Translations under genes and position numbers: made by a program
The notes under the pieces: generated by a model
Told to the model about the DNA's origin: nothing
Seen by the model: the letters and a program-made list of their open reading frames with translations, nothing else
Database searches by the model: none
Origin: Lentisphaerae bacterium GWF2_49_21
GTDB taxonomy: Bacteria > Verrucomicrobiota > Lentisphaeria > Victivallales > GWF2-50-93
DNA: 64,000 nucleotides
Direction of reading: 5' to 3'
Assembly: GCA_001804805.1 (NCBI GenBank)
Contig: MHBH01000005.1
Coordinates: forward strand, 124,001 to 188,000
Shown here: positions 1 through 64,000 of the stretch, in pieces
Position numbering within the stretch: position 1 is the stretch's first letter
Layout: the number at the start of each line of letters is the position of its first letter

Positions 1-2
1 TC

Positions 3-959
3 AAGGATGCGGCTGCAATAGAAGCTCTTGTCATGAGGATAGGCGACAAGTCGCTGCAGGTCAGGACTGCAGCCGAAAGATCCCTGATCAGGATCAACCC
101 CTCCCAGGAAGTACTCAAGCGCATTGGAGATGAATTCCTTGGTGACAAGGAAGCCAGGGCCGCAGCAGTGACAATCCTCGGTGAGTTGAATGACAGGAGA
201 TATTCAGCTGCGATCGAGAAACTGCTCGGAAGCCTGGAAGATTCCGAGGCGGACCTGATAAGAAGATGCGTCTACGCCCTAGGCAGTCTTGATTACAAGG
301 AGTCCTGGAAGACTGTTTCATCCAAAACGGAGCACAAGGAGGATTTCGTCAGGGAATCTGTTGCTTCCACCCTCGGGAAGCTCAAGATCAAGGATTCCTA
401 CGAGACGATAGTCAAGCTCAGCGACGACAAGGTGGTCAAGGTGTCCACGCAGGCATTCGAATCCATGGGATGGATTGCGGACAGCTATTTCAACGGTGTT
501 CTTCTGAAGGCGATGAAGAAGACCGTGGCGGAATATCCCACCGATAACCGGTCCTATGCCTGTTGGTCGATTGCCAGGATAAACAAGCCGAACCAGGATA
601 TACTCAACCAGCTGGACGCGCTTTGCATGAAGATGGTCTTGAAAGTCCCGATGTCCCCGAACACCTATGATGCCGACAGCGTCAGGATTTCCGCGCTTTT
701 CGCGCTTATCGATTTTGGCAGGACGGACATTCTTGCCAAGGAGAAGGCCGAGGATATAGCCAAGGCCTTCCTGAGTCCGCCAAAGAATGATTCGGGTTTT
801 GCATCCATGGTCGGCGACGGGCTCAGGGATTATGCACGCCAGGCCAAGGCATACATGAACAATGAAAAGGTGGGCCAGTTTGAAGTCAAACCGAGGAGCC
901 CCTTGTTCTTAATAGAGGAGCTGAGAAAGAGAAATGAACAGCAACCGCCACCGCAGTGA
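3..959 (+). CDS. HEAT-repeat protein, 5' end outside window
   Basis: The frame is open from base 3 into the first visible ATG at 33, so the gene starts upstream of the window. The visible protein is a succession of roughly 30-residue helical pairs with the alternating Ala/Leu/Ile pattern of HEAT or PBS-lyase repeats (for example AAAVTILGEL and RRCVYALGSL), so it is an alpha-solenoid scaffold. There is no enzymatic motif. The C-terminus is Gln/Pro rich. Its last 26 bases overlap pyrF, which suggests co-transcription. The partner protein and cellular role cannot be deduced; the missing N-terminus could carry a signal peptide or another domain. Confidence 0.75.
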   Translation, partial: KDAAAIEALVMRIGDKSLQVRTAAERSLIRINPSQEVLKRIGDEFLGDKEARAAAVTILGELNDRRYSAAIEKLLGSLEDSEADLIRRCVYALGSLDYKESWKTVSSKTEHKEDFVRESVASTLGKLKIKDSYETIVKLSDDKVVKVSTQAFESMGWIADSYFNGVLLKAMKKTVAEYPTDNRSYACWSIARINKPNQDILNQLDALCMKMVLKVPMSPNTYDADSVRISALFALIDFGRTDILAKEKAEDIAKAFLSPPKNDSGFASMVGDGLRDYARQAKAYMNNEKVGQFEVKPRSPLFLIEELRKRNEQQPPPQ

Positions 960-1665
960 ACTGATAGTCGCACTTGATTTTGAAAGCTTGAAACCGGCTC
1001 TGGATTTCGTCGGAACCGCCGGCGATTCGGTGACTTGGTACAAGATTGGCAGCCAGCTTTTCTGCAGCGCCGGTCCTGCTGCCGTTGCAGAACTCAAGGC
1101 GAGGGGGAAGAAAGTCTTCCTCGATCTCAAGTTCCATGACATCCCCAATACTGTCGCAGGCGCGGTTGCTGAAGCCGTGAAGATGGGGGCCGACATGGTG
1201 AACGTGCACGCCTCGGGCGGCAGGGAGATGATGAAGGCGGCTGTCAAATCCGCCAATGAACGCTCGAAGCTTGGCGCCAGGCCTCTCGTCATCGCCGTCA
1301 CCGTCCTCACCAGCATGGATGAACTTGCGCTTTCCGATGTCCTCAACCGCAAGGACGCATATGCACCTTCTTCGCATGTCCCGCATCTTGCGAAACTCGC
1401 AAAGGATTCGGGCATGGACGGCGTTGTCGCATCAGCGCATGAGATAGATTTCATCAGGAAAGCCTGTGGAGAGGATTTTGTGCTTGTCATACCGGGGATA
1501 CGGCCTGCCGACAGCAGCACTGACGACCAGAAGAGGATAATGACTCCCGGCGAAGCCGTGAGGAAGGGAGCCAATTTCCTGGTCGTCGGAAGACCCGTCC
1601 TCAAGGCCAAAAATCCGGCTGAAGCCGCCCTTGCCATCAAGACCGAGATGGAAAAAAACATGTGA
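934..1665 (+). CDS. pyrF: orotidine 5'-phosphate decarboxylase
   Basis: Decarboxylates OMP to UMP, the last step of de novo pyrimidine synthesis, in the cytoplasm. The 243-residue length fits the family. Visible family features are an N-terminal LIVALDF strand with the first catalytic-barrel Asp, the signature FLDLKFHDIPNT (Asp-Lys-x-x-Asp catalytic array) near residue 65, and a C-terminal PGIRP...D segment followed by a GRPVL phosphate-binding loop. It begins inside the upstream HEAT gene, with purine-rich sequence ahead of the ATG. Its stop codon is directly followed by a 7-nt periodic array. No other pyrimidine gene is nearby, so it appears to be scattered rather than in a pyr operon. Confidence 0.95.
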   Translation: MNSNRHRSELIVALDFESLKPALDFVGTAGDSVTWYKIGSQLFCSAGPAAVAELKARGKKVFLDLKFHDIPNTVAGAVAEAVKMGADMVNVHASGGREMMKAAVKSANERSKLGARPLVIAVTVLTSMDELALSDVLNRKDAYAPSSHVPHLAKLAKDSGMDGVVASAHEIDFIRKACGEDFVLVIPGIRPADSSTDDQKRIMTPGEAVRKGANFLVVGRPVLKAKNPAEAALAIKTEMEKNM

Positions 1666-1698
1666 TTGCCAATTGCCTATTTCCAATTTCCGATTTTA
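1664..1698. repeat. heptad array starting at the pyrF stop codon
   Basis: Five consecutive 7-nt degenerate units fill 35 bases. The first two are GATTGCC and AATTGCC, and later units keep a TT core. The first unit overlaps the last two bases of the pyrF TGA. No terminator-like stem is seen. It belongs to the class of 7/8-nt arrays found at many gene ends in this window. Confidence 0.6.
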
Positions 1699-1813
1699 AG
1701 TCTAGGAAGGATATGCATTTATAATGTAGGAGTTCACAACTTTAGTTGTGTGTATTTTACTTTTCCTGCTTGATAAATCGGTCTTGTTTGCTAAAATATA
1801 GGCCTGTAATATT

Positions 1814-1887
1814 TGCCCTGTGGTGTAATGGTAGCACAACTGCCTCTGGAGCAGTTTGTCTTGGTTCAAATCCAGGCAGGGCAGCCA
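1814..1887 (+). tRNA. tRNA-Gln (anticodon CTG)
   Basis: A full cloverleaf can be folded by eye. The 7-bp acceptor stem pairs TGCCCTG (1814-1820) with CAGGGCA (1877-1883). The D-arm contains AATGGTAGC. The anticodon stem ACTGC/GCAGT closes the 7-base loop CTCTGGA, which places CTG at positions 34-36 after the invariant T33. The T-arm CTTGG/CCAGG holds TTCAAAT. The discriminator is G and CCA is encoded (1885-1887). It decodes CAG. It stands alone between pyrF and a small membrane-protein gene; no other tRNA was found. Confidence 0.93.
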
Positions 1888-1972
1888 CTCATAACATTTT
1901 TGATTTGGTGATTGCCGATTTATGATTTTTCAAGCTCCGCCCGGCACTGAAATAAATACAGCCGCAGATATT

Positions 1973-2260
1973 TTATTCCAGTTCGAATTCAATTCCGCCT
2001 ATGAACCTGGAGACTATGTTGTAGATGAGGCACATCAGCGCCACGCAGATGAAACCGAAAAACGCATAGATCAATGGCGCAAAGATGAGGAAACTTGCAG
2101 TGAATATCCCGGCAAACACCCCTTCCGTCTTTCCAGTCGCAAATCCAATGATTAGCATTATGATGCCGATCGGCGTCAGGAATATCAATGTGGAAATGAA
2201 ATACATCACCGCCGCCAGTTTTGCCGTGTTCCAGATACCGAATCTCTTGACTCTTGCCAT
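1973..2260 (-). CDS. small two-helix membrane protein, DUF3566-like
   Basis: A 95-residue protein with a short basic N-terminus (MARVKRFGIWNTAKLAAV) and two long hydrophobic helices joined by a glycine-rich turn. This layout, and the FGIWNTAKL lead into the first helix, resemble DUF3566 transmembrane proteins of unknown function; the family assignment is by memory of the pattern. The start was chosen at 2260 because GAGG lies 6-9 bases upstream, whereas an ATG four codons earlier has none. It is divergent from rsmE across a short AT-rich gap that probably holds both promoters. It is likely an inner-membrane protein; function unknown. Confidence 0.7.
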   Translation of the reverse strand: MARVKRFGIWNTAKLAAVMYFISTLIFLTPIGIIMLIIGFATGKTEGVFAGIFTASFLIFAPLIYAFFGFICVALMCLIYNIVSRFIGGIEFELE

Positions 2261-2354
2261 GTGACACCTCAATAGTAAATTTAATCTGTTTTAAAGAACA
2301 TTGTTCTTTTATGACAATATCAGTTATATTATTTGTTTTCAAGGATGAAAAACC

Positions 2355-3047
2355 ATGCGCTGTTTCTTTTGTGAAAACATTGGCGGAACAAATACACTCG
2401 TACAGCTTCCCGAGAGGGAGGAACGGCACCTGTTTAATACTCTCCGCGGCAGGACAGGCGACACTGTCCAGCTTGTCAACGGGGAGGGGCTCATCGCGAC
2501 TGCGAGAGTCGCAGAGGGCAGGAAGCTTTTCGTGTTGGAAGTGGATAAATTTGAAGAGCCGGCAAGAAAGATCCATCTCTTTGTCTCCCCTCCGAAGCAT
2601 AATAAGATGGACCAGCTTCTGACGCAGTGCTGCGAAATAGGTGTGTGGAGCATTACTTTTATCATAATGGAGCATTCTGTGGTCCGTCCGGACGAAGGCG
2701 ATGTGTCTGAAAAATGGAATATCCACCTGATGGAAGGATGCAAGCAGTCGAAGAATCCGTTCATGCCGGAACTCGGAAATGTAATTTCATTTTCCACGAT
2801 GGTTGATGATATTGGGCGTAGGAAACTACAAGCTTTCTATGGGGCTGTCAAAGGAGAGCTTCCGGATGATCCTGAGGGAAAACCGGGCTCCGAACTTGCC
2901 TGGATAGTCGGGCCAGAAGGCGGATTCAGCCAGCCGGAAGAAGACAGGATGAGAGCAGCCAGATTCATTCCATTTAATATTGGCAGATGGGTGATGAGGA
3001 CGGAGACGGCAGCAGTCGCGGGCGCGGCGTTGCTGATGGGCAGATGA
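2355..3047 (+). CDS. rsmE: 16S rRNA (uracil1498-N3)-methyltransferase
   Basis: A SPOUT-class enzyme that methylates U1498 of 16S rRNA in the 30S subunit. The 230 residues show the N-terminal PUA-like part (HLFNTLRGRTGD then a Val/Leu-rich strand), the linker IHLFVSPPKHNKMDQLLTQC, the GCKQSKNPF segment and the C-terminal trefoil knot with WIVGPEGGFSQPEED, which binds S-adenosylmethionine, and RTETAAVAG. AAGGA precedes the ATG by about nine bases. It is apparently monocistronic; a nearly 500-base gap with repeats follows. Confidence 0.93.
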   Translation: MRCFFCENIGGTNTLVQLPEREERHLFNTLRGRTGDTVQLVNGEGLIATARVAEGRKLFVLEVDKFEEPARKIHLFVSPPKHNKMDQLLTQCCEIGVWSITFIIMEHSVVRPDEGDVSEKWNIHLMEGCKQSKNPFMPELGNVISFSTMVDDIGRRKLQAFYGAVKGELPDDPEGKPGSELAWIVGPEGGFSQPEEDRMRAARFIPFNIGRWVMRTETAAVAGAALLMGR

Positions 3048-3085
3048 TGGATGCTTGGATTGTTGAAATCAGAAGAAATATTATC

Positions 3086-3373
3086 GCACAAAGGCACAAA
3101 GCCGCATAGGAATAAAGATAAGCAAAAATTTTCGGAAAAGAGTCTGAGAAAGAACCCGTCCCGAGATCTTACAGACCCGGGATCTCCGATTTTCAAAAGG
3201 GTTTGTCTCAGCCCGAGCAAGAATGCTAAGGGAAAATAAACTTGATGACTTTCTTCGTGGTCTTCGGCCTGTTGCGGCGTAGCCTTGGCGAAGATGGATC
3301 TTCTTCGTGGTGGAAGCATTTCCCGGCTCCTACAGGCCTGGATCTTCGACTTTGTGGCTCAGTGGCTTAGTGC
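3086..3373. repeat. inverted octad arms flanking a gene-free stretch
   Basis: The left arm (3086-3109) has three 8-nt units, the first two both GCACAAAG. The right arm (3350-3373) has three 8-nt units, beginning CTTTGTGG and complementary to the left arm in sense. Between them no convincing gene is seen; a 62-codon reading frame at 3051-3239 lacks codon bias and homology. Positions 3318-3350 resemble the reverse strand of the central part of the repeats at 8389 and 9801 (ATTTCCCG ... GGATCTTCGAC). The whole 3048-3541 gap otherwise looks like decayed non-coding DNA. Confidence 0.5.
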
Positions 3374-3495
3374 GAGGAAATGAATTTAGAATTTTAATCG
3401 GAAACCGGGAATGGATTGGGATATGAAAATATTTAAAAATCAATATTTGAAAAATAATATTCATTTGTATTATGCCAATATTCTTGCATACGCAA

Positions 3496-3527
3496 CCATC
3501 CATCAATCCATTCATCCAATCATCCAA
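3496..3527. repeat. octad array upstream of the GT-C gene
   Basis: Four consecutive 8-nt units, the first CCATCCAT and the last two both TCATCCAA. They end just before AAGGGG, the only purine-rich ribosome-binding candidate for the next gene. Confidence 0.5.
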
Positions 3528-3541
3528 GGGGTGTTCCTGAA

Positions 3542-5269
3542 TTGCGGTGCAAGATGCTGAATACAAGACTTTCGATGCATGGGGTGAAAAACTTCTCCAG
3601 GATAAAACTTTTGATTCTATTCCTGATTCTCTTCGCCACCGTGCCACTTGCTTATTGCCTCTACACCGGCCACATGTGGGAGGATTTCTTCATAACCTTC
3701 AAGTTCAGCAAGAACTTCTGCGATGGGGAAGGGCTGGTATATACGCCCGGGGAAAAAGTCCATGGCTTCACTTCGCCCCTCGGAGTCATTCTTCCGGCAT
3801 TCTGCTATCTTGTGACAGGTTCGGACTCCTATGAGAAGGCGGTCTGGCTTTTCAGGATTATTTTCTGCATTCCGGCATTTGTGGCGGCGGGATATTTCAT
3901 GATCTCGGTTTTCCTCTCGGAGGACACCGACCATAAGATGATACCAGTTGTGTTCGCCGGGCTCCTTTTCACCTCTGAGGCCAAGTCCGTTGTCTTTTCT
4001 GTGAACGGGATGGAAACAGCCTTGATGCTTTTTTTCCTGGCATGGGCTTTCTATCTCATGAGCAGGGATAAGTTCAGCTGGTTGAATGTCGGCGTCGCCT
4101 GGGGAGGGTTGATGTGGACCCGGCCGGATTCCTGTGTCTACATTGCGGCATTGACAGTTTCATTCCTTGCGTTCAGAAAAAATTCCACATTGAAGGGAAT
4201 GATAGCGCCAGTCCTGAAGGCCGCGGCAGTAACAACCGTCATTTATCTCCCATGGTTTATATGGTCATGGTGGTATTATGGTTCGCCAGTTCCACACACG
4301 GTACTTGCCAAGAATGCCATGAACGGGCCAATTGATCTTCTTGGAGTGGTGATGCAGATTCTTACTCATCTTTTCAAGGCGGCCTCATGGGTTTATGCGC
4401 CTGTCTATCCGCATTTTGCGGGATGGAATCCCATTATCTATATCTTCTCGGGATCTGCCGGCATATTTGCCTCCGTCTACTGGCTTCTTCCATGGGCGCG
4501 TGGCGACAGGCTCGGACGTATCGCATCACTGGCCTTTTTCATAGTCATGATCTACTTTGCAAGCCTGCCATTCCCGTATCCCTGGTATTTTCCACCCGCG
4601 GCAATACTCGGGATAATTGTCTTCGTCAGGGGGTTTTTCACCCTGTCAGGGCATTTCAAGACACAGGAGAACCGCTTCACAGTTCCTGTCATTGCATTGT
4701 CGGGCTTTTTCCTGGTAATGATGACGACTCTGCTTCTGACCTCATACGAAATGATGCTGCAGCAGAAATATATTGAGAACGGCACCAGGAAGAAAATCGG
4801 CGAATGGCTTGGTGCGAATACCAGGAAGGACGACAGGATATATCTCGAAGCCCTCGGTTATATCGGATATTTCAGTGACAGGAAGATGCTTGATTATCCG
4901 GGGCTTGTCTCGCCGGAGGTCGTAGAACTGGTGAAAAAGGAGAGGCTGAACTACTTTACGCTTATAGAGAGGCTCAGGCCTGAATGGGTTGTTGTCCGCA
5001 TACTGGAACACTGGAACCTTATAACACAGTCAGCTTATTTCAAGAAGAACTATGAAGTCGTGATCATTTTCGATTCCACTGACGCGCTCGGGAACCTCGG
5101 ATACATACCCGGCGAGGGATACCTCCTGTATGATTCATACTATTATATTTCCAGGAGAAGGAATGACGGAGATCCTGTCATCATGGAAAGGAAGCTGCCA
5201 CAGATGAAAAAGGATAGAAAGAACGGGGAGGGCTCCGTAACCACACAGGTGGTGCCTGACGTTAAATGA
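3542..5269 (+). CDS. GT-C fold membrane glycosyltransferase
   Basis: About 575 residues with a dozen or so hydrophobic helices. After the first helix comes WEDFFITFKFSKNF followed by GLVYTPGEKVHGFTSPL. An acidic pair in the first external loop plus the GLVYNPGE..EGFTSPL pattern is characteristic of polyprenyl-phosphate-dependent GT-C transferases of the ArnT/AftB type. Such enzymes move a sugar from a lipid-phosphate donor onto a cell-envelope acceptor on the periplasmic side. A soluble C-terminal domain follows residue 410. The start is uncertain: TTG at 3542 has AAGGGG about nine bases upstream, while ATG at 3554 or 3575 lacks a clear site. It overlaps the MFS gene by ATGA, so the two are likely translated together. 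The substrate is unknown. Confidence 0.8.
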   Translation: MRCKMLNTRLSMHGVKNFSRIKLLILFLILFATVPLAYCLYTGHMWEDFFITFKFSKNFCDGEGLVYTPGEKVHGFTSPLGVILPAFCYLVTGSDSYEKAVWLFRIIFCIPAFVAAGYFMISVFLSEDTDHKMIPVVFAGLLFTSEAKSVVFSVNGMETALMLFFLAWAFYLMSRDKFSWLNVGVAWGGLMWTRPDSCVYIAALTVSFLAFRKNSTLKGMIAPVLKAAAVTTVIYLPWFIWSWWYYGSPVPHTVLAKNAMNGPIDLLGVVMQILTHLFKAASWVYAPVYPHFAGWNPIIYIFSGSAGIFASVYWLLPWARGDRLGRIASLAFFIVMIYFASLPFPYPWYFPPAAILGIIVFVRGFFTLSGHFKTQENRFTVPVIALSGFFLVMMTTLLLTSYEMMLQQKYIENGTRKKIGEWLGANTRKDDRIYLEALGYIGYFSDRKMLDYPGLVSPEVVELVKKERLNYFTLIERLRPEWVVVRILEHWNLITQSAYFKKNYEVVIIFDSTDALGNLGYIPGEGYLLYDSYYYISRRRNDGDPVIMERKLPQMKKDRKNGEGSVTTQVVPDVK

Positions 5270-6498
5270 AGCATTATCTTGCCATTAAAAAAAGATTTTC
5301 AAATGTCCACCGTGACATCTGGCTTTTCCTGTCCGCCATTGCGATAATCGGCTTTTCAGGACAGATGATTGAATCTGTCTTCAATAATTTCCTGAGTGAA
5401 ACCTACCAGCTCAAGCCTCTGGAGAGGAGCATACTCGAGCTCCCCAGGGAACTCCCTGGATTTGCGGTTGCGTTTGTCTCGGCGCTGCTGTTTTTCCTGC
5501 CGGGCCGCCGTCTTGCCGCCTTTGCAATGCTCCTCCAGGCAATCGGACTCGTCCTGCTTGCATTCTGTGCATCGTCTTTTTCAATCATGCTCATATGGCT
5601 CTTCATCATGAGCCTTGGAATGCATCTTTTCATCTCCCTGCATAACAGCATCGGAATGGAGCTCGCACGTGAAGGGCATGAGGGCAGACGGCTCGGTCAG
5701 ATTAGCAGCATCAGGAATTTTGCGGCGATAGCAGGAAGCTTACTCGTGTATGTCGGATTCAAATACCTGGGGCTGAGCTTTGCCGCCTCATTCATCATAT
5801 GCGCCGCCGTGCTTCTGGTGGCGGCGGTATGTTTCATGTCCATGACCCCGATGCCTGCCCATAAGGCGCATCTGCATCTGAAGCTGCACAAGGAATACAA
5901 GTTGTTCTACTGGCTGAGCGTCCTGTATGGGACCCGCAAGCAGATATTCATAACTTTTGCCCCGTGGGTGCTTGTCACTGTCTATGGAAAGCCCACTGAG
6001 GTCATAGCATATTTCTTCACGATTGGAGGCATAGCCGGAATTTTCATCCAGCCGCTGCTTGGCTGGATGATCGACCATATGGGTGAAAGATTTGTCCTGT
6101 CATTTGAAGGTGTGAGCCTGGTGTTCATATGTCTTGGTTATGGATTTGCGAAATCCATATTTCCGGAGGGCAATACGGCATATTACATCGCGGCGACCTG
6201 TTTTGTGCTTGACATGATCCTGATATCCGCCAGCATGGCCAGGGCTACCTACCTGAAGAAGATAGCCGTCCATCCATCCCATGTGGCGCCAACCCTTACG
6301 ATGGGAGTCACGATCGACCACGCATTTTCCATATTGATATCCATTGCATGCGGCGTCATCTGGTATAAATTGGGTTTTCAGTATGTTTTCCTTGTAGGAA
6401 TGCTGATCGCGATAACTTATTTCTTCTCGGTCATGGCGATACGGATTCCTGGGAAGGCGAAAAACGTGGAGATGGAACCGCAGCCGACCGGAGATTGA
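5266..6498 (+). CDS. major facilitator superfamily transporter
   Basis: The 410-residue protein has about twelve hydrophobic helices in two six-helix halves separated by a basic cytoplasmic loop (HKAHLHLKLHKEYK). The EGHEGRRLGQISSIRN stretch and GWMIDHMGERF match the position of MFS loop 2/3 and loop 8/9 signatures. Its four-base overlap with the GT-C gene suggests coupled translation and perhaps export or recycling of a related envelope sugar or lipid. The substrate cannot be told from sequence. Confidence 0.85.
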   Translation: MKHYLAIKKRFSNVHRDIWLFLSAIAIIGFSGQMIESVFNNFLSETYQLKPLERSILELPRELPGFAVAFVSALLFFLPGRRLAAFAMLLQAIGLVLLAFCASSFSIMLIWLFIMSLGMHLFISLHNSIGMELAREGHEGRRLGQISSIRNFAAIAGSLLVYVGFKYLGLSFAASFIICAAVLLVAAVCFMSMTPMPAHKAHLHLKLHKEYKLFYWLSVLYGTRKQIFITFAPWVLVTVYGKPTEVIAYFFTIGGIAGIFIQPLLGWMIDHMGERFVLSFEGVSLVFICLGYGFAKSIFPEGNTAYYIAATCFVLDMILISASMARATYLKKIAVHPSHVAPTLTMGVTIDHAFSILISIACGVIWYKLGFQYVFLVGMLIAITYFFSVMAIRIPGKAKNVEMEPQPTGD

Positions 6499-6530
6499 AT
6501 TGCCGGCAAGATGCCAGCGCTCCGTAAGTC

Positions 6531-6557
6531 ATAAAATTTTACGAAGGAAAATTTTAT
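6531..6557 (+). promoter_or_regulatory. hairpin with ribosome-binding site in its loop
   Basis: ATAAAATTTT (6531-6540) and AAAATTTTAT (6548-6557) are perfect 10-base complements around the loop ACGAAGG, which is the only Shine-Dalgarno candidate for the ATG at 6559. In mRNA the site would sit in the loop of an AU-rich stem whose 3' strand ends one base before the start codon. It could modulate initiation by temperature, by a protein or by ribosome standby; this is inference. Confidence 0.5.
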
Positions 6558-6558
6558 T

Positions 6559-7704
6559 ATGAAAAGATATGATGTGATAGTTGCCGGTGCCGGCGTAGCG
6601 GGAATCGCAGCCGCGCTCGAATGCGCAAGGTCAGGAATGAAGACGGCGCTTGTTGAAAAGACGATACTTCCAGGAGGACTCGCCACTTCCGGAATGGTGA
6701 ACATATATCTGCCGCTGTGTGATGGAAAAGGCAGGCAGGTGATTCATGGGATCTCCGAGGAGCTGCTCAAGGCCAGCATAAAGTATTGTCCCGGTTCAAT
6801 TCCCGCAGGCTGGGGAGGAGTTCCAGGGGAAAAGGACAAACGCTACTTGGCAGTCTTCAACCCATCGGCCTGCGTACTCGCGTTTGACGAGTTGCTGGAA
6901 CAGAAGAACCTGGACATTTGGTATGACACCCAGATCAGCGGTGCAGCTGTGAAAGGATCAAAACTCACCTCCTTGGAGGTGCTGAACAAGAGCGGGAAAC
7001 TGATGCTGGAAGCCGGCTGCTTCATCGATGCCACCGGCGACGCAGACATTGCGAACTTCGCAGGAGCGGAATGCGAGGAGGGAAGCAACAGCCTGTCGCT
7101 ATGGGCCATGAATGCGTATCCCGACAAGCAAGGGGCCGCTGTCGCCATGATCCGTTTTGGCGCCGATGACTCGGGCAGGGGGCATCCAAAGAATGCACCT
7201 GTGCTCAAAGGCACCAGCGGAAAGGACACCACCACCTTCGTGCTGGAAAGCCGGAAGCTCCTGCGGAATCATTATGCTAACCTGAAGGACGGGCGTACCA
7301 GGGAAACTGAATATCCAGTATGTCTTCCGACTATGGCGCAGTTCCGGACTACTAGGAAGATCAAAGGCCTGGCTTCGGTCAGGAATGATGCATTCAACAA
7401 GAACATTGATGATTCCGTCGGGATTATTCCGGAATGGCGTTTTGCCGGCAAGACATGGGAAGTCCCGTATGGCTCCCTGATTCCTGTGAAAATCAAAGGA
7501 TTGCTTGCGGTCGGCAGATGTATGGATGCGGAAAAAGGCGATGCATGGAATGTCGCACGCGTAATCCCATGTGCGGCTCTTACCGGACAAGTTGCCGGGA
7601 TCTCGGCAGTGTTATCCGTGGAACATGAGACTTCTCCAGATAATATTGACCTGAAGGATATACGGAACGTCCTTGACAAAAGAGGCATATTGTATCATCT
7701 TTAA
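6559..7704 (+). CDS. FAD-dependent oxidoreductase (FAD_oxidored family)
   Basis: A 381-residue flavoprotein. The N-terminus has the Rossmann FAD-binding motif GAGVAGIAAALECARSG followed by an acidic strand end (LVEK) and the family-typical GGLATSGMVNIYLP. DATGDADIANFAGAECE around residue 156 is the second dinucleotide-contact segment typical of PF12831 proteins, and a C-terminal LLAVGRCMDAEKGD...VARVIPCAALTGQVAG segment closes the FAD site. The reaction is unknown; relatives sit beside sugar-catabolic genes in PVC bacteria. It follows the MFS gene by 60 bases; a second member of the family lies at 18857. Translation may be affected by the hairpin just before its start. Confidence 0.85.
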   Translation: MKRYDVIVAGAGVAGIAAALECARSGMKTALVEKTILPGGLATSGMVNIYLPLCDGKGRQVIHGISEELLKASIKYCPGSIPAGWGGVPGEKDKRYLAVFNPSACVLAFDELLEQKNLDIWYDTQISGAAVKGSKLTSLEVLNKSGKLMLEAGCFIDATGDADIANFAGAECEEGSNSLSLWAMNAYPDKQGAAVAMIRFGADDSGRGHPKNAPVLKGTSGKDTTTFVLESRKLLRNHYANLKDGRTRETEYPVCLPTMAQFRTTRKIKGLASVRNDAFNKNIDDSVGIIPEWRFAGKTWEVPYGSLIPVKIKGLLAVGRCMDAEKGDAWNVARVIPCAALTGQVAGISAVLSVEHETSPDNIDLKDIRNVLDKRGILYHL

Positions 7705-7733
7705 AAAAAGCATCAAAAAAGGAGGCATGAAAG

Positions 7734-8162
7734 ATGAAGAAGCTGTTTTTGGCGATGTGCACTGCAATGATACTGGTCGCTGTTTCCGGCTGCTGCAGCA
7801 AAGTCTGTGGCCTTAGCGGAGCCGATGCGGAAGGCGTAAAGACGGTTGGGACGGAAGAGATGCAGAAAATTGTTGAAAAGAAGACCGCATTGATCTTCGA
7901 TGCGAGATCTGTTAAATATGATACCGGTGAGAGAATCCCGGGAGCAAGGGTCATTTCCACTGAAACTTCATCCGAAGATGTTGCCAATGCCATCATGGGC
8001 AAGAATGCGGCAGTCGTCCTCTACTGCAGCAGCACGAAATGCCCGGCCAGCGGAAATCTCGCAGCCTACCTGAAAAAGCTTGGATATACGAACATCACTG
8101 TTTATCCTGAAGGAATAGAAGGCTGGAAGGCCGCCGGCAACAAGATCGAAAAGCCGGAATAA
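7734..8162 (+). CDS. rhodanese-like lipoprotein
   Basis: The 142-residue precursor has a lipoprotein signal peptide with lipobox VSGC (Cys20). The remaining domain is a single rhodanese fold: FDARSVKYDTGERIPGARVI is the CH2A-like region, and VVLYCSSTKCPASGNLAAYL carries the active-site Cys98 at the start of the loop with a second Cys103. YPEGIEGWKAAG is the usual C-terminal motif. It is probably a periplasmic, membrane-anchored sulfur-transfer or thiol-handling protein. AGGAGG lies about nine bases upstream of the ATG. A strong terminator follows at 8251. Confidence 0.88.
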   Translation: MKKLFLAMCTAMILVAVSGCCSKVCGLSGADAEGVKTVGTEEMQKIVEKKTALIFDARSVKYDTGERIPGARVISTETSSEDVANAIMGKNAAVVLYCSSTKCPASGNLAAYLKKLGYTNITVYPEGIEGWKAAGNKIEKPE

Positions 8163-8250
8163 TGGTACGTATTCAGTAAACTATGCCGTTTGCTTAATCC
8201 GTACTAAAAATAAAATGCAAAATCACTCTTTTTATGATTTTCTGATTTCA

Positions 8251-8282
8251 CGCGGGGCGAAAAAACGCCCCGCGTTTTTTTT
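8251..8282 (+). terminator. rho-independent terminator after the rhodanese gene
   Basis: A perfect 9-bp GC-rich stem (CGCGGGGCG with CGCCCCGCG) closes an A6 loop and is followed by eight T residues. It is one of the clearest intrinsic terminators in the window. Confidence 0.93.
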
Positions 8283-8302
8283 GCTCAATTGAAATTAAGA
8301 AT

Positions 8303-8373
8303 GTAGCACAGGCATCCTTCGATAAACTCCTCTCGATTGCACTCGAGACAGGCAGGAAAGGTCTTGCCTGTGA
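8303..8373. repeat. GTAGCACAGGC family repeat, diverged copy
   Basis: Begins ATGTAGCACAGGC and ends with the partner CTTGCCTGTG, as in the copies at 23411 and 24575, but the middle is lengthened by unrelated sequence. A related fragment in reverse orientation with a different stem (GCCGGC instead of GCCTGT) is at 8594-8617. The 8163-8686 gap contains no gene: it holds a terminator, this repeat, the repeat at 8389 and a heptad array. Confidence 0.5.
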
Positions 8374-8388
8374 TTGAGATGTTAATAT

Positions 8389-8578
8389 GAGGCAATTTCA
8401 AAATGCCTCTTTTAAGCTGATTTCAAAAGTTGGAGTGCGCTGCTTTAGCGTGTTTAACCTGTTGTCGAAGATCCCGGCCCCAAAGGGTGTCGGGAAATAC
8501 CAAGACACGCTGAAGCTGTGAACTCCAACAGGCGTTATTCCCGCAACAAATGTTTTTCGTATTTTTGTAATCAGCTCA
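8389..8578. repeat. dispersed ~190-bp element, copy 1
   Basis: Opens with an imperfect palindrome (GAGGCAATTTC...GCCTC), then has GTTGGAGT and ACTCCAAC as inverted inner ends around GTCGAAGATCCCGGCC and GTCGGGAAATAC, and closes with GTATTTTTG-AATCAGCTCA. The same order is seen at 9801-10008 and 40768-40956. No reading frame is conserved between copies, so it is probably a non-autonomous or REP-like element. Confidence 0.65.
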
Positions 8579-8629
8579 ATATAAGAATCATTACCGGCGG
8601 GACGCCAGCGCTACATGCTGCGGAATTAC

Positions 8630-8692
8630 TTCGAAATTCAGAGTTCAATATTCAGTATTCGATATTATACATTCAGTGTTCGAAGTTCAGGA
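8630..8692. repeat. nine-unit heptad array containing the DUF4432 stop codon
   Basis: Sixty-three bases divide exactly into nine 7-nt units. All begin with TT, eight begin with TTC, and examples are TTCAGAG and TTCGAAG. The TGA stop of the minus-strand gene (8687-8689) lies within the last unit, so the array has replaced or captured the end of the gene. Confidence 0.7.
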
Positions 8693-9706
8693 TTTCTCCA
8701 TGATCGTTATCCTGATCTTGAATTCGCAGGTCTCACCTGGCTTCAAGATTTTCAGCGACTTGAACTTCTTCTTCTCCGCGGTCTGGCCTTCTACATGGCA
8801 GTTTGCAGGCTCGAGACCTACGACATATTCGCCTTCGCCTGTCATTTTCCATTCCGTGAAAAATGGCAGCTCCTTCTTCCTGTAGGCGACTTCGAAGTCG
8901 AGTCCGAGCTTCGGATTTGAAAGCGTGCATCTGGCGAAACCGTCCCTGTCGGCAGGGATGTCATGATAGAAGCACTGTTCCTTGAAGTTCTTGATAGGCG
9001 CATCGAACTTGTTCCATTCCTTGATTCCCTTTGCGGCGACTTCATCTCTTGGAACAACGCTGTGCCCCTTTGCCTTTATTACGGAATTTTCCGAGAGCAT
9101 CGGGAATCCGATGTTTATATGGTAGAGAAGCATCAGAGGGGAATTCTTGAAACCATCATTCCTTACGGAATCTGCGATTTCAAAGGTATTCGAGCCGAGA
9201 GCTGTCGAAACAGTTCGTCGCAGAAGAAGATTTTCACCGAACATCCTGGATTCCCTGACATCACCGGAAACCGAGATGAGGAATTTTCCATTCACCCATT
9301 CCTGTTGGCAGACGATGTTTTCCGCCGGAGTGTTTGAGAGGAGTCCATGCAGTGAAAGTTTTTCAACTGGATCAGGGGCGCCTGCGCCGATCATTCCGCA
9401 GCCGGTGACAAGTCCGCCGCCCCAGTTTCTCAGCCAACCAAGCGGGGACGGATCGTAAAACGAAGGATGTGAATAGCCTGTCGGAGTTATGAATGCAAGA
9501 CCAATCCCCTTGTAGCTGGCGTGCTGGATGTCCATACCGCGGTCGGGCACGACAGTGAAGGCGAGTCCGCTTCCCGTGTATACTTCCGCGATTCTCATTC
9601 CACGGCCTTTGCCGTCGGAGAGCACGGATTGCCTGATGCCTGCTATCTGGCTGATCGAACCTGTTAGTTTCTTTATTTCATTCTTGGAAAAACTTGAGTA
9701 GTCCAT
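8687..9706 (-). CDS. DUF4432 family aldose-epimerase-like protein
   Basis: A 339-residue protein with a galactose-mutarotase-type beta-sandwich pattern. VVPDRGMDIQHASYKGIGLAFITPTGY and WGGGLVTGCGM, followed by LHGLLSNTPAENI, match DUF4432, a family thought to act on carbohydrate anomers or uronates. LLYHINIGFPML supplies the conserved His of the second half. The start was set at 9706, where GGAAGGG precedes the ATG; an in-frame ATG 11 codons earlier lacks a site. The C-terminus runs into the heptad array. It stands alone with repeats on both sides, probably in carbohydrate metabolism. Confidence 0.83.
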   Translation of the reverse strand: MDYSSFSKNEIKKLTGSISQIAGIRQSVLSDGKGRGMRIAEVYTGSGLAFTVVPDRGMDIQHASYKGIGLAFITPTGYSHPSFYDPSPLGWLRNWGGGLVTGCGMIGAGAPDPVEKLSLHGLLSNTPAENIVCQQEWVNGKFLISVSGDVRESRMFGENLLLRRTVSTALGSNTFEIADSVRNDGFKNSPLMLLYHINIGFPMLSENSVIKAKGHSVVPRDEVAAKGIKEWNKFDAPIKNFKEQCFYHDIPADRDGFARCTLSNPKLGLDFEVAYRKKELPFFTEWKMTGEGEYVVGLEPANCHVEGQTAEKKKFKSLKILKPGETCEFKIRITIMEKS

Positions 9707-9800
9707 TGTCCCTTCCGTTTGATTAAATGCAGAAAACATTAAAATAAATCCTGGAACTTGTTACACAACTCAAAAACGGTTTGTTGTGTGGGTAATTCTT

Positions 9801-10008
9801 GTTGGAGTACAAGTTTTAGCTTGCTTAAGTTGGAGATGCGCTGTCCAGACATCGCTGAGCCGGGATCTTCGACTTTAGCGTGTGTGACCTGTTGTCGAAG
9901 ATCCCGGCCCAGGAGGGCGTCGGGAAATACCAAGACACGCTGAAGCTGTGAACTCCAACAAGCATTATTCCCGCAACAAACGTATTTCGTATTTTTGAAA
10001 TCAGCTCA
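9801..10008. repeat. dispersed ~190-bp element, copy 2
   Basis: Second copy of the element at 8389, sharing with it the run from GTTGTCGAAGATCCCGGCC through the 28-base segment 9932-9959 without visible difference, and the ATTTTTGAAATCAGCTCAG end. It has extra internal sequence in which GGGATCTTCGAC faces GTCGAAGATCCC as an inverted pair. It fills most of the gene-free 9707-10011 region; I see no gene there. Confidence 0.65.
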
Positions 10009-10011
10009 GCT

Positions 10012-10041
10012 AAAAAAAAGCCTGCCGGTTAGGGCAGGCTT
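10012..10041 (-). terminator. rho-independent terminator of the RRM gene
   Basis: Read on the minus strand, AAGCCTGCC pairs with GGCAGGCTT around a 6-base loop, followed by a run of eight T. It lies 27 bases past the RRM stop codon and directly abuts the dispersed element. Confidence 0.88.
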
Positions 10042-10067
10042 GTAATTTTAAATAAATAAGACAGGTA

Positions 10068-10361
10068 TTATCTGTCCCTGTTGAAACTGCGGCGTTCGCC
10101 TCCACCATTTCCGCCTTCGCGTTTCTCGCGGGCCTCATTGACTCTCAGATTGCGGCCGCCCATGTCTTTTCCATTGGTGCCTTCAATCGCCTTGAGTGCA
10201 GCGTCATCATCCATCTCGACAAAACCGAATCCGCGTGATCTGCCGGATTCCTTGTCCTTGATGATCTTGACCGAGTTTACGGTTCCGAACTGCTCGTACA
10301 TCGCCTTGACTTCCTCTTCAGTTGTCGTGAAGGGAAGATTTCCTACGTAGAGGACCTTCAT
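10068..10361 (-). CDS. single-RRM RNA-binding protein
   Basis: A 97-residue bacterial glycine-rich-tail RRM protein. RNP2 (LYVGNLPF) is near residue 3, RNP1 (RGFGFVEM) near residue 43, with ALKAIEGTNGKDMGGRNLRV completing the fold. The tail is basic and glycine rich with GGERRSFNRDR. Such proteins bind single-stranded RNA and are often cold or stress induced. The start at 10361 is preferred because GGAG is nine bases upstream; an ATG five codons earlier has no site. The 5' leader contains a closed inverted repeat (10401-10467), so post-transcriptional control is plausible. A terminator follows immediately. Confidence 0.92.
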   Translation of the reverse strand: MKVLYVGNLPFTTTEEEVKAMYEQFGTVNSVKIIKDKESGRSRGFGFVEMDDDAALKAIEGTNGKDMGGRNLRVNEAREKREGGNGGGERRSFNRDR

Positions 10362-10400
10362 CTTTCTTTTCTCCATTAACTAATTGACTTTTATATGCAG

Positions 10401-10467
10401 TCAGTTCTTCCACTTCAAGATTCCCGGCCGGTTCCGGCAGGTCAGGCTTGCCGTGACAGAGAACTGA
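10401..10467 (-). promoter_or_regulatory. structured 5' leader of the RRM gene
   Basis: On the minus strand TCAGTTCT and AGAACTGA form an 8-bp closing stem around about 50 bases that can themselves fold (GGCAAGCCTGACCTGCC and CCGGAACCGG). The element ends about 40 bases before the start codon. It matches no riboswitch I recognise. Confidence 0.4.
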
Positions 10468-10609
10468 AAACATATCTAAAGGAACAGAATATAATCTGTA
10501 ACTGCCTTTTTCCAAGCACTTTTCTTCAAAAAAAATGCAAATTCAATATGAATTGGGCGAAGAGGGGTTATTTTATCGCAAATTTTTCAATTGAATTTTC
10601 AGGTGATGA

Positions 10610-12364
10610 ATGCCGCTGTGCAGACATTTTGTGCTGGGAAACGGCAAGTTCAGGTGTGTGATAAGCTTCAGGAAGGATTACAGAAGTCCTCATATAACCA
10701 CCTATCTTCCTAATCCCGGAAATACTGAGGATACTAGGAACCTCGCATTGAAGGACCTTGATCTGCCGATAGCCGGAGACCCTGATTTCATCAAATCCAC
10801 CGAAAGCGCCTTTCCCGGAAGGCACATAAAGATAAATCTCGAACTCCCCAATAAAGGCCCTTTTTCCTGGGAGCTCTGGGTGAACGAGGGCGACCAGCTT
10901 CTCTTCTTCAAGAATTCCGCAGGAAGGAACTATTCCCTGAAGTGCGACCGTGACAAGGCGACATTCAGGCAGGCCCTCCCTTTCCTCGGAAATCCGCCGG
11001 CCAAGTTTCCGCAGAAGCATGACTGTGCCATAATAAGCATGCAGGATGCGGAACTGGCGGCGATCACAAATTCACTCCCGGCTCTTTTCTCGGCGGTCAT
11101 CAGGGAGGACGGCAGGTTCCCGGCCGGTGCGCACAACGCATACGGCGGGGCATGGATCCGCGACGGAGTGATGTCTGCCGCAGGCTGGGCTTATGCCGAC
11201 TATCCCGAAACTGAAAAACTCTTCGAATATCTTTTCCTGAATGTTCCGCCCAAGGAGGGGCAGATCGAGGAATATGGAATGATGATCTGGGGGATATACC
11301 AGTACTGGTGCCATTCCGGCAACGACGCGTTTGTTGCGAAATTCGCAGACAGGCTGAAGGAGTTCGTATGGAAACCGTTCGCGAGCTTGCACAACGGGCT
11401 CATCCTTTCGAAGGTTGAAGGCTACTGGGAGCGCGCTTATCTCGGGGAGGGATATTCATTTTCACAGAACTGCTGGGCCGTGCATGCCGTCGACTGCTAT
11501 CTCAAGATGGCGGAGCATTTCAGGTGGCATGATGATTTCGAGATGCTCAACGAGAAAAGAAACATCGTCAGCCACAGCCTCTTCGACTGCAGATTCAAGA
11601 GGGACGGATATTTCGCCAAAAGGCTGCTTCCGGATTTCAGCATCCAGGATTCCGTCACAGTGGAAAGATATCTTTCAATGGGCATACATCCCTATCAGAA
11701 CGAATTTGCAAGGTCGGAAGATCTCTTGAAGGGGCATGGGCTTCTCAATCCGGATTCGCAGACAAGCACCGCATGGCTCCTCGGGCTCTTGCCTGCGGAT
11801 GTACCGGAATCGATCAAGACAGGACATGAGATCTGGAAGCTCTGGAACCAGGCGTGGGATTTCGGCGGACTAGAAAGATACAACGTCACGAGCGACTGCG
11901 ACAGGGAGGTCGCCGGTCCGTGGTTCCTTGCATCGTTCATGATGGGCAGGGCATATCTGCTGCAGAATGAGTATCTGCGGGTTTCGCAGATAATCGAATG
12001 GGGGCGCAAGGAGTTCAACGGCGCCGGATGGAGCGAGAGGATCTCCAGGTCGCACAATCCCGCGGATCCGAACCGTTACGTGCACGAGATCCTCAACTGG
12101 CCGGCCGGCGAATGGCTGATGATGCTATACAGGGAGGGCGCCGGCCTTTATCCCACCAACGACGGGCTCCGCATCTCCCCGCATCTGCCGAGGAAGTTTG
12201 CAGGGCTGAAGATCCAGTATTACAGGTATCGCGGATTTACATACAACATAAGCTATGTCGGCGCCGGCTTTGAGCTCCGCAGGATCAATTTCAACGGCAG
12301 GCAGTTGAGCTCCAATCTCCTTCCCATGGAAAATGGAGATGTCGAAGTCCTTATGAAGAACTGA
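10610..12364 (+). CDS. six-hairpin (alpha/alpha)6 glycosidase-like protein
   Basis: About 584 residues. The first 150 form a beta-rich domain; the rest alternates helices typical of an (alpha/alpha)6 toroid. AHNAYGGAWIRDGVMSAAGWAYADYPE near residue 175 matches the W-x-R-D motif of GH15/GH63-type catalytic domains, where Asp contacts the sugar. WERAYLGEGYSFSQNCWAVHAVDCYLKMAEHF and a C-terminal LNWPAGEWLMMLYREGAGLYPTNDGLRISPHLP, the beta-sheet cap, fit a glucoamylase/trehalase-like architecture. No signal peptide is seen, so it may be cytoplasmic and act on imported oligosaccharides. The GH family is unresolved. It heads a plus-strand run but is separated from the transpeptidase by about 100 bases. 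Confidence 0.75.
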   Translation: MPLCRHFVLGNGKFRCVISFRKDYRSPHITTYLPNPGNTEDTRNLALKDLDLPIAGDPDFIKSTESAFPGRHIKINLELPNKGPFSWELWVNEGDQLLFFKNSAGRNYSLKCDRDKATFRQALPFLGNPPAKFPQKHDCAIISMQDAELAAITNSLPALFSAVIREDGRFPAGAHNAYGGAWIRDGVMSAAGWAYADYPETEKLFEYLFLNVPPKEGQIEEYGMMIWGIYQYWCHSGNDAFVAKFADRLKEFVWKPFASLHNGLILSKVEGYWERAYLGEGYSFSQNCWAVHAVDCYLKMAEHFRWHDDFEMLNEKRNIVSHSLFDCRFKRDGYFAKRLLPDFSIQDSVTVERYLSMGIHPYQNEFARSEDLLKGHGLLNPDSQTSTAWLLGLLPADVPESIKTGHEIWKLWNQAWDFGGLERYNVTSDCDREVAGPWFLASFMMGRAYLLQNEYLRVSQIIEWGRKEFNGAGWSERISRSHNPADPNRYVHEILNWPAGEWLMMLYREGAGLYPTNDGLRISPHLPRKFAGLKIQYYRYRGFTYNISYVGAGFELRRINFNGRQLSSNLLPMENGDVEVLMKN

Positions 12365-12468
12365 TAAATTCCGGAGCGGAATTTATTTCCGCCGCAGTGC
12401 GTCCGGAAGCTGGCAATGATCCCCAATCCGTGTATATTTGAGCTTTTAATTTTTCCAGACAGAAGGGA

Positions 12469-13503
12469 ATGATGACTGATTTCAGATATAGTTTCAAAGG
12501 CAAGGGGTTGAACGAACGGGGTGGCGACAATGAAGGCGGCACAGGACCGTCCTTCTGGATCATCCTGGGGATCGTTTCCCTGGTGATGATCGGCCTTGTA
12601 TATCTTTTCATTAGTTCCAACAGGTCGGCGACGGCTCCTGAGCCCGTTCCTGAAAAAGAAGCGAAAGTGGAGGATAAGGGCAGGAAGACAGATGTAGTTC
12701 CGCCGGTTCCGGGCAAGGAACAAGAAACTTCGCCCAGGAAATCCTCGAAGAGCGCCGGTGAATACAAGATGCTTTCCGACGACTGCACCAAGGCTGAGGA
12801 GCTTCTGAAGAATGAACAGATCGTTCCGGCGCGTGATGAGGCGGTGAAGATCCTGAAGTCGGGGATTGAGGAGGATGATCCAGTCTGGAAGAGGGCGGTC
12901 GCAGTCCTGAACAAGTCGAACACCACGATTTTCTTCACGGATATTCCGGCTCCTGAAAAGCAGCTTTATCTGATCCAGAAAGGCGACAGCCTGATCAAGA
13001 TCGCGATGGATTTCAACACGACCATTGACGCCATACAGAAGGGCAACAGGATGAATCCTTCAAATCCTGTGATACATCCCGGGAAGACACTTAAGATATA
13101 CAAGGGGGGCTGGAAAGTGAAAATCAGTAAAAAACGTTTTAAACTTTACCTTTACGATAATGACAATATATTTATGATCTATAATATCGGTATTGGAAAG
13201 CAGGGGAGGACTCCCCTCGGAACCTTTGAGGTGGAGGTCAAGAAGAAGGAGCCGGTCTGGTACAAGGACGGCAAGCAGGTGCCCTACGGCGACAAGGAGA
13301 ACATCCTCGGTACAAGATGGATGGCGCTCAAGCCGACTGCCGGGACGAATCCCAATTACAAGGGATATGGTATACACGGGACCTGGACTCCCGATGAGAT
13401 CGGGAAGGACACCAGCAACGGCTGCATAAGGATGCGGAACGAGGACATAAGCGATCTTTACATGATAGTTCCTTTGAAAACAAAAGTACTTATTGAGGAT
13501 TGA
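12469..13503 (+). CDS. LysM-containing L,D-transpeptidase
   Basis: A 344-residue envelope protein. A cytoplasmic N-terminus (1-25) is followed by one transmembrane helix (about 28-50), a Pro/Lys/Glu-rich linker, a helical segment, a LysM domain (165-209; YLIQKGDSLIKIA...NPVIHPGKTLKI) and a YkuD catalytic domain. The catalytic motif is intact: His303 in GIHGT and Cys319 in SNGCIRM. It forms 3-3 crosslinks in peptidoglycan or attaches proteins to it. Two adjacent ATGs occur; GAAGGGA precedes them. It is followed by accA with only two bases between stop and start. Confidence 0.93.
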   Translation: MMTDFRYSFKGKGLNERGGDNEGGTGPSFWIILGIVSLVMIGLVYLFISSNRSATAPEPVPEKEAKVEDKGRKTDVVPPVPGKEQETSPRKSSKSAGEYKMLSDDCTKAEELLKNEQIVPARDEAVKILKSGIEEDDPVWKRAVAVLNKSNTTIFFTDIPAPEKQLYLIQKGDSLIKIAMDFNTTIDAIQKGNRMNPSNPVIHPGKTLKIYKGGWKVKISKKRFKLYLYDNDNIFMIYNIGIGKQGRTPLGTFEVEVKKKEPVWYKDGKQVPYGDKENILGTRWMALKPTAGTNPNYKGYGIHGTWTPDEIGKDTSNGCIRMRNEDISDLYMIVPLKTKVLIED

Positions 13504-13505
13504 CC

Positions 13506-14462
13506 ATGGCAAATACAGTTCTGGATTTTGAAAAACCCATTGCCGAACTTGAGAACAAGATCTCGGAATTCGAGAAGCTCGGCAATACCCACAGCCTCGA
13601 TGTCGAGAAGGAAATAACCAACCTGAGGAAGAAAATAGACGAGACGAAAAGGACCATCTACGAGAGCCTTACTCCGTGGCAGAGGGTCCAGCTGGCGCGT
13701 CATCCGGACCGGCCATACATGCTCGACTACCTTGGCAGGATATTCACGGATTTCCTTGAACTGCACGGTGACAGGCGGTTCTCCGAGGATCCTGCGATAG
13801 TCGGCGGATTTGCCAAACTTGATGGAAAACCTGTCGTTGTCCTGGGCACCCAGAAGGGGCGCAACATCAAGGAGAATGTCTTCAGGAACTTCGGATGTCC
13901 GCATCCCGAGGGGTACCGCAAGGCCCTGCGTATAATGAAACTCGCTGAAAAGGCGAAAGTTCCGATAATAACGATCATCGACACGCCTGGAGCTTTTCCG
14001 GGTATTGCCTCGGAGGAAAGACATATCGGAGAAGCGATAGCTGTCAATCTCAGGGAGATGTTCGAGCTGCCAGTACCATTCCTTGCCACGGTGATTGGAG
14101 AAGGGGGCAGCGGCGGCGCCCTTGGCATAAGCGTCGGAAACAGGATCCTGCTCATGGAGAACTCATATTATTCCGTCATTACGCCCGAGGGATGTGCAGC
14201 CATACTTTGGAAGGACAGGGCGTTTTCCGCAAAGGCCGCGGAATCCCTGCGCTTGACGGCGAAGGATCTCATGGAGCTGGGTATTATCGACGAGATTGTG
14301 AAGGAGCCCCTCGGCGGAGCCCACAAGGACTATGACTCCGCAGCCGAATCATTGAAGAAGGCTCTGAAGAAAAACCTCGCCGAACTGGAGAAGCTTTCAC
14401 CGAAGGAGCTCAGGGAGAACCGTTACAACAAATATCGCAAGCTGGGTGTGTTCACTGAATGA
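13506..14462 (+). CDS. accA: acetyl-CoA carboxylase carboxyltransferase alpha subunit
   Basis: The alpha half of the carboxyltransferase that transfers CO2 from biotin to acetyl-CoA, the first step in fatty-acid synthesis. The 318-residue length is standard. The coiled-coil N-terminus (FEKPIAELENKISEF), YESLTPWQRVQLARHPDRP, GDRRFSEDPAIVGGFA, the FGCPHPEGYRKALR signature and TVIGEGGSGGALGI oxyanion-loop region are present. It starts at ATG 13506 with GAGGA upstream, two bases after the transpeptidase stop, and its stop overlaps the next start (ATGA). accD is not in the window. Confidence 0.97.
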   Translation: MANTVLDFEKPIAELENKISEFEKLGNTHSLDVEKEITNLRKKIDETKRTIYESLTPWQRVQLARHPDRPYMLDYLGRIFTDFLELHGDRRFSEDPAIVGGFAKLDGKPVVVLGTQKGRNIKENVFRNFGCPHPEGYRKALRIMKLAEKAKVPIITIIDTPGAFPGIASEERHIGEAIAVNLREMFELPVPFLATVIGEGGSGGALGISVGNRILLMENSYYSVITPEGCAAILWKDRAFSAKAAESLRLTAKDLMELGIIDEIVKEPLGGAHKDYDSAAESLKKALKKNLAELEKLSPKELRENRYNKYRKLGVFTE

Positions 14463-14920
14463 ATAAAATATCAATCCGCGCAGCCAGGAACAAGGATGTG
14501 AGGCCGATCCGCAGGATTCTCGCCCCTTATGCGAAGAAGAAAATCGTGCTTCCGAGGACTGCGGTTGAGATTACAAGGCATGTCCGGAATTTCTGCGTGG
14601 CCGAGAAGGACGGGGAAATAATCGGATGCTGCGCCTTCCGCGACTACGGCAACAACCTCTTTGAAATCAGATCCCTCGCCGTCAATGCACGAAACGCCGG
14701 CAGCGGCATAGGCTCCAGGCTTGTCGAGTTCCTGATCAGGGAGATTGCCTCCAGGGGAAAGGTGAAGATCTTCGCATTGACGACAAGTCCCGGATTCTTC
14801 CAGAGGTTCGGATTCAAGACTGTCGAAAAGGACATGTTTCCGCAGAAGATCTGGCATGACTGCTCGAAATGCCCCAAGCTGAACGACTGCGACGAGGAGG
14901 CCCTGCTTCTGGAACCGTGA
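14459..14920 (+). CDS. GNAT acetyltransferase resembling short N-acetylglutamate synthase
   Basis: A 153-residue single GNAT domain. The acetyl-CoA motif lies in FEIRSLAVNARNAGSGIGSRLVEFLI. The C-terminal FPQKIWHDCSKCPKLNDCDEEAL, with clustered cysteines, is the tail I associate with stand-alone ArgA-like N-acetylglutamate synthases of delta-proteobacteria and other anaerobes. It may acetylate L-glutamate for arginine synthesis, but no arg gene is adjacent. It is translationally coupled to accA (ATGA) and lies four bases before the cyclotransferase-ligase fusion. Alternative: an unrelated small-molecule acetyltransferase. Confidence 0.75.
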   Translation: MNKISIRAARNKDVRPIRRILAPYAKKKIVLPRTAVEITRHVRNFCVAEKDGEIIGCCAFRDYGNNLFEIRSLAVNARNAGSGIGSRLVEFLIREIASRGKVKIFALTTSPGFFQRFGFKTVEKDMFPQKIWHDCSKCPKLNDCDEEALLLEP

Positions 14921-14923
14921 ACA

Positions 14924-16828
14924 ATGCAAAAGAAATCTTCAAAAATAAATCGCCGCTCGGGTTCCAAGGAGGAGATCAAGCGCGCTTTCAAGTCCGGGCA
15001 GGGCGGCCGAACTGAGCTTTTCGTGTATGGCACGCTCATGGACGACAAACATGTGAAACTTCTCCTGAAACGCGTCGTTCCTTCAGTTCCGGCAAAACTC
15101 CACCATTATATGCGTGTCGCGCCCTCCTGGAGCTTTCCGTTCATAGTGAAGCAGCATGGTGCCGTGACCGAGGGCAGGATATTGAAGGGTTTGACCCCTG
15201 AGGAGCTCAAGGTGCTTGATGATTTCGAAGTCGAAGGGCATCTTTTCAAGAGGCAGGGGGCCATCGTGAGGACGGCCAGGGGACGGCAGCGCTGCATGAC
15301 CTATGTCGGCAACATCAGCGCACTTGAACAATCTTTCGGCAGGGAAGTCAAGTTTGAGGACAGATACAACCGTTTCATAGAGAAGAAGGTGGATGCCATC
15401 ATTGGCGAGATGGACACAGGCAAATCTGAAATTACACGCCGTGTCATCCATGAGCTGATGGGATCTGCGGTTGACGAGATCATCCAGTCTCACTTCGACG
15501 GCAACTACATCTGCAACTATATAATGATACAGGCGCTTGAGGACGCCAAGCCACCGCATCTGGTGGACCTGCTCAAGAAACAGGACCTGCTTCCCTACGC
15601 GGGAAATTACATCAGGCTCGCCTGCAAGCACATTGTCTTCAACCAGATAGTCGAGGCGTTGCGCCATGAATACCTTGACGCCGTGCGCATCGCCCAGCCA
15701 TACTTCAGGCATGGACTGGCGATCCTCCTTGGAATGCTCTACTGCAACAGGCACTCGAAGATGATCAATGACCTTTTCAATGAGAAGTTTCTCGGTGTTG
15801 TCGTGGAAGGCCGGAACTACAGGGATTATGCGAAGCTCGCAATTGAGATCGCCGACAGCATTTACAACTCCAAGGAGATGCAGCCGATCATAGAGTATGT
15901 CGAGGAAAACTGGTATTCGACGCCTACGCCGCTCGGTGCCGAGCTGGAATTCAGCTGCCTCGGAAAACGCGCCGTCTATGCGCAGCCCGGCGAGGACAAG
16001 ATGTATGACGGGTTCTACTGGTTCAAGGATTTCGACATGTTCCGCAGGACCTGGCGTCTCGGTGGCCACGTGGATTCGCACCAGCAGATAACTGTCGCAC
16101 AGGAAAGGCACCGTGGATTTTTCGAATATGCGCTCGGGCGCTATCAGATAGTCGGGGATCTTTCACGTCCGCTTTTCGCATGCCCATGGGGGATGTCCGT
16201 CCTTATCAACGAGGCTGTGAAGTTTATCGACATCCCGCCGCACAGCCTGCACATTTCAATGGAGCTAACGCGTGGCAGGAGAAGCAATATCAGCGACAAG
16301 GCGCACGATGAGAATGATCTTGTCTGCCTTCTCCTCCTAGGGGGCGATATCAGGCCTGATCCGCAGGGCGTTCCCAGGGAATGGCGCGTCTATGACGGGG
16401 AACTCGACACAAACCTGAACAAGTCGCTGAATTTCTCCGACCGCAAATATCATTTTGCAAAAGCGGATCAGGATGAAAGCGAAGCCGCAGATGTAATGGA
16501 GTACAAGTATATCAGGCTCAAGCGCGAGAACACCGACTATGAAAGCCTGATAATAGCCCTGAAGGGATATCAGTTTGGTACAAGGACCCGCCCGATCAAG
16601 ACGCAGACAATGGAGAAGGAGATGCCGGAGCAGACTTTCCTGCGGGAATGGGCCGCCAATCCACAGCCTATCGAAACTTCTGCAATAAATAAATTCATTG
16701 AGAAAGTTGAAAATGGCCTTCTTGAGGAGAATAATATCGCCAGGCTCCCTTCGACAAAACAGAACGCCCTTAAAAGGATCGAAGAACGCCTGCTCGAACG
16801 CAATGGATTCATTTCGAAATACAAGTAA
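14924..16828 (+). CDS. gamma-glutamylcyclotransferase-like / amidoligase-like fusion protein
   Basis: A 634-residue cytoplasmic protein of two parts. Residues 31-130 resemble the AIG2/GGCT fold: YGTLM at 35-39, then GRILKGLTPEELKVLDDFEVEGHLFKR, equivalent to the conserved acidic patch. A helical middle (about 150-320) follows. The C-terminal part has GAELEF at 338-343, GGHVDSH at 380-386 and PPHSLHISMEL with His440 and His443. An ExE strand plus a later HxH strand is the metal-binding pattern of glutamine-synthetase/GCS-like carboxylate-amine ligases. Known family data: GGCT-type domains cleave gamma-glutamyl amides and often neighbour amidoligases. Inference: this enzyme forms or edits a gamma-glutamyl bond. 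It is sandwiched between a GNAT and murI. The ligase call rests on short motifs only. Confidence 0.65.
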   Translation: MQKKSSKINRRSGSKEEIKRAFKSGQGGRTELFVYGTLMDDKHVKLLLKRVVPSVPAKLHHYMRVAPSWSFPFIVKQHGAVTEGRILKGLTPEELKVLDDFEVEGHLFKRQGAIVRTARGRQRCMTYVGNISALEQSFGREVKFEDRYNRFIEKKVDAIIGEMDTGKSEITRRVIHELMGSAVDEIIQSHFDGNYICNYIMIQALEDAKPPHLVDLLKKQDLLPYAGNYIRLACKHIVFNQIVEALRHEYLDAVRIAQPYFRHGLAILLGMLYCNRHSKMINDLFNEKFLGVVVEGRNYRDYAKLAIEIADSIYNSKEMQPIIEYVEENWYSTPTPLGAELEFSCLGKRAVYAQPGEDKMYDGFYWFKDFDMFRRTWRLGGHVDSHQQITVAQERHRGFFEYALGRYQIVGDLSRPLFACPWGMSVLINEAVKFIDIPPHSLHISMELTRGRRSNISDKAHDENDLVCLLLLGGDIRPDPQGVPREWRVYDGELDTNLNKSLNFSDRKYHFAKADQDESEAADVMEYKYIRLKRENTDYESLIIALKGYQFGTRTRPIKTQTMEKEMPEQTFLREWAANPQPIETSAINKFIEKVENGLLEENNIARLPSTKQNALKRIEERLLERNGFISKYK

Positions 16829-16843
16829 CTTAGGACGCAAAAC

Positions 16844-17656
16844 ATGAAATACGACAATCGTCCGATTGGTGTCTTTGATTCAGGGCTTGGCGGGCTTACC
16901 GTCATTGCCGCTATGAAGAAATCGCTCCCCAATGAGAATTTCATCTATCTCGGTGATACCGCCCGAGTGCCTTACGGAGACAAATCCCCGGCCAATATAA
17001 TCCGTTTCGGGATCGAAGACGCATCTTTCCTTGTCACAAAAGGTGTCAAGCTTATTGTTGTCGCATGCAACACTGTGTCGGCAATAGCCATTTCCGAGAT
17101 CCGCGCGAAGTTCGCAGATGTACCGGTGATCGGCGTCCTCGAGGCCGGTGTTGAGGCATGCCTCAAGGCGAAACCTGGATATGTTGCGGTGATCGGGACC
17201 AGGGCGACCGTCAGCAGCGATGCCTACCGCCGCGCTATCCATGCAGTGAATCCCGAAATAAATGTCAAGACCATCGCATGCCCGCTGTTCGTCCCAATCG
17301 TGGAGGAGGGGCTGGCGGACAACGAGATAAGCCGGCTGACCGTGGAATTCTATCTCAAACCTCTTAAAAAAGAGACGCCTGACATGCTTCTCCTCGCCTG
17401 TACGCATTATCCGCTGCTGAAAAAATCCTTCCACTCGTACCTCTCTAAAAAGGTAAAGATTGTCGACAGCGCCGAAGCCTGTGCGAAATTCGCAGAGGAA
17501 TATCTGAGGAAGAATTCCCTTTCTGCAAGCAGTACGACTGCCGGAACCGAGAGATTCTACGTTACCGACATGCCGGATTCATTCTTCAAGCAGGCAAAGA
17601 AGTTCCTCGGCCGCGACCTCGAACACTTCCAGAAAGTGTCGATCTCGGACAACTGA
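16844..17656 (+). CDS. murI: glutamate racemase
   Basis: Cofactor-independent racemase that supplies D-glutamate for peptidoglycan. The 270 residues carry IGVFDSGLGGLTV at the N-terminus, YLGDTARVPYG, the first catalytic Cys75 in VVACNTVSA and the second Cys186 in LACTHYPLL. It lies 15 bases downstream of the cyclotransferase/ligase-like gene, so it is probably in the same transcript. This puts a D-Glu supply beside enzymes that may act on glutamate. An inverted repeat at 17663-17775 follows. Confidence 0.97.
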   Translation: MKYDNRPIGVFDSGLGGLTVIAAMKKSLPNENFIYLGDTARVPYGDKSPANIIRFGIEDASFLVTKGVKLIVVACNTVSAIAISEIRAKFADVPVIGVLEAGVEACLKAKPGYVAVIGTRATVSSDAYRRAIHAVNPEINVKTIACPLFVPIVEEGLADNEISRLTVEFYLKPLKKETPDMLLLACTHYPLLKKSFHSYLSKKVKIVDSAEACAKFAEEYLRKNSLSASSTTAGTERFYVTDMPDSFFKQAKKFLGRDLEHFQKVSISDN

Positions 17657-17662
17657 AGAATT

Positions 17663-17775
17663 ATAAACCACAGAACACACAGATGACACAGAAAAGATTT
17701 TAAAATCCTTTTATCTCGACTCATATCCTATATCTTTTGCCAACCTAAGATGTTTCTGTGTGGTCTGTGGTTTAT
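17663..17775. repeat. inverted octad-like arms between murI and the AraC gene
   Basis: The left arm (17663-17694) repeats CACAGA-type words at about 8-nt spacing, and the right arm (17753-17775) is its near complement, ending TCTGTGGTTTAT. The long stem could end transcription from both converging genes. The words resemble the octad arrays at 3086 and 46328 in design but not in sequence. Confidence 0.5.
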
Positions 17776-17787
17776 GATGTTTTTATC

Positions 17788-18657
17788 CTATCCATGCGCC
17801 TCTTCCCTGGATGATAGCGGATAGGCGCCTGTCTTCCTCTTGTACCAGGCGCAGAAATGCGAATCGGATGAGAATCCAAGCTTTGCAGAGATCTCCTTTA
17901 CCGAAAGAGTCGTCCCCTGCAGGAGCGCCCTTGCCGACGACACGAGTCTCCGTTCAAGATATTTTCTCGGAGTGGTGCCAAGTTCTCGCATGAAGAGCCT
18001 GTCGATCTGGACCTTTCCGAGCGATACGGTCCGTTCAAGATAATCGTAGGGGATCTCGCCTGTGAATGACATTCCGTCGAGTATCTTCATTATCGACTGC
18101 ACACGTCCATCTACAGGCGAAGGTGTCGAATATCTGAAACCTTCGGATTCCATTGCACTGGCCCATTCACCGAGCCATTTCCAGAACTTTTCCTTTATTG
18201 ACGTAAATGTCATGAAATCAATCTCAAGGCTTTCCTGATTCTTCCTTACGGGAATGCTCAGCTGCTTTTCCGCCGTAGCCAGAAGGGATTCGGCGCATTT
18301 CTGGAGCCCGGGATATTTCTTCGAGCTGAAGTCGACGAAGCGGTCACAGGCCAGGAAAGGCCTGCCGTCGGGCCATTCCGCCAGGAAATTCATGGAGAGT
18401 ATCCGGGTGCCTGGCGAGAAAATCTGATCCTTCTTTTTTCCGAGAGGAGGAAATACCCAGGAGCCTTTTCCAAGCTTGCTCATGGAATCTTCGGAGAGGC
18501 CGAATTCTATGCCTCCCTCCTTGATGAGCCAGGCCGAGTATCTGGACGCAATCCCTTTCCTGCCTGATCCGACTGCCGGAACAATATTGTCGTAGATCCA
18601 GAAGAGCTGGCAGTCCAGCTTGTCCCATTCGTAAAGGCCGAGGTGGTTATTGTTCAT
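17788..18657 (-). CDS. AraC-family transcriptional regulator
   Basis: About 289 residues. The N-terminal 180 are a ligand-binding-type domain without a clear family label. The last 100 contain two helix-turn-helix motifs: IPYDYLERTVSLGKVQIDRLFMRELGTTPRKYLERRLVSSARALL, then LSVKEISAKLGFSSDSHFCAWYKRKTG. It is divergent from the FAD oxidoreductase at 18857, so that gene and the GH1 and isomerase genes behind it are the likely targets. The start is uncertain: 18657 is favoured, while an ATG at 18678 lies in the edge of a palindromic repeat. Neither has a good ribosome site. Confidence 0.88.
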   Translation of the reverse strand: MNNNHLGLYEWDKLDCQLFWIYDNIVPAVGSGRKGIASRYSAWLIKEGGIEFGLSEDSMSKLGKGSWVFPPLGKKKDQIFSPGTRILSMNFLAEWPDGRPFLACDRFVDFSSKKYPGLQKCAESLLATAEKQLSIPVRKNQESLEIDFMTFTSIKEKFWKWLGEWASAMESEGFRYSTPSPVDGRVQSIMKILDGMSFTGEIPYDYLERTVSLGKVQIDRLFMRELGTTPRKYLERRLVSSARALLQGTTLSVKEISAKLGFSSDSHFCAWYKRKTGAYPLSSREEAHG

Positions 18658-18669
18658 TGCCAAAAGTAA

Positions 18670-18734
18670 CTTGGGCATTCCTGCCCGAGCCCTATCTCTT
18701 TTAAATCAAAGCCCCGGGCAAGAATGCCCGAGTT
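18670..18734. repeat. paired mini-hairpins with ATTCCT/AAGAAT centres
   Basis: Two hairpins, GGGCATTCCTGCCC and GGGCAAGAATGCCC, face each other as an inverted pair about 20 bases apart. The same centre with other stems occurs at 57701-57821 and inside the 129-bp element. It lies between the AraC gene and its divergent target, overlapping the possible longer AraC start, and could affect either promoter. Confidence 0.55.
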
Positions 18735-18856
18735 GCTCAAATGATAAATATAGACAATTATATGATGAACTGGGAATATCCGTTCAAATTGAAATAAGAT
18801 ATATTCGACTTACTGTAAATGCCAGAATATAAGAAATAATTATTATGGAGGATAGC

Positions 18857-20203
18857 ATGACAAACAAGTATAACATCGCGAAAATGGGGATTCCAGTCAT
18901 CGGCAGTTGGGACGTGATAGTGGTGGGAGGAGGTCCTGCCGGATGCACTGCGGCGGCTTCGGCGGCCCGGGAAGGGGCGAAGACGTTGCTCATAGAGGCG
19001 ACTGGATGTCTCGGCGGCATGGGGACTTCCGGGCTGATTCCCGCATGGTGTCCGTTTTCCGACAAGCAGAAGATCGTATACAAGGGCATGGCGGAAAAAG
19101 TCTTTTCCGCAGCCAAGGAGGGGATGGCGCATGTGGCGAAGGAAGCAACTGAATGGGTTCCGATCGATGCAGAGCGACTCAAGAGGGTATATGACGACCT
19201 GTTGAAGGATTCCGGCGCTGAAGTCCTGTTCAATACATTTTTCTGCGGTGTCGATGCCTCCGACGACGGAGTCGTTTCAGGGATAGTCGTCGCGAACAAG
19301 AGCGGTCTGCTGGCCTACAGGGCCAAAGTATATGTCGACTGCTCCGGCGATGCGGATCTCGCGGCCTGGGCGGGCGCGGACTTTGTGAAAGGAAATGATA
19401 ATGGGGAGATGCAGCCTGTCACACTCTGCTTCGTGCTCAGCAATGTTGATGACTATGCATACAGGCATGGGCCTAATCTCCATGGAGGGAACAAGAACAG
19501 TCCGATATATCAGATCGTCGCTTCCGGGAAATATCCGCGCATAAAGGACACCCACCTCTGCCAGAACATTGTCGGACCAGGCACCGTAGGATTCAACGCA
19601 GGCCATCTCTGGGATGTTGACAATACGGATCCAAAGACGGTTTCAAAAGCGATGATGGAAGGGCGCAAGCTCGCAATGGAGTTCAGGGATTCTCTTGCGG
19701 AGTATCATCCTAAGGCTTTCGCAAACGCCCATCTGGTAGCTACGGCCCCTTTGATCGGAACCAGGGAGACACGACGCATAATCGGAGACTATGTGCTGAC
19801 CATTGAAGACTATATTGCCAGGAGAAGTTTCCCTGACGAGGTATGCCGCAACAGCTATTTTGTGGATGTGCATACCGCCAAGAAGGAAATCAAGCAAGCA
19901 AAGAAGGGTACCGAGTTTTTCGAAAAGCGCTGCAGGCATTATAATCCCGGCGAATCGCATGGGATCCCGTACCGCTGTTTCACCCCGAAGAAGCTCAGGA
20001 ATGTCCTTGTGGCAGGAAGATCCATATCCACCGACAGGCTTGTCCAGGGCAGCACGAGGGTGATGCCGGTATGCCTGGCGATGGGTGAGGCTGCTGGAAT
20101 GGCCGCGAGTTTCGCGTCGAAGTCGAAGAGCCACGACGTGCACAAGGTCGACGTGAAGCTTCTCCGGAAACGACTGAAGGAGGAAGGCGGCTATATTGAG
20201 TGA
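18857..20203 (+). CDS. FAD-dependent oxidoreductase (FAD_oxidored family)
   Basis: A 448-residue flavoprotein. WDVIVVGGGPAGCTAAASAAREGAKTLLIEA is the FAD-binding Rossmann segment, followed by the family hallmark LGGMGTSGLIPAWCPF. VDCSGDADLAAWAGADF and LVAGRSISTDRLVQGSTRVMPVCLAMGEAAGMAA are the internal and C-terminal FAD contacts. The start at 18857 has GGAGG five bases upstream; an ATG four codons earlier does not. It is the first gene of a plus-strand run with GH1 and a sugar isomerase, divergent from an AraC regulator, so it probably oxidises or reduces a sugar-derived compound. A paralogue is at 6559. Confidence 0.87.
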   Translation: MTNKYNIAKMGIPVIGSWDVIVVGGGPAGCTAAASAAREGAKTLLIEATGCLGGMGTSGLIPAWCPFSDKQKIVYKGMAEKVFSAAKEGMAHVAKEATEWVPIDAERLKRVYDDLLKDSGAEVLFNTFFCGVDASDDGVVSGIVVANKSGLLAYRAKVYVDCSGDADLAAWAGADFVKGNDNGEMQPVTLCFVLSNVDDYAYRHGPNLHGGNKNSPIYQIVASGKYPRIKDTHLCQNIVGPGTVGFNAGHLWDVDNTDPKTVSKAMMEGRKLAMEFRDSLAEYHPKAFANAHLVATAPLIGTRETRRIIGDYVLTIEDYIARRSFPDEVCRNSYFVDVHTAKKEIKQAKKGTEFFEKRCRHYNPGESHGIPYRCFTPKKLRNVLVAGRSISTDRLVQGSTRVMPVCLAMGEAAGMAASFASKSKSHDVHKVDVKLLRKRLKEEGGYIE

Positions 20204-20205
20204 GG

Positions 20206-20244
20206 ATAATTTCTTTTTTGGCATCCTGCAAAAAAAGAAATTAT
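20206..20244 (+). terminator. AT-rich perfect inverted repeat between oxidoreductase and GH1
   Basis: ATAATTTCTTTTTT (20206-20219) pairs without mismatch with AAAAAAGAAATTAT (20231-20244) around an 11-base spacer, three bases after the stop codon. The T6 is in the left arm, not after the stem, so it may serve mRNA stability or attenuation rather than strong termination. Confidence 0.4.
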
Positions 20245-20321
20245 TCGGTGGAAAGATAGCAATCTCATGGTACTTTATCCTGCAATCGGTTGCATAAAAA
20301 TCTTCATGAAGGGAAAACCAT

Positions 20322-21686
20322 ATGCCATATCCGAAGGATTTCGTCTGGGGTGTCGCTTCCGCTTCGTTCCAGGTTGAGGGGGCTTCAGAGGAGGATGGGA
20401 AAGGCCTGTCGATCTGGGACATGTACTGCAGGACGCCAGGAAATGTCTTCCACGGACACACCGGCGATGTCGCCTGCGACCACTACCATCGACACAGGGA
20501 AGATGTAAAGCTGATGAAGGACCTTGGCGTCCAGGGTTACCGTTTCTCCCTGAGCTGGCCGAGGATAATTCCCGACGGCAACGGCAAGGTGAACAAGAAG
20601 GGGCTCGATTTCTACGACCGTCTCGTCGATGAACTCCTCAAGGCGGGCATACAGCCGTGGGTGACCCTGTTCCACTGGGACTATCCCTACGAACTTTATA
20701 TCAAGGGCGGATGGCTCAATCCTGACAGCCCTGACTGGTTCGCCAACTACACGAAGGTCGCTGTTGAAAAGCTTGGTGACAGGGTCGGACATTGGATGAC
20801 TCTTAATGAACCGCTATGCTTCATTGCCGGCGGACTCCTGCAGGGCTGGCACGCTCCCGGACTGAAGCTGCCTCTGCGCGAATGCGCATTGGCCGCCCAC
20901 AATGTCCTTCTCTCCCACGGAAAATCAGTCCAGACGATCCGCGCTCTTTCGAAGAAGCCGGTCAAGATAGGTTTTGCCCCGACCGGACAGCGTCCAGTGC
21001 CATATACTGATAAACCTGAAGACATCAGGGCTGCCGAGGAGGCTTTGAACAACGCCGCAGCTTCGCCTCTCATGTCAAACTCCTGGTGGATGGATCCGGT
21101 TTTTCTCGGAAAATATCCTGAAGACGGACTCGAGAGCGTGGGCAAGTTTGCGCCGAAGGTGAAATCGGGAGACATGAAGCTGATCTCATCGCCTGTAGAC
21201 TTCTGCGGGATGAACATTTATTCCGGCGAATATGTACGCAGAGGAAAGGACGGGAAGCCTGAATACGTGCTTCCGCCAGCCGGATACAACCGCACATCGC
21301 AGGACGACTGGTTCGTGAATCCACCATGTATGTACTGGGTTACCAAATGGTTCTACAAGAGATACAAGAAGCCGATCGTCATCACTGAGAACGGCCACCA
21401 GAACCTCGACTTCGTCCACCTCGACGGCAAGGTGCATGACCCGCAGCGCATAGATTATCTGCACAGGTATCTGCTCGAACTGGAGAAGGCAATCGACGAA
21501 GGTGTGCCTGTCAATGGATATTTCCAGTGGACCATCATGGACAATTTCGAGTGGGCGATGGGATACAAGGTCAGGGTAGGGCTTGTCTATACAGACTTCC
21601 AGACTCTGGATAGGATACCCAAGGATTCATATTATTGGTATAAGAAGCTGATCGCGAGCAACGGGAAGACGCTCCACAAACCGTAA
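20322..21686 (+). CDS. GH1 beta-glucosidase
   Basis: A 454-residue retaining glycosidase that cleaves beta-linked glucosides or related glycosides. The N-terminal signature FVWGVASASFQVEGA is present, as are the acid/base Glu163 in TLNEP and the nucleophile Glu356 in ITENG. MDNFEWAMGYKVRVGLVYTDF near the C-terminus is the usual aglycone/substrate loop. There is no signal peptide, so it acts in the cytoplasm on imported disaccharides or glycosides. GAAGGGA precedes the ATG. It follows the FAD oxidoreductase by about 120 bases and its stop codon runs into a heptad array. Confidence 0.96.
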   Translation: MPYPKDFVWGVASASFQVEGASEEDGKGLSIWDMYCRTPGNVFHGHTGDVACDHYHRHREDVKLMKDLGVQGYRFSLSWPRIIPDGNGKVNKKGLDFYDRLVDELLKAGIQPWVTLFHWDYPYELYIKGGWLNPDSPDWFANYTKVAVEKLGDRVGHWMTLNEPLCFIAGGLLQGWHAPGLKLPLRECALAAHNVLLSHGKSVQTIRALSKKPVKIGFAPTGQRPVPYTDKPEDIRAAEEALNNAAASPLMSNSWWMDPVFLGKYPEDGLESVGKFAPKVKSGDMKLISSPVDFCGMNIYSGEYVRRGKDGKPEYVLPPAGYNRTSQDDWFVNPPCMYWVTKWFYKRYKKPIVITENGHQNLDFVHLDGKVHDPQRIDYLHRYLLELEKAIDEGVPVNGYFQWTIMDNFEWAMGYKVRVGLVYTDFQTLDRIPKDSYYWYKKLIASNGKTLHKP

Positions 21687-21934
21687 ATTCCAAGTTCCAA
21701 TGATCAAATTCCAAACAAGTTCCAATATTCAAACAAAAAGACAAACTAAGAACAGCCCTTACGGGCTTAACTCCTTTGAAACTTGCCTCTGAAGTAGGTC
21801 GGGCTTTCCCTTGTCCCGCCGTAGCATCTTAGCGAAGGCGGAAGCCCGACAAGATGGCGGCCAGGAATGACCGCCCTACTTAACCGGTAAAAGTTTCTTT
21901 TGGAGCTTGGATGTTTGGAATCTGGAATTTGGGC
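21685..21934. repeat. inverted heptad arms enclosing a 129-bp element
   Basis: The left arm starts in the GH1 stop codon and repeats AAATTCC/AAGTTCC-type 7-nt units to about 21730. The right arm (21900-21934) has five 7-nt units such as TTGGAGC and TTGGATG, complementary in sense. Between them lie a short spacer and the 129-bp element 21771-21899. The 21687-21992 gap has no gene. Confidence 0.65.
21771..21899 (+). repeat. 129-bp dispersed element, copy 1
   Basis: Base-by-base comparison by eye shows no difference from the reverse complement of 63109-63237. Internally AAGTAGG faces CCTACTT, GTCGGGCTT faces AAGCCCGAC, and CCGCC faces GGCGG, so the single strand can fold into a nested cruciform. 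No open frame spans it. Confidence 0.85.
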
Positions 21935-21992
21935 TCCGGAGCATTAAAATATTGCGCAGTGAAAAGGCGATTCTAAAAAAAGGATTTCAATA

Positions 21993-23408
21993 ATGGGAAA
22001 GAACATAGACAGATATCTTGCGGAGGAGCCCAGGCCCTGGCTGAAGCGTCCTCTTGCGAAGATTCAGCCGGTACTTGCAAAGGAAGGCAACCCCAACATT
22101 GATGTTGCGAAACTCGCAAAAAAAATCGAGGGTAGCGGTGTCCTCAACGAGATGATCGCGATCAAGTCCCCTGAACACTGGTCGAATGTCATAAAGGGAC
22201 TCGGAAAAGACGTCGATGGAATTTTGCCTGTCAGTATTACCGCCTATCCGACCGAAATATGGAACTCACATCCGCAGCCGCTTGTCGAACGTAAGCTGCC
22301 TTTCATATTCTGGCCGCTCATCGACTATGACGAACCCGATTTCTGGAGATGGTCCGCGCGTGATTTCCTCCGTGCTCTCGGAATCGATGTGCACATCGCG
22401 AAGAATCAGCGGCAGGGAATTGCACTTCTCCGCGCACTGGCAATGAAAAGATTATTGGCCAACTCGAAGATAGTCGTCTTCGGAGAACAGAATTTCCCCT
22501 GGAACGCCAATGCCGCCGGACATCTGATCAAGAAGGGACTGGGAACGGAGATAATTGTCAGGCCTATAGAGGACATCCGGAAGCTCTACCGGAAATTTTC
22601 AGACAAGGATCTCGAGAAGCTTTGGAATGAACGCAAGGAGCGTTATGAAGGCGCATCAGTGAAGCCTGAAGATTTGAAGCAGGCATTGCGCACATATCTT
22701 GGAATTAAAACAATACTTGAGGAGGAAAAGGCGCTAGGGTTTGGAGTCAACTGTTTTGGCGACCTGATAACCAAAGGTGGACGAGATGTGCCGTGCCTTG
22801 CCCAGTCGCTTGTCCGCGAGGACGGCTACATCGCATCCTGCGACGGCGATTTCTGCGCCATGATGAGCATGGTGCTTGCAACGTATTTCCTCGACAAGAC
22901 CTGCATGATGTCCAATATGTATCCAGTATCATATGTCGGGGCGCTCAGAGATCATTTCGGAAATCCGCTTTCCCCAGCTCCTAAATATCCGAAGAAGGAC
23001 TGGAAGAACATTGCGAGACTCGCACACTGCGGATTCATCGGCGTTGTTTCTCCGGAGATGACTCCGTCAGGCAAGGCGGTGCTCAAGGACTGGGGTGGCA
23101 CCTACGAGATCAAGCGTGACGGCAGAGGTTGCGGACTCGACAGCGATCTGAAAGGAAATCAGAAGATTACTGTCATAGAACTTAAGTTTGATGGCAAGAC
23201 ACTTCTGATCGCCGATGCGGAAGTCCTGGAGACGACACGCCACAAAGGGATGCCACACTGCGAATCTTCGGCACTCTTGAAATTCAGGGATCTCGAAGGA
23301 TTCGTCGAGAACATTTCACGCGAACATACCGCGATTGTCTATGGCGACCATGTTGAGGATATGAAGATACTTGGACAGGTTCTCGGTCTGGACTGCAAAG
23401 TGTTTTGA
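21993..23408 (+). CDS. L-fucose/L-arabinose isomerase-like protein
   Basis: A 471-residue protein of the FucI/AraA fold. GFGVNCFGDLITKGGRDVPCLAQSLVREDGYIASCDGDFCAMMSMVLATYF corresponds to the central segment with the metal-binding acidic residue (CDGD in place of the usual CEGD), and MMSNMYPV follows as in family members. The C-terminus has a beta-barrel-like stretch with CESSALLKF. Family enzymes interconvert aldoses and ketoses using a divalent metal. The exact sugar is unknown; fucose is attractive because a GH29 enzyme is in the window, but that is inference. AAAGGAT precedes the start. It is the last gene of the plus-strand block; the stop is followed at once by a repeat. Confidence 0.8.
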   Translation: MGKNIDRYLAEEPRPWLKRPLAKIQPVLAKEGNPNIDVAKLAKKIEGSGVLNEMIAIKSPEHWSNVIKGLGKDVDGILPVSITAYPTEIWNSHPQPLVERKLPFIFWPLIDYDEPDFWRWSARDFLRALGIDVHIAKNQRQGIALLRALAMKRLLANSKIVVFGEQNFPWNANAAGHLIKKGLGTEIIVRPIEDIRKLYRKFSDKDLEKLWNERKERYEGASVKPEDLKQALRTYLGIKTILEEEKALGFGVNCFGDLITKGGRDVPCLAQSLVREDGYIASCDGDFCAMMSMVLATYFLDKTCMMSNMYPVSYVGALRDHFGNPLSPAPKYPKKDWKNIARLAHCGFIGVVSPEMTPSGKAVLKDWGGTYEIKRDGRGCGLDSDLKGNQKITVIELKFDGKTLLIADAEVLETTRHKGMPHCESSALLKFRDLEGFVENISREHTAIVYGDHVEDMKILGQVLGLDCKVF

Positions 23409-23410
23409 TA

Positions 23411-23533
23411 ATGTAGCACAGGCCTCTTGCCTGTGACAGGCCAGAGGCCTATTCTACACTCTTAAGAATGTAGAACAGGCGTCCCGCCTGTCCTTAATGA
23501 AACAAAAAACAGGCCAGAGGCCTGTTCTACACT
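23411..23533. repeat. GTAGCACAGGC family repeat, double copy
   Basis: Two units in tandem, each with a GTAG...CTAC frame around hairpins such as ACAGGCGTCCCGCCTGT and its counterpart ACAGGC-cagag-GCCTGT. It starts three bases after the isomerase stop codon and fills the gap up to the convergent gene, so it may terminate both transcripts. Confidence 0.7.
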
Positions 23534-23554
23534 CTGATTTACCGGAGCGGAAAT

Positions 23555-24559
23555 CTATTTCAGCTCTGCAATTCCAATTCCGCTTTCCCCGGCAACCGAG
23601 TAAAGGAGATAGCGGCTCCCATCCTCCTCGAAGATCGCAGGATCCCGGAGCTGTCGGACTGAACCGATTATTTTGCCGTATTTTGAAGGCTTGACAGGTT
23701 TGTCTGTGCCCTCGTACTTCTCTGTTGGCTCAAGCAAGAGCTGTGGTGCGGAGGGCTTCCATTTGAGCCAGTCTTGTTTCAGATTGATCTGCGACATGTA
23801 TATCCTTTCAGGAGTGTCCTTCTCTCCGACAATCGTATATACCAGGTTCAGTGTATCAGCTTCCACCCAGAGTGCAGTATGGCGCACGCCTGGAAGATAA
23901 CTGGGGCCTTTCTCAAATCCCGACAGCCCGTCCTTGGACCGGTAGATCGTGCCGTCTATGTTGACATTCTTTGCGAATGCATAGTACCAATCGCCATACT
24001 TGAAAACGCGGAAATAGAAGGAACCGAGAACCTCAGGTCGCTCTGTGAAATCCAGTCCGTTCCTGGAAAGCGCCACGAAGGTTTCCTGTAGTCCTTTTCC
24101 CTCAGAGCGGTGGAAGTACATCCGGATTTCCTTCTTTTCCATATCCACATGGACGTCAGGTGATGCCACGTGGCTCTTCGTGTCGGTTACTTTCAGGACA
24201 CCACCTTTGTATATGGTCCAAGGTCCTGCCATCGCATCGGCGTAGGCCAGACGAATATGTTTTCCACCGTGATGTGCAAAGTAAAGATAGTATTTGCCAA
24301 GAGGCTTTTCGACCCAGTCCGGAACGCGTATGAGAGATGGGCCATTTATGTTTGCACCATCCTCGCCCTCGAGACCAGGCATGCCGGGACGGATGATCGG
24401 GTTCTCCTGGAATCGGACAGCCTTGAAAGATGCTGGCATGATGGAATCTTTGGAATTTGCCTTCATAGTTTCCTTTCCAGTTTCTTCAGGAGCTGCCAGC
24501 GCTTGGATACTCCAAGCACACATGAGAACAAAATATACTATGGTTCTTTTGATCTGCAT
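23555..24559 (-). CDS. secreted GH43-like five-bladed propeller protein
   Basis: A 334-residue precursor with a signal peptide cleaved near ALAAPEE. The mature part has repeated beta-blades: NPIIRPGMPGLEGEDGANINGPSLIRVPDWVEKPLGKYYLYFAHHGGKHIRLAYADAMAGPW resembles the first blade of GH43/GH117-type glycosidases, where Asn/Asp near NGPSLI would be catalytic. RQLRDPAIFEEDGSRYLLYSVAGESGIGIA forms the closing blade. Activity may be on arabinan, fructan or galactan, or may be lost. The start at 24559 has AGGAGG six bases upstream. It is likely periplasmic or extracellular. Confidence 0.72.
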   Translation of the reverse strand: MQIKRTIVYFVLMCAWSIQALAAPEETGKETMKANSKDSIMPASFKAVRFQENPIIRPGMPGLEGEDGANINGPSLIRVPDWVEKPLGKYYLYFAHHGGKHIRLAYADAMAGPWTIYKGGVLKVTDTKSHVASPDVHVDMEKKEIRMYFHRSEGKGLQETFVALSRNGLDFTERPEVLGSFYFRVFKYGDWYYAFAKNVNIDGTIYRSKDGLSGFEKGPSYLPGVRHTALWVEADTLNLVYTIVGEKDTPERIYMSQINLKQDWLKWKPSAPQLLLEPTEKYEGTDKPVKPSKYGKIIGSVRQLRDPAIFEEDGSRYLLYSVAGESGIGIAELK

Positions 24560-24574
24560 CTTCAACCTCCTAAT

Positions 24575-24729
24575 AATGTAGCACAGGCGCCCTTCGACAG
24601 GCTCAGGACAGGTCCCGCCTGTGATTAATGAACAGGCCAGAGGCCCGTCCTACTTTCTTTAGAACGTGGTACAGGCGTCTCGCCTGTAATTATAAAGAAA
24701 CAAAAACAGGCAAGATGCCTGTTCTACAT
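24575..24729. repeat. GTAGCACAGGC family repeat, double copy
   Basis: Two units like those at 23411, with hairpins ACAGGCGTCTCGCCTGT and ACAGGC-aagat-GCCTGT. The TAG stop of the next minus-strand gene (24724-24726) lies inside the terminal GTTCTAC, so the repeat forms the very end of that gene. Confidence 0.7.
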
Positions 24730-26655
24730 TCCAAAATGCCCCGTCACTGCCGCCAGAAGGAAATAGTAGTTGTCGGCAAGATAATTGTAGCCGCACGGAT
24801 TTCCATCCTTCATCCGCCAGTCGATGCTCTTCATGTAGCCGGGCATCAGCCCTGAATGGGTTGGCTCGTTCTCGAATGTGTCCAGCATGGTGAAAAGGAT
24901 CTTGTCGGCTTCCTTGCGAAGTCCGCAATTGTATAGCGCCTGGATGAAATGATATGCATTCTGTCCGCAGAGCCCGCCATTTTCGTAGCGTGGCCACTTG
25001 CCCATGAAATCCCAGTTGATCGTGTCTTCTGCGGCGACAGGTATGCATGGTCCGGGAATTCCATATTTGAAATCACCGAAGCCCATCTCATCAAGTTTCT
25101 TCAGGAGAATCCTCATGACCTTGACAGCCTTCTTCTTAGGAACAAGCCCTTCGTTGATCGCCATTGCAGTTGCGAATGTGAACATGTAGTCGTGGACTTT
25201 TCCGTCACGGCTTATCCATCCGGCATAGACACCGGTCTTCGGATTGAAGAATTTCCTGTCAAAGTTTTGTTTAAACTTTGACATGAAATTATTGATTTCC
25301 TCCAGGGCGTCGGAAATCCTGAGTTCTTTCAAAAGAACAAAAAGCATACGCAATGACCGGTAACATATGAGATTGAAGTAGATGTCCTTGTGTCCGAAGG
25401 CGAAGTTGTCCCACCAGTTCCTGTTGCGTCCATGGACGTCATCAAAATAATTCCCGTGGAACGGTACCTCGATTATCCCGTCTCTGTCCTCATCGAGCTT
25501 CATTAGGAACCTTGCGGTTTTCACAGCACGGTCTATATATTTATCTGCGAATCTCGCATCCTTGTCATACTGATAGGAATTGCAGAAGGCGATAAGGATA
25601 CTTGGCGTTGAATCGATGAAGGAGGACATCTTCTGCTTCTTGCCGGGATTATCCTGGTACTCCCAGTTGATCTCGCCTGAGTTTGACTGGCATTTTTCAA
25701 AGCTGACCATAATGGCGCGCCTGAGGAAATCTTGGACCATTATGCCGGTTGAAAGGGCAGGCGTGTAGAGGAGAAGGTCGGACTTGAAGTGCATTGCAAG
25801 ATGCGCAATTCCGCCTAGTGCGATATTGTCACCCATCGTAAGGGATTTCTTCTCCAGCGTGAAGGAGTTCATCCAGCATCGTTTCAATCCGTCCCATTTC
25901 GGGCTACTGAAGTCGCAGCCTTTGATCTGCGGATAATTCTCTTTTTCGACGGTGAGTGTCAGTGCGGCCTTCCTGATCTTTGATTTTGCGTGGAGCTTCA
26001 GCCTGACAGCTCCATGATGATATGCGAACATCGCATTGTGATAGCCGTTGTTCTTGAAACCGAGACAGAGCCCTGACATTTCTTTAAGTTGGACGAATTC
26101 CTCGACGCAGATGACATCCTTGTTGTCGCATTCTATCTTCAGCAGACCGTAATCAGGGAAATGAAGTAGCAAGGGAAGCTGGTAGTTATTCGTGATTTTG
26201 CCGTCCTGATCCGGCTTGTTGCCAAGTCCGGAATCCGACAGGATTGCGAAATCCGCAGGTTTGGCCCAGATTGTGGCAGGTGCAACGTCATTGCCGAAGG
26301 AGAATTCGAAGAAGTCACCGGATAAATGTTTTTCAGTACAGAGCCTGATACTTATTCTTTTTTCGTTCTTGAGCAAGAACTGAAGGTTTCCGTGTAGGCC
26401 TGCTTTGGTACATGTATATTCTACACCTTGCCTGGAGGCTTTGGCAGAAAAACATTTATTAGCAAGCCCTTTCCATATTGTCGGCATGGCTCCAAGTCCA
26501 GGCTTGAGGAGGTTGTAGTCCATGTGCCGGCGCGTCCTGCCTCCGGACTCGATCCCCAGATGCGCGATCTTCGGAAACTTTGTCGAAAAGCTCGCTGCAT
26601 AGAACCTGCTGTTGTAGCAGGCGTAATTGCCAATATCTGAATATCCTATTTTCAT
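24724..26655 (-). CDS. large six-hairpin glycosidase-like protein
   Basis: A 643-residue protein without a clear signal peptide. The first 290 residues are beta-rich; residues 300-640 alternate helices of an (alpha/alpha)6 type with motifs such as GIIEVPFHGNYFDDVHGRNRNWWDNFAFGHKDIYFNLICYRSL and KWPRYENGGLCGQNAYHFIQALYNCGLRKEA. Acidic residues in the NYFDDVHGRN and KWPRYENGG stretches are candidates for catalysis. I do not recognise the GH family; GH78-, GH116- or GH63-like enzymes are possible. Its stop codon sits within a dispersed repeat. It lies in a minus-strand block with a GH43-like protein, suggesting oligosaccharide breakdown. Confidence 0.65.
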   Translation of the reverse strand: MKIGYSDIGNYACYNSRFYAASFSTKFPKIAHLGIESGGRTRRHMDYNLLKPGLGAMPTIWKGLANKCFSAKASRQGVEYTCTKAGLHGNLQFLLKNEKRISIRLCTEKHLSGDFFEFSFGNDVAPATIWAKPADFAILSDSGLGNKPDQDGKITNNYQLPLLLHFPDYGLLKIECDNKDVICVEEFVQLKEMSGLCLGFKNNGYHNAMFAYHHGAVRLKLHAKSKIRKAALTLTVEKENYPQIKGCDFSSPKWDGLKRCWMNSFTLEKKSLTMGDNIALGGIAHLAMHFKSDLLLYTPALSTGIMVQDFLRRAIMVSFEKCQSNSGEINWEYQDNPGKKQKMSSFIDSTPSILIAFCNSYQYDKDARFADKYIDRAVKTARFLMKLDEDRDGIIEVPFHGNYFDDVHGRNRNWWDNFAFGHKDIYFNLICYRSLRMLFVLLKELRISDALEEINNFMSKFKQNFDRKFFNPKTGVYAGWISRDGKVHDYMFTFATAMAINEGLVPKKKAVKVMRILLKKLDEMGFGDFKYGIPGPCIPVAAEDTINWDFMGKWPRYENGGLCGQNAYHFIQALYNCGLRKEADKILFTMLDTFENEPTHSGLMPGYMKSIDWRMKDGNPCGYNYLADNYYFLLAAVTGHFGM

Positions 26656-26689
26656 GTGAATCCATGTTCTTGTTTTGGAGGTTCAGGAA

Positions 26690-27016
26690 TTACCAGATTT
26701 CACCGTTAAGGCAAAGATTAAATTCTGTTTTTGTCTTAAATCTTTTGCCGGTGTCTGCACATATGTAGACGGGTTTTTTGCCAATATACCAACAGCCTTT
26801 GCCTTCTACGCCTGCCTGTTTGCAAATGGCGCAAATGCCGGGCCCAAAAAATTTTCTTTTTCCATGTGTCTTATGGCATTTCCAGCAGAAGAGTGAATCG
26901 CATGAGGTGCAGATCAATTTAGCCTCTTTGCCACATCTGCAGCATTTTATCTTAGGCTCATCTGGATTTGGCTTTTGAGCTGTATTTGATACTTGAGGAT
27001 TGTTCTCATTATTCAT
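26690..27016 (-). CDS. small cysteine-rich zinc-binding protein
   Basis: A 108-residue protein of unknown function. After an Asn/Pro-rich N-terminus come CCRCGKEAKLICTSCDSLFCWKCHKTHGK and CAICKQAGVEGKGCWYIG, i.e. five CxxC-type pairs plus His that could bind two or three zinc ions in a B-box or zinc-ribbon manner. Such domains mediate protein or nucleic-acid contact. The start at 27016 follows GGGAG by nine bases. It lies between the glycosidase-like gene and the UroD-like gene on the same strand but with gaps, so operon membership is uncertain. Confidence 0.7.
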   Translation of the reverse strand: MNNENNPQVSNTAQKPNPDEPKIKCCRCGKEAKLICTSCDSLFCWKCHKTHGKRKFFGPGICAICKQAGVEGKGCWYIGKKPVYICADTGKRFKTKTEFNLCLNGEIW

Positions 27017-27085
27017 GAATATTGCTCCCGACATCAAAATTGCAGGCATAAGACTAGATCAATATAAAAGAACGTTATGCTTTTT

Positions 27086-27120
27086 CAACTGACAACTGAC
27101 AACTGACGACTATCGACTGA
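27086..27120. repeat. heptad array ending at the UroD-like stop codon
   Basis: Five exact 7-nt steps, the first three all CAACTGA, then CGACTAT and CGACTGA. The next unit would begin CTACAGT, and its first three bases are the reverse complement of the gene's TAG stop. The array therefore joins the stop codon in register. Confidence 0.72.
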
Positions 27121-28185
27121 CTACAGTTCCCTCACCGCCTCATGCATCGCCTTGATATTCTCAAGAGGCACATCGGGATTGATAGTGTTGGACGTGAACA
27201 TCACAAGAGATGCTTCGTCCTTGCATATCTCGATTGCGTGCCGGACCTTCTCCTTGATCTGGGCGGGGGTGCAGACTGGAAGTTCGGTTGTCACTGCGAG
27301 CGGGCCTAGGATTACTAGCTTCTCGCCGTCGCGTGTCCTTCGTTTTACGATCTCATCAAGCAACATTCCGCATTCAGGCTGGAATCCCTGGAAGCCCTTG
27401 ATGCCGGAGTCAATAAGGAAATCCATGAGAAGCCTGATGTCGCCGTCTGAATGCCAGATCGGACGGCATCCAGCTTCAAGAAGTGGTTCAAGCCCGTATT
27501 TGAGCTGGGGAGCGTAATATTCCTCCATGAAATCGACAGATATCATGGGGCCGCGTTGAGTGCAGATGTCCTCGCCAAGAAAGACTGCGTGCGGGAATAT
27601 CCCGTCTTTGACCGCCTGTGCGATCAGCCGTGACTGGCAGCGTCCTCTCGCTCCGCCGATCTCCATGAGTTTTCGCGCATGATCAGGATAAAGTCCGATG
27701 ATGCAGAAGTAATTCTCGTATCCGAAGTCGAAGAACCATGTGATTTTCGCTCCGGCGCTCCACTGAGCAGGCATCCAGAGCATGTCGCCGCATTTCTTCT
27801 GCATTGATATCAGTTCATCGCGGAACTTCGCATAGGACTCATTGAAATTGAAGTCCGCCTCGATCTTTTCAGGCGACGGCATCGCATCGATGAATGCAAC
27901 AGTATCCTCAAGGCTTTTTCCGCTGTCACTGTGTGCGTAGCTGTGCTGGTCGACAATGCGGTAGCTCCCGCGTTCCTTTGGGACGAGGATATTGGCGAGT
28001 CCATCAGTGCCGAGGATCTCATATGCCCTTATGCTTACACCCTGAGGATCCTGCCAGTACTGATCCTCGGTGACGCCAGCCAGTTTCATTATGTGCTCCG
28101 GACAGGCGATCCATCCACCGAGAATAGGTGTCCTGTCGGGTTTTTCCAGAGTGAACGCCGCTTCCAGTCTTTCCCTGTTATTCAT
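27121..28185 (-). CDS. uroporphyrinogen decarboxylase-like protein
   Basis: A 354-residue TIM-barrel protein of the UroD/MtaA superfamily. MNNRERLEAAFTLEKPDRTP is the standard N-terminus, GGARGRCQSRLIAQAVKDGIFPHAVFLGEDICTQRGPMISVDFMEEYYAPQLK the central barrel segment, and WHSDGDIRLLMDFLIDSGIKGFQGFQPECGM the region with the His/Asp/Cys cluster seen in methyltransferase-type members. True HemE is unlikely because the substrate-binding Arg pattern is not recognisable. PVC bacteria carry many such paralogues near carbohydrate genes; function is unknown, with methyl transfer or demethylation possible. Confidence 0.82.
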   Translation of the reverse strand: MNNRERLEAAFTLEKPDRTPILGGWIACPEHIMKLAGVTEDQYWQDPQGVSIRAYEILGTDGLANILVPKERGSYRIVDQHSYAHSDSGKSLEDTVAFIDAMPSPEKIEADFNFNESYAKFRDELISMQKKCGDMLWMPAQWSAGAKITWFFDFGYENYFCIIGLYPDHARKLMEIGGARGRCQSRLIAQAVKDGIFPHAVFLGEDICTQRGPMISVDFMEEYYAPQLKYGLEPLLEAGCRPIWHSDGDIRLLMDFLIDSGIKGFQGFQPECGMLLDEIVKRRTRDGEKLVILGPLAVTTELPVCTPAQIKEKVRHAIEICKDEASLVMFTSNTINPDVPLENIKAMHEAVREL

Positions 28186-28228
28186 TATGTCCCTTTCACG
28201 GATAAGACATTTATTGTATTGTAAGTAG

Positions 28229-28246
28229 GACGGGTTTTAACCCGTC
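28229..28246. repeat. single mini-hairpin upstream of the UroD-like gene
   Basis: GACGGGTT and AACCCGTC pair perfectly around TT, preceded by AAGTAG as in the 129-bp element. A sister bead CGCGGGTT-ttcc-AACCCGCG is at 40981. It lies in the promoter region shared by the UroD-like and CBS genes. Confidence 0.5.
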
Positions 28247-28370
28247 AACTAAATCCTGACATATTTAAAATGGCAGACAATACAAGATTTGCAAAGTTTT
28301 ATTTTTTCAAAACCGTGCTATAATACCTACTGGATTGGTAAACATTAATTTTTCATGGGAGGGCTGAAAA

Positions 28371-28802
28371 ATGAAAGCGCATGAAATCCTGAAGGAGAAG
28401 GGGAGCAAAGTCCACTGTATTTGCCCGGAGGCGACCATAATGGACGCTGTTTCGCTTCTGTGTGAACACAACATCGGAGCACTTGTTGTCACCGGTGAAA
28501 ACTCAGCCGTGAAGGGAATCGTCACCGAACGCGATGTGCTTAGAAATGTCGCCGCATGTGCAAACAACAGGATAAAGGTCAAGGATATAATGACGAAGGA
28601 TGTCATTATAGGAATTCCCGATGATGAGATTGAAGCCCTGATGAAGACAATGACCAGTAAGAAAATACGCCATATTCCAATCATGGACAAGGGCAATCTT
28701 GCCGGAGTGATTTCCATAGGCGACATCCTGAAAAGCCTCCACGACGAGAAAAGCACCAAGATCCGTTATCTTGAAAGCTATATTTCTGGCGGATACATGT
28801 GA
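28371..28802 (+). CDS. tandem CBS-domain protein
   Basis: The 143 residues contain only two CBS motifs: about 10-60 (ATIMDAVSLLCEHNIGALVVT...GIVTERDVLRNVA) and about 72-125 (VKDIMTKDVIIGIPDDEIEALMKTMTSKKIRHIPIMDKGNLAGVISIGDILKS). The pair forms a Bateman module that binds adenosine nucleotides and senses energy state, usually by docking to another protein. GGGAGGG lies seven bases before the ATG. The protease gene follows after 28 bases, but no functional tie is evident. Confidence 0.93.
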   Translation: MKAHEILKEKGSKVHCICPEATIMDAVSLLCEHNIGALVVTGENSAVKGIVTERDVLRNVAACANNRIKVKDIMTKDVIIGIPDDEIEALMKTMTSKKIRHIPIMDKGNLAGVISIGDILKSLHDEKSTKIRYLESYISGGYM

Positions 28803-28829
28803 TTGCCGGATATGCCTGGCAAATGACAG

Positions 28830-30242
28830 ATGGAACATATGAGGTCGAAACTTACAATAGCAGCACTTGTCGTTTTACTGGTAATATTGCTGCTTTTTCT
28901 TTTCCGTCCTGGTGAGCCGCTAAACAGGCCAGTAGAGGAATCCACCAGTGGTGATAAGTCTTTGCGTGTGGCAAATATTTCAAACAAATCAAATTTTCGA
29001 ATCCAAGCGGATGAGAACGGAGAAGACAAAAGAATCATAGACATGTTTCTAGGTAATCCTGCGGCGGCCTCATGTTCGAGCGAATCCGCTTCGAGGACGA
29101 GGACCGCCCAGCTGAACAGGGACGGGCTCGATGGACTTTCGCCGGGCGACGAACTTATGCTGAATCTTTTCGAGGATGCCTCATACGAAGCCATGATCAA
29201 CGAGAGCTATACCGATGTTAATGGGGCGAAGGTGCTGACAGGAAGCATTGGCGGCGACAGTTCCGGAGGGAGCATGTATATTTCCACCTTCGAAGGGAAA
29301 ACCGTTGCATTTGTCGAGGTTCCGTCCGATGACAAGATATTTTCAACTGGTACCGGCAATGGAATAGACTACTCTGTTTTCGAGCAGGACAAGAACAAGA
29401 TGGACATAGTGAAGAACGAGAGTGATGTATTGACGACGAAGAATATCAATCTTCCCAAGGAATTGCAGCCGCCAGACAATGCCGACTTTTTGTTTGCCCC
29501 GAATATTTCCACATCATCAGAGGGCCGTTCTGTGGAAAGCATGATAGACGTCATGTTTGTCTATACGCGTTCAGCCAGTCTTTGGGCTGAAAACAATTAC
29601 CAGGGGCCGATGGAGAATCTCATGGCAATAGCGGTTGCGAGAGCCAATACCGTGCTTGCGAACAGCGGGATCCGGGCGAGGTTCAGGCTTGTCCATTCTC
29701 AGGAGATCAGTTACAATGCGGCTGGTGAGAACAAAGGCAGTACGACAACTGATTTGGCGAACATAACCTTCAATGATACGATCATGGAAATGCGCAACAA
29801 GTATGGGGCCGATATTGTGACTTTGGTGACGGCATGCGAGGACACTGGCGGAATCGGATGGCTTTTCAACGGAAATTCTGCGTTCGCCTACAATGTGTGC
29901 CGTGTAAAGCAGCTTGCGAACTCATACACGTTCTCCCATGAATGCGGCCACACTCTCGGATGCGGGCATTCGAAGCTGCAGGCCGGGCGTGTAGCAGGTT
30001 ATTTCACTTATTCGGCCGGATGGCAGTGGTCCGGAAAGGATGGAAAGGGATATCATACGGTAATGACTTATGACAGCAGCGCCAATCCGATAGTTGTCCC
30101 GTATTATTCCAATCCCTCATTGAAATACAAGGGTATTCCAATGGGAGATGCGAATGATGCGAACAACTCGCTTACGATCTTAATGCTGAAAGACAGGATA
30201 TCCTCCTTCCGTGAGTCAATTGAAAGTCCGGAATTGCATTGA
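28830..30242 (+). CDS. membrane-anchored or secreted metzincin metalloprotease
   Basis: A 470-residue protein with an N-terminal hydrophobic helix (about 8-26), a variable pro-region (30-230) and a reprolysin-like zinc protease domain. HExxHxxGxxH is intact at 370-380 (counting from 28830): His370, Glu371, His374, His380. A downstream VMTYDSS serves as the Met-turn. This resembles M12B-type bacterial proteases. The pro-region could keep it inactive until export. The start is 28830 or 28839 (second ATG); neither has a strong ribosome site. A short gene-free stretch (30243-30416) without recognisable structure follows. Confidence 0.87.
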   Translation: MEHMRSKLTIAALVVLLVILLLFLFRPGEPLNRPVEESTSGDKSLRVANISNKSNFRIQADENGEDKRIIDMFLGNPAAASCSSESASRTRTAQLNRDGLDGLSPGDELMLNLFEDASYEAMINESYTDVNGAKVLTGSIGGDSSGGSMYISTFEGKTVAFVEVPSDDKIFSTGTGNGIDYSVFEQDKNKMDIVKNESDVLTTKNINLPKELQPPDNADFLFAPNISTSSEGRSVESMIDVMFVYTRSASLWAENNYQGPMENLMAIAVARANTVLANSGIRARFRLVHSQEISYNAAGENKGSTTTDLANITFNDTIMEMRNKYGADIVTLVTACEDTGGIGWLFNGNSAFAYNVCRVKQLANSYTFSHECGHTLGCGHSKLQAGRVAGYFTYSAGWQWSGKDGKGYHTVMTYDSSANPIVVPYYSNPSLKYKGIPMGDANDANNSLTILMLKDRISSFRESIESPELH

Positions 30243-30416
30243 AGTTCAAGGGAGCCTCATTTTCCTGTACAGGCAGGCAGTATGACAGTGAATATAGTGC
30301 CGTTGTCGGCAACAGTGATTTCCACATAAATTCCTGGCGCAAGCGCATGCTGATGATGGCCGTGGAAATGCGAGATGTTAGAGGATTATTCGGGATTCCT
30401 CATCCGCGGAGCCATA

Positions 30417-31949
30417 TTATGGTTCTGTCTCAAACGCTCCGATGTTTCCGGCTTTGATGTTCCTGCCTGAAAAATCCTTTCCGCCGTTATCCTTGATCGC
30501 CATCCCTGCGCCAATGCATTTTGAATCAGGTCCGACACGGAAGAAAGGCAGTTCTGCGAGTTTCGCAGGATCTGCCGGGAGGAGATTCATATTTTCGGGA
30601 ACTTTGAGTTTAGGATCGGCGAAAACTCCGACGGTCTTGCCGTTGACAGTCTCCTGTCCGGTCGCCTTTGTCCATTCCTCAAAAGTCTTATACGAGGCTT
30701 TGCCGTCGTTGAAGAGCGCTCCTTTGCCTGTTGCCGACCAGTAGAGGTTGTTTTCAAACCGGGAGTTCTTAAGAGGACCTTTCATGATGTCGTCTCCGGA
30801 GACGAATATGTTGTTGCGGTAGACGATGCCTTTTATGTCGTGGCAGGCGAATACTGCGTGTTTCGTGTTTACTATTACATTATTATATACGAGCGCATCG
30901 GAGATTCCCTTGCCGCCTTCCCAGACTCCGATGCCGCTGCGCATGTTTTTCGATCCGTCGTTGAAGCTGATGTTGTATCGGACAATGTTGTTCTTCCAGG
31001 TCGGCGCGTCCGGATACTGGCAGAGGAGATATCCACAGCCGACATTGTTGTAGGAAAGGTTGTACTGGAGAATGGAGTTTGTGCATCCTCCGTCGAGATC
31101 AAATCCTCCTCCGTCAGTACCTGGACTCTTGTTGTCGTGCGATATGCAGTTCTGGATGATCAGCTTGTCGCAGTTCCAGCCCCATATTCCGACCGGACCA
31201 TTGCCTTTCCGCGGCATGTCCCAGCCGTTGTTCGACGCCTCGCAGAATTCTATCAGGCAGCCGACTAGTCCACCGACTACTATTCCGTTTCCACTGTGGT
31301 TGTCCTTGTTCTTCGGATCTCCGGCATTGTTGTCGGCGGTGCAATATCCTATATAGACGTTCTTTGAAATATTCTTGTCCCAGCCGCAGACATTTATTCC
31401 CGCCGAACCGTTGTCATGCGCATAGACTTTAGTTATCCTGCTGTTCAAGTCTCCGGATGTATTGATCCCTGAAAGCCGGAATCCCGACACGTCGACGGAA
31501 TCAATTTCAACATTCTCGGTGCACTTGAGATCTATGCCGCTGCCGTCGCTGCCGTTCTTCCTGCCACAACCTACGAGCTTGAGATTTTGTATCGAGATGA
31601 ATTTGCATTTGTCGAGAGTTATCGCTGTACCGGCTCCGGCGTCTATTGTCGCAGGATTCTTGCCATAAGAGGAGATTTTAACTGGCCTGTCCTTCGTGCC
31701 GGCTATCTTTTCACCTAGGGAAATGCTTCCTTTGAAAACCTGTCCGCCGGCGAGGAGTATCTGATCACCCGGTTTTAAAACGGCCTTGTTGAGCCTTTCA
31801 ATTGACTGCCAGGCCTTTTCTGGGGTGCTGCCGGGATTTCCGTCCTTGCCATTTTCCGCGTCTACATAATAGGTGTCGGCGGCATGTAGGCCGACCCCTG
31901 CGAAATTCGCAAGGAACGATATGGATGTGACGAGTGACATGATTTTCAT
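30417..31949 (-). CDS. secreted right-handed beta-helix protein
   Basis: A 510-residue precursor with a signal peptide ending near GLHAAD. TYYVDAENGKDGNPGSTPEKAWQSIERLNKAVLKPGDQILLAGGQVF is the typical N-cap, followed by about a dozen coils with Asn/Gly-rich turns (NVEIDSVDVSGFRLSGINTSG, AHDNGSAGINVCGW, NNAGDPKNKDNHSGNGIVVGG). Family members are pectate-lyase, alginate-lyase or polysaccharide-binding proteins; no lyase active site can be assigned here. The start at 31949 overlaps the pcnB stop as ATGA; in-frame alternatives are 31958 and 31940. It is probably periplasmic. Confidence 0.83.
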   Translation of the reverse strand: MKIMSLVTSISFLANFAGVGLHAADTYYVDAENGKDGNPGSTPEKAWQSIERLNKAVLKPGDQILLAGGQVFKGSISLGEKIAGTKDRPVKISSYGKNPATIDAGAGTAITLDKCKFISIQNLKLVGCGRKNGSDGSGIDLKCTENVEIDSVDVSGFRLSGINTSGDLNSRITKVYAHDNGSAGINVCGWDKNISKNVYIGYCTADNNAGDPKNKDNHSGNGIVVGGLVGCLIEFCEASNNGWDMPRKGNGPVGIWGWNCDKLIIQNCISHDNKSPGTDGGGFDLDGGCTNSILQYNLSYNNVGCGYLLCQYPDAPTWKNNIVRYNISFNDGSKNMRSGIGVWEGGKGISDALVYNNVIVNTKHAVFACHDIKGIVYRNNIFVSGDDIMKGPLKNSRFENNLYWSATGKGALFNDGKASYKTFEEWTKATGQETVNGKTVGVFADPKLKVPENMNLLPADPAKLAELPFFRVGPDSKCIGAGMAIKDNGGKDFSGRNIKAGNIGAFETEP

Positions 31950-33076
31950 CCTGCGCATGGAACTGTTATCTTGCCTGTCTGTTTAAGGATCTCCTGCAGT
32001 TCGAGCGCGTGCTGGTAGCGGGGGTTCCTGGATGTCCTTCTCTGCGACTTGTCCCGGAGCAGGGCGGTCTGGAGCTGTATTGCCATGACAGACGAGAATA
32101 TCAGACGCTTGGGAAAACAATGAGGACGAAACAGTTCCAAAACGATATGCCTGATGTCCTTCTCGATCCTCGGATAATATTTCCATAACTGGGCATCGTC
32201 GGTCTTTTCCATAGCCGCATACACGAATGGGAAAGCCATGGTGGCGACGGAAAGAGAAAGGCTGTTCCTGTAGATCCCGTTGTCGACACGGGCATTCCTG
32301 AGTTCCAGCAGCCTAAGCATGTCCTCGCATTCCGGAGTATTCCAGTGCAGGTGCACCTGCGGAAGGAAATATGAGAGGAAGTTATATTCGTATAGGATTT
32401 TCAGGATCTTGTCGGAGCATGTCTTCTTGAGGATCTTCTCCAGTTCAAGGCTGAGCCGCGAATGCGAGACGTTTGCGATCAGCGGTATTTTTTCGAGCAG
32501 AGCTTTTTCGGTCTCAATGTTGATCCTGAAGCCGTACTGTGCGACAAGCTTCAGCGCGCGGAGGATCCTGACCGGATCTTCTATGAACCTTTCAGAGGGA
32601 TCTCCGATCATCCTGACGACCCCGCCCTCGAGATCGGCCATACCATGCCCGGAGTGGTCCACGATCTGGTTCTTGACAGGATCATAGAATATGGCGTTTA
32701 TCGTAAAGTCCCTGCGGAATGCATCCTCATATGCCGTGCCGTAGGAGTTGTCATGGAAGACAAGCTTCTTTCCGGGAGTGATCACCGGTTCCAGCTTGTC
32801 AGGTTTCCTGCGGAACGTGCTTATCTCTACGATTTCATGGCCGTGGTAGTAATGCGCAAGGCGGAACCTCTTTCCAATTATCATCACCTTCCTTCTTCCG
32901 AAGAGGTGCCTGATCTCTTCCGGAGTCGCTGCAGTCGAGAGATCGTAGTCCTTGGGTTCAAGGCCGAGAAGGAGGTCGCGGACGGCTCCACCGACCAGGT
33001 AGGTTTCGAATCCGGCCTTGTGAAGGGCTTCGATGATCCCCACCACATGTTCAGCTATCTTGTATCTTATTGGCAT
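31946..33076 (-). CDS. pcnB: poly(A) polymerase / tRNA nucleotidyltransferase family protein
   Basis: A class II nucleotidyltransferase of 376 residues. YLVGGAVRDLLLGLEPKDYDLSTAATPEEIRHLF carries the GGxxRD motif and the metal-binding DxD; RRDFTINAIFYDP and DLEGGVVRMIGDPSERFIEDPVRILRALKL are the following family motifs. It lacks the HD domain found in some CCA enzymes. Length and the FRLAHYYHGHEIVEISTFRR segment favour PcnB, which adds 3' A tails to RNA, but CCA addition cannot be excluded. It starts one base into the nadB stop (TAATG), which implies translational coupling. Confidence 0.85.
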   Translation of the reverse strand: MPIRYKIAEHVVGIIEALHKAGFETYLVGGAVRDLLLGLEPKDYDLSTAATPEEIRHLFGRRKVMIIGKRFRLAHYYHGHEIVEISTFRRKPDKLEPVITPGKKLVFHDNSYGTAYEDAFRRDFTINAIFYDPVKNQIVDHSGHGMADLEGGVVRMIGDPSERFIEDPVRILRALKLVAQYGFRINIETEKALLEKIPLIANVSHSRLSLELEKILKKTCSDKILKILYEYNFLSYFLPQVHLHWNTPECEDMLRLLELRNARVDNGIYRNSLSLSVATMAFPFVYAAMEKTDDAQLWKYYPRIEKDIRHIVLELFRPHCFPKRLIFSSVMAIQLQTALLRDKSQRRTSRNPRYQHALELQEILKQTGKITVPCAG

Positions 33077-34725
33077 TAAGTATACGGTTCCTGGATTATT
33101 GTATCGACATAATCCATTTTAGGCTCCCGCTGAGGATAGTCGGCGTTGAAATGGAGGCCTCGGCTTTCCTTCCTGCTCATGGCCGAATCTATGATGATCT
33201 CGGCGACGGTCGCAATATTGCGGAGTTCGACAAGATCGGGCGTGATAAGGAAATCCCAGTAGTACTTCTCGATTTCGCTCCTGATGTTCTTGATCCTGTT
33301 CTTCGCCCGTTCCAGACGCTTGTTCGTCCTGAAGATGCCGACATAGTCCCACATGAACCTCCTGATCTCATCCCAGTTGTGGGCGATGACGACGAGTTCG
33401 TCCGAATTGGTCGCGTTTCCGCTCCTCCACGTGGGGATCTTGCCGCTGGGGCGTTCGTCGCTGAACTTCTTCATCTTTGATTTGATGTCCTTTGCTGCGA
33501 ACTTCGCAATCACCAGCGCTTCGAGAAGACTGTTGCTCGCAAGGCGGTTCGCGCCGTGCAGGCCCGTCGATGCGACTTCTCCGACGGCATATAGTCCGGC
33601 AAGCCCGGTGAATCCGTTGATATCCGTCTTGACTCCCCCGCAGCAGTAATGGGCCGCAGGCACGACCGGTATCGGATCCTTGGCCATGTTTATTCCGACC
33701 TCGAGGCACTTTCCGAATATGTTCGGGAACCTCCGTTTCAGGAATTCCTCCTTCTTGTGCCTGATGTCGAGGAATGCGCAGGGCTGGCCGATCCGCTTCA
33801 GTTCGTTGTCTATCGCCCTGGCGACAATGTCGCGCGGAGCAAGGCTCGCCATTTTGTGGTATTGGTCCATGAATTCAACAAGGTTCCCTTTGGCGTCGAG
33901 GCGTTTGAGGATGGCGCCTTCGCCGCGTACCGCCTCGCTTATGAGGAAGGATTTCACTTTCGGATGATAAAGGATTGTCGGGTGGAACTGCAGGAATTCC
34001 ATGTTTGCTATTGGAACATGGGCGCGGGAGCACATTGCAATTCCATCACCGGATGCGATGTCGGGATTGCTCGTGTAAAGATATACCTTGCCTGTTCCGC
34101 CCGTGGCGATGGTGATGCTCATGCTCGTGACGGTCTTGACGATGTTGTGCCTTATGTCAAGCACATAAGTGCCGAGTACGCAGTCCTCGCCCATCCAGCC
34201 GAGTCTGCCGGACGTGATGAGATCAATTGCTATATGATACTCGAATATCTTGATGTTCGGATTGGCCCTGCATGCCTTTATCAATATCTTCTCGACCTCC
34301 TCGCCGGTGATGTCACCGGAATGAAGGACGCGTCTCTGTGTGTGTCCGCCTTCGCGCCCGAGATCGAAGTCGCCTACGTCCTGCTGGTGCCCCATCTCGC
34401 CGCGGGTGGTGAAGTGGGCTCCGAGATCGATCAGCTCCTTTATGGCGGCAGGACCGTTCTCAACGATAGTCTTGACAATGTTCTCTTTGCACAGATGGTC
34501 GCCGGCGACCATGGTGTCGCGCAGGTGTTCATCGAATGAGTCCTGTTTGGTGTCCATTACGCAGGCGATACCGCCCTGCGCGTATTTTGTGTTCGCCTCG
34601 TCGACGCTTCTTTTTGTAATAACGGCTACCGAGCCCAGCTTTGAGAGCTGGAGCGCGGTGAAGAGCCCGGCGAGTCCGCTGCCGACCACTATATGATCGA
34701 AATTCAATACTTCCTTGGTGGACAT
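33076..34725 (-). CDS. nadB: L-aspartate oxidase
   Basis: Flavoprotein that oxidises L-aspartate to iminoaspartate, the first step of de novo NAD synthesis; in anaerobes fumarate can be the electron acceptor. The 549 residues show DHIVVGSGLAGLFTALQLSKLG (FAD), TKYAQGGIACV, GREGGHTQRRVLH, CGGVKTDINGFTGLAGLYAVGEVASTGLHGANRLASNSLLEALV and a C-terminal helical domain, all characteristic. Succinate dehydrogenase/fumarate reductase is excluded by the GIACV loop and length. aspA, which makes or consumes fumarate, is also in this window. nadA and nadC are not. Confidence 0.95.
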   Translation of the reverse strand: MSTKEVLNFDHIVVGSGLAGLFTALQLSKLGSVAVITKRSVDEANTKYAQGGIACVMDTKQDSFDEHLRDTMVAGDHLCKENIVKTIVENGPAAIKELIDLGAHFTTRGEMGHQQDVGDFDLGREGGHTQRRVLHSGDITGEEVEKILIKACRANPNIKIFEYHIAIDLITSGRLGWMGEDCVLGTYVLDIRHNIVKTVTSMSITIATGGTGKVYLYTSNPDIASGDGIAMCSRAHVPIANMEFLQFHPTILYHPKVKSFLISEAVRGEGAILKRLDAKGNLVEFMDQYHKMASLAPRDIVARAIDNELKRIGQPCAFLDIRHKKEEFLKRRFPNIFGKCLEVGINMAKDPIPVVPAAHYCCGGVKTDINGFTGLAGLYAVGEVASTGLHGANRLASNSLLEALVIAKFAAKDIKSKMKKFSDERPSGKIPTWRSGNATNSDELVVIAHNWDEIRRFMWDYVGIFRTNKRLERAKNRIKNIRSEIEKYYWDFLITPDLVELRNIATVAEIIIDSAMSRKESRGLHFNADYPQREPKMDYVDTIIQEPYT

Positions 34726-34772
34726 GGTCAATATTCTTTATAGTTGAGCCAATTGCAAAAGTCAGCAATTGG

Positions 34773-34872
34773 CAGTGTTCAGGTGTCAGTGTTCAGGAAG
34801 GAGCAATACTTACAAGACACTTTTATTCCGCTTGTTATGCTCTGTTTTGCTGACACCTGACACCCGACACCT
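34773..34872. repeat. inverted heptad arms between nadB and lnt
   Basis: The left arm has four 7-nt units alternating CAGTGTT and CAGGTGT/CAGGAAG (34773-34800). The right arm has three units GACACCT, GACACCC, GACACCT (34852-34872), complementary in sense. The gap 34726-35096 contains no credible gene; it should hold the two divergent promoters. Confidence 0.65.
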
Positions 34873-35096
34873 GTATATCAAAACGTTAGTTTTGAAATCA
34901 TCTCAGTTACCTGAAAACCAATAAAATACGCCCGATGGACCGCTTTTTCCATTGAAATTATCAAAAGCTCAAATAGTTTTAATGCCCTATCATGAACAAG
35001 GACATACAAAACATCGACAAGACTGCCGCTGAACTGCGTGAAACCGAACTTGAAAACAAGGCGGGCAGGGTAGGCAACGAGTGGTGGGAGGTCAGC

Positions 35097-36803
35097 ATGA
35101 AGAGGACCTGGCTCCGCCTTGTCCTGCTTGCTGGTTCCGCCCTCCTGTATGCCGCAGCATTCCCCCCGCTCAACTGGAGCAGCGTCGGCTGGTTCGGAAT
35201 AATCCCTCTTTTCTGGCTGGTGAAGGGCAGGACTGTGAGGCAGGCGTGGTTTGACGGTTTTATCTGGGGATACGTCTGGTCGTGCACGGCTTTCTTCTTT
35301 CTGCGTGAGATCGAAGTCTTTGTTCCGTTTGCAATCGCTTTCATCTTTGCGCTTTTCCCTGCGTTCTGGGCCGCCTCGGTCCCGCTTCTCAGGAGATTCA
35401 TATTCGTGCCGGTCGATGTCCAGCTCAAGGGATGCGACGCAGAACGGGACTATTATAACAATGAAAAACACGGTCACTGGAAGAAATGCCTGTTTGTCCT
35501 CGTACTCGCCGCCTGGTGGTGCGTCCTGGAATGGACGAGGAACTGGCTATTTTCAGGATTCCCCTGGGACCTCCTGGCAGGTACGCAATGGAAGAACATT
35601 GCTCTCCTGCAGATATGCGAGTTCACTGGCGTCTACGGGCTCAGTTTCGTGCTCATCTACTTCAATATCTCCCTTGCGCTTGCGATGGAGATATGGAAGA
35701 ATATTTTCATGTACAGGAAATTCGAGCGCCCCATCCCCTTCTATGTTGCAATCGCATTGCTTGCAATCACCTTTGTCTCCGGATCGTATTCTGTCCTGAG
35801 GACAAGCGGGAACAAGGAAAAGGCCACTCTCGACGCCGTCGTGATCCAGGCAGATATTCCACAGTGCAGGATGGCCAACGACCAGCAGGCGAGGTTTGCC
35901 CTGGACGAGTATATGTCCCTCTCTGAAAATGCAGTACTCCTGAAGCCGGATCTTGTGATCTGGCCGGAGACTGCTGTTCCGGTCCCTTATAATCTCGCTG
36001 ATGATCTGGCCATGGAGTACAGGAGCAGGCTTGGAGGACTTATCATCCGGAACAGGATACCGTTCCTCATAGGCACAATTGATTTCGGCAAATACATTCC
36101 ACCGATGAGGCCCCAGGACATTCCGATCTACAACAGCGCCATCTTTATTGACAGGGATGCGAACATAGTTGACAGCTACAACAAGATCCATCTTGTGCCA
36201 TGGGGCGAATACACGCCGTTGGGAGAATATTATCCGTGGATAAAGAAGAAATTCGGAATGGGGAGGAGCCTGACGCCAGGGCGGAGAGCTACGATCTTCA
36301 ATATAAAGGAAAATGTCCGTGCCGGAATGAATATCTGCTTTGAGGATGTATTCCCGGAGCTTGCTCGGAACTGCGCGCTTGCCGGAGCCAACCTTCTGAT
36401 AATAATAAGCAATGACGCCTGGTATCCGAAGAGCTCCGAGCCGGAACAGCATCTTGCACATGCCGTGTTCAGGGCCGTCGAGATCCGCCGTCCGATAATC
36501 CGTGCCGGCAACAACAGCGGCAGCTGCGTGATCAGCCCTACCGGAGCAATTACCCAGAGCATTTCCTTCTCGTCCGATGATAAAAAAGATGGGAACGTCC
36601 TCGATCCGCTCCAGAAGATCAAGGGATTTGCCAATTTCAGAGTGGAAGTCATCGCCGACGCCCCTCTTACCTTCTATACGAAATATGGGAACGTGTTCAT
36701 CTATTTCTGCATCCTGGTCTGCATAGGCGCAGGCACCGGCCTGCTATGGGCCTGGCGTGAAAAGAAACAGAAACTCCTGGAGGCATTCGAGAAAAAACAA
36801 TGA
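35097..36803 (+). CDS. lnt: apolipoprotein N-acyltransferase
   Basis: Inner-membrane enzyme that adds the third acyl chain to lipoproteins, implying a Gram-negative outer membrane. It has an N-terminal block of about seven helices, then a periplasmic nitrilase domain with catalytic Glu in LVIWPETAVP, Lys in YNKIHLVPWGEYTP and Cys in GMNICFEDVFPE, and a final helix. The start is placed at 35097, where GGGAGG is five bases upstream and the first helix begins at once; an upstream in-frame ATG at 34992 has no ribosome site. It overlaps tlyA by ATGA. Several lipoproteins in the window are its likely substrates. Confidence 0.95.
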   Translation: MKRTWLRLVLLAGSALLYAAAFPPLNWSSVGWFGIIPLFWLVKGRTVRQAWFDGFIWGYVWSCTAFFFLREIEVFVPFAIAFIFALFPAFWAASVPLLRRFIFVPVDVQLKGCDAERDYYNNEKHGHWKKCLFVLVLAAWWCVLEWTRNWLFSGFPWDLLAGTQWKNIALLQICEFTGVYGLSFVLIYFNISLALAMEIWKNIFMYRKFERPIPFYVAIALLAITFVSGSYSVLRTSGNKEKATLDAVVIQADIPQCRMANDQQARFALDEYMSLSENAVLLKPDLVIWPETAVPVPYNLADDLAMEYRSRLGGLIIRNRIPFLIGTIDFGKYIPPMRPQDIPIYNSAIFIDRDANIVDSYNKIHLVPWGEYTPLGEYYPWIKKKFGMGRSLTPGRRATIFNIKENVRAGMNICFEDVFPELARNCALAGANLLIIISNDAWYPKSSEPEQHLAHAVFRAVEIRRPIIRAGNNSGSCVISPTGAITQSISFSSDDKKDGNVLDPLQKIKGFANFRVEVIADAPLTFYTKYGNVFIYFCILVCIGAGTGLLWAWREKKQKLLEAFEKKQ

Positions 36804-37534
36804 AAATAAGAGCTGACATAATTTTGACGGAACAGGGACTTGCAGAAAGCCACGAACAGGCGAAACGCCTGATCCTTGCCGGAAAAGTCAGGGTTGGAAC
36901 GGACCGGGTGGTGCAGAAGGCATCCGAACTTTTTGACGCAGGAACAGTCCTGACCCTCGAAGAGAAATCCCCGTACGTAAGCCGCGGAGCATACAAGCTT
37001 CTTCCAGCGATCGAAAAACATCTTCCGGACATGAAAGGACTGATATGCCTCGACGTCGGCGCTTCAACCGGAGGTTTCACTGACCTGATGATCCAGCGCG
37101 GAGCCGACAGGGTCTATGCTGTGGATGTCGGAACAGCCCAGCTCAACCAGAAGCTCAAGGATGATCCGCGTGTGATTTCACGGGAGAATGTTAACGCAAG
37201 ACATATTGTTGAGACTTTCCTTCCGGTGAAGGTCGATGTCATGACGATGGACATATCGTTTATTTCGGTAAAGAACGTCCTGCCTGCCGCAGACAAGCTT
37301 CTGAAGCCCGGCGGCTGGGCCTTCATACTGGTCAAACCGCAGTTTGAGGCGAGGCGCAAGGAGGTTGAGAAGGGCGGAGTCGTCAGGGATGAGAATATCA
37401 GGACCCGCTGTGTCGAGGAAATTGCGGATTTCGCAAGGAACGAGCTGTCTTATTCAGTTGTGGAAGTGATGCCGGCTCCTATTCTCGGCCCCAAGGGGAA
37501 TCAGGAGTTCATGGTGGTGTTTGTGAAGAAATAG
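36800..37534 (+). CDS. tlyA: TlyA-family rRNA methyltransferase
   Basis: A 244-residue protein with an N-terminal S4 RNA-binding domain (RADIILTEQGLAESHEQAKRLILAGKVRVG) and an FtsJ-type methyltransferase domain (CLDVGASTGGFTDLMIQRGADRVYAVDVG, then MDISFISVKNVLP). The family 2'-O-methylates cytidines of 16S and/or 23S rRNA; some members are called haemolysins. FILVKPQFEARRKEVEKGGVVRD is also characteristic. Translationally coupled to lnt. It is the last gene before a convergent restriction-modification module. Confidence 0.93.
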   Translation: MKIRADIILTEQGLAESHEQAKRLILAGKVRVGTDRVVQKASELFDAGTVLTLEEKSPYVSRGAYKLLPAIEKHLPDMKGLICLDVGASTGGFTDLMIQRGADRVYAVDVGTAQLNQKLKDDPRVISRENVNARHIVETFLPVKVDVMTMDISFISVKNVLPAADKLLKPGGWAFILVKPQFEARRKEVEKGGVVRDENIRTRCVEEIADFARNELSYSVVEVMPAPILGPKGNQEFMVVFVKK

Positions 37535-37557
37535 GATTATATCCTTGTTGACGATTT

Positions 37558-38277
37558 TCAATCAGGTTTGCCGCAGTTCATTTTTGTGAATTTGTGCCAG
37601 TCGATTGTTCCGTCCTTTAAGCAGTATTCAGCGATGAAATCACGGGTGAACCGGTTAATGGCTTTATTCCATTCGGCAATGAATTCCTGTCTGTGTTTTG
37701 CTGGCCGTTCGCGCATTGCATCAATGATTTTCAAATAAAATTCTGAGTCGCCAGTCAGTTCCTCCCAAAAAGATTGACCTGCCAATTCACGGAAAGAAAC
37801 GGAGCCAGATGGTTTAGTTCTCTTATTGCCGTAACAATAGCCGACAATGGGATCAAACTGTTTTTGTAGTTTTGCCATACGGCTTCTCAAAGCAAGAAAA
37901 TCTTGATTTTGTCTCCTTCGGCTCTGGGCGTTAAAGACAGATGGGCCGGACTTGACAGCTACTGCTTTATAAGTCTTTTTCGTTTCTATTACAATGTCAA
38001 CACCTTCGGAAGGCGCTACAGTCCCGTTTGAAACAGCTTTGGCAAGTGGTTCAAAAAAGGCATCTCCGAAAATACCTTCGTCCGATGATGACATATACGC
38101 CTTCAAAAGACCTTCGACAATTTCTGTTGCCGAATGCGTGCCTATAGCTCGGAAGAGATATGGATTCTTGCGTTTCAGCGCATCTCTTAGTTTTAGACCG
38201 CTGAGCTTTGCAATTCGGCGAACGTAAAAAGCATCAAGCAACTTTGCTACAACTGCTTCGGTGTCCTGTGTTTTCAT
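37558..38277 (-). CDS. type II restriction endonuclease, PmeII-like
   Basis: A 239-residue protein. GVDIVIETKKTYKAVAVKSGPSVFNAQSRRRQNQDF contains a PD-(D/E)xK-like core (Asp, then AVK) followed by Ser-Gly-Pro...Asn, as in PmeII-type enzymes, and GYCYGNKRTK...AGQSFWEELTGDSEFYLKII matches their C-terminal pattern. The start at 38277 has GAGGAG five bases upstream and overlaps the methyltransferase stop (ATGA), so the toxic cleavage enzyme is translated after its protector. Specificity is unknown; it should match the adjacent methylase. The family call is from motif pattern. Confidence 0.78.
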   Translation of the reverse strand: MKTQDTEAVVAKLLDAFYVRRIAKLSGLKLRDALKRKNPYLFRAIGTHSATEIVEGLLKAYMSSSDEGIFGDAFFEPLAKAVSNGTVAPSEGVDIVIETKKTYKAVAVKSGPSVFNAQSRRRQNQDFLALRSRMAKLQKQFDPIVGYCYGNKRTKPSGSVSFRELAGQSFWEELTGDSEFYLKIIDAMRERPAKHRQEFIAEWNKAINRFTRDFIAEYCLKDGTIDWHKFTKMNCGKPD

Positions 38278-39476
38278 TCTATCTCCTCTAAGTTTTCGAT
38301 ATGGTTCATCACGGTTTTTCCAATCACATATCCAAGGCCTATGGGAACAGCATTGCCTATCTGGCGATATTTGTCGGATGTGGTTCCGGAAAAAATCCAT
38401 TCATCTGGGAATTGTTGGATTCGGGCATATTCTTTTACGGAAAGCGGTCGCAACTCGGTAGGATGGCACAGACACGTACTTTTCTGTATCGGGCTTGTTG
38501 AAACAGTCGGTGAGGGTTTTTTTAAAGTCAACCTGCGATAGAATCCCACGCGGCCGCCGGTTGATTCGTATGCCCCGCCTAGAGCTTCCCTCTGCATTTC
38601 CAACGGTAGGTCGCGCCAGTTCTGGCCTTCTTTCAAAAGAGAAAGGAAACGGATTCGCGAGGGTGAAAATGGCGTAAACTCAGGCTTCTTGTCATGTAAA
38701 TTATCTATGGCATCACCTAGCGTCCGCCAACGCTGTTGAAAAAGTGTTTCTTCCGGGCCATAGGATCCAACAGGCATTACAAGCTGGTATCCGTCTCTGC
38801 TTCCTAGAAAAACGACTCTTTCTCTTTTTTGAGGTGTTCCATAGTCTGCGGCATTTACAAGTTGAGCTGTAACGGTGTAACCCATCTTCTCAAATTGCTG
38901 GTTTAACAAAGACATCACGGTTCCTTTTCCGAAACAACTGGTACATTTATTTCTTTCGGCAAGAGGGATGTGTTCCAAGGCGGCGGAAAGAATTCCTCGA
39001 ACGTTTTCCATTACAAAAAAGGATGGACGTATTTCATCGACTAATTTCAGGAAGTCAAACATCACCTGTCCTCGTGGATCGTTAAACGCTTGCCGTTTAC
39101 CTGCAGTGCTAAATGACGGGCAAGGTGGGCCGCCGACCATGACGTTGACATCGGAATCTTTCAAGCCAAAAAATGAGAGCAGCTTGCCGCCATTGTTCCA
39201 GTCTTTAATATCGCCTTCAATCAACGGAATTTCAGGTCGGTTTATTCTAATGGTTTCGCAAGCCCTTTTATCTATCTCGAGACATCCAGCGCAAGAGAAG
39301 CCGGCCGCCTCCATGCCAAGATCAAGCCCCATCGCACCGCTAAACAAAGAAATCATTTGGGGCTTTTTATTTTTTTCAGAAGCTGAGCCGTAACGGCTAT
39401 TGGACTCTTTTATAGAGATTGTTTCTTTTTGCGATAAATATTTTCTTCCAAGCAGGTAGAACTTATTTTTATGCAT
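38274..39476 (-). CDS. DNA (cytosine-5)-methyltransferase
   Basis: A 400-residue C5 methylase, the protective half of a restriction-modification system. Motif I is MISLFSGAMGLDLGMEAAGF, motif IV GGPPCPSFSTAGKRQ with the catalytic Cys, motif VI FVMENVRG, motif VIII QKRERVVFLG and motif X QIGNAVPIGLG. The 40 residues before motif I are basic. An unusual CTSCFGKGTV with two cysteines follows motif VI. Homologues might start at the internal Met41, but no ribosome site favours either. The module lies between core genes on other strands and is more AT rich than lnt-tlyA, suggesting acquisition. Confidence 0.93.
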   Translation of the reverse strand: MHKNKFYLLGRKYLSQKETISIKESNSRYGSASEKNKKPQMISLFSGAMGLDLGMEAAGFSCAGCLEIDKRACETIRINRPEIPLIEGDIKDWNNGGKLLSFFGLKDSDVNVMVGGPPCPSFSTAGKRQAFNDPRGQVMFDFLKLVDEIRPSFFVMENVRGILSAALEHIPLAERNKCTSCFGKGTVMSLLNQQFEKMGYTVTAQLVNAADYGTPQKRERVVFLGSRDGYQLVMPVGSYGPEETLFQQRWRTLGDAIDNLHDKKPEFTPFSPSRIRFLSLLKEGQNWRDLPLEMQREALGGAYESTGGRVGFYRRLTLKKPSPTVSTSPIQKSTCLCHPTELRPLSVKEYARIQQFPDEWIFSGTTSDKYRQIGNAVPIGLGYVIGKTVMNHIENLEEIE

Positions 39477-39662
39477 GGTGTTTTAACTCGAATAAATGTT
39501 TGATTAAGCCTTGGCGGTTCTCGTCCATGGTATTGCTTATAAATGTAATACGGACAATCGTGAATAACAGAGACTATTGAAAAATAGTTCTTTAGTTATA
39601 GCGTATCCCCCGTTTATAAGAATGTTGGATTATCAGATTTCTTCAAGTTTAAGGATATACTT

Positions 39663-40739
39663 ATGAGCAAAGTTTCAATAGTCAGGTGCAAGGATTACGA
39701 CAAGGTCAAGGTCAAGGAAGCTGTCGCGGAGAGCCTGAAGCTGATTGGCGGAATTGACAAGATCGTCAAAAGTGGCGACAAGGTGATGCTCAAGGTTAAC
39801 ATCACCGACATGCTGCCGATCGAAAAGGCTGTCACAACGCATCCTGCAATTGTCAGGGCCGTCCTGAAGATTCTGAAGGACAGCGGGGCCAGGGTGTGTA
39901 TTGGCGAAAGCTGCGGTTCCGCAAGATGGGAAGCAACTGATGAGATTCGCAGGAAGGCGAAAGCGAAGCTCCGCGGTAAGGATTTCGAGACGGCGAAAGA
40001 ATTTTTCAAAGCCATGCATTTGTCCGAAAACATAAAGGACATATTGAAGTTCAAGCTGCCCGGCGAGGACAAGCCGATGTTCGACAAGAATGAAATCGAT
40101 TTCACGAAACATTTCCAGGAGGCCTTCTCAAGCGTCGGGATTAGGGAGGTCGCAGATGAGTTCGGCGTGCCGACGATCTCATTTGATGACGAGGAATGGG
40201 TCGAGCAGCCAAATCCGGACGGAGTGTTCCTGAAGAAGATATGGCTCAGCAAGACCACGCTCGAATCAAATGTCATTATCGACATGCCCAAGCTCAAGAC
40301 ACATGAACTTGTGCTCTTTACCGGTGCGGTCAAGAACCTGCTCGGACTTGCGCCCGGATACCACAAGAGCTTCTATCACAGGGCATCCCGGCTGACAGGC
40401 AGCATGGGCGACATGCTTGTCGACATATACGGTCTTGTCAAGCCTAAGCTCACGGTGATGGACGGGATAATCGGTATGGAAGGCGATGGACCAATTGAAG
40501 GTCCTCCAAGGAATATCGGAGTTGTCGTCTCAGGATTTGACTCCATTTCCGTCGACGCTGTATGCTCCTCCATCATCGGCCTTGATCCGATTGAGGTGCC
40601 GACGACCAGGATCGCCACCGGAAGAGGGCTGGGAAAAGGGAATCTGAAGGATATCAAAGTCGTTGGGACACAGATAAGCGAAGTAAGGATTGCAGACTTC
40701 AAAATCCCGGACAAGGCGAGGGTTGATAACTTTGAATAA
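39663..40739 (+). CDS. DUF362 domain protein
   Basis: A 358-residue protein matching DUF362: KVSIVRCKDYDKVKVKEAVAESLKLIGG at the start, GDKVMLKVNI, the THPAIVRAVLKILKDSGARVCIGES segment and IIDMPKLKTHELVLFTGAVKNLLGLAPGYHKSFYH. Many members are fused to a 4Fe-4S ferredoxin domain; none is present here. The role is unknown, with redox or cofactor-related functions proposed for the family. AAGGATATACTT precedes the ATG. It has its own promoter region and is followed by a 500-base stretch of repeats. Confidence 0.87.
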   Translation: MSKVSIVRCKDYDKVKVKEAVAESLKLIGGIDKIVKSGDKVMLKVNITDMLPIEKAVTTHPAIVRAVLKILKDSGARVCIGESCGSARWEATDEIRRKAKAKLRGKDFETAKEFFKAMHLSENIKDILKFKLPGEDKPMFDKNEIDFTKHFQEAFSSVGIREVADEFGVPTISFDDEEWVEQPNPDGVFLKKIWLSKTTLESNVIIDMPKLKTHELVLFTGAVKNLLGLAPGYHKSFYHRASRLTGSMGDMLVDIYGLVKPKLTVMDGIIGMEGDGPIEGPPRNIGVVVSGFDSISVDAVCSSIIGLDPIEVPTTRIATGRGLGKGNLKDIKVVGTQISEVRIADFKIPDKARVDNFE

Positions 40740-40767
40740 GCAACGAGATGCTAAAGGCACTTAAAGT

Positions 40768-40956
40768 GAGGCAATTTCAAAATTGCCTCTATTCAGCTGA
40801 TTGCTTTCGTTGGAGTACAAGCTTCAGCTTGCGTAACCTGTTGTCGAAGATCCCGGCCCCAACGGGTGTCGGGAAATACTAAGACAAACTAAAGTTTGGA
40901 CTCCAACGGGCATGTTTCAGCGACAACAGTTTAATTGTATTTTTGAAATCAGCTCA
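40768..40956. repeat. dispersed ~190-bp element, copy 3
   Basis: Same order of blocks as 8389-8578: GAGGCAATTTC palindrome, GTTGGAGT, GTCGAAGATCCCGGCCCC, GTCGGGAAATAC, ACTCCAAC and ATTTTTGAAATCAGCTCA. Most differences from copy 1 lie in the arms beside GTTGGAGT and ACTCCAAC, where paired changes keep the stem. Together with 40981-41164 it fills the gene-free 40740-41240 region. Confidence 0.65.
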
Positions 40957-40980
40957 AAGTGCTTTGGATTAAAAAAGGAG

Positions 40981-41164
40981 CGCGGGTTTTCCAACCCGCG
41001 AAGAGGCGGACCAGTCTTTGAATTGATTATTGATGAGCGAAGCGAATCTTTGGAGTGCGGCAGCCCTCTGCCGCTATGGATTCCGGATCCAGGGAATATT
41101 TAGAAATAAATGCAAAGCGGCACAGGGGTGCCGCAGTCCAAAGTCAGGCCGGAGCGCCTGACAT
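40981..41164. repeat. chain of mini-hairpins with TTGGAGTGC frame, copy 1
   Basis: Starts with the bead CGCGGGTT-ttcc-AACCCGCG (40981-41000). From 41030 it has TGATGAGCGAAGCGAATC, TTGGAGTGC, bead GCGGCAG/CTGCCGC (41057-41074), bead GCGGCAC/GTGCCGC (41117-41134), then CAGTCCAAAGTCAGGC and GCGCCTGACAT. The start and end words recur at 55147-55299 and, reversed, at 43708-43856, while the beads differ. Confidence 0.65.
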
Positions 41165-41240
41165 AAATACGAAAAAACAAATCGAAGATTGGGAATATGC
41201 TCGTAGTTAATGCCGTGAGGCATGTGCTTGGATTTAAATT

Positions 41241-43295
41241 ATGAAAACCAAAATATCTTCAGGAAAAGTTGAGATCGAATTTGCTGGAAATGACAAGCAG
41301 CTTTGGTCATATAAAAAACAGGGATGCAAAATCTCAGTTCCGGCTCCAGTATTCGAAATTGACGGACGCAAGACCGTTCTTTCCGTTGATTCCTTCTGCG
41401 AAAGATCAAAAAGCAAAGTTGTGTCCGGAGTTACGGAATATGTCCTGGAAGGCAAGACAAAGTCAAAAACTCATCTGAAACTCCAGCTTGTCCTGCGAAT
41501 TTCGCAGAAATCTCCGTTCGTCAGATTCCGCTACATCCTCTCCGGCGATGCCAGGCTTACACGAAGTTCAGAACATGATTCGATCACATATCTCACCCTG
41601 GACATGAAGGCTGCAAAAGAAGTCCGTGAAGTTCGACTCAGCGATTTTGATGAGCTTGTCCATAGTTATATTCCTTCGGAAGAGAATGTCCCGGCGCAAT
41701 CTTTCAAAGACAAGATGGCATTGATGGGGCCGATACTGTGCGGAAACGACTCGAAAAAATCATGGCTCTGCGCCTATGAACATGGCTCCCAACCGCCATT
41801 CCGGTTCCTAGAATATGTGCTTGGGCCTGACAGGAAAATTGATCTGCGGGCCGTCCGCGGAAACTACTGCGACGGCTATGACCTGAAAAAAGGATATGAG
41901 ACAGTCTGGTTCGATATTGGCGTCGTTGATGGAAATATTGATGAACTCGCCAAGGCATGGCGTGAATTCGTCCTGCGCTGGATGAGCCCCAATTCAGCGA
42001 GCCGCACTCCTTATATATTCTATAACACTTGGAACTTCCAGGAGCGTCATCAGGCCTGGGAAAAGGGCAAGTATCTCGACCACATGAACGAGAAGAGGAT
42101 GCTTGAGGAGATTGAAGTGGCTCACAAGATGGGCATCGATGTATTTGTCCTCGATACAGGATGGTACCAGAAGACCGGTGACTGGGAAGTCAACATGAAG
42201 ACTTTTCCGCACGGGCTCGACCGTATCCGCGAAAAACTTTCCAAATATAAAATGAAGCTCGGGCTCTGGTTTTCCCCGACCCATGCCGCAGTCACAAGCA
42301 GGCTTGCCAAGAAACATCCTGACTGCCTGATGTCATGGAATGGCAAGAAGAGCACGCCAAATGCCGTATGGGAAACAGAGGAGAGCAGCTCCTATTGCCT
42401 TTGCAGTCCGTACTGGGAATCATTTGCCGACGAACTCATCCGTTGTGTGAAGGAACTCGGGGTGACTTATTTCAAGTGGGACGCGATCGGACAGTTCGGC
42501 TGCGATGATCCGGGACATCTCCACGGCACTTCGCGAAATTCGCAGGAGGAACGCGCCGACTGCTATGCGTTCGAGCAGGTCAGGTATATGTCGAAAATCA
42601 TTGACCGTGTCTGCGCGGCGTGCCCCGAGGCAATAGTCGATTTTGATATCACCGAAGGACACCGTTCCGTCGGTCTGGCATTTCTTGCATCCGGAAAATA
42701 TTTTCTCATCAACAATGGTCCATACTACAGATCATTCGATGATCCGCAGTATGCGCCGGGCGGTGGAATGGGAAGCAACGTCTTTGTATTTCCGGGACCT
42801 GCGCGCGCACGCCTCTGCCGTCATCCTCTCGGATATGACAGATGGGTACCGTCGGTGCTTTTCCTGACACATTTCCTTCCTGACGATCCGGAGTCATCAC
42901 AGCTGATAAACATCGCCTCGATGATTCTCGGTCAGAACGGGATATGGGGCGATCTTCCGAAGATTTCCCCGGATGGAGTGAAACTCTACGGGCGTCTACT
43001 TGGATATTACAAGCAGGTCCGTGATGAAGTAACTGAGGCGTTCCCTGTGCGTTCCGGTTTCGTTGGCTGCAATCCGGAGATCCACGAGAAGATCGGGAAG
43101 AATGGCAAAGGCGTTGTTTGCGCATTCACCGACAACAAGGGTGCGTATCGCTACATCACTTCCAGGCGCGTCAATAAGAAGATAAAGACCAGCGATGACG
43201 TCGTAAAGATCAAAATCCTGAAGGATGGTCGTGCGGAAATAATCTTCAACTTCGAGCGTGGCGGTGCGAAGATCGCATTTTTCGGGACGGAGTAG
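41241..43295 (+). CDS. GH36-like alpha-galactosidase family protein
   Basis: A 684-residue protein: an N-terminal beta-sandwich (1-240), a TIM barrel (245-560) and a C-terminal beta domain. YNTWNFQERH...HKMGIDVFVLDTGWYQKTGDWEVNMKTFPHGLDRIREKLSKYKMKLGLWFSPTHA is the GH36/clan-D barrel pattern. The candidate nucleophile is Asp414 in YFKWDAIGQFG, and DFDITEGHRSVG supplies a later acidic residue. It probably removes alpha-galactosyl or related residues in the cytoplasm, since no signal peptide is seen. The sugar specificity is unproven. It follows a repeat region and is not tied to an operon. Confidence 0.87.
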   Translation: MKTKISSGKVEIEFAGNDKQLWSYKKQGCKISVPAPVFEIDGRKTVLSVDSFCERSKSKVVSGVTEYVLEGKTKSKTHLKLQLVLRISQKSPFVRFRYILSGDARLTRSSEHDSITYLTLDMKAAKEVREVRLSDFDELVHSYIPSEENVPAQSFKDKMALMGPILCGNDSKKSWLCAYEHGSQPPFRFLEYVLGPDRKIDLRAVRGNYCDGYDLKKGYETVWFDIGVVDGNIDELAKAWREFVLRWMSPNSASRTPYIFYNTWNFQERHQAWEKGKYLDHMNEKRMLEEIEVAHKMGIDVFVLDTGWYQKTGDWEVNMKTFPHGLDRIREKLSKYKMKLGLWFSPTHAAVTSRLAKKHPDCLMSWNGKKSTPNAVWETEESSSYCLCSPYWESFADELIRCVKELGVTYFKWDAIGQFGCDDPGHLHGTSRNSQEERADCYAFEQVRYMSKIIDRVCAACPEAIVDFDITEGHRSVGLAFLASGKYFLINNGPYYRSFDDPQYAPGGGMGSNVFVFPGPARARLCRHPLGYDRWVPSVLFLTHFLPDDPESSQLINIASMILGQNGIWGDLPKISPDGVKLYGRLLGYYKQVRDEVTEAFPVRSGFVGCNPEIHEKIGKNGKGVVCAFTDNKGAYRYITSRRVNKKIKTSDDVVKIKILKDGRAEIIFNFERGGAKIAFFGTE

Positions 43296-43309
43296 GTGGA
43301 GATAAGCCT

Positions 43310-43630
43310 TCAAGAAGATGGTGGAGAGGGATTATCTGAAGATGCCTGATTAGATTTTATTCTTGCTATGATTATTTTAATTACTGCAAGCAGTACTATG
43401 CTCAAAATAATTTGCCAAAGCAACATAAAAATAAAATTTATGGGTGTTGATAAAGATAATAATACTGGCCATGCCAATGAATAAGCCCCCAATTTATTAA
43501 CCAAAATTTCAATCTCAGAATAGTGGTCAGCGCTGCTTGTAGTTGTGCATATTCCGGCAAGTAAAAACATAATTAATGTTAGGCCTAAGATTATAACTAT
43601 TTCTTTTGATTTAACAATAATTATTTTCAT
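43310..43630 (-). CDS. small two-helix membrane protein, unknown
   Basis: A 106-residue AT-rich gene. One hydrophobic helix (about 10-30) is followed by a polar, Ser/Thr/Glu-containing loop and a second long helix (about 60-90), then a Ser/Pro-rich tail. No family is recognised. It could be a phage- or stress-related membrane peptide or simply a poorly conserved protein; composition is lower in GC than neighbouring genes. Confidence 0.45.
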   Translation of the reverse strand: MKIIIVKSKEIVIILGLTLIMFLLAGICTTTSSADHYSEIEILVNKLGAYSLAWPVLLSLSTPINFIFMLLWQIILSIVLLAVIKIIIARIKSNQASSDNPSPPSS

Positions 43631-43707
43631 GGCTATTATTTGATCTGGTTCCCGCTTTTATGAAAGTTACAACGGTACAAATAGGAAATCAAGAGGATTT
43701 TGCTCTT

Positions 43708-43856
43708 ATGTCAGGCGCTTTGGACTGACCGTGGGAGTGCGTGTGACGAAGTCACCGCTTTGTGTCGCAAAATTCATTTTGCGAATCTTTATTACGAGAA
43801 ATAAATTTCTCTGAACAAGGCGGTAACAAGTTCCCGCACTCCATGTGATTCGTTCT
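43708..43856. repeat. chain of mini-hairpins with TTGGAGTGC frame, copy 2 (reversed)
   Basis: Reverse orientation relative to 55147. Beads are GTGAC-gaa-GTCAC (43743-43755), CGCAAAAT-tc-ATTTTGCG (43766-43783) and GAGAAAT-aa-ATTTCTC (43796-43811), framed by ATGTCAGGCGCTTTGGACTG and GCACTCCATGTGATTCG. A 28-base fragment of the 8389-type element is at 43900-43927. No gene is seen in 43631-44050. Confidence 0.65.
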
Positions 43857-44050
43857 CCGCTGGAGAACTCATCAGAAGACATTCGAAAGATATTGCATGA
43901 AGACACGCTATAGCTGTGAACTCCAACGAGAGAGTTCCCCGGAAAACATAGGCCAATCAAATCCAAGAACATGTCTTGCGACATTAACTACAAACATATT
44001 CAATAATTGCATTCGTTCGTAGTTAAGCTCGCAAGAGCTGTTCTTGGAAT

Positions 44051-45280
44051 TTACTTTGATTTCTTTCTGTATATCTCCAGCGCTCCGGGGAAGGGGCTGA
44101 GGGCGCGTTCGCAGATTCCGAGGGAGTAGGCGATTGCCACACCATAGTTCGTGATGGGGACACCAGCTTCACGGCATTTCAGGATTCTTGAGAGAAGAAG
44201 GCGTCTGTTGAAGGTGCAGCTCCCGCAATGGATTATCAGTTTGTATTTTTTTATGTCGTCAGGGAAATCACAACCCTGTGTGTGTTCGAAATTAAGTTTG
44301 CCGCCGACGTATTGCGTCAGCCACCTGGGTATTTTTATTCTTCCGATGTCTTCACCGATCGGGTGATGCGTACATGCCTCCGCCATCAGGATTTTGTCGC
44401 CGGGCTTAAGTTTTTCAATGGCTAGGGCGCCTTCGACGAAAGTGTCGAGATCCCCTTTGAACCTGGCGAAGAGGATTGAGAAGGAGGTTAAAGGAATATT
44501 GTCAGGAGTGTCTGCCGCAACCTTGAGGAAGGCCTGCGAATCCGTAACGACAATGTTCGGCGGACGTTTTAGGCGTTCGAGTGCGTCGCGCAGTTCGCGT
44601 TCCTTTACTACCATGCAGTATGAATCATTGTCGAGGATGTCTCGGATCGTCTGTACCTGCGGGAGGATCAGCCTTCCCTTGGGAGCTTCAAGGTCTATTG
44701 GAACCACGAGCATTGCCAGGCTTCCCGGAGGAAGGAGATCGCCGACGACTGATTTTTCGGAGATGAACTCTTCGGGGACGTTCTTTATTAGCATGTCCCG
44801 GAGCTCGTCGATTCCACTGCCTTCGGTCGCCACAGTTTCAATATAAGATAGTTTTAAGGCATTCAGTCGGCTGATGAGTTTTTGCGTAGGCTTGGAAGTG
44901 TCAGACTTGTTGAGGACTGCGATTACCGGAATTCCCTTTTTCCTGAATGCCTTAAAAATATTTTCTTCGAATTTTCCCCATTCACCCGCCTCTACCACGA
45001 TCATTGCGAGTTCAGTGCGCTCGAAGATCTTTTTCGTCTTGTTCACCCGCATTTTACCGAGAGCACCGCTGTCATCAATGCCGGCCGTGTCGATGAAAAG
45101 CACAGGCCCGATCGGAAGGAGTTCCATGGGCTTTTCCACAGGATCGGTGGTGGTTCCGGCGACATCGGAGACAATCGACACCTGCTGTTTTGTAAGGGCG
45201 TTGAGAAGCGAGGATTTCCCGACGTTCCTGCGTCCGAAGATCCCGATGTGGAGCCGTAAGCCTTTTGGTGTGGATTGCAT
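44051..45280 (-). CDS. hydF: [FeFe]-hydrogenase maturation GTPase
   Basis: Scaffold on which the two-iron subcluster of [FeFe]-hydrogenase is assembled. The 409 residues comprise an N-terminal Era-like GTPase (GRRNVGKSSLLNAL; DTAGIDD; NKSD), a dimerisation domain and a C-terminal Fe-S domain with EACTHHPIGEDIGRIKIPRWL and IIHCGSCTFNRR, whose Cys/His residues bind the 4Fe-4S cluster. Its presence implies anaerobic hydrogen metabolism. hydE, hydG and the hydrogenase itself are not in this window. A hairpin-chain repeat lies directly in front of it. Confidence 0.95.
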   Translation of the reverse strand: MQSTPKGLRLHIGIFGRRNVGKSSLLNALTKQQVSIVSDVAGTTTDPVEKPMELLPIGPVLFIDTAGIDDSGALGKMRVNKTKKIFERTELAMIVVEAGEWGKFEENIFKAFRKKGIPVIAVLNKSDTSKPTQKLISRLNALKLSYIETVATEGSGIDELRDMLIKNVPEEFISEKSVVGDLLPPGSLAMLVVPIDLEAPKGRLILPQVQTIRDILDNDSYCMVVKERELRDALERLKRPPNIVVTDSQAFLKVAADTPDNIPLTSFSILFARFKGDLDTFVEGALAIEKLKPGDKILMAEACTHHPIGEDIGRIKIPRWLTQYVGGKLNFEHTQGCDFPDDIKKYKLIIHCGSCTFNRRLLLSRILKCREAGVPITNYGVAIAYSLGICERALSPFPGALEIYRKKSK

Positions 45281-45299
45281 ATATGTTAGTTTCCGATTA

Positions 45300-45424
45300 T
45301 ATGATGCGAAGCATCCTTGGAGTGCGGTAGCTTGCTACCGCCTTTTGAAGACAAGCTTGCTTGTCATTATAATTACGCGGAGCGAGCTCCGCTAAACAAG
45401 GCTGAAGCAAGCTTCAGCACTCCA
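45300..45424. repeat. chain of five perfect mini-hairpins
   Basis: In 116 bases five hairpins follow each other: GATGC-gaa-GCATC (45303), CGGTAGC-tt-GCTACCG (45325), GACAAGC-tt-GCTTGTC (45350), GCGGAGC-ga-GCTCCGC (45377) and GCTGAAGC-aa-GCTTCAGC (45401). Four share a core AGC-NN-GCT. TTGGAGTGC and GCACTCCA frame the last four. It occupies nearly all of the space between hydF and the next gene. Confidence 0.8.
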
Positions 45425-45431
45425 TATTGGT

Positions 45432-46232
45432 TTATTTTATCTCCCTTGCCAGTACGATCCTGAAGCCGATGTCGGCCGCCTTGAAATCCACCTTGTCGGC
45501 GTATCTTGTCGAGGAACGCAGGAACTTCGTATCAAAGCACCAGCTTCCGCCTCTGAGTATCTTGTGATCGCCCATTGTCGAGACGGGATCGACGGCGGCG
45601 TCCTTGTACGTGTCGGTCTTGACGCCTTTTTCTCCGTATTCGCAGGAGTCGAGACACCATTCCCAGACGTTGCCGTGCATGTCATATATGCCCCATGGAT
45701 TTGGAGATTTAGTTGCAACTGGCTGGGTGCTGTTCTTGCTGTTGCCTCCGTTCCATGAGATGTCATCTGTCTTGCCGGCGAAGTCTCCAGTGGTTCCTGC
45801 CCGGCAAGCATATTCCCATTCGGCTTCGGTAGGCAGGCGGTAGATGTATCCCTGGGGCAGTCGCCCTTCCTTCTTCTCCAGTTCATTCAATTTTGTACAG
45901 AAAGCAATGGCGTCGTTCCAGGAGATCTGCTCGGCAGGGGCGTTGCTTCCCTCGTAAAGGCTTGGATTTTTTCCGGAAATCTTCTCGTATTGGGACTGGG
46001 TAATCTCGGTTTTTCCAATCCAGAATTCCGTGGTTATCTTCACCTTGTGTACCGGCTTCTCGTCATCGGTCCACTGGTCGGAGCCCATGGTGAATTCGCC
46101 TGGCTCGACGTTTATCAGCGCAAGGCCGATGGAATTGACTGCTTTGAAACTGTCGCCTGCCGGCTCGGACGACATGCATCCGGCGGCAAGGAACAATGAG
46201 GCTAGGACTGGAATAATAATTAAGTTCTTCAT
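45432..46232 (-). CDS. sulfatase-modifying-factor (FGE)-like lipoprotein
   Basis: A 266-residue lipoprotein precursor (lipobox LAAGC, Cys19). The mature domain is an FGE-sulfatase/SUMF1 fold: GEFTMGSDQWTDDEKPVHKVKITTEFWIGKTEITQSQYE, ISWNDAIAFCTKLNELEKKEG, YRLPTEAEWEYACRAGTTG, WGIYDMHGNVWEWCLDSC and ILRGGSWCFDTKFLRSSTRYA...IGFRIV. Real FGE has a CxxxxC copper pair at the GGSW/Y segment; here only the first Cys remains (CFDTKF). It is therefore probably a non-catalytic periplasmic relative. GGAGG lies four bases upstream of the ATG. Confidence 0.9.
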   Translation of the reverse strand: MKNLIIIPVLASLFLAAGCMSSEPAGDSFKAVNSIGLALINVEPGEFTMGSDQWTDDEKPVHKVKITTEFWIGKTEITQSQYEKISGKNPSLYEGSNAPAEQISWNDAIAFCTKLNELEKKEGRLPQGYIYRLPTEAEWEYACRAGTTGDFAGKTDDISWNGGNSKNSTQPVATKSPNPWGIYDMHGNVWEWCLDSCEYGEKGVKTDTYKDAAVDPVSTMGDHKILRGGSWCFDTKFLRSSTRYADKVDFKAADIGFRIVLAREIK

Positions 46233-46327
46233 TAGACCTCCGTCAGTTTTTGATTAACTCGTAATATAATCTACTACAATATTTCCACAATGGAAAATGC
46301 TATTATATATGAAGACATAATAAACTT

Positions 46328-46393
46328 GACAGGATAACTGGATTTACATGATAAAATGAATTCAATAAATCCGGAAAATCCTGTAATCCTGTC
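46328..46393. repeat. inverted octad arms upstream of the lipoprotein gene
   Basis: Left units GACAGGAT and AACTGGAT (46328-46343) face right units AATCCTGT and AAATCCTGT (46376-46392) across an AT-rich centre. It fills much of the 46233-46419 gap between the lipoprotein start and the aspA stop. Confidence 0.55.
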
Positions 46394-46419
46394 TAAATAA
46401 TTCTGGCGTTCTATATAGT

Positions 46420-47811
46420 TTAAGAACCGAGTTTCATCACGGCTTCAGCGGAAGTGAGTTCATTGAACTCCTTGGCGGAAAGTATTTTTTTGTCTACAAC
46501 TATTTCGCGGATGGATTTTTTTGATTTGCGGAATTCGCAGGTTATCTCCTGGGCCTTCTCATATCCGATCCTGCCGACGAGCGCGGTCAGGGTCGCGGTG
46601 GAATTCTCCACAAGCCTGCGGCAGACACCCTCATTCACCTTGAGTCCTTCAATGCAATGAACGCAGAGGATGGAGGATGAATTTATGAGGAGATCGAGGC
46701 TTTCCAGATAGGAGTCGGCGAGCAACGGCATGAAGGCGTTCAATTCAAGATGCCCCATCGCACAGGCATGGGCGATGGTTGTGTCGTTTGACATGGCCTT
46801 CAGTGCGGCCTGTATGACAGCCTCCGGGATCACGGGATTAATTTTTCCGGGCATTACGGTCGAACCGGGCTGGCATGCCGGCAGTATGAGTTCTCCTATT
46901 CCTGCGTCAGGACCTGACGACATGAATCTGAGATCGTTCGAGACTTTTACGAGATTGACGGCGCACGCCTTGAGGATTCCGCTGGCTTCGACAAAAGCGT
47001 CGTTGTTCTGAGTGGCATCGACAAGATTCTCGGCGCGAGCAAGTCCGAAGCCAGTGAGGTTTTTAAGATTTTCGAAAACCTTGAAAATATACTGGCGCGG
47101 GGCGCTGATCCCTGTGCCGATGGCAGTGCCTCCGAGATTGACGACGCGGAGACGCTCCTCGCATTTGAAGACACGCCAGCGGTCGCGGCCGAACGCTTCG
47201 GCGTATGCCGACATTGTGCGGCCCATGGTCGTGAGCACGGCATCCTGATACTCCGTCCTGCCGACTTTTACGACATGTGCGAACTCCTTTTCCTTATTCT
47301 GGAATGATTCGAGGAGTGCGACAAGTTTCTTCTCAAGGATTCTCTGCTGGCTTATCGCGGCGACCTTCAAGGCCGTCGGGTAGGTATCGTTTGTCGACTG
47401 GTGCAAGTTTATATCGCCAAGTGGATGGATGAGCTTGTAGTCGCCTGGCTTCTTGCCGAGTATGATGAGTGCGCGGTTTGCGAGAACCTCATTTACGTTC
47501 ATGTTTGTGGAAGTACCGGCTCCGCCCTGGAGCGCATCGACAATGATGTGTCCGGCGAGTTTTCCGGAAGCCATCTCTTCGCACGCTTGACGGATCGCTT
47601 CAAACTTCTTGTTCTCGAGCTTCCCGAGTTCGTGGTTTGTCATTGCGCAGGCAAGCTTCACCAGACCGTAGGCATGGATGAGCGCGGGATTGACATGGCG
47701 TCCTGACAACGGGAAGTTCTTGACGGCACGGAGAGTCTGGATGCCGTATAGAACATCCGACGGCACCTTCATTTCTCCAAGCAAATCTTTTTCTGTCCTG
47801 AGTTTTGACAT
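46420..47811 (-). CDS. aspA: aspartate ammonia-lyase
   Basis: Reversibly deaminates L-aspartate to fumarate and ammonia. The 463-residue protein belongs to the fumarase/aspartase superfamily: QGGAGTSTNMNVNEVLANRA, HQSTNDTYPTALKVAA and the signature GSTVMPGKINPVIPE with the catalytic Ser loop. QGGAGTSTNM is characteristic of AspA, whereas fumarase class II has the Q(S)GSGTQTNMN variant. The start at MSKLRTEKD (47811) fits family N-termini; an ATG eight codons upstream is possible. It may feed fumarate to an anaerobic respiration or to NadB. Confidence 0.92.
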   Translation of the reverse strand: MSKLRTEKDLLGEMKVPSDVLYGIQTLRAVKNFPLSGRHVNPALIHAYGLVKLACAMTNHELGKLENKKFEAIRQACEEMASGKLAGHIIVDALQGGAGTSTNMNVNEVLANRALIILGKKPGDYKLIHPLGDINLHQSTNDTYPTALKVAAISQQRILEKKLVALLESFQNKEKEFAHVVKVGRTEYQDAVLTTMGRTMSAYAEAFGRDRWRVFKCEERLRVVNLGGTAIGTGISAPRQYIFKVFENLKNLTGFGLARAENLVDATQNNDAFVEASGILKACAVNLVKVSNDLRFMSSGPDAGIGELILPACQPGSTVMPGKINPVIPEAVIQAALKAMSNDTTIAHACAMGHLELNAFMPLLADSYLESLDLLINSSSILCVHCIEGLKVNEGVCRRLVENSTATLTALVGRIGYEKAQEITCEFRKSKKSIREIVVDKKILSAKEFNELTSAEAVMKLGS

Positions 47812-47890
47812 AATAAATGGCCTAAGAATATTCAAGAATTAATGCTATATTATACATTAAAATAACGAATTTAAAATTTTGGAGCTGGAT

Positions 47891-48517
47891 ATGGCTGGAT
47901 TTGCCCTTAAAAAGGAAGAGCATTATACCTGGGCTGACTATCAGAAGTGGCCTGACGGGGAAAGGTGGGAAATTATAGATGGTGAAGCCTACATGATGTC
48001 GCCGGCTCCTTCCACTCGGCACCAAGCCGTTTTAGGGGCTCTTGCAAGGGAATTCTTGAATTATTTTCACAACAAGAAATGCAAGACTCTCCTTTCACCG
48101 GTCGACGTGAAGCTATCTGATGAGGACATAGTCCAGCCCGACATAGTGGTTGTCTGCGACAAGCACCAGATCAAGGAAACTCATATTGAAGGGGCGCCAA
48201 GCCTTGTTGTTGAAATAGTTTCCCCCTCATCCGCAATAAGTGACAGGACGCGTAAGATGCGTCTGTATGCAGAAGCGGGAATAAAGGAATATTGGATTGT
48301 AACTCTTTTCCCTTCCATGGTGGAGATTTTTCTCCTTGACGGGAAAAACTACCGGATGCATAAGGCTTATGACCGCAGTCAAACTCTCGAAAGCGCAACA
48401 TTCAAGAAACTCAAGATAAGCCTCGGTGAAGTATTCGATTTTCCTCTTTTGCCTGAAGAAAAAAAGATTTATGAAGTGAAGGAGTCTCCGGCGAAGTATG
48501 GGGCTTCCAGAAAATAG
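47891..48517 (+). CDS. Uma2-family (DUF820) PD-(D/E)xK protein
   Basis: A 208-residue protein of the Uma2/DUF820 family, a restriction-endonuclease-like fold of unknown biological role that is expanded in cyanobacteria and PVC bacteria. YTWADYQKWPDGERWEIIDGEAYMMSPAPSTRHQ is the standard N-terminus. VQPDIVVVCDKHQ and SLVVEIVSPSSAISDRTRKMRLYAEAGIKEYWIV contain the expected Asp and Glu-x-(Val/Leu) nuclease core. The start at 47891 follows GGAG by six bases. It stands alone, divergent from aspA. Confidence 0.9.
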   Translation: MAGFALKKEEHYTWADYQKWPDGERWEIIDGEAYMMSPAPSTRHQAVLGALAREFLNYFHNKKCKTLLSPVDVKLSDEDIVQPDIVVVCDKHQIKETHIEGAPSLVVEIVSPSSAISDRTRKMRLYAEAGIKEYWIVTLFPSMVEIFLLDGKNYRMHKAYDRSQTLESATFKKLKISLGEVFDFPLLPEEKKIYEVKESPAKYGASRK

Positions 48518-48695
48518 TTCGTCCTAAGAGGCTGAAAGAAATGGTTGAATTTTCCAAGAAGATATTTTCTACACCAGAACTGTATCCAGCGCCTGGATTC
48601 CAGCCGGCAATTAACTCCATGGATATAATTATGTCATCATTTTTCTTTGTTGCAAAGAAAAAAGAATCATGTGTGAAACCGCAGGAAAGGCTTTA

Positions 48696-49484
48696 ATGAC
48701 GACACCAACACAAGATCAGATCTTCCATCGGACGGAGCTCCTTCTCGGGAAGGATGCGATGCAGCGCATCCGCGGCGCAAAGATAATTATTTTCGGGGTA
48801 GGGGGCGTCGGTAGCTGGGCCGCGGAGGCGCTTGTCCGCACCGGCTTCATGCATCTTACTATTGTTGATTCCGACGTCGTCTGCGCGACGAATGTGAACC
48901 GCCAGCTCCAGGCAACATTCCATAATGTAGGAAAACCCAAGGTGGATGAACTGAAGACACGCCTTCTTGCGATAAATCCTGAAGCCGACATAAAGGCGTT
49001 CAAGGAATTCTATGATGAAGGCACATCAGGAGAGTTCGATGTTAGCAAGTATGACTATGTGCTTGATGCGATTGATTCGCTGAAGAGCAAGATTCTCCTT
49101 ATCAAAAAATCCCTGGAGGCAGGCGTCAAGCTTTATTCTTCGATGGGTGCCGGAGTTAAACTTGATCCTACGCAGATACGGACGGTTCCCATAAGCAAGA
49201 CGAAGAATTGTCCGCTGGCCAGGGTGGTCCGTCAACGTCTCCGCAAGGAGAATATCCAGGGCGAGTTCATGTGCGTCTACAGCGAGGAGCTGCCCGTGGA
49301 GAACAAGGGCCGGACCTTCTGCGGGAGCAAGGTCTGTGCATGCCCCGACAAGGACGAAGAGAACCTTTGCATGGCGAAGGCAAAGATCAACGGCACTCTA
49401 GTCCATATAACCGCACCTTTCGGATTTACACTGGCGGGATTGGTTATCCAGGATATTGCGAGGGGGAATTCTACGTCTGTGTAA
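48696..49484 (+). CDS. tcdA: tRNA threonylcarbamoyladenosine dehydratase
   Basis: A ThiF/E1-like enzyme that cyclises t6A37 of tRNA in an ATP-dependent step. The 262 residues begin QIFHRTELLLGKDAMQRIRGAKIIIFGVGGVGSWAAEALVRTG (nucleotide-binding GxGGVG), then IVDSDVVCATNVNRQLQA, KYDYVLDAIDSLKSKILLI and SMGAGVKLDPTQI. These are typical of TcdA/CsdL rather than of MoeB or ThiF. GGAAAGG precedes the ATG at 48696; an in-frame ATG at 48669 lacks a site. It is followed by a long palindromic repeat. Confidence 0.93.
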   Translation: MTTPTQDQIFHRTELLLGKDAMQRIRGAKIIIFGVGGVGSWAAEALVRTGFMHLTIVDSDVVCATNVNRQLQATFHNVGKPKVDELKTRLLAINPEADIKAFKEFYDEGTSGEFDVSKYDYVLDAIDSLKSKILLIKKSLEAGVKLYSSMGAGVKLDPTQIRTVPISKTKNCPLARVVRQRLRKENIQGEFMCVYSEELPVENKGRTFCGSKVCACPDKDEENLCMAKAKINGTLVHITAPFGFTLAGLVIQDIARGNSTSV

Positions 49485-49508
49485 TCTGTTCGGAGCTGAA
49501 TGTATTTA

Positions 49509-49737
49509 TGTCGCCACCATGCGGGGGCTTCTTTAATTTTTATATTCATATTTCCCCACGCTGGCGCATGGGGCTATAATATTCCACCCTCTGCGAGGGC
49601 TAAGAACTTGAAGTCCGCGCAGTATTTTATTAATTATTAGCCTCCGCAGGATGGCGAAATTATGTAGCCCCATGCGTAAGCGTGGGGATTTTATGAATTT
49701 GAAATATAAAATAAGTCCCCGAAGGGCGGCGGCATAT
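49509..49737. repeat. long imperfect palindrome abutting the mnmE stop
   Basis: About 230 bases with nested complementary arms: CGCCACCATGCGGGGGC faces a CCCGAAGGGCGGCG-type end, CCCCACGC-tggc-GCATGGGG (49555-49574) faces CCCCATGC-gtaa-GCGTGGGG (49669-49688), and an inner bead CCCTC-tgc-GAGGG lies in between. It spans nearly all of the space between tcdA and mnmE and ends about four bases from the mnmE stop codon. Confidence 0.7.
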
Positions 49738-49740
49738 TCT

Positions 49741-51102
49741 TCACTTCCCTATGCAGAACCTGCTGAATATTTCGTCGAGGATGTCCGGGGAGGCGTCTTC
49801 GCCGGTTATCTTCCCGAGGGCTGCAATTGTCGCGCGGAGATTTACGGATGCAAGCTCCCAGTCCTGGGACTTTATTTTTTGGGAGGCGCCTGGGATGGCA
49901 TCGAGCGCTTCCTCAAGAAGGGATGAGTGACGGGTGCTGACGGCTGTTTCAGGTTCGTCAGTATGCGGATAGCCCCAGACGGATTTTTCTAGGATGTCCA
50001 TGAGCTTTTCAACACCTGTGTTTTTTTCTATTGAGATTTTTGCGGTCTCTATTCCGGCATCAGGAAGACTCCTGGAATTCTTCAGAAGATCGATCTTGTT
50101 CCATACGGCAATGACGTTTCCCTTGCCAGCAGCATGCTTCTTCATGGTTTTGATTTCCTCGGCATGATTGGATGACGCATCGAGGAGCCAGAGGATGATC
50201 TGCGCCTGCCTGATCGATGCGAGGCTTCTTTCAATGCCCTTGTTCTCGATGATGTTGTCGGCATCTCGGATGCCTGCAGTGTCGATGAGCTTGACCGGTA
50301 TGTTGCGTATGACGGCATGTTCTTCGACGGTGTCGCGCGTGGTTCCGGGCAGGGCGGTGACTATTGCCCGGTCATAGCCGAGCAGGAGATTAAGAAGGCT
50401 TGATTTGCCGACATTGGGTTTTCCGGCGATTACGATCCTGACGCCTTCCCTGAGGACTGCGCCTTCAGTCCTGTATTTCAGGAGATTTTTGATCTTTGAT
50501 GACGCTTTTTCCAGCGTAGCGATGAGGGATGCAGGCTTCTGCCAGTCCAATTCCTCCTCGACAAAATCCATGCGGGATTCGCATTCGGAAAGGACGGTGA
50601 CAAGGGAGCTGCGGATTTCGCGGACTGTCTTTCCGAGAATTCCTCCGGTCTGTCGTTCGGCAAGGTTTAGAGCCATGCCGCTCTGGGCGGATATGATGTC
50701 GCAGACGCCTTCGGCCTGCGTGAGATCGATTTTGCCGTTCATGAAGGCGCGGAATGTGAATTCGCCGGGGTCTGCCTGGCGTGCGCCCGCCGCCAGTGTG
50801 AGTTCCAGTACCTTTCTTGAGACAAGCGTGCCGCCGTGGCATTGTATCTCGACGATGTCCTCGCCGGTGTAGGAATTAGGTGATTGGAAGAATACGGCGA
50901 CCGCCTGTTCGGAGAATGACGAGTCCGGGGAAATGCATTTCCCCAGGAGGAGCTTTCTTTTCCCTTTTGAGGAGAGCTTAGTCCCGCCATGCCAGATGGA
51001 ATTGCCGATTTTCAGGGCATCGGCTCCTGAAATCCGGATTATGGCGACAGCTCCGCCGGTTCCCGTTGAGATAGCGGCTATAGTATCGTCGATGTTTTTC
51101 AT
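49741..51102 (-). CDS. mnmE: tRNA modification GTPase
   Basis: With MnmG, forms 5-(carboxymethyl)aminomethyl groups on U34 of tRNAs. The 453 residues show the N-terminal folate-binding domain (DTIAAISTGTGGAVAIIRISGADAL), the helical domain, the inserted Ras-like G domain (AGKPNVGKSSLLNLLLGYDRAIVTALPGTTRDTVEE; DTAGIRDA; NKID) and the C-terminal FCIGK motif whose Cys is conserved. Separated from tcdA, another tRNA-modification gene, by a palindromic repeat. mnmG is not in the window. Confidence 0.97.
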   Translation of the reverse strand: MKNIDDTIAAISTGTGGAVAIIRISGADALKIGNSIWHGGTKLSSKGKRKLLLGKCISPDSSFSEQAVAVFFQSPNSYTGEDIVEIQCHGGTLVSRKVLELTLAAGARQADPGEFTFRAFMNGKIDLTQAEGVCDIISAQSGMALNLAERQTGGILGKTVREIRSSLVTVLSECESRMDFVEEELDWQKPASLIATLEKASSKIKNLLKYRTEGAVLREGVRIVIAGKPNVGKSSLLNLLLGYDRAIVTALPGTTRDTVEEHAVIRNIPVKLIDTAGIRDADNIIENKGIERSLASIRQAQIILWLLDASSNHAEEIKTMKKHAAGKGNVIAVWNKIDLLKNSRSLPDAGIETAKISIEKNTGVEKLMDILEKSVWGYPHTDEPETAVSTRHSSLLEEALDAIPGASQKIKSQDWELASVNLRATIAALGKITGEDASPDILDEIFSRFCIGK

Positions 51103-51253
51103 AAGATTACTAAAGCCTAAAATGTTGTATAAGTCTTGAAATTTAGGTGAAATAAGTATAAACTTCTTTTCAGCTGTTTTATTATATATTGATTTCCAGT
51201 GTTTTAGTAGAAAACATTCAATAAATTACATATTTTCCGGAGGTTGATGTTTT

Positions 51254-52657
51254 ATGGATAAGAAAACGTTCAAGGACATACCGCAGGACCTGAGAAGCAA
51301 ATACCAGACCGCTCTTGGAGCCAAGGACATTGAATATGGGATTATGATACTCAAGAGTATCATACAGAAGGAGCCTGCTTTCTGGGAGGCCAGGGAACAG
51401 CTCAGGAAGCTTGAAAAGCAGAAGACGTCCAGCCTTGGTTTCTTTGCCGGGCTGATGGCCGGATTCAAGACCTCGGGGCTTGTCACCAGAGGCAAGACGC
51501 AGCTTGCCATGAAGAAGCCCCTTGAGGCCATGAGGCATGCGGAAGAAGCCCTCTCAATAAGTCTCAAGTCATTGCAGGCGCTGAATCTTCTGGCTCAGGC
51601 AGGAAGAGATCTCAATGCCCCTTTCATAACAATTGAAGCCTTGGAAATAGCCAGGGGATACTTCCCCAAGAATATAACCGTCCTCGACTGGCTCGCAGAA
51701 GAGTATGCCGCCAACAAACAAGGCCTTAACTCGCTGAGGGTAAGGCAGGAGATTGTTGCGTTGAAGCCCAATGACCTTGATGCCCAGCAGAAAGTCCGTG
51801 CTGCGGCCGCCCTTGCGACAATGGATGAGAACAAATGGGAGGAGAAGTCAACTGGCGATGAAGGATACCGCAAGCTTCTCAAGAGCAAGGATGAAGCTGT
51901 CAAGCTTGAACAGGAAGACCGCATAGTGAGGTCTGTCGACGATGTCAAGGATCGTATTGATGATCTTGAAAAGAAGATGGCCGCAGGCAAGGGGACCCTT
52001 GATACGAAACGAACACTCGGCGATCTCTACCAGAAGGCGGAGATGCATGACAAGGCGATCCAATATTTCAACCTGGCCATTCAGGAAATGGGCGTCATGG
52101 ATCCGTTCATCGACAGGGCCATCGAGAAGTCGAATGTCGCAAAATATGAGAAGAGCATCGAGGAATGGAAGCAGTATGGGAATGATCCGGCAAAGAATGT
52201 TGAAGCCGAGAACAATATCAAGACGATCACCGGCCAGATGCTCAACTACAAGCTTGAAAGGGCCCTTGAACGCGTAAACAGCTATCCCAATGATCTCCAG
52301 CTCAGATATGAGCTTGCCGTGATCTATTTTGATCTTGGCGACAACGAGAACGCCCTGCACCAGTTCCAGCTCGCACAGAAGAATCCGCAGAGAAGGCTTT
52401 CATCGATCGTCTATCTTGGACAGTGCTTCCAGAGCATGAAGCAGTACGACATCGCGGTCGAGGAGTTCAACAAGGCTATCGGCGAAATGATCCCGATGGA
52501 CAGGCAGAAGATGGATGCCCTCTACTTCCTCGCGCTGACCTATGAGGAAATGGGGCTGCCTGACAAGGCCCAGGAAAATTACAAGATGATCTACAGGGCG
52601 AATATCAAGTTCAGGGATGTCGCCGACCGCATGAACAGGTTGTCCGGCAAGGCCTGA
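51254..52657 (+). CDS. TPR-repeat protein
   Basis: A 467-residue soluble helical protein without a signal peptide. Tetratricopeptide-like helix pairs are seen at 10-60, 80-150 (PLEAMRHAEEALSISLKSLQALNLLAQAG), 245-280 (LGDLYQKAEMHDKAIQYFNLAI) and 345-465 (ALHQFQLAQKNPQRRLSSIVYLGQCFQSMKQYDIAVEEFNKAIGE). A charged coiled-coil lies around 200-245. It probably scaffolds a complex. The kinase gene follows after 32 bases, so the two may act together. GGAGG lies ten bases upstream of the start. Confidence 0.85.
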   Translation: MDKKTFKDIPQDLRSKYQTALGAKDIEYGIMILKSIIQKEPAFWEAREQLRKLEKQKTSSLGFFAGLMAGFKTSGLVTRGKTQLAMKKPLEAMRHAEEALSISLKSLQALNLLAQAGRDLNAPFITIEALEIARGYFPKNITVLDWLAEEYAANKQGLNSLRVRQEIVALKPNDLDAQQKVRAAAALATMDENKWEEKSTGDEGYRKLLKSKDEAVKLEQEDRIVRSVDDVKDRIDDLEKKMAAGKGTLDTKRTLGDLYQKAEMHDKAIQYFNLAIQEMGVMDPFIDRAIEKSNVAKYEKSIEEWKQYGNDPAKNVEAENNIKTITGQMLNYKLERALERVNSYPNDLQLRYELAVIYFDLGDNENALHQFQLAQKNPQRRLSSIVYLGQCFQSMKQYDIAVEEFNKAIGEMIPMDRQKMDALYFLALTYEEMGLPDKAQENYKMIYRANIKFRDVADRMNRLSGKA

Positions 52658-52689
52658 GCTCATTTATCCGTCCGGCATTTAAATTTCAC

Positions 52690-54114
52690 ATGGCTTCTGA
52701 TAGGTTTTCCATGGATATAAATCCGCTTTTCCAGTCCGCCCAGCGTCTTTTTTCGGGAGTCCGGAAACCTTGCGAGACTGGTCCTTCCTACGATACGACC
52801 CTTCCAATGTCGGATGACTCGCATGAATTCGATTCGCCGGATACTCTTCCGCCTGAAGTCCTGAAGAGATATATGATCAGAAGGACACTCGGGAAGGGTG
52901 CGTTCGGAATCGTATATCTCGCGGAGGACAGGAAGATCGGACGGCTTGTCGCCGTAAAACAGCTTGTCAGGCACGCCGAACGGAATTCGGAGATATATGA
53001 GAGGTTCATGCAGGAGGCGAGGATAGGCGCACAGCTGGATCATCCCAACATCGTGAATGTCCTTGCGCTTGAGGAGGACGATAGATCCGCTTGCATCATA
53101 ATGGAATATCTCGGCGGGGGAAGTCTGGCGACATATGCGAAGAAGGAAAAGAAGATCGAACCTCAGACGGCAGTAGGGATAATAACCGGGGTGCTGACAG
53201 GGCTTGATGCCGCCCATCATATCATGGTCATCCACCGGGACATCAAGCCGCAGAACATTCTTTTCGGTCCGCAGGGCGAACCCAAGCTCTCGGATTTTGG
53301 CGTGGCGCACCTGCCCGTCGTCGCCGGCGGGATTCTCGAGGGGCCGGAGCAGATGTCACGTATAATTGGCACGCCTTTGTACATGGCTCCGGAGCAGATC
53401 TCGCAGAAATCCTATGACCACAGGGTTGATCTCTATGCCACAGGGGCCGTACTGTATGAGATGCTTACCGGCAAGAAGGTATTCAGGCCACGGGGCGACA
53501 TAAGCATTGAGACGATGAGAAACCTCATACTTACCATTGAACCTGATCCGATAGATGGGGTGCCTGGAATTCCTCCGGGGCTTGCGGCAATTGCAATGAA
53601 GCTGCTTGCCAAGAAGCCGGATGACAGGTTTCCTGATGCGAGGAGCACCATCATTGCCCTGGAGAAAATAGATTTTTCGGAAACCGTAAGGAGCTATGAT
53701 GCCGGAGCTGAAACAAGAGTGGGCAGTTTCGGCCCCCTGATAAGTTCACCGGCGGCGATGCTTGAGGATGTCATCAGGCTCTTTCTCATCGACGGCAGCA
53801 TTTCCACGGCGGAACGGAGGGAGCTCGATCGTCGTTCCGAAAGGCTGGGTGTAAGCAAGCTCCATTCGCGGGCCATTGAAAACAAGATAAGGCTGGAGCT
53901 CTCCTATCCGACCCTTGAAGCAGTCGATGAATATTCGGAGACCGTAAGGATACTTCTGGTTTCTTCACCGCAGGGCAGGATAAGTCCCGAACAGCGCGGA
54001 CAGCTCGAAGAGAAGCGCAGGAAACTGAAGATATCTGTCGAGGAGGCATCGGAACTTGAAAAACAGATGGCTGAGAAGATCAGATATGATGCGATCCGGA
54101 ATTCAAAGAAATAA
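52690..54114 (+). CDS. Hanks-type Ser/Thr protein kinase
   Basis: A 474-residue cytoplasmic kinase. The glycine loop is LGKGAFGIVYLAE, the ATP-Lys lies in VAVKQL, the catalytic loop is HRDIKPQN (His182-Asp184), and DFG and the APE-like MAPEQ are intact, so it should be active. No transmembrane helix follows. The C-terminal 130 residues (PAAMLEDVIRLFLIDGSISTAERRELDRRSERLGVS...) are helical and look like a TerB-like or EF-hand-like regulatory module; this is uncertain. It follows the TPR gene in the same direction and was probably followed by a HEAT-protein gene of which only a fragment remains. Confidence 0.93.
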   Translation: MASDRFSMDINPLFQSAQRLFSGVRKPCETGPSYDTTLPMSDDSHEFDSPDTLPPEVLKRYMIRRTLGKGAFGIVYLAEDRKIGRLVAVKQLVRHAERNSEIYERFMQEARIGAQLDHPNIVNVLALEEDDRSACIIMEYLGGGSLATYAKKEKKIEPQTAVGIITGVLTGLDAAHHIMVIHRDIKPQNILFGPQGEPKLSDFGVAHLPVVAGGILEGPEQMSRIIGTPLYMAPEQISQKSYDHRVDLYATGAVLYEMLTGKKVFRPRGDISIETMRNLILTIEPDPIDGVPGIPPGLAAIAMKLLAKKPDDRFPDARSTIIALEKIDFSETVRSYDAGAETRVGSFGPLISSPAAMLEDVIRLFLIDGSISTAERRELDRRSERLGVSKLHSRAIENKIRLELSYPTLEAVDEYSETVRILLVSSPQGRISPEQRGQLEEKRRKLKISVEEASELEKQMAEKIRYDAIRNSKK

Positions 54115-54119
54115 ATTGC

Positions 54120-54234
54120 ATGCTTGCTTCTGATGACCCCGGGAAAGATGATCCCAGGATAGCTGCTCTTATAAAGGATTTGGAAAGCAAGACCCCTGAA
54201 AAGCAGGTGGCCGCAGCAGACAGGCTTGGCCGTA
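54120..54234 (+). pseudogene. 5' fragment of a HEAT-repeat gene
   Basis: An ATG five bases after the kinase stop opens a frame reading DPGKDDPRIAALIKDLESKTPEKQVAAADRLGR, a convincing first HEAT repeat that recalls the protein at the left edge of the window. After about 38 residues similarity ends abruptly and the frame runs into AT-rich and palindromic DNA, stopping at 54320. The gene looks truncated by insertion or deletion. Confidence 0.6.
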
Positions 54235-54321
54235 GATGTAGTTGGCGCCATTCCAATGCCGTTAACTTAAAATATAACACGTTAATGTCTTGCATGTTAT
54301 ATTCTGATGACGAATCCTGAA

Positions 54322-54426
54322 GGGATTGAAGTAATATAGCCTGTGGCTTCAGCCACAGGTTTCGTTTTGGAATTCAATCCCTAGGGTTGAAACCATAGGC
54401 TTTATTACCTAACGCATTCCATGCGT
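54322..54426. repeat. hairpin-chain repeat after the truncated HEAT gene
   Basis: Contains CCTGTGGC-ttca-GCCACAGG (54340-54359), the outer pair GGGATTGAA/TTCAATCCC (54322-54381) and ACGCAT-tcc-ATGCGT (54411-54425). The 54235-54663 stretch has no credible gene; beyond this repeat it holds AT-rich DNA of unknown origin. Confidence 0.55.
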
Positions 54427-54663
54427 AAAGAGGAGAAATAATCTAACTTGGCGCAAAAAGCGAATTTGTTTCTTGCGCTCGGAGATCGCAAACTACTTTA
54501 AAAACATCTGCAAACATAACCCCCTTGAACTCCAACGCTTTCATATTACATTACCTTAAAGCGGGGTGGTTCACAGGCTAAGCAGACACCGTTACAGGCC
54601 ATCATTCATGACTTGATGTTTAGCCGCCGACTTGATGCTAATAAACTGTTCGACAGAGATAAT

Positions 54664-55098
54664 ATGAAAAAGATGCTTAAGATAGCTATTTATATATTTC
54701 TTGGGTTAGCTTTAATCATTGCCATTTTAGTTATTTATTATTTTTCACAGTTCGGTTATCAGGTGAAGTGCGAATATGTCACTTGGGAAGTGATACGGAA
54801 AACCAATAAATACATTGAAGATAATCAGGGCAGATGGCCTAAGTCATGGAGTGATATTGGACTCAATGACAAATATTCGAAATATAGTACAATTGATTTT
54901 TCACTAGATCCTTTCACTGCCACGGAGGATGAAATATTATCTGCAATAAAAACGAAATCAAAACAGGATCCTTTTTATCACGATCCAAAGAAATTATCAA
55001 TTCAACTTTACAAGACCATAGCAAGTATTAAAGATAAAAATTCGAACGAGGCAGATAGACCGAACCGGCGAACCACCGGTCCGGTCGGTCATCAATGA
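54664..55098 (+). CDS. small membrane-anchored protein, unknown
   Basis: About 144 residues: a short basic start (MKKMLKIAIY), one hydrophobic helix (about 6-30), then a soluble part with WEVIRKTNKYIEDNQGRWPKSWSDIGL, which recalls the WPxxWxxL segment of small periplasmic proteins from PVC bacteria. The last dozen codons lie in a GC-rich hairpin (55058-55086), so the natural C-terminus may have been replaced by a repeat. AT-rich relative to neighbours. An upstream in-frame ATG at 54613 is less likely because it precedes the signal-like N-terminus. Confidence 0.55.
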   Translation: MKKMLKIAIYIFLGLALIIAILVIYYFSQFGYQVKCEYVTWEVIRKTNKYIEDNQGRWPKSWSDIGLNDKYSKYSTIDFSLDPFTATEDEILSAIKTKSKQDPFYHDPKKLSIQLYKTIASIKDKNSNEADRPNRRTTGPVGHQ

Positions 55099-55146
55099 CA
55101 TTAAGAATAGAAGAAATTATTGACTGTTCCGGATTCAAATGATGTA

Positions 55147-55299
55147 TTGATGAGCAAAGCGAATCACTTGGAGTGCGGGATTTTATTACCGCTTTGTTCA
55201 GAGAAATTCATTTCTCGTTTAAGTTTCGCAAAATGAATTTTGCGACACAAGGCGGTGATGAATCACCGCAGTCCAAGGTCAGGCCGGAGCGCCTGACAT
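55147..55299. repeat. chain of mini-hairpins with TTGGAGTGC frame, copy 3
   Basis: TTGATGAGCAAAGCGAATC leads into TTGGAGTGCGG, then beads GAGAAAT-tc-ATTTCTC (55201), CGCAAAAT-ga-ATTTTGCG (55227) and GCGGTGAT-ga-ATCACCGC (55252), and the tail CAGTCCAAGGTCAGGC...GCGCCTGACAT. It shares its ends with 41030-41164 and two beads with 43708-43856. No gene is seen in 55099-55447. Confidence 0.7.
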
Positions 55300-55386
55300 G
55301 AAGACAAGAAAAAGACAAGAGACAATTTCTTAACCATGCCCCTGCAGCCAATCAGCTACGGCGGATGGATGAGGGCAGTCGATCTG

Positions 55387-55427
55387 AATAAAAATCCCCC
55401 GGAGAAGAATTGCAACTTCTCCGGGGG
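55387..55427 (-). terminator. rho-independent terminator of the GH29 gene
   Basis: A perfect 12-bp stem (CCCCCGGAGAAG with CTTCTCCGGGGG, 8-base loop) is followed on the minus strand by ATTTTTATT. It lies about 20 bases beyond the fucosidase stop. Confidence 0.9.
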
Positions 55428-55447
55428 AGAATGGCAGATGCAATTGT

Positions 55448-56746
55448 CTATTTCTTCAGGAACAGTTCAACCACTGGCACAATTACATTTGGTTTCATCT
55501 GCGGCAGCGTTATGCTCAGGCTGTTTTCCCCGCCGAGTTTGTGGGCCGACTGCCATTCTTCAAGTCCTTTCATGGCGACTTCCGAGCCGTCGTGGAGGAA
55601 CTGTGCGTATTCGACCTGGCTAGTGAAGGCTTTGCCTTCCATTGTGATGTGCTTATAAGGCCAGACAAGGATGTGCAGGTAAAGTCTCCTTGTTTCCGGA
55701 TTGTAGGTGAGACTGCATCCCTTCGGGCATTTGAATTCTGCTGGGGCCTGCTGGCATCCGTATATCGAGCGGTCATGTCTCTTCATCCATTCTGCGAATT
55801 TCGCAAGGCGCTCCTGCGCCCTGTAGTCGAACTCTCCACGGGCAGTCGGCCCGACATTCAGCAGGAGATTTCCGCTCTTGCTTACGCAGTCGATGAGGGT
55901 CGTTATCAGTTCTTCGGGTTCGCGCCAGCTCATCTCGTCGCGGTGATATCCCCATGAACCTGAGAAGGTCTGGCATGCCTCCCAGACCACCGGATTCCCT
56001 TCCTTGTCCTTCAATCCTTCAGCAGGCTGGAACTGTTCAGGAGTCTCAAAATCTCCGGAGCCGGGCAGATCAAGCCTGTTGTCGATCATGATGTCAGGCT
56101 GGAGTTTTCTCACGAGCTTCAGGAGCTTTTCAGATTCCCAGTCCTTGTGCCCCTTGCCGTCTTCGCCGGGATATGAGAAGTCGAACCACAGGATATCGAT
56201 CTTTCCGAACTTGGTAAGGAGCTCTGTCACCTGGTTGCGCATGTATTCCGCATATTTGCGGACGTCGCGTTTCTTCTCCTTTTCCCTGAAAGCCTTGTCG
56301 TCCCTCTGGGGATGGATCTTGTCGATAGGGAAATCCGGATGATGCCAGTCGAGGAGTGAATAGTAGAAGCCGACCTTGAGCCCTTCGGCCCTGAAGGCGT
56401 CGACCATGGCTTTCAGGAGATCCTTCCTGCATGGGGTCTTTGTCGCCTTGTAGTCCGTGTATTTGGAATCCCAGAGGCAGAAGCCCTCATGATGCTTTGT
56501 AGTGATCACAAAATATTTCATTCCAGCGGCCTTGGCCATCTTCGCCCATTCCTTCGGATCATAGAGATCCGGATTGAAGCGCTCGAAATATTTCTCATAC
56601 TGTTCGTTCGTTATGCGTTCCCTGTTCCTCACCCATTCGTGCCTGGCCGGCATCGAGTAGAGTCCCCAGTGGATGAACATCCCGAAGCGGTCATTGGTGA
56701 ACCATGTGGTCCTGCTTTTAGAAGCTGCTGCGGTTTTTGCTGCCAT
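55448..56746 (-). CDS. GH29 alpha-L-fucosidase
   Basis: A 432-residue retaining fucosidase, apparently cytoplasmic since no signal peptide is seen. WFTNDRFGMFIHWGLYSMPARHEW is the GH29 N-terminus with the fucose-binding His, KYFVITTKHHEGFCLWDSKYTDYKATKTP follows with the conserved His pair, and the nucleophile is Asp189 in ILWFDFSYP. GNLLLNVGPTARGEF and a C-terminal beta domain complete the fold. AAGGAG precedes the ATG. It is divergent from an AraC-type gene that probably regulates it, and has its own terminator. Confidence 0.96.
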   Translation of the reverse strand: MAAKTAAASKSRTTWFTNDRFGMFIHWGLYSMPARHEWVRNRERITNEQYEKYFERFNPDLYDPKEWAKMAKAAGMKYFVITTKHHEGFCLWDSKYTDYKATKTPCRKDLLKAMVDAFRAEGLKVGFYYSLLDWHHPDFPIDKIHPQRDDKAFREKEKKRDVRKYAEYMRNQVTELLTKFGKIDILWFDFSYPGEDGKGHKDWESEKLLKLVRKLQPDIMIDNRLDLPGSGDFETPEQFQPAEGLKDKEGNPVVWEACQTFSGSWGYHRDEMSWREPEELITTLIDCVSKSGNLLLNVGPTARGEFDYRAQERLAKFAEWMKRHDRSIYGCQQAPAEFKCPKGCSLTYNPETRRLYLHILVWPYKHITMEGKAFTSQVEYAQFLHDGSEVAMKGLEEWQSAHKLGGENSLSITLPQMKPNVIVPVVELFLKK

Positions 56747-56894
56747 GACTTATCTCTCCTTCCATGTAGAATAATTTTTGGAACTGCACCTACATTATTG
56801 CCCATGGCATCTTCCTTCAATGAACGAAAACACCTAATATATGTATAAAACAAACATTTTAATTTGAACGGCATATGCTAAATTAATGTTCATC

Positions 56895-57665
56895 ATGAAT
56901 GAATATTTCAATCCGGACATGAAAATTCTGAAGGTTGAGCGCCAGAGGCTTGGCAGATACTGGAACATACCGGATCTCTCGGCCCCTTACTGGAGGCTGT
57001 ACTGGAACGAGGACAAAGGCGCATCCGTATGGCTCAACAAAAAAGAATACCCGCTGCTTGCAGATGAAATGACATTGATCCCCCCGAACACCCATTTTTC
57101 CTCGGTGAACAGGGAGTCGCCGATGCATTTCTACGTGCACTTTACTGCCGGACCTCCGTTTGACGGCATCTCCGCGCAGATCATAAGGATATGCCCGGGA
57201 ACCGAAATCCTCGGAAAAGTCCGGCAGGTCAGCGGGGTGCTCGATGATGGGAAGGCAGATCCTGTGAAACTATCCATGGAAGTGATGATGCTTATCCTCT
57301 ACTGCCTGGGATATGTTCCCGACAAATGCATCAGGCAGAGGAAGATCGATCCAAGGATAAGCACCGCCATGAGGATGATTGAAGAAGAGCTGGCGGCACC
57401 TCCGTCGAACAGCGCCATTGCAGGAAAGCTCTGCATGAGCACGAACGCCTTCCTCAGGCTTTTCAGGCAGAATGCAGGTGTCAGCCCGCAGCTTTATTCG
57501 AGGAACAAGAGGATTGACAAGGCATGTATCCTGCTTCATTATTCCGATCTTGACATAAAACAGATCGCGGCGGAGACGGGATTCTGCGACCGTTTCCATT
57601 TCAGCAGGGTCTTCCGGAAGCTAAGGGGATCTGGTCCAGCAGAGTTCAGGAAGATGACGTCATGA
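56895..57665 (+). CDS. AraC-family transcriptional regulator
   Basis: About 256 residues: an N-terminal cupin-like sensor domain (YWRLYWNEDKGASVWLNKKEYPLLADEMTLIPPNTHFSS, PMHFYVHFTAG) and a C-terminal double helix-turn-helix (SNSAIAGKLCMSTNAFLRLFRQNAGVSPQLYSRNKRIDKACILLHYSDLDIKQIAAETGFCDRFHFSRVFRKLRG). The sensor probably binds a sugar. It is divergent from the fucosidase, whose expression it likely controls. The start is 56886 or 56895; neither has a clear ribosome site. Confidence 0.93.
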   Translation: MNEYFNPDMKILKVERQRLGRYWNIPDLSAPYWRLYWNEDKGASVWLNKKEYPLLADEMTLIPPNTHFSSVNRESPMHFYVHFTAGPPFDGISAQIIRICPGTEILGKVRQVSGVLDDGKADPVKLSMEVMMLILYCLGYVPDKCIRQRKIDPRISTAMRMIEEELAAPPSNSAIAGKLCMSTNAFLRLFRQNAGVSPQLYSRNKRIDKACILLHYSDLDIKQIAAETGFCDRFHFSRVFRKLRGSGPAEFRKMTS

Positions 57666-57700
57666 AAAGCGGAGTTTGTCGTTTTCTCTAGATAGAGCCT

Positions 57701-57821
57701 GCTCGAAAAGGGGGTAACGCGGACATTCCTGTCTGCGATTGAAAATGGAATTTGAATTCACAGACAAGAATGTCTGTGCTACTTTTAAATCAAATTACAT
57801 TTTGAGATTACCTTTTCGAGC
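57701..57821. repeat. paired hairpins with ATTCCT/AAGAAT centres
   Basis: GCTCGAAAAGG and CCTTTTCGAGC form outer arms 100 bases apart. Inside are GGACATTCCTGTC and ACAGACAAGAATGTCTGT, whose centres match those at 18670-18734 while the stems differ. It lies between the AraC and murein endopeptidase-like genes. Confidence 0.65.
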
Positions 57822-57856
57822 AACATTTATAATTCGCTTACGGGAAGCTGGGAGAC

Positions 57857-58612
57857 ATGAAACAACGACTGCGTAAAGTCCTGCGATTTTCGCTTGTATT
57901 GGGATTGACGTTAATACTGGCCGGTACAGTTTTTATTCGTTGGGGAAATGATATCGCCAGAGTGCTCGAAAACAACAAGCCCAGTCGAAGCATCGGGAGC
58001 ACTAAAGATGGAAAACTTGTCAACGGAAAGCGGCTCCCTACGTCTGGAATAAACTTCACGGCATATGGTTACTTTCTCATTGCCCTAGGACGCAACTCTC
58101 TGAATGATAAAGTCAGAGTGGTAGTGCTTGATGCATATGACATAATGGAACAATCTTACCCATCAGTTCATTTTGTGTATGGAGAATGTAGTTGGCCTTC
58201 AGGTGGAAGGATTCGTCCTCACGCAACCCATCGAAATGGTCTCTCAATCGACTTTATGGTTCCTGTAAAGACAGTAAAAGGACCTTCTGTCCTCTCTACG
58301 AGCATATTCAATAAATATGGGTATTCTCTTGAGTTTGATGAAAAAGGATATTGCGCCTCACAAAAATGTTATATAGATTTTGAGGCAATGGCAGCGCACC
58401 TGATTGCTCTTCATAAAGCGGCGGAAAAACATGGATTGAGGATTTGGAGGGTCATCTTTGCGCCTGAACTCCAGCCATATCTTCTGAAAACAGAAATTGG
58501 CTCTGATATTGAAAAAACAGTAAGGTTTTCCAAAGAACGCCCCTGGGTTCGTCATGATGAACATTATCATGTGGATTTCGTGAATCCTGATGAGGAAGAA
58601 GCGATTCCTTAA
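57857..58612 (+). CDS. penicillin-insensitive murein endopeptidase-like (M74/LAS) protein
   Basis: A 251-residue protein with an N-terminal signal anchor (about 9-28). The zinc site appears as HATHRNGLSIDF (His, then Asp in the HxxGxxxD pattern) and HDEHYHVDF near the C-terminus, the arrangement seen in MepA and other LAS metallopeptidases. Such enzymes cut peptide crosslinks in peptidoglycan on the periplasmic side. GGGAGAC precedes the ATG. Its stop overlaps the convergent kinase stop by four bases. It may be functionally complementary to the L,D-transpeptidase at 12469. Confidence 0.78.
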   Translation: MKQRLRKVLRFSLVLGLTLILAGTVFIRWGNDIARVLENNKPSRSIGSTKDGKLVNGKRLPTSGINFTAYGYFLIALGRNSLNDKVRVVVLDAYDIMEQSYPSVHFVYGECSWPSGGRIRPHATHRNGLSIDFMVPVKTVKGPSVLSTSIFNKYGYSLEFDEKGYCASQKCYIDFEAMAAHLIALHKAAEKHGLRIWRVIFAPELQPYLLKTEIGSDIEKTVRFSKERPWVRHDEHYHVDFVNPDEEEAIP

Positions 58613-59955
58613 TTTTGTGCTGCTTTCAGCTTTTCTATCTCCAGCTGTACTTCGTTCATTGAAGCCGGCCTGCTGCTGGTTTCCTTTGCAAGGCATTTTT
58701 CCACGACGAGAGTGTTCCATTCCTTTGGCAGGTCGGGCCTTATTGTGTGAATGGCAGGGGGCTTTTCAAACTTGTGCTTCTTGAAGAGTTCCAATGAGGT
58801 TTCCGCCACGAAAGGAGGGGAGCCTGTTATAAGATGATAGAGCGTGGCGCCGTACGAATAGATGTCGGATTGAACAGTGGCGGTTTCCCCCATGAATATT
58901 TCAGGTGCGAGATATATCGGCGTTCCGACAATGAAGCCATCCTGTGTCGTGCTGAGGCTGTCGGGCAGCTTCGCGATTCCGAAATCGCTCAGCTTCGCCT
59001 CGCTGGTCTTTATGTCGTAAAGTATGTTCTTGAGCTTGACGTCGCGGTGGTAGATTTTATTCTTGTGCAGTTCGGATATTGCCGACGCAATGTCATAGGC
59101 TATGTGGATGAAGGCCTTGATCGGTATCTTGCCTCGTGTCACGAGATATTCCTCGAGGTCTACGCCATCGACATATTCCATCACGAGATACGGGCAGTCG
59201 TTGTGGTAGCCGCTGTCGATAAACTCCACAATATTGGGATGCTTCATCTTCGACATGATCTCGATTTCATTCTTGAACCTTTCGACGGAGTCCTTCTTTT
59301 CGATGGAGCTCTTGGACAGCATTTTCATGGAGTATGTCTTCTTGGTGTCGGCCTTTACGACCTTGTAGACGAGGGAGTTCTTGCCCCATCCGAGGGAGTC
59401 GACGATGACGTAGCCGTCTATGTTGTCGCCGATGAACGGGACATTGTGGTTCATATTGAATTTTATCCTGGTCGTCTCGGCCATGCTGGCGTCATATAGC
59501 TTTTTCTTTTTCCTGTTCAGCAGCAGCTTGACCCTGGTGGAGAGCTCTGCGGGGCTGAAAGGCTTCTTGAGGAAGTCGTCGGCGCCGCATTCTATCAGCT
59601 TGTTCTGTATCTCGTCAATGTCATATCCTGAGATCAGTATCACCGGTATGTCCAGGTTGGAGCTCCTTATCTGCTTGCATATCTCAAAGCCGTTGGTGTC
59701 GGGAAGCAGCACGTCGAGCACCGCGAGATCGATATCCGGGGCGATGGCTTCAGTCTCATGAGGGATCAGCCCGAGCGCCTTGAAGGCGGTCTTGCCGTTT
59801 GAGGCGGTCTTGATGTCCTTGAAGCCGGCATCGGCGAGTATCCTCACAATGAGCTTGAGCACGAAACTGTCGTCGTCGACGACAAGTATCTTCTTTTCCT
59901 CATGCAATTTTATTCTCTGGATTTTCAAGTCCGGCATCCCCTTGTATAAAGTCAT
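58609..59955 (-). CDS. response-regulator receiver fused to Ser/Thr kinase
   Basis: A 448-residue cytoplasmic protein. Residues 20-140 form a CheY-like receiver (KILVVDDDS; phospho-acceptor Asp81 in LAVLDVLLPD; ISGYD; KKPFSPAEL). After a basic linker, residues 180-445 are a Hanks kinase: glycine loop LGWGKNSLVYKV, MKML for the ATP-Lys, catalytic loop HRDVKLKN, DFG, and LAPEIF. The usual HRD-x-K-P is HRDVKLKN here, a mild variant. The fusion would let a histidine kinase control Ser/Thr phosphorylation. No histidine kinase is adjacent. The start may alternatively be the Met at 59937. Confidence 0.92.
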   Translation of the reverse strand: MTLYKGMPDLKIQRIKLHEEKKILVVDDDSFVLKLIVRILADAGFKDIKTASNGKTAFKALGLIPHETEAIAPDIDLAVLDVLLPDTNGFEICKQIRSSNLDIPVILISGYDIDEIQNKLIECGADDFLKKPFSPAELSTRVKLLLNRKKKKLYDASMAETTRIKFNMNHNVPFIGDNIDGYVIVDSLGWGKNSLVYKVVKADTKKTYSMKMLSKSSIEKKDSVERFKNEIEIMSKMKHPNIVEFIDSGYHNDCPYLVMEYVDGVDLEEYLVTRGKIPIKAFIHIAYDIASAISELHKNKIYHRDVKLKNILYDIKTSEAKLSDFGIAKLPDSLSTTQDGFIVGTPIYLAPEIFMGETATVQSDIYSYGATLYHLITGSPPFVAETSLELFKKHKFEKPPAIHTIRPDLPKEWNTLVVEKCLAKETSSRPASMNEVQLEIEKLKAAQN

Positions 59956-60050
59956 AGTTTACACTCTTTTAATATATTTTAATATGGGAATTGCAAAAAA
60001 TTATTCTTTGTATATCGTAGAGGGCTGAGTTTTCAAAAAAGGTGCCAATT

Positions 60051-62516
60051 ATGACAAACAAGGAATATGATTTTTCAAAGATAGAACCGAAATGGCAGAA
60101 GTACTGGGACGAGAACAAGACCTTCAGGGCCGATGATTTCTCCGGCAAGAAGAAGTTCTACTGCCTTGTCGAGTTCCCGTATCCGTCAGGCGACGGCCTC
60201 CATGTGGGCCACCCGCGTTCCTATACTGCCTTGGATATCCTCGCCCGTAAGAGGAGGATGCAGGACTGCAATGTGCTTTTCCCGATGGGGTTCGACAGCT
60301 TCGGCCTGCCTTCGGAGAATTATGCAATAAAGACGGGAATACATCCCACAATTGTCACACGGAAGAACATAGAGAGATTCACCGCCCAGCTGAAGTCGCT
60401 GGGATTCTCCTTCGACTGGGACAGGGTGTTTTCAACGACTGATCCGGACTACTACCGCTGGACACAGTGGATCTTCATAAAATTCTTCGAGAAAGGCCTG
60501 GCGTACAAGTCGAAGATGCCCATCAACTGGTGCCTTTCCTGCAAGATCGGCCTTGCCAACGAGGAGGTCGTGGACGGGAAATGCGAACGCTGCGGCGGTG
60601 ATGTCGAGAAAAGAAGCATCGAACAGTGGATGCTGAAAATAACAGCCTACGCAGACAAGCTCATCAAGGATCTCGATACCGTGGATTTCCTCGAGAAGAT
60701 CAAGGCGCAGCAGATAAACTGGATCGGCCGTTCTGAAGGAGCCGACGTGGATTTCATGATAGACGGGACGGGCAGGAAGATAACTGTCTACACGACGCGC
60801 CCCGACACTCTTTTCGGCGCCACCTACATGGTGCTCTCGCCGGAACACGCACTTGTGCATGAGATAACTTCCGCCCAGCAGAAGGATGCCGTCGACGCAT
60901 ATTGCAGACATGCCGCAAGGATGAGCGATCTCGAAAGGACGGAGGAGAAGGAGAAGACAGGCGTGTTTACAGGAGCGTACGCTGTCAATCCCGTCAACGG
61001 GAAGAAAATTCCCGTCTGGATCGCGGACTATGTCCTTATAAGTTATGGAACAGGCGCGATAATGGCGGTGGCTGCGCACGACACCCGTGACTTCGAGTTC
61101 GCTGTGAAATTCAGACTTCCGGTCATATGCATTATTTCTCCTGATGTAAAAGAGGCCGAATCGGCAGGAGTCGACATCCAGGACGTGTTGGAAGGGAAGT
61201 CCTGCTGGTCCGGCAACGGCAGGATGATCAATTCCTCGAACAGCGACGGACTCGATATAAACGGACTTGAAGTGACTGATTCGAAGCGCAGGACTACTGA
61301 ATGGCTGGAGAAAAAGGGAATAGGCAAAGGCGCTGTGAACTACAAGCTGAGGGACTGGGTATTCTCGAGACAGCGTTACTGGGGCGAGCCGATACCGATG
61401 ATACACTGCGACAAATGCGGCTGGGTTCCTGTCCCGGAGGATCAGCTCCCGGTACTGCTTCCGCAGGTCGATAAATACGAGCCTACCGATACCGGCGAAT
61501 CTCCTCTTGCCGTCATCTCCGACTGGGTCAGGACAACCTGCCCGAAATGCGGCGCTGCGGCGAAGAGGGAGACTGACACCATGCCCAACTGGGCGGGATC
61601 TTCCTGGTATTTCCTTAGATATATTGATCCGAAGAACAACAAATGCTTCGCAGACCGGAAGAAGCTTGACTACTGGATGGGTGTTGACTGGTACAATGGT
61701 GGAATGGAACACACCACGCTGCACCTTCTCTATTCACGGTTCTGGAACAAATTCCTCTTCGACTGCGGACTTGTCCCTACAAGCGAGCCATATATGAAGA
61801 GGACTTCGCATGGAATGGTCCTGGGAGAGGGCGGGGAGAAGATGTCAAAATCCCGCGGCAATGTCATCAATCCGGACGATGTTGTCGGTAAATATGGCGC
61901 CGACGTCTTCCGCCTGTATGAGATGTTCATAGGGCCGTTCGACCAGTCGGCCGCATGGGACACGAAAGGTATTTCCGGGATCGACAGGTTCCTGAGGAAA
62001 TTATGGAGGATGATGGTGGAGTCGGAGATTTCAGATGAGCCGATGAACAGGGAGCAGCTCCGCGTCCTGCACCAGACGATCAAGAAGGTCGGGGAGGACA
62101 TCGAGACACTTGATCTCAACACCGCCATAAGCCAGATGATGATTTTTACGAATGAATTCTCCAAGTCCGGGAAGCTTCCTAGGGAGGCGGCCGAATCCTT
62201 CATCAAGGTGCTGGCGCCTTTCGCCCCTCATATCTGCGAGGAGCTTTGGGAGATTTTTGGGCATGGAAGTTCAATAGCCCATGCCCCTTGGCCGGCATAC
62301 AAGGATGAGTTCCTCAAGCTTGACGAAATCGAGATACTGGTGCAGATTAAGGGAAGGCCAAAGGCGAGGATGATGATGCCTGCAGGGATAACGCAGGACA
62401 AGATGCAGGAGCTCGCTCTCGGAAATGCCGAGGTGGGCAAGGAGCTTTCCGGCAAGAAGATTATCAAGGTCGTCTGCGTTCCGGGACGTCTGGTGAATAT
62501 AGTTTCAAATCCGTAA
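60051..62516 (+). CDS. leuS: leucyl-tRNA synthetase
   Basis: Charges tRNA-Leu. The 821 residues are of the bacterial LeuRS class: HVGH at 51-54 (HIGH motif), a CP1 editing domain (TTRPDTLFGATYMVLSPEH and a GAIMAVAAHDTRDFEFA core), KMSKS at 597-601 and a C-terminal anticodon domain. NWCLSCKIGLANEEV and CDKCGWVPVP/CPKCG supply zinc-finger cysteines. The start at 60051 has AAGGTG about seven bases upstream. The very small basic gene at 62545 follows after 28 bases. Confidence 0.97.
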   Translation: MTNKEYDFSKIEPKWQKYWDENKTFRADDFSGKKKFYCLVEFPYPSGDGLHVGHPRSYTALDILARKRRMQDCNVLFPMGFDSFGLPSENYAIKTGIHPTIVTRKNIERFTAQLKSLGFSFDWDRVFSTTDPDYYRWTQWIFIKFFEKGLAYKSKMPINWCLSCKIGLANEEVVDGKCERCGGDVEKRSIEQWMLKITAYADKLIKDLDTVDFLEKIKAQQINWIGRSEGADVDFMIDGTGRKITVYTTRPDTLFGATYMVLSPEHALVHEITSAQQKDAVDAYCRHAARMSDLERTEEKEKTGVFTGAYAVNPVNGKKIPVWIADYVLISYGTGAIMAVAAHDTRDFEFAVKFRLPVICIISPDVKEAESAGVDIQDVLEGKSCWSGNGRMINSSNSDGLDINGLEVTDSKRRTTEWLEKKGIGKGAVNYKLRDWVFSRQRYWGEPIPMIHCDKCGWVPVPEDQLPVLLPQVDKYEPTDTGESPLAVISDWVRTTCPKCGAAAKRETDTMPNWAGSSWYFLRYIDPKNNKCFADRKKLDYWMGVDWYNGGMEHTTLHLLYSRFWNKFLFDCGLVPTSEPYMKRTSHGMVLGEGGEKMSKSRGNVINPDDVVGKYGADVFRLYEMFIGPFDQSAAWDTKGISGIDRFLRKLWRMMVESEISDEPMNREQLRVLHQTIKKVGEDIETLDLNTAISQMMIFTNEFSKSGKLPREAAESFIKVLAPFAPHICEELWEIFGHGSSIAHAPWPAYKDEFLKLDEIEILVQIKGRPKARMMMPAGITQDKMQELALGNAEVGKELSGKKIIKVVCVPGRLVNIVSNP

Positions 62517-62544
62517 TACAATTAAATAAGGAAAGAGGTGTCAA

Positions 62545-62643
62545 ATGGGTCAGCAGTTCAACAAAGTGGAAAAACGCAAGCGTCGCAAGGCTTATCTCCT
62601 GAGGAAAAAGGCGAGGATCAAGGCCACTATCAAGAAGAAATAG
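62545..62643 (+). CDS. 32-residue very basic protein
   Basis: ATG 62545 with AGAGGTG just upstream encodes MGQQFNKVEKRKRRK followed by more Lys/Arg to a TAG at 62641. More than half of the residues are Lys or Arg, and the N-terminus resembles short basic proteins I recall from PVC genomes. It may bind rRNA or nucleic acids; the function is unknown. It begins right behind leuS and ends two bases before the next start, so these three genes likely form one transcript. Confidence 0.65.
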   Translation: MGQQFNKVEKRKRRKAYLLRKKARIKATIKKK

Positions 62644-62645
62644 CA

Positions 62646-63044
62646 TTGGGCAAGAAATCCAAAGCTGTTTTCAAGAAATGTTCGGGCTGCGCTTTTAAGT
62701 GGGCGGACCGCGCGCATTTCCTTTCCGATCCCGATGTCGACCTTGTAGGATACCAGGTACACTTCGAACATCTTGAACTCGGTCTTTTCCTTTTCAACCA
62801 CAGGTGCGGAAGCACGATCGCGCTTCAGGCGAAAATTTTTACCGACCTCTATAAGGGACCGGTATTCAAGGAGAGGAAAACCGCTACGAAGGAATGTTCC
62901 GGATACTGCCTCCGTCCGGCTGAACTGCGTTCGTGCCCTGTTCAATGCGAGTGTGCTTTTGTCAGGAAAATTTTAAACAGGATAAAATCCTGGAAAAAAG
63001 AGGGCGAGCCATCTGGAAAGTTCCAGAAAGGCAGGCCTGCTTGA
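62646..63044 (+). CDS. conserved cysteine-rich protein, unknown
   Basis: About 132 residues starting with a likely TTG: GKKSKAVFKKCSGCAFKWADRAHFLSDPDVDLVGYQVHFEHLELGLFLFNHRCGSTIALQAKIFTDLYKGPVF, then ECSGYCLRPAELRSCPVQCECAFVRKIL. At least nine cysteines in CxxC, CxxxC and CxC arrangements could bind metal or Fe-S clusters. The pattern (FLxDPxVxLxGYQ..., LFNHxC, CECAxVR) occurs in conserved hypothetical proteins of anaerobes as I recall, but I know no function. An in-frame ATG at 62538 would overlap and mask the small basic gene and is unlikely. Confidence 0.7.
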   Translation: MGKKSKAVFKKCSGCAFKWADRAHFLSDPDVDLVGYQVHFEHLELGLFLFNHRCGSTIALQAKIFTDLYKGPVFKERKTATKECSGYCLRPAELRSCPVQCECAFVRKILNRIKSWKKEGEPSGKFQKGRPA

Positions 63045-63108
63045 AATATCATCCGGTGTAAATAGTTCTTTTGTAGCGACCGACTGCAGTGGCCGCAGTT
63101 TTATCAAT

Positions 63109-63237
63109 AAGAAACTTTTACCGGTTAAGTAGGGCGGTCATTCCTGGCCGCCATCTTGTCGGGCTTCCGCCTTCGCTAAGATGCTACGGCGGGACAAGGG
63201 AAAGCCCGACCTACTTCAGAGGCAAGTTTCAAAGGAG
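63109..63237 (-). repeat. 129-bp dispersed element, copy 2 (inverted)
   Basis: Reverse complement of 21771-21899 with no difference seen by eye. It is not flanked by the heptad arms that border copy 1, so the boundaries of the mobile or amplified unit are probably those of the 129-bp core. Confidence 0.85.
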
Positions 63238-63241
63238 GGAG

Positions 63242-63273
63242 TCTGGACATTTATTGCCTCCAGATTCTTTTTT
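63242..63273 (+). terminator. weak intrinsic terminator
   Basis: TCTGGA (63242-63247) and TCCAGA (63259-63264) form a 6-bp stem followed by TTCTTTTTT. It would end transcription from the leuS-side genes; it also touches the stop codon of the minus-strand gene. Confidence 0.4.
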
Positions 63274-64000
63274 ATCGGTGTCGTGGCAGGACGCTTATGC
63301 CGTATTCAAGATCGATCTTGGGCCGTCCTTTCAATGTTCCCTTCAGTGAAATGACCCATAGGATTTTGTGTCCTTCAGAACTGCTGTCCGTCGTCCGGGC
63401 GTTTTCCGGAATCAGGATCTCCTTGCTGCCGGAAGGCATCCGGAGATAATCGTCCGTATCGATCACCTGGAACTTTTCAAGGATGTTCCTTTGGGATTTT
63501 ACTTCTCCAGGATCCCCGCCACGGCACTCGAGATTGATTGACAGATGTCTGAAGCTTTCTGCCGACCTCTCATTTATTGCCCACTGGATCCTGAGCTTGC
63601 CGCCGGGATGAGGAGTTCTCGTGCTGACGCTGATCCTCGGACGCGGATTGAGAAGGGATATGAAGCTCGTGAGCACAAGGAAGAGGAAAAGTAGGCCGAG
63701 CAGGACAAATGGGACAAGGAATATCGTCAGGAACCACTCCGGCCTTCCCTTCATCCATCCAATAATGCACTGATAGATGAATATTGAAAGTATTCCGTTC
63801 CAGAATCCGGCAAGGAAGATGGAGCCGATAAAAGCCTTGAACGGCCCCGTCACCGGCTTGAGGACAATTTCACCTGACGAGTAATCATCAAGGGACCTGC
63901 TGTCATATTCTGCGAATTCCGCAGACGCCTTCCGCCTCTTTTTCAAGGTGTAGTAAACTCCGAGCGCTCCGACTATTATGAAGGCAACAGGAATCAGGGC
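63272..64000 (-). CDS. membrane protein, 5' end beyond window
   Basis: The frame stays open to the right edge; the first visible codons read ALIPVAFIIVGALGVYYT, a transmembrane helix ending in KKRRK. Two further hydrophobic helices (IGSIFLAGFWNGILSIFIYQCIIGW and FLTIFLVPFVLLGLLFLFLVL) and a soluble beta-rich C-terminus (PRPRISVSTRTPHPGGKLRIQWAI...) follow. The arrangement recalls DUF3592-type membrane proteins, but the match is loose. A TTG at 63946 that might be taken as a start is internal. Confidence 0.6.
   Translation of the reverse strand, partial: ALIPVAFIIVGALGVYYTLKKRRKASAEFAEYDSRSLDDYSSGEIVLKPVTGPFKAFIGSIFLAGFWNGILSIFIYQCIIGWMKGRPEWFLTIFLVPFVLLGLLFLFLVLTSFISLLNPRPRISVSTRTPHPGGKLRIQWAINERSAESFRHLSINLECRGGDPGEVKSQRNILEKFQVIDTDDYLRMPSGSKEILIPENARTTDSSSEGHKILWVISLKGTLKGRPKIDLEYGISVLPRHR

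Follow-up and report, generated by a model that had tools for sequence, protein, structure and literature searches.

The window analysed here, a 64,000-nucleotide stretch of a Lentisphaerae bacterium genome, carries the co-directional genes hydF and a lipoprotein gene, and between the two sit five hairpins, at 45303-45315 (5 bp, loop of 3), 45324-45341 (8 bp, centre of 2), 45350-45365 (7 bp), 45377-45392 (7 bp) and 45401-45418 (8 bp). The initial annotation had placed these hairpins correctly to within 1 nt, and the AGC-NN-GCT core that it had seen is indeed common to four of the five, those with stems of 7-8 bp. The hairpins stand far above shuffle expectation: the region has 5 with stems of 5 bp or longer and 4 with stems of 7 bp or longer, compared with means of 0.47 (maximum 3) and 0.04 (maximum 2) in 3,000 first-order shuffles, and just one of 2,555 tiles of 125 nt across the window, the hairpin region itself, contains four hairpins of at least 7 bp. 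Folding tells the same, with z = -5.6 as DNA and -5.9 as RNA and 0 of 200 shuffles equally stable.

Architecture of the unit

Four of the hairpins make up one 105-nt REPIN-like unit (45319-45423), GGAGT-HP1-HP2-HP3-HP4-ACTCC, bounded here by GGAGTGC...GCACTCC. Its boundaries are found again across 22 intact copies, which come from four genomes of the genus. On the plus strand, a guide-like GGAG tetranucleotide (45319-45322) stands one base ahead of the stem of HP1, the left REP hairpin (GCGGTAGC-TT-GCTACCGC, 45324-45341). The left inner hairpin HP2 (GACAAGC-TT-GCTTGTC, 45350-45365) and the right inner hairpin HP3 (GCGGAGC-GA-GCTCCGC, 45377-45392) follow, and the right REP hairpin, HP4 (GCTGAAGC-AA-GCTTCAGC, 45401-45418), is inverted, that is, on the minus strand, as is its GGAG tag, read as CTCC on the plus strand at 45420-45423. 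A feature that the initial annotation does not mention is a long interrupted foldback in which HP1 can pair with HP4; its two 44-nt arms (45318-45361 and 45381-45424) are 75% complementary. The plan common to the copies is GGAGT, HP1, a short linker, HP2, a spacer, HP3, a short linker, HP4 and ACTCC, 103-121 nt in total.

The remaining hairpin, GATGCGAAGCATC at 45303-45315, had been taken for the first member of the array; it is instead a separate flanking module, which also precedes the REPs of two RAYT genes of the host (on C63 and C67). Outer hairpins of this sort accompany the 22 copies on one side, both or neither, 13 on the left and 10 on the right. Those beside GGAG ends are of a few recurring types, GATGCGAAGCATC, GTCAGGC..GCCTGAC, GAGCG..CGCTC and TGCGAATT..AATTCGCA, as seen at 45303-45315 of the window and in the flanks of L004, L014, L029, L077, L073 and L154.

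Copies in the host and its relatives

The array is not peculiar to the gap between hydF and the lipoprotein gene: copies lie elsewhere as well and the unit is a dispersed, apparently mobile repeat. A sequence search of the 5.9 Mb draft host genome gave 48 matches, and reading 36 regions with their flanks yielded the fixed plan of the unit. At least 11 host copies are intact with all four hairpins, three of them within the window: the copy described above, starting at 45319, a second of the AAT-core class with a degraded HP1 (43734-43842, plus strand), and a third of the same class with a GTCAGGC..GCCTGAC outer hairpin (55170-55274, minus strand). The window also holds a two-hairpin REPIN of the same GGAG/GGAC class (41052-41139, plus strand), and the host further has interrupted copies and three- and two-hairpin relatives in which the GGAG/GGAC ends are kept. 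The REP head pattern TTGGASTGCGG..CCGC occurs at 57 sites in the host genome, the reversed control pattern at none. Copies occur in many varied contexts and in either orientation, and by a rough overlap check most overlap no long ORF, a few overlapping putative ORFs of 82-267 codons.

The four-hairpin unit was also found in three sister species, in the genus of Lentisphaerae bacterium GWF2_50_93, itself one of the three (G001); the genomes compared are drafts. A second palindrome-like repeat, of the type GCCGTGTCGGGCGTAGCCTC..GGCGAAGACTGAG or TCCGCC..TCGC..GCGACA, interrupts a hairpin in L013, L015, L016, L017, L024 and the units downstream at L154 and L156, which suggests that hairpin tips are the target of some element.

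Clearly shared flanking genes across sister species were seen at just one of the element loci compared, the hydF region, and the units there differ. In G001, hydF and the lipoprotein gene are neighbours separated by about 110 nt of other sequence in place of the unit, and a partial unit is found beyond the lipoprotein gene. G002 lacks the lipoprotein gene, and a RAYT-bearing unit lies between a fumarase/aspartase-like gene and hydF. The position is thus variable, the unit being absent from this gap in G001 and placed elsewhere in G002; no target-site duplication or base-exact empty site could be defined from the sites compared. We note that the gene missing at the G002 locus (L089/L152) is the lipoprotein gene with an FGE-sulfatase domain present in the host and G001, and that a RAYT remnant lies there between the fumarase/aspartase-like gene and hydF.

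Conserved pairing and a concerted core

The 22 intact copies from the four genomes were aligned and fall into two classes, 11 with an AGC core and 11 with an AAT core. MAFFT shifted HP2 of the AAT class by one column, so the pairing was recounted with hairpin centres anchored. On that count 96.4% of 660 pair cells hold standard pairs, compared with 75% (maximum 81% in 2,000 trials) when arms were dealt out among the copies, and 24 of the 30 stem pairs are changed on both sides in at least one copy, the independent compensating events being fewer than such cell counts suggest because many of the two-sided changes separate the AGC and AAT classes. Changes within a class also occur, exemplified by GCGGTAGC, GCGGTACC and GCGCAAGC in HP1 and by C-G, A-T and T-A at the second pair of HP3. 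On the MAFFT alignment, where HP2 is understated, the covariation score was 0.383 versus 0.161 (0/500), and all slid versions scored lower. The few uncompensated stem changes are as expected of ageing copies. The earlier proposal that the beads diverge while staying paired is therefore borne out by both the pair cells and the two-sided changes.

What was copied is the whole four-hairpin unit, as a block, and not single beads from one another within a local array, as had been supposed. HP2 of one copy resembles HP2 of other copies and not the neighbouring hairpins, and the same holds for HP3; the beads within one unit have only the loop-proximal core in common. When hairpins within a unit are compared, the three bases nearest the loop agree 83% of the time, versus 58% (sd 2.6%) with hairpins dealt out among units (0/20,000), a figure that is no formal probability because the copies are related by descent. 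Between the classes this core differs in step, from AGC-NN-GCT to AAT-NN-ATT in all four hairpins together.

RAYT genes flanked by the units

RAYTs (TnpA_REP) are HUH/Y1 single-strand nucleases. The host genome has 20 Y1_Tnp matches, which include a close group of three RAYTs (C63, C2 and C67; 56-59% identity to the first), each of which has GGAG/GGAC hairpins in inverted orientation on its two sides. At host C2 and in G001, G003 and G002 (WHHSPPH-type RAYT), the RAYT gene is framed by four-hairpin units, whether intact or interrupted. The sister-species RAYTs that start with WHHSPPH, those of L154 (the G001 locus, identical in sequence to L141), L156 and L158, have such units on either side, some of them interrupted, and the G004 RAYT has a four-hairpin unit downstream and double-hairpin ends upstream. 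As to the proteins, two RAYTs score 86.7 and 80.3 bits against the NCBIfam model of REP-associated tyrosine transposases, NF047646 (cut-off 80), a model that the WHHSPPH-type RAYTs pass. Pfam PF01797 is above its cut-off too, and the host group matches PDB 4er8, a solved TnpA_REP. The IS200 transposase model gave one RAYT 23.7 bits, below its cut-off of 55, and the other RAYT had no hit to it among the matches listed.

The AGC-core four-hairpin unit is tied to a RAYT only through a truncated gene in G002 and the upstream side of L173. Directly upstream of hydF in G002, HP2 and HP3 of an AGC-core unit are separated by a truncated RAYT (MKWHHRPAH...). A complete relative at L173, from another family of the phylum, has immediately upstream GGAGT-GCGGCAGCTTGCTGCCGC-TTTGCTTT-GCGAAGCTTGCTTCGC, two AGC-core hairpins, and a further RAYT relative, L150 in a Sumerlaeota genome, comes with AGC-core hairpins carrying GGAG tags. 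Judged from these sequences, the AGC-core unit resembles either a transposon of this sort reduced to its two ends by loss of the gene or a REPIN of that system, and the RAYT that moved the window copy may have been of this kind. An intact RAYT of the type that flanks the four-hairpin units of the sister species was not found in the host assembly, a draft that is 95% complete (best 47% identity), so the local copies may be orphans and the present-day mobility of the window copy is only putative.

GGAG tags beside RAYTs in many phyla

The association extends well beyond the genus. Across 58 RAYT loci surveyed in named genomes of many phyla, GGA[GC]-tagged hairpins numbered 142 in 43.6 kb of near flank, compared with 13 in 56 kb of more distant sequence and 3.4 in shuffles; they are present at 45 loci, were not found at the other 13, and at 32 of 55 lie on both sides. 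A count beside RAYTs of the wider group gave 72 flanks with GGAG and 2 with GTAG, and the GGAG-tagged class adjoins RAYTs in Lentisphaerae, Verrucomicrobia, Planctomycetes, Chlamydiae and other phyla. The more alike two RAYTs are, the more alike their REP cores tend to be, a weak but clear correlation (Mantel r = 0.23, a value reached in 1 of 2,000 permutations), in agreement with published RAYT-REP co-evolution (PMC2817692).

Discussion

We are confident that the feature between hydF and the lipoprotein gene is a single copy of a REPIN-type mobile repeat that is non-autonomous and owes its spread to a RAYT. Like the REPIN/BIME units and RAYTs of gammaproteobacteria (PMC3116915, PMC2817692), it consists of short extragenic palindromes with a 5' tetranucleotide, arranged as an inverted pair of REPs that makes a foldback unit; its stem-loops are repeated mostly between genes (the 48 matches and 57 REP heads, extragenic by the rough ORF check), the same repeats stand on either side of RAYT genes (host C63, C2 and C67, and sister genomes), and the stems of different copies diverge by compensated changes and still pair. 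It differs in having GGAG or GGAC one base before the stem in place of the GTAG or GTGG directly 5' of the stem in published REPs (PMC2817692, PMC6006769), in two further inner hairpins, in matching cores in all four hairpins, and in extra outer hairpin modules. By analogy, the unit appears to work like a REPIN although it lacks the tag that a strict definition requires. The two features that set the unit apart from published REPs are the GGAG/GGAC tag and the inner hairpins with cores like those of the outer ones, as if one protein reads all four.

A role in directing where cleavage falls is ascribed to the REP tag and has been backed by experiment in one system, and cleavage at CT has been proposed to be chosen through the tag's third and fourth bases, A and G (PMC8266576); GGAG retains both bases, so that CT cleavage would be predicted here as well. 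Palindromic repeats with GTAG or CGTC tags, some in the PVC superphylum, and GTAG repeats in a verrucomicrobium have been described (Di Nocera 2013, PMC3733652), but the GGAG tag of the unit here is unmentioned there; nor did we find mention of a GGAG tag with REPs or RAYTs in the literature searched, an absence that is no proof. IS200/IS605 elements resemble the present system in having a Y1 transposase and subterminal hairpins preceded on the 5' side by a guide tetranucleotide. Their ends, however, are described as having one hairpin each (PMC6006769), whereas here each end has two and the gene stands between REPIN-like units, and the proteins are of RAYT type, above the NF047646 cut-off and below that of the IS200 model.

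How such a unit might move can be sketched as follows. When the region becomes single-stranded, for example as lagging-strand template, each half of the unit would fold into its hairpins and the whole unit would fold back. The RAYT would read the hairpins through the loop-proximal core and the GGAG tag just 5' of the first stem, cut beside the unit and join it elsewhere, usually between genes. The inner hairpins are probably part of the transposon ends, two hairpins per end, and might serve as further binding sites for the same RAYT; additional sites of one protein would explain why all four cores change together.

Other origins of the feature need to be weighed against this RAYT-spread repeat. 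A structured RNA element kept for gene regulation in the hydF leader or at the 3' end of the lipoprotein gene, such as an attenuator, a terminator or a protein-binding array, would suit a unit that sits between co-directional genes and has a stable RNA fold. Against it, the copies lie in many contexts and both orientations, the unit is absent between the same two genes in G001, and an Rfam search returned only chance miRNA matches far below gathering scores, so that we regard a primary regulatory role as improbable. REPs are known to serve secondarily as terminators or mRNA stabilisers, and by analogy such a secondary use of the unit is possible.

An even smaller chance is left for a MITE of a classical DDE transposon, with TGGAGTGC and GCACTCCA as its terminal inverted repeats: a dispersed element of about 105 nt with short terminal inverted repeats would look much like one, but units of like design stand on both sides of Y1 (RAYT) genes in several genomes, no target-site duplication was noticed in the flanks of the copies, and internal hairpins with conserved pairing would be unexpected. 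We give just as little credence to the local bead array of the initial annotation, in which single hairpins were duplicated in tandem and then diverged. The common AGC-NN-GCT core and the even spacing speak for it; against it, the beads are position-specific across copies and recur as a four-hairpin block, and the two- and three-hairpin units that do exist keep their GGAG ends.

Returning to the RAYT-spread repeat, the concerted core is its surprising part, as it ties four separate palindromes of one unit to a common reader. Perhaps these units form a separate, GGAG-tagged class of REP transposition units with a pair of hairpins at each end, all four being read through their shared loop-proximal core by a single RAYT dimer or higher assembly; we offer this as a tentative idea and rather doubt it at present. 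If it were true, the core would be a specificity code that has to change in all four hairpins at once, and each unit would record its transposase. In the literature searched, biochemical tests of REP recognition are confined to GTAG-tagged repeats, and the GGAG-tagged multi-hairpin class offers natural variants with which the separate contributions of tag and hairpin core to specificity could be tested.

Two minor observations concern other loci. At L182 and L103, in other genomes, RAYTs are flanked by three-hairpin units with GGAG ends and similar GC-rich cores, so multi-hairpin units occur beyond this genus. In the host, the frames of the Y1 genes L050/L051 (contig C76) and L053 (contig C67) read through short repeats, RAGARRSQEEMEIS and TGVSPVINETETGRRPVP; these have the appearance of translated REPs that belong to additional REP/RAYT systems of this genome.
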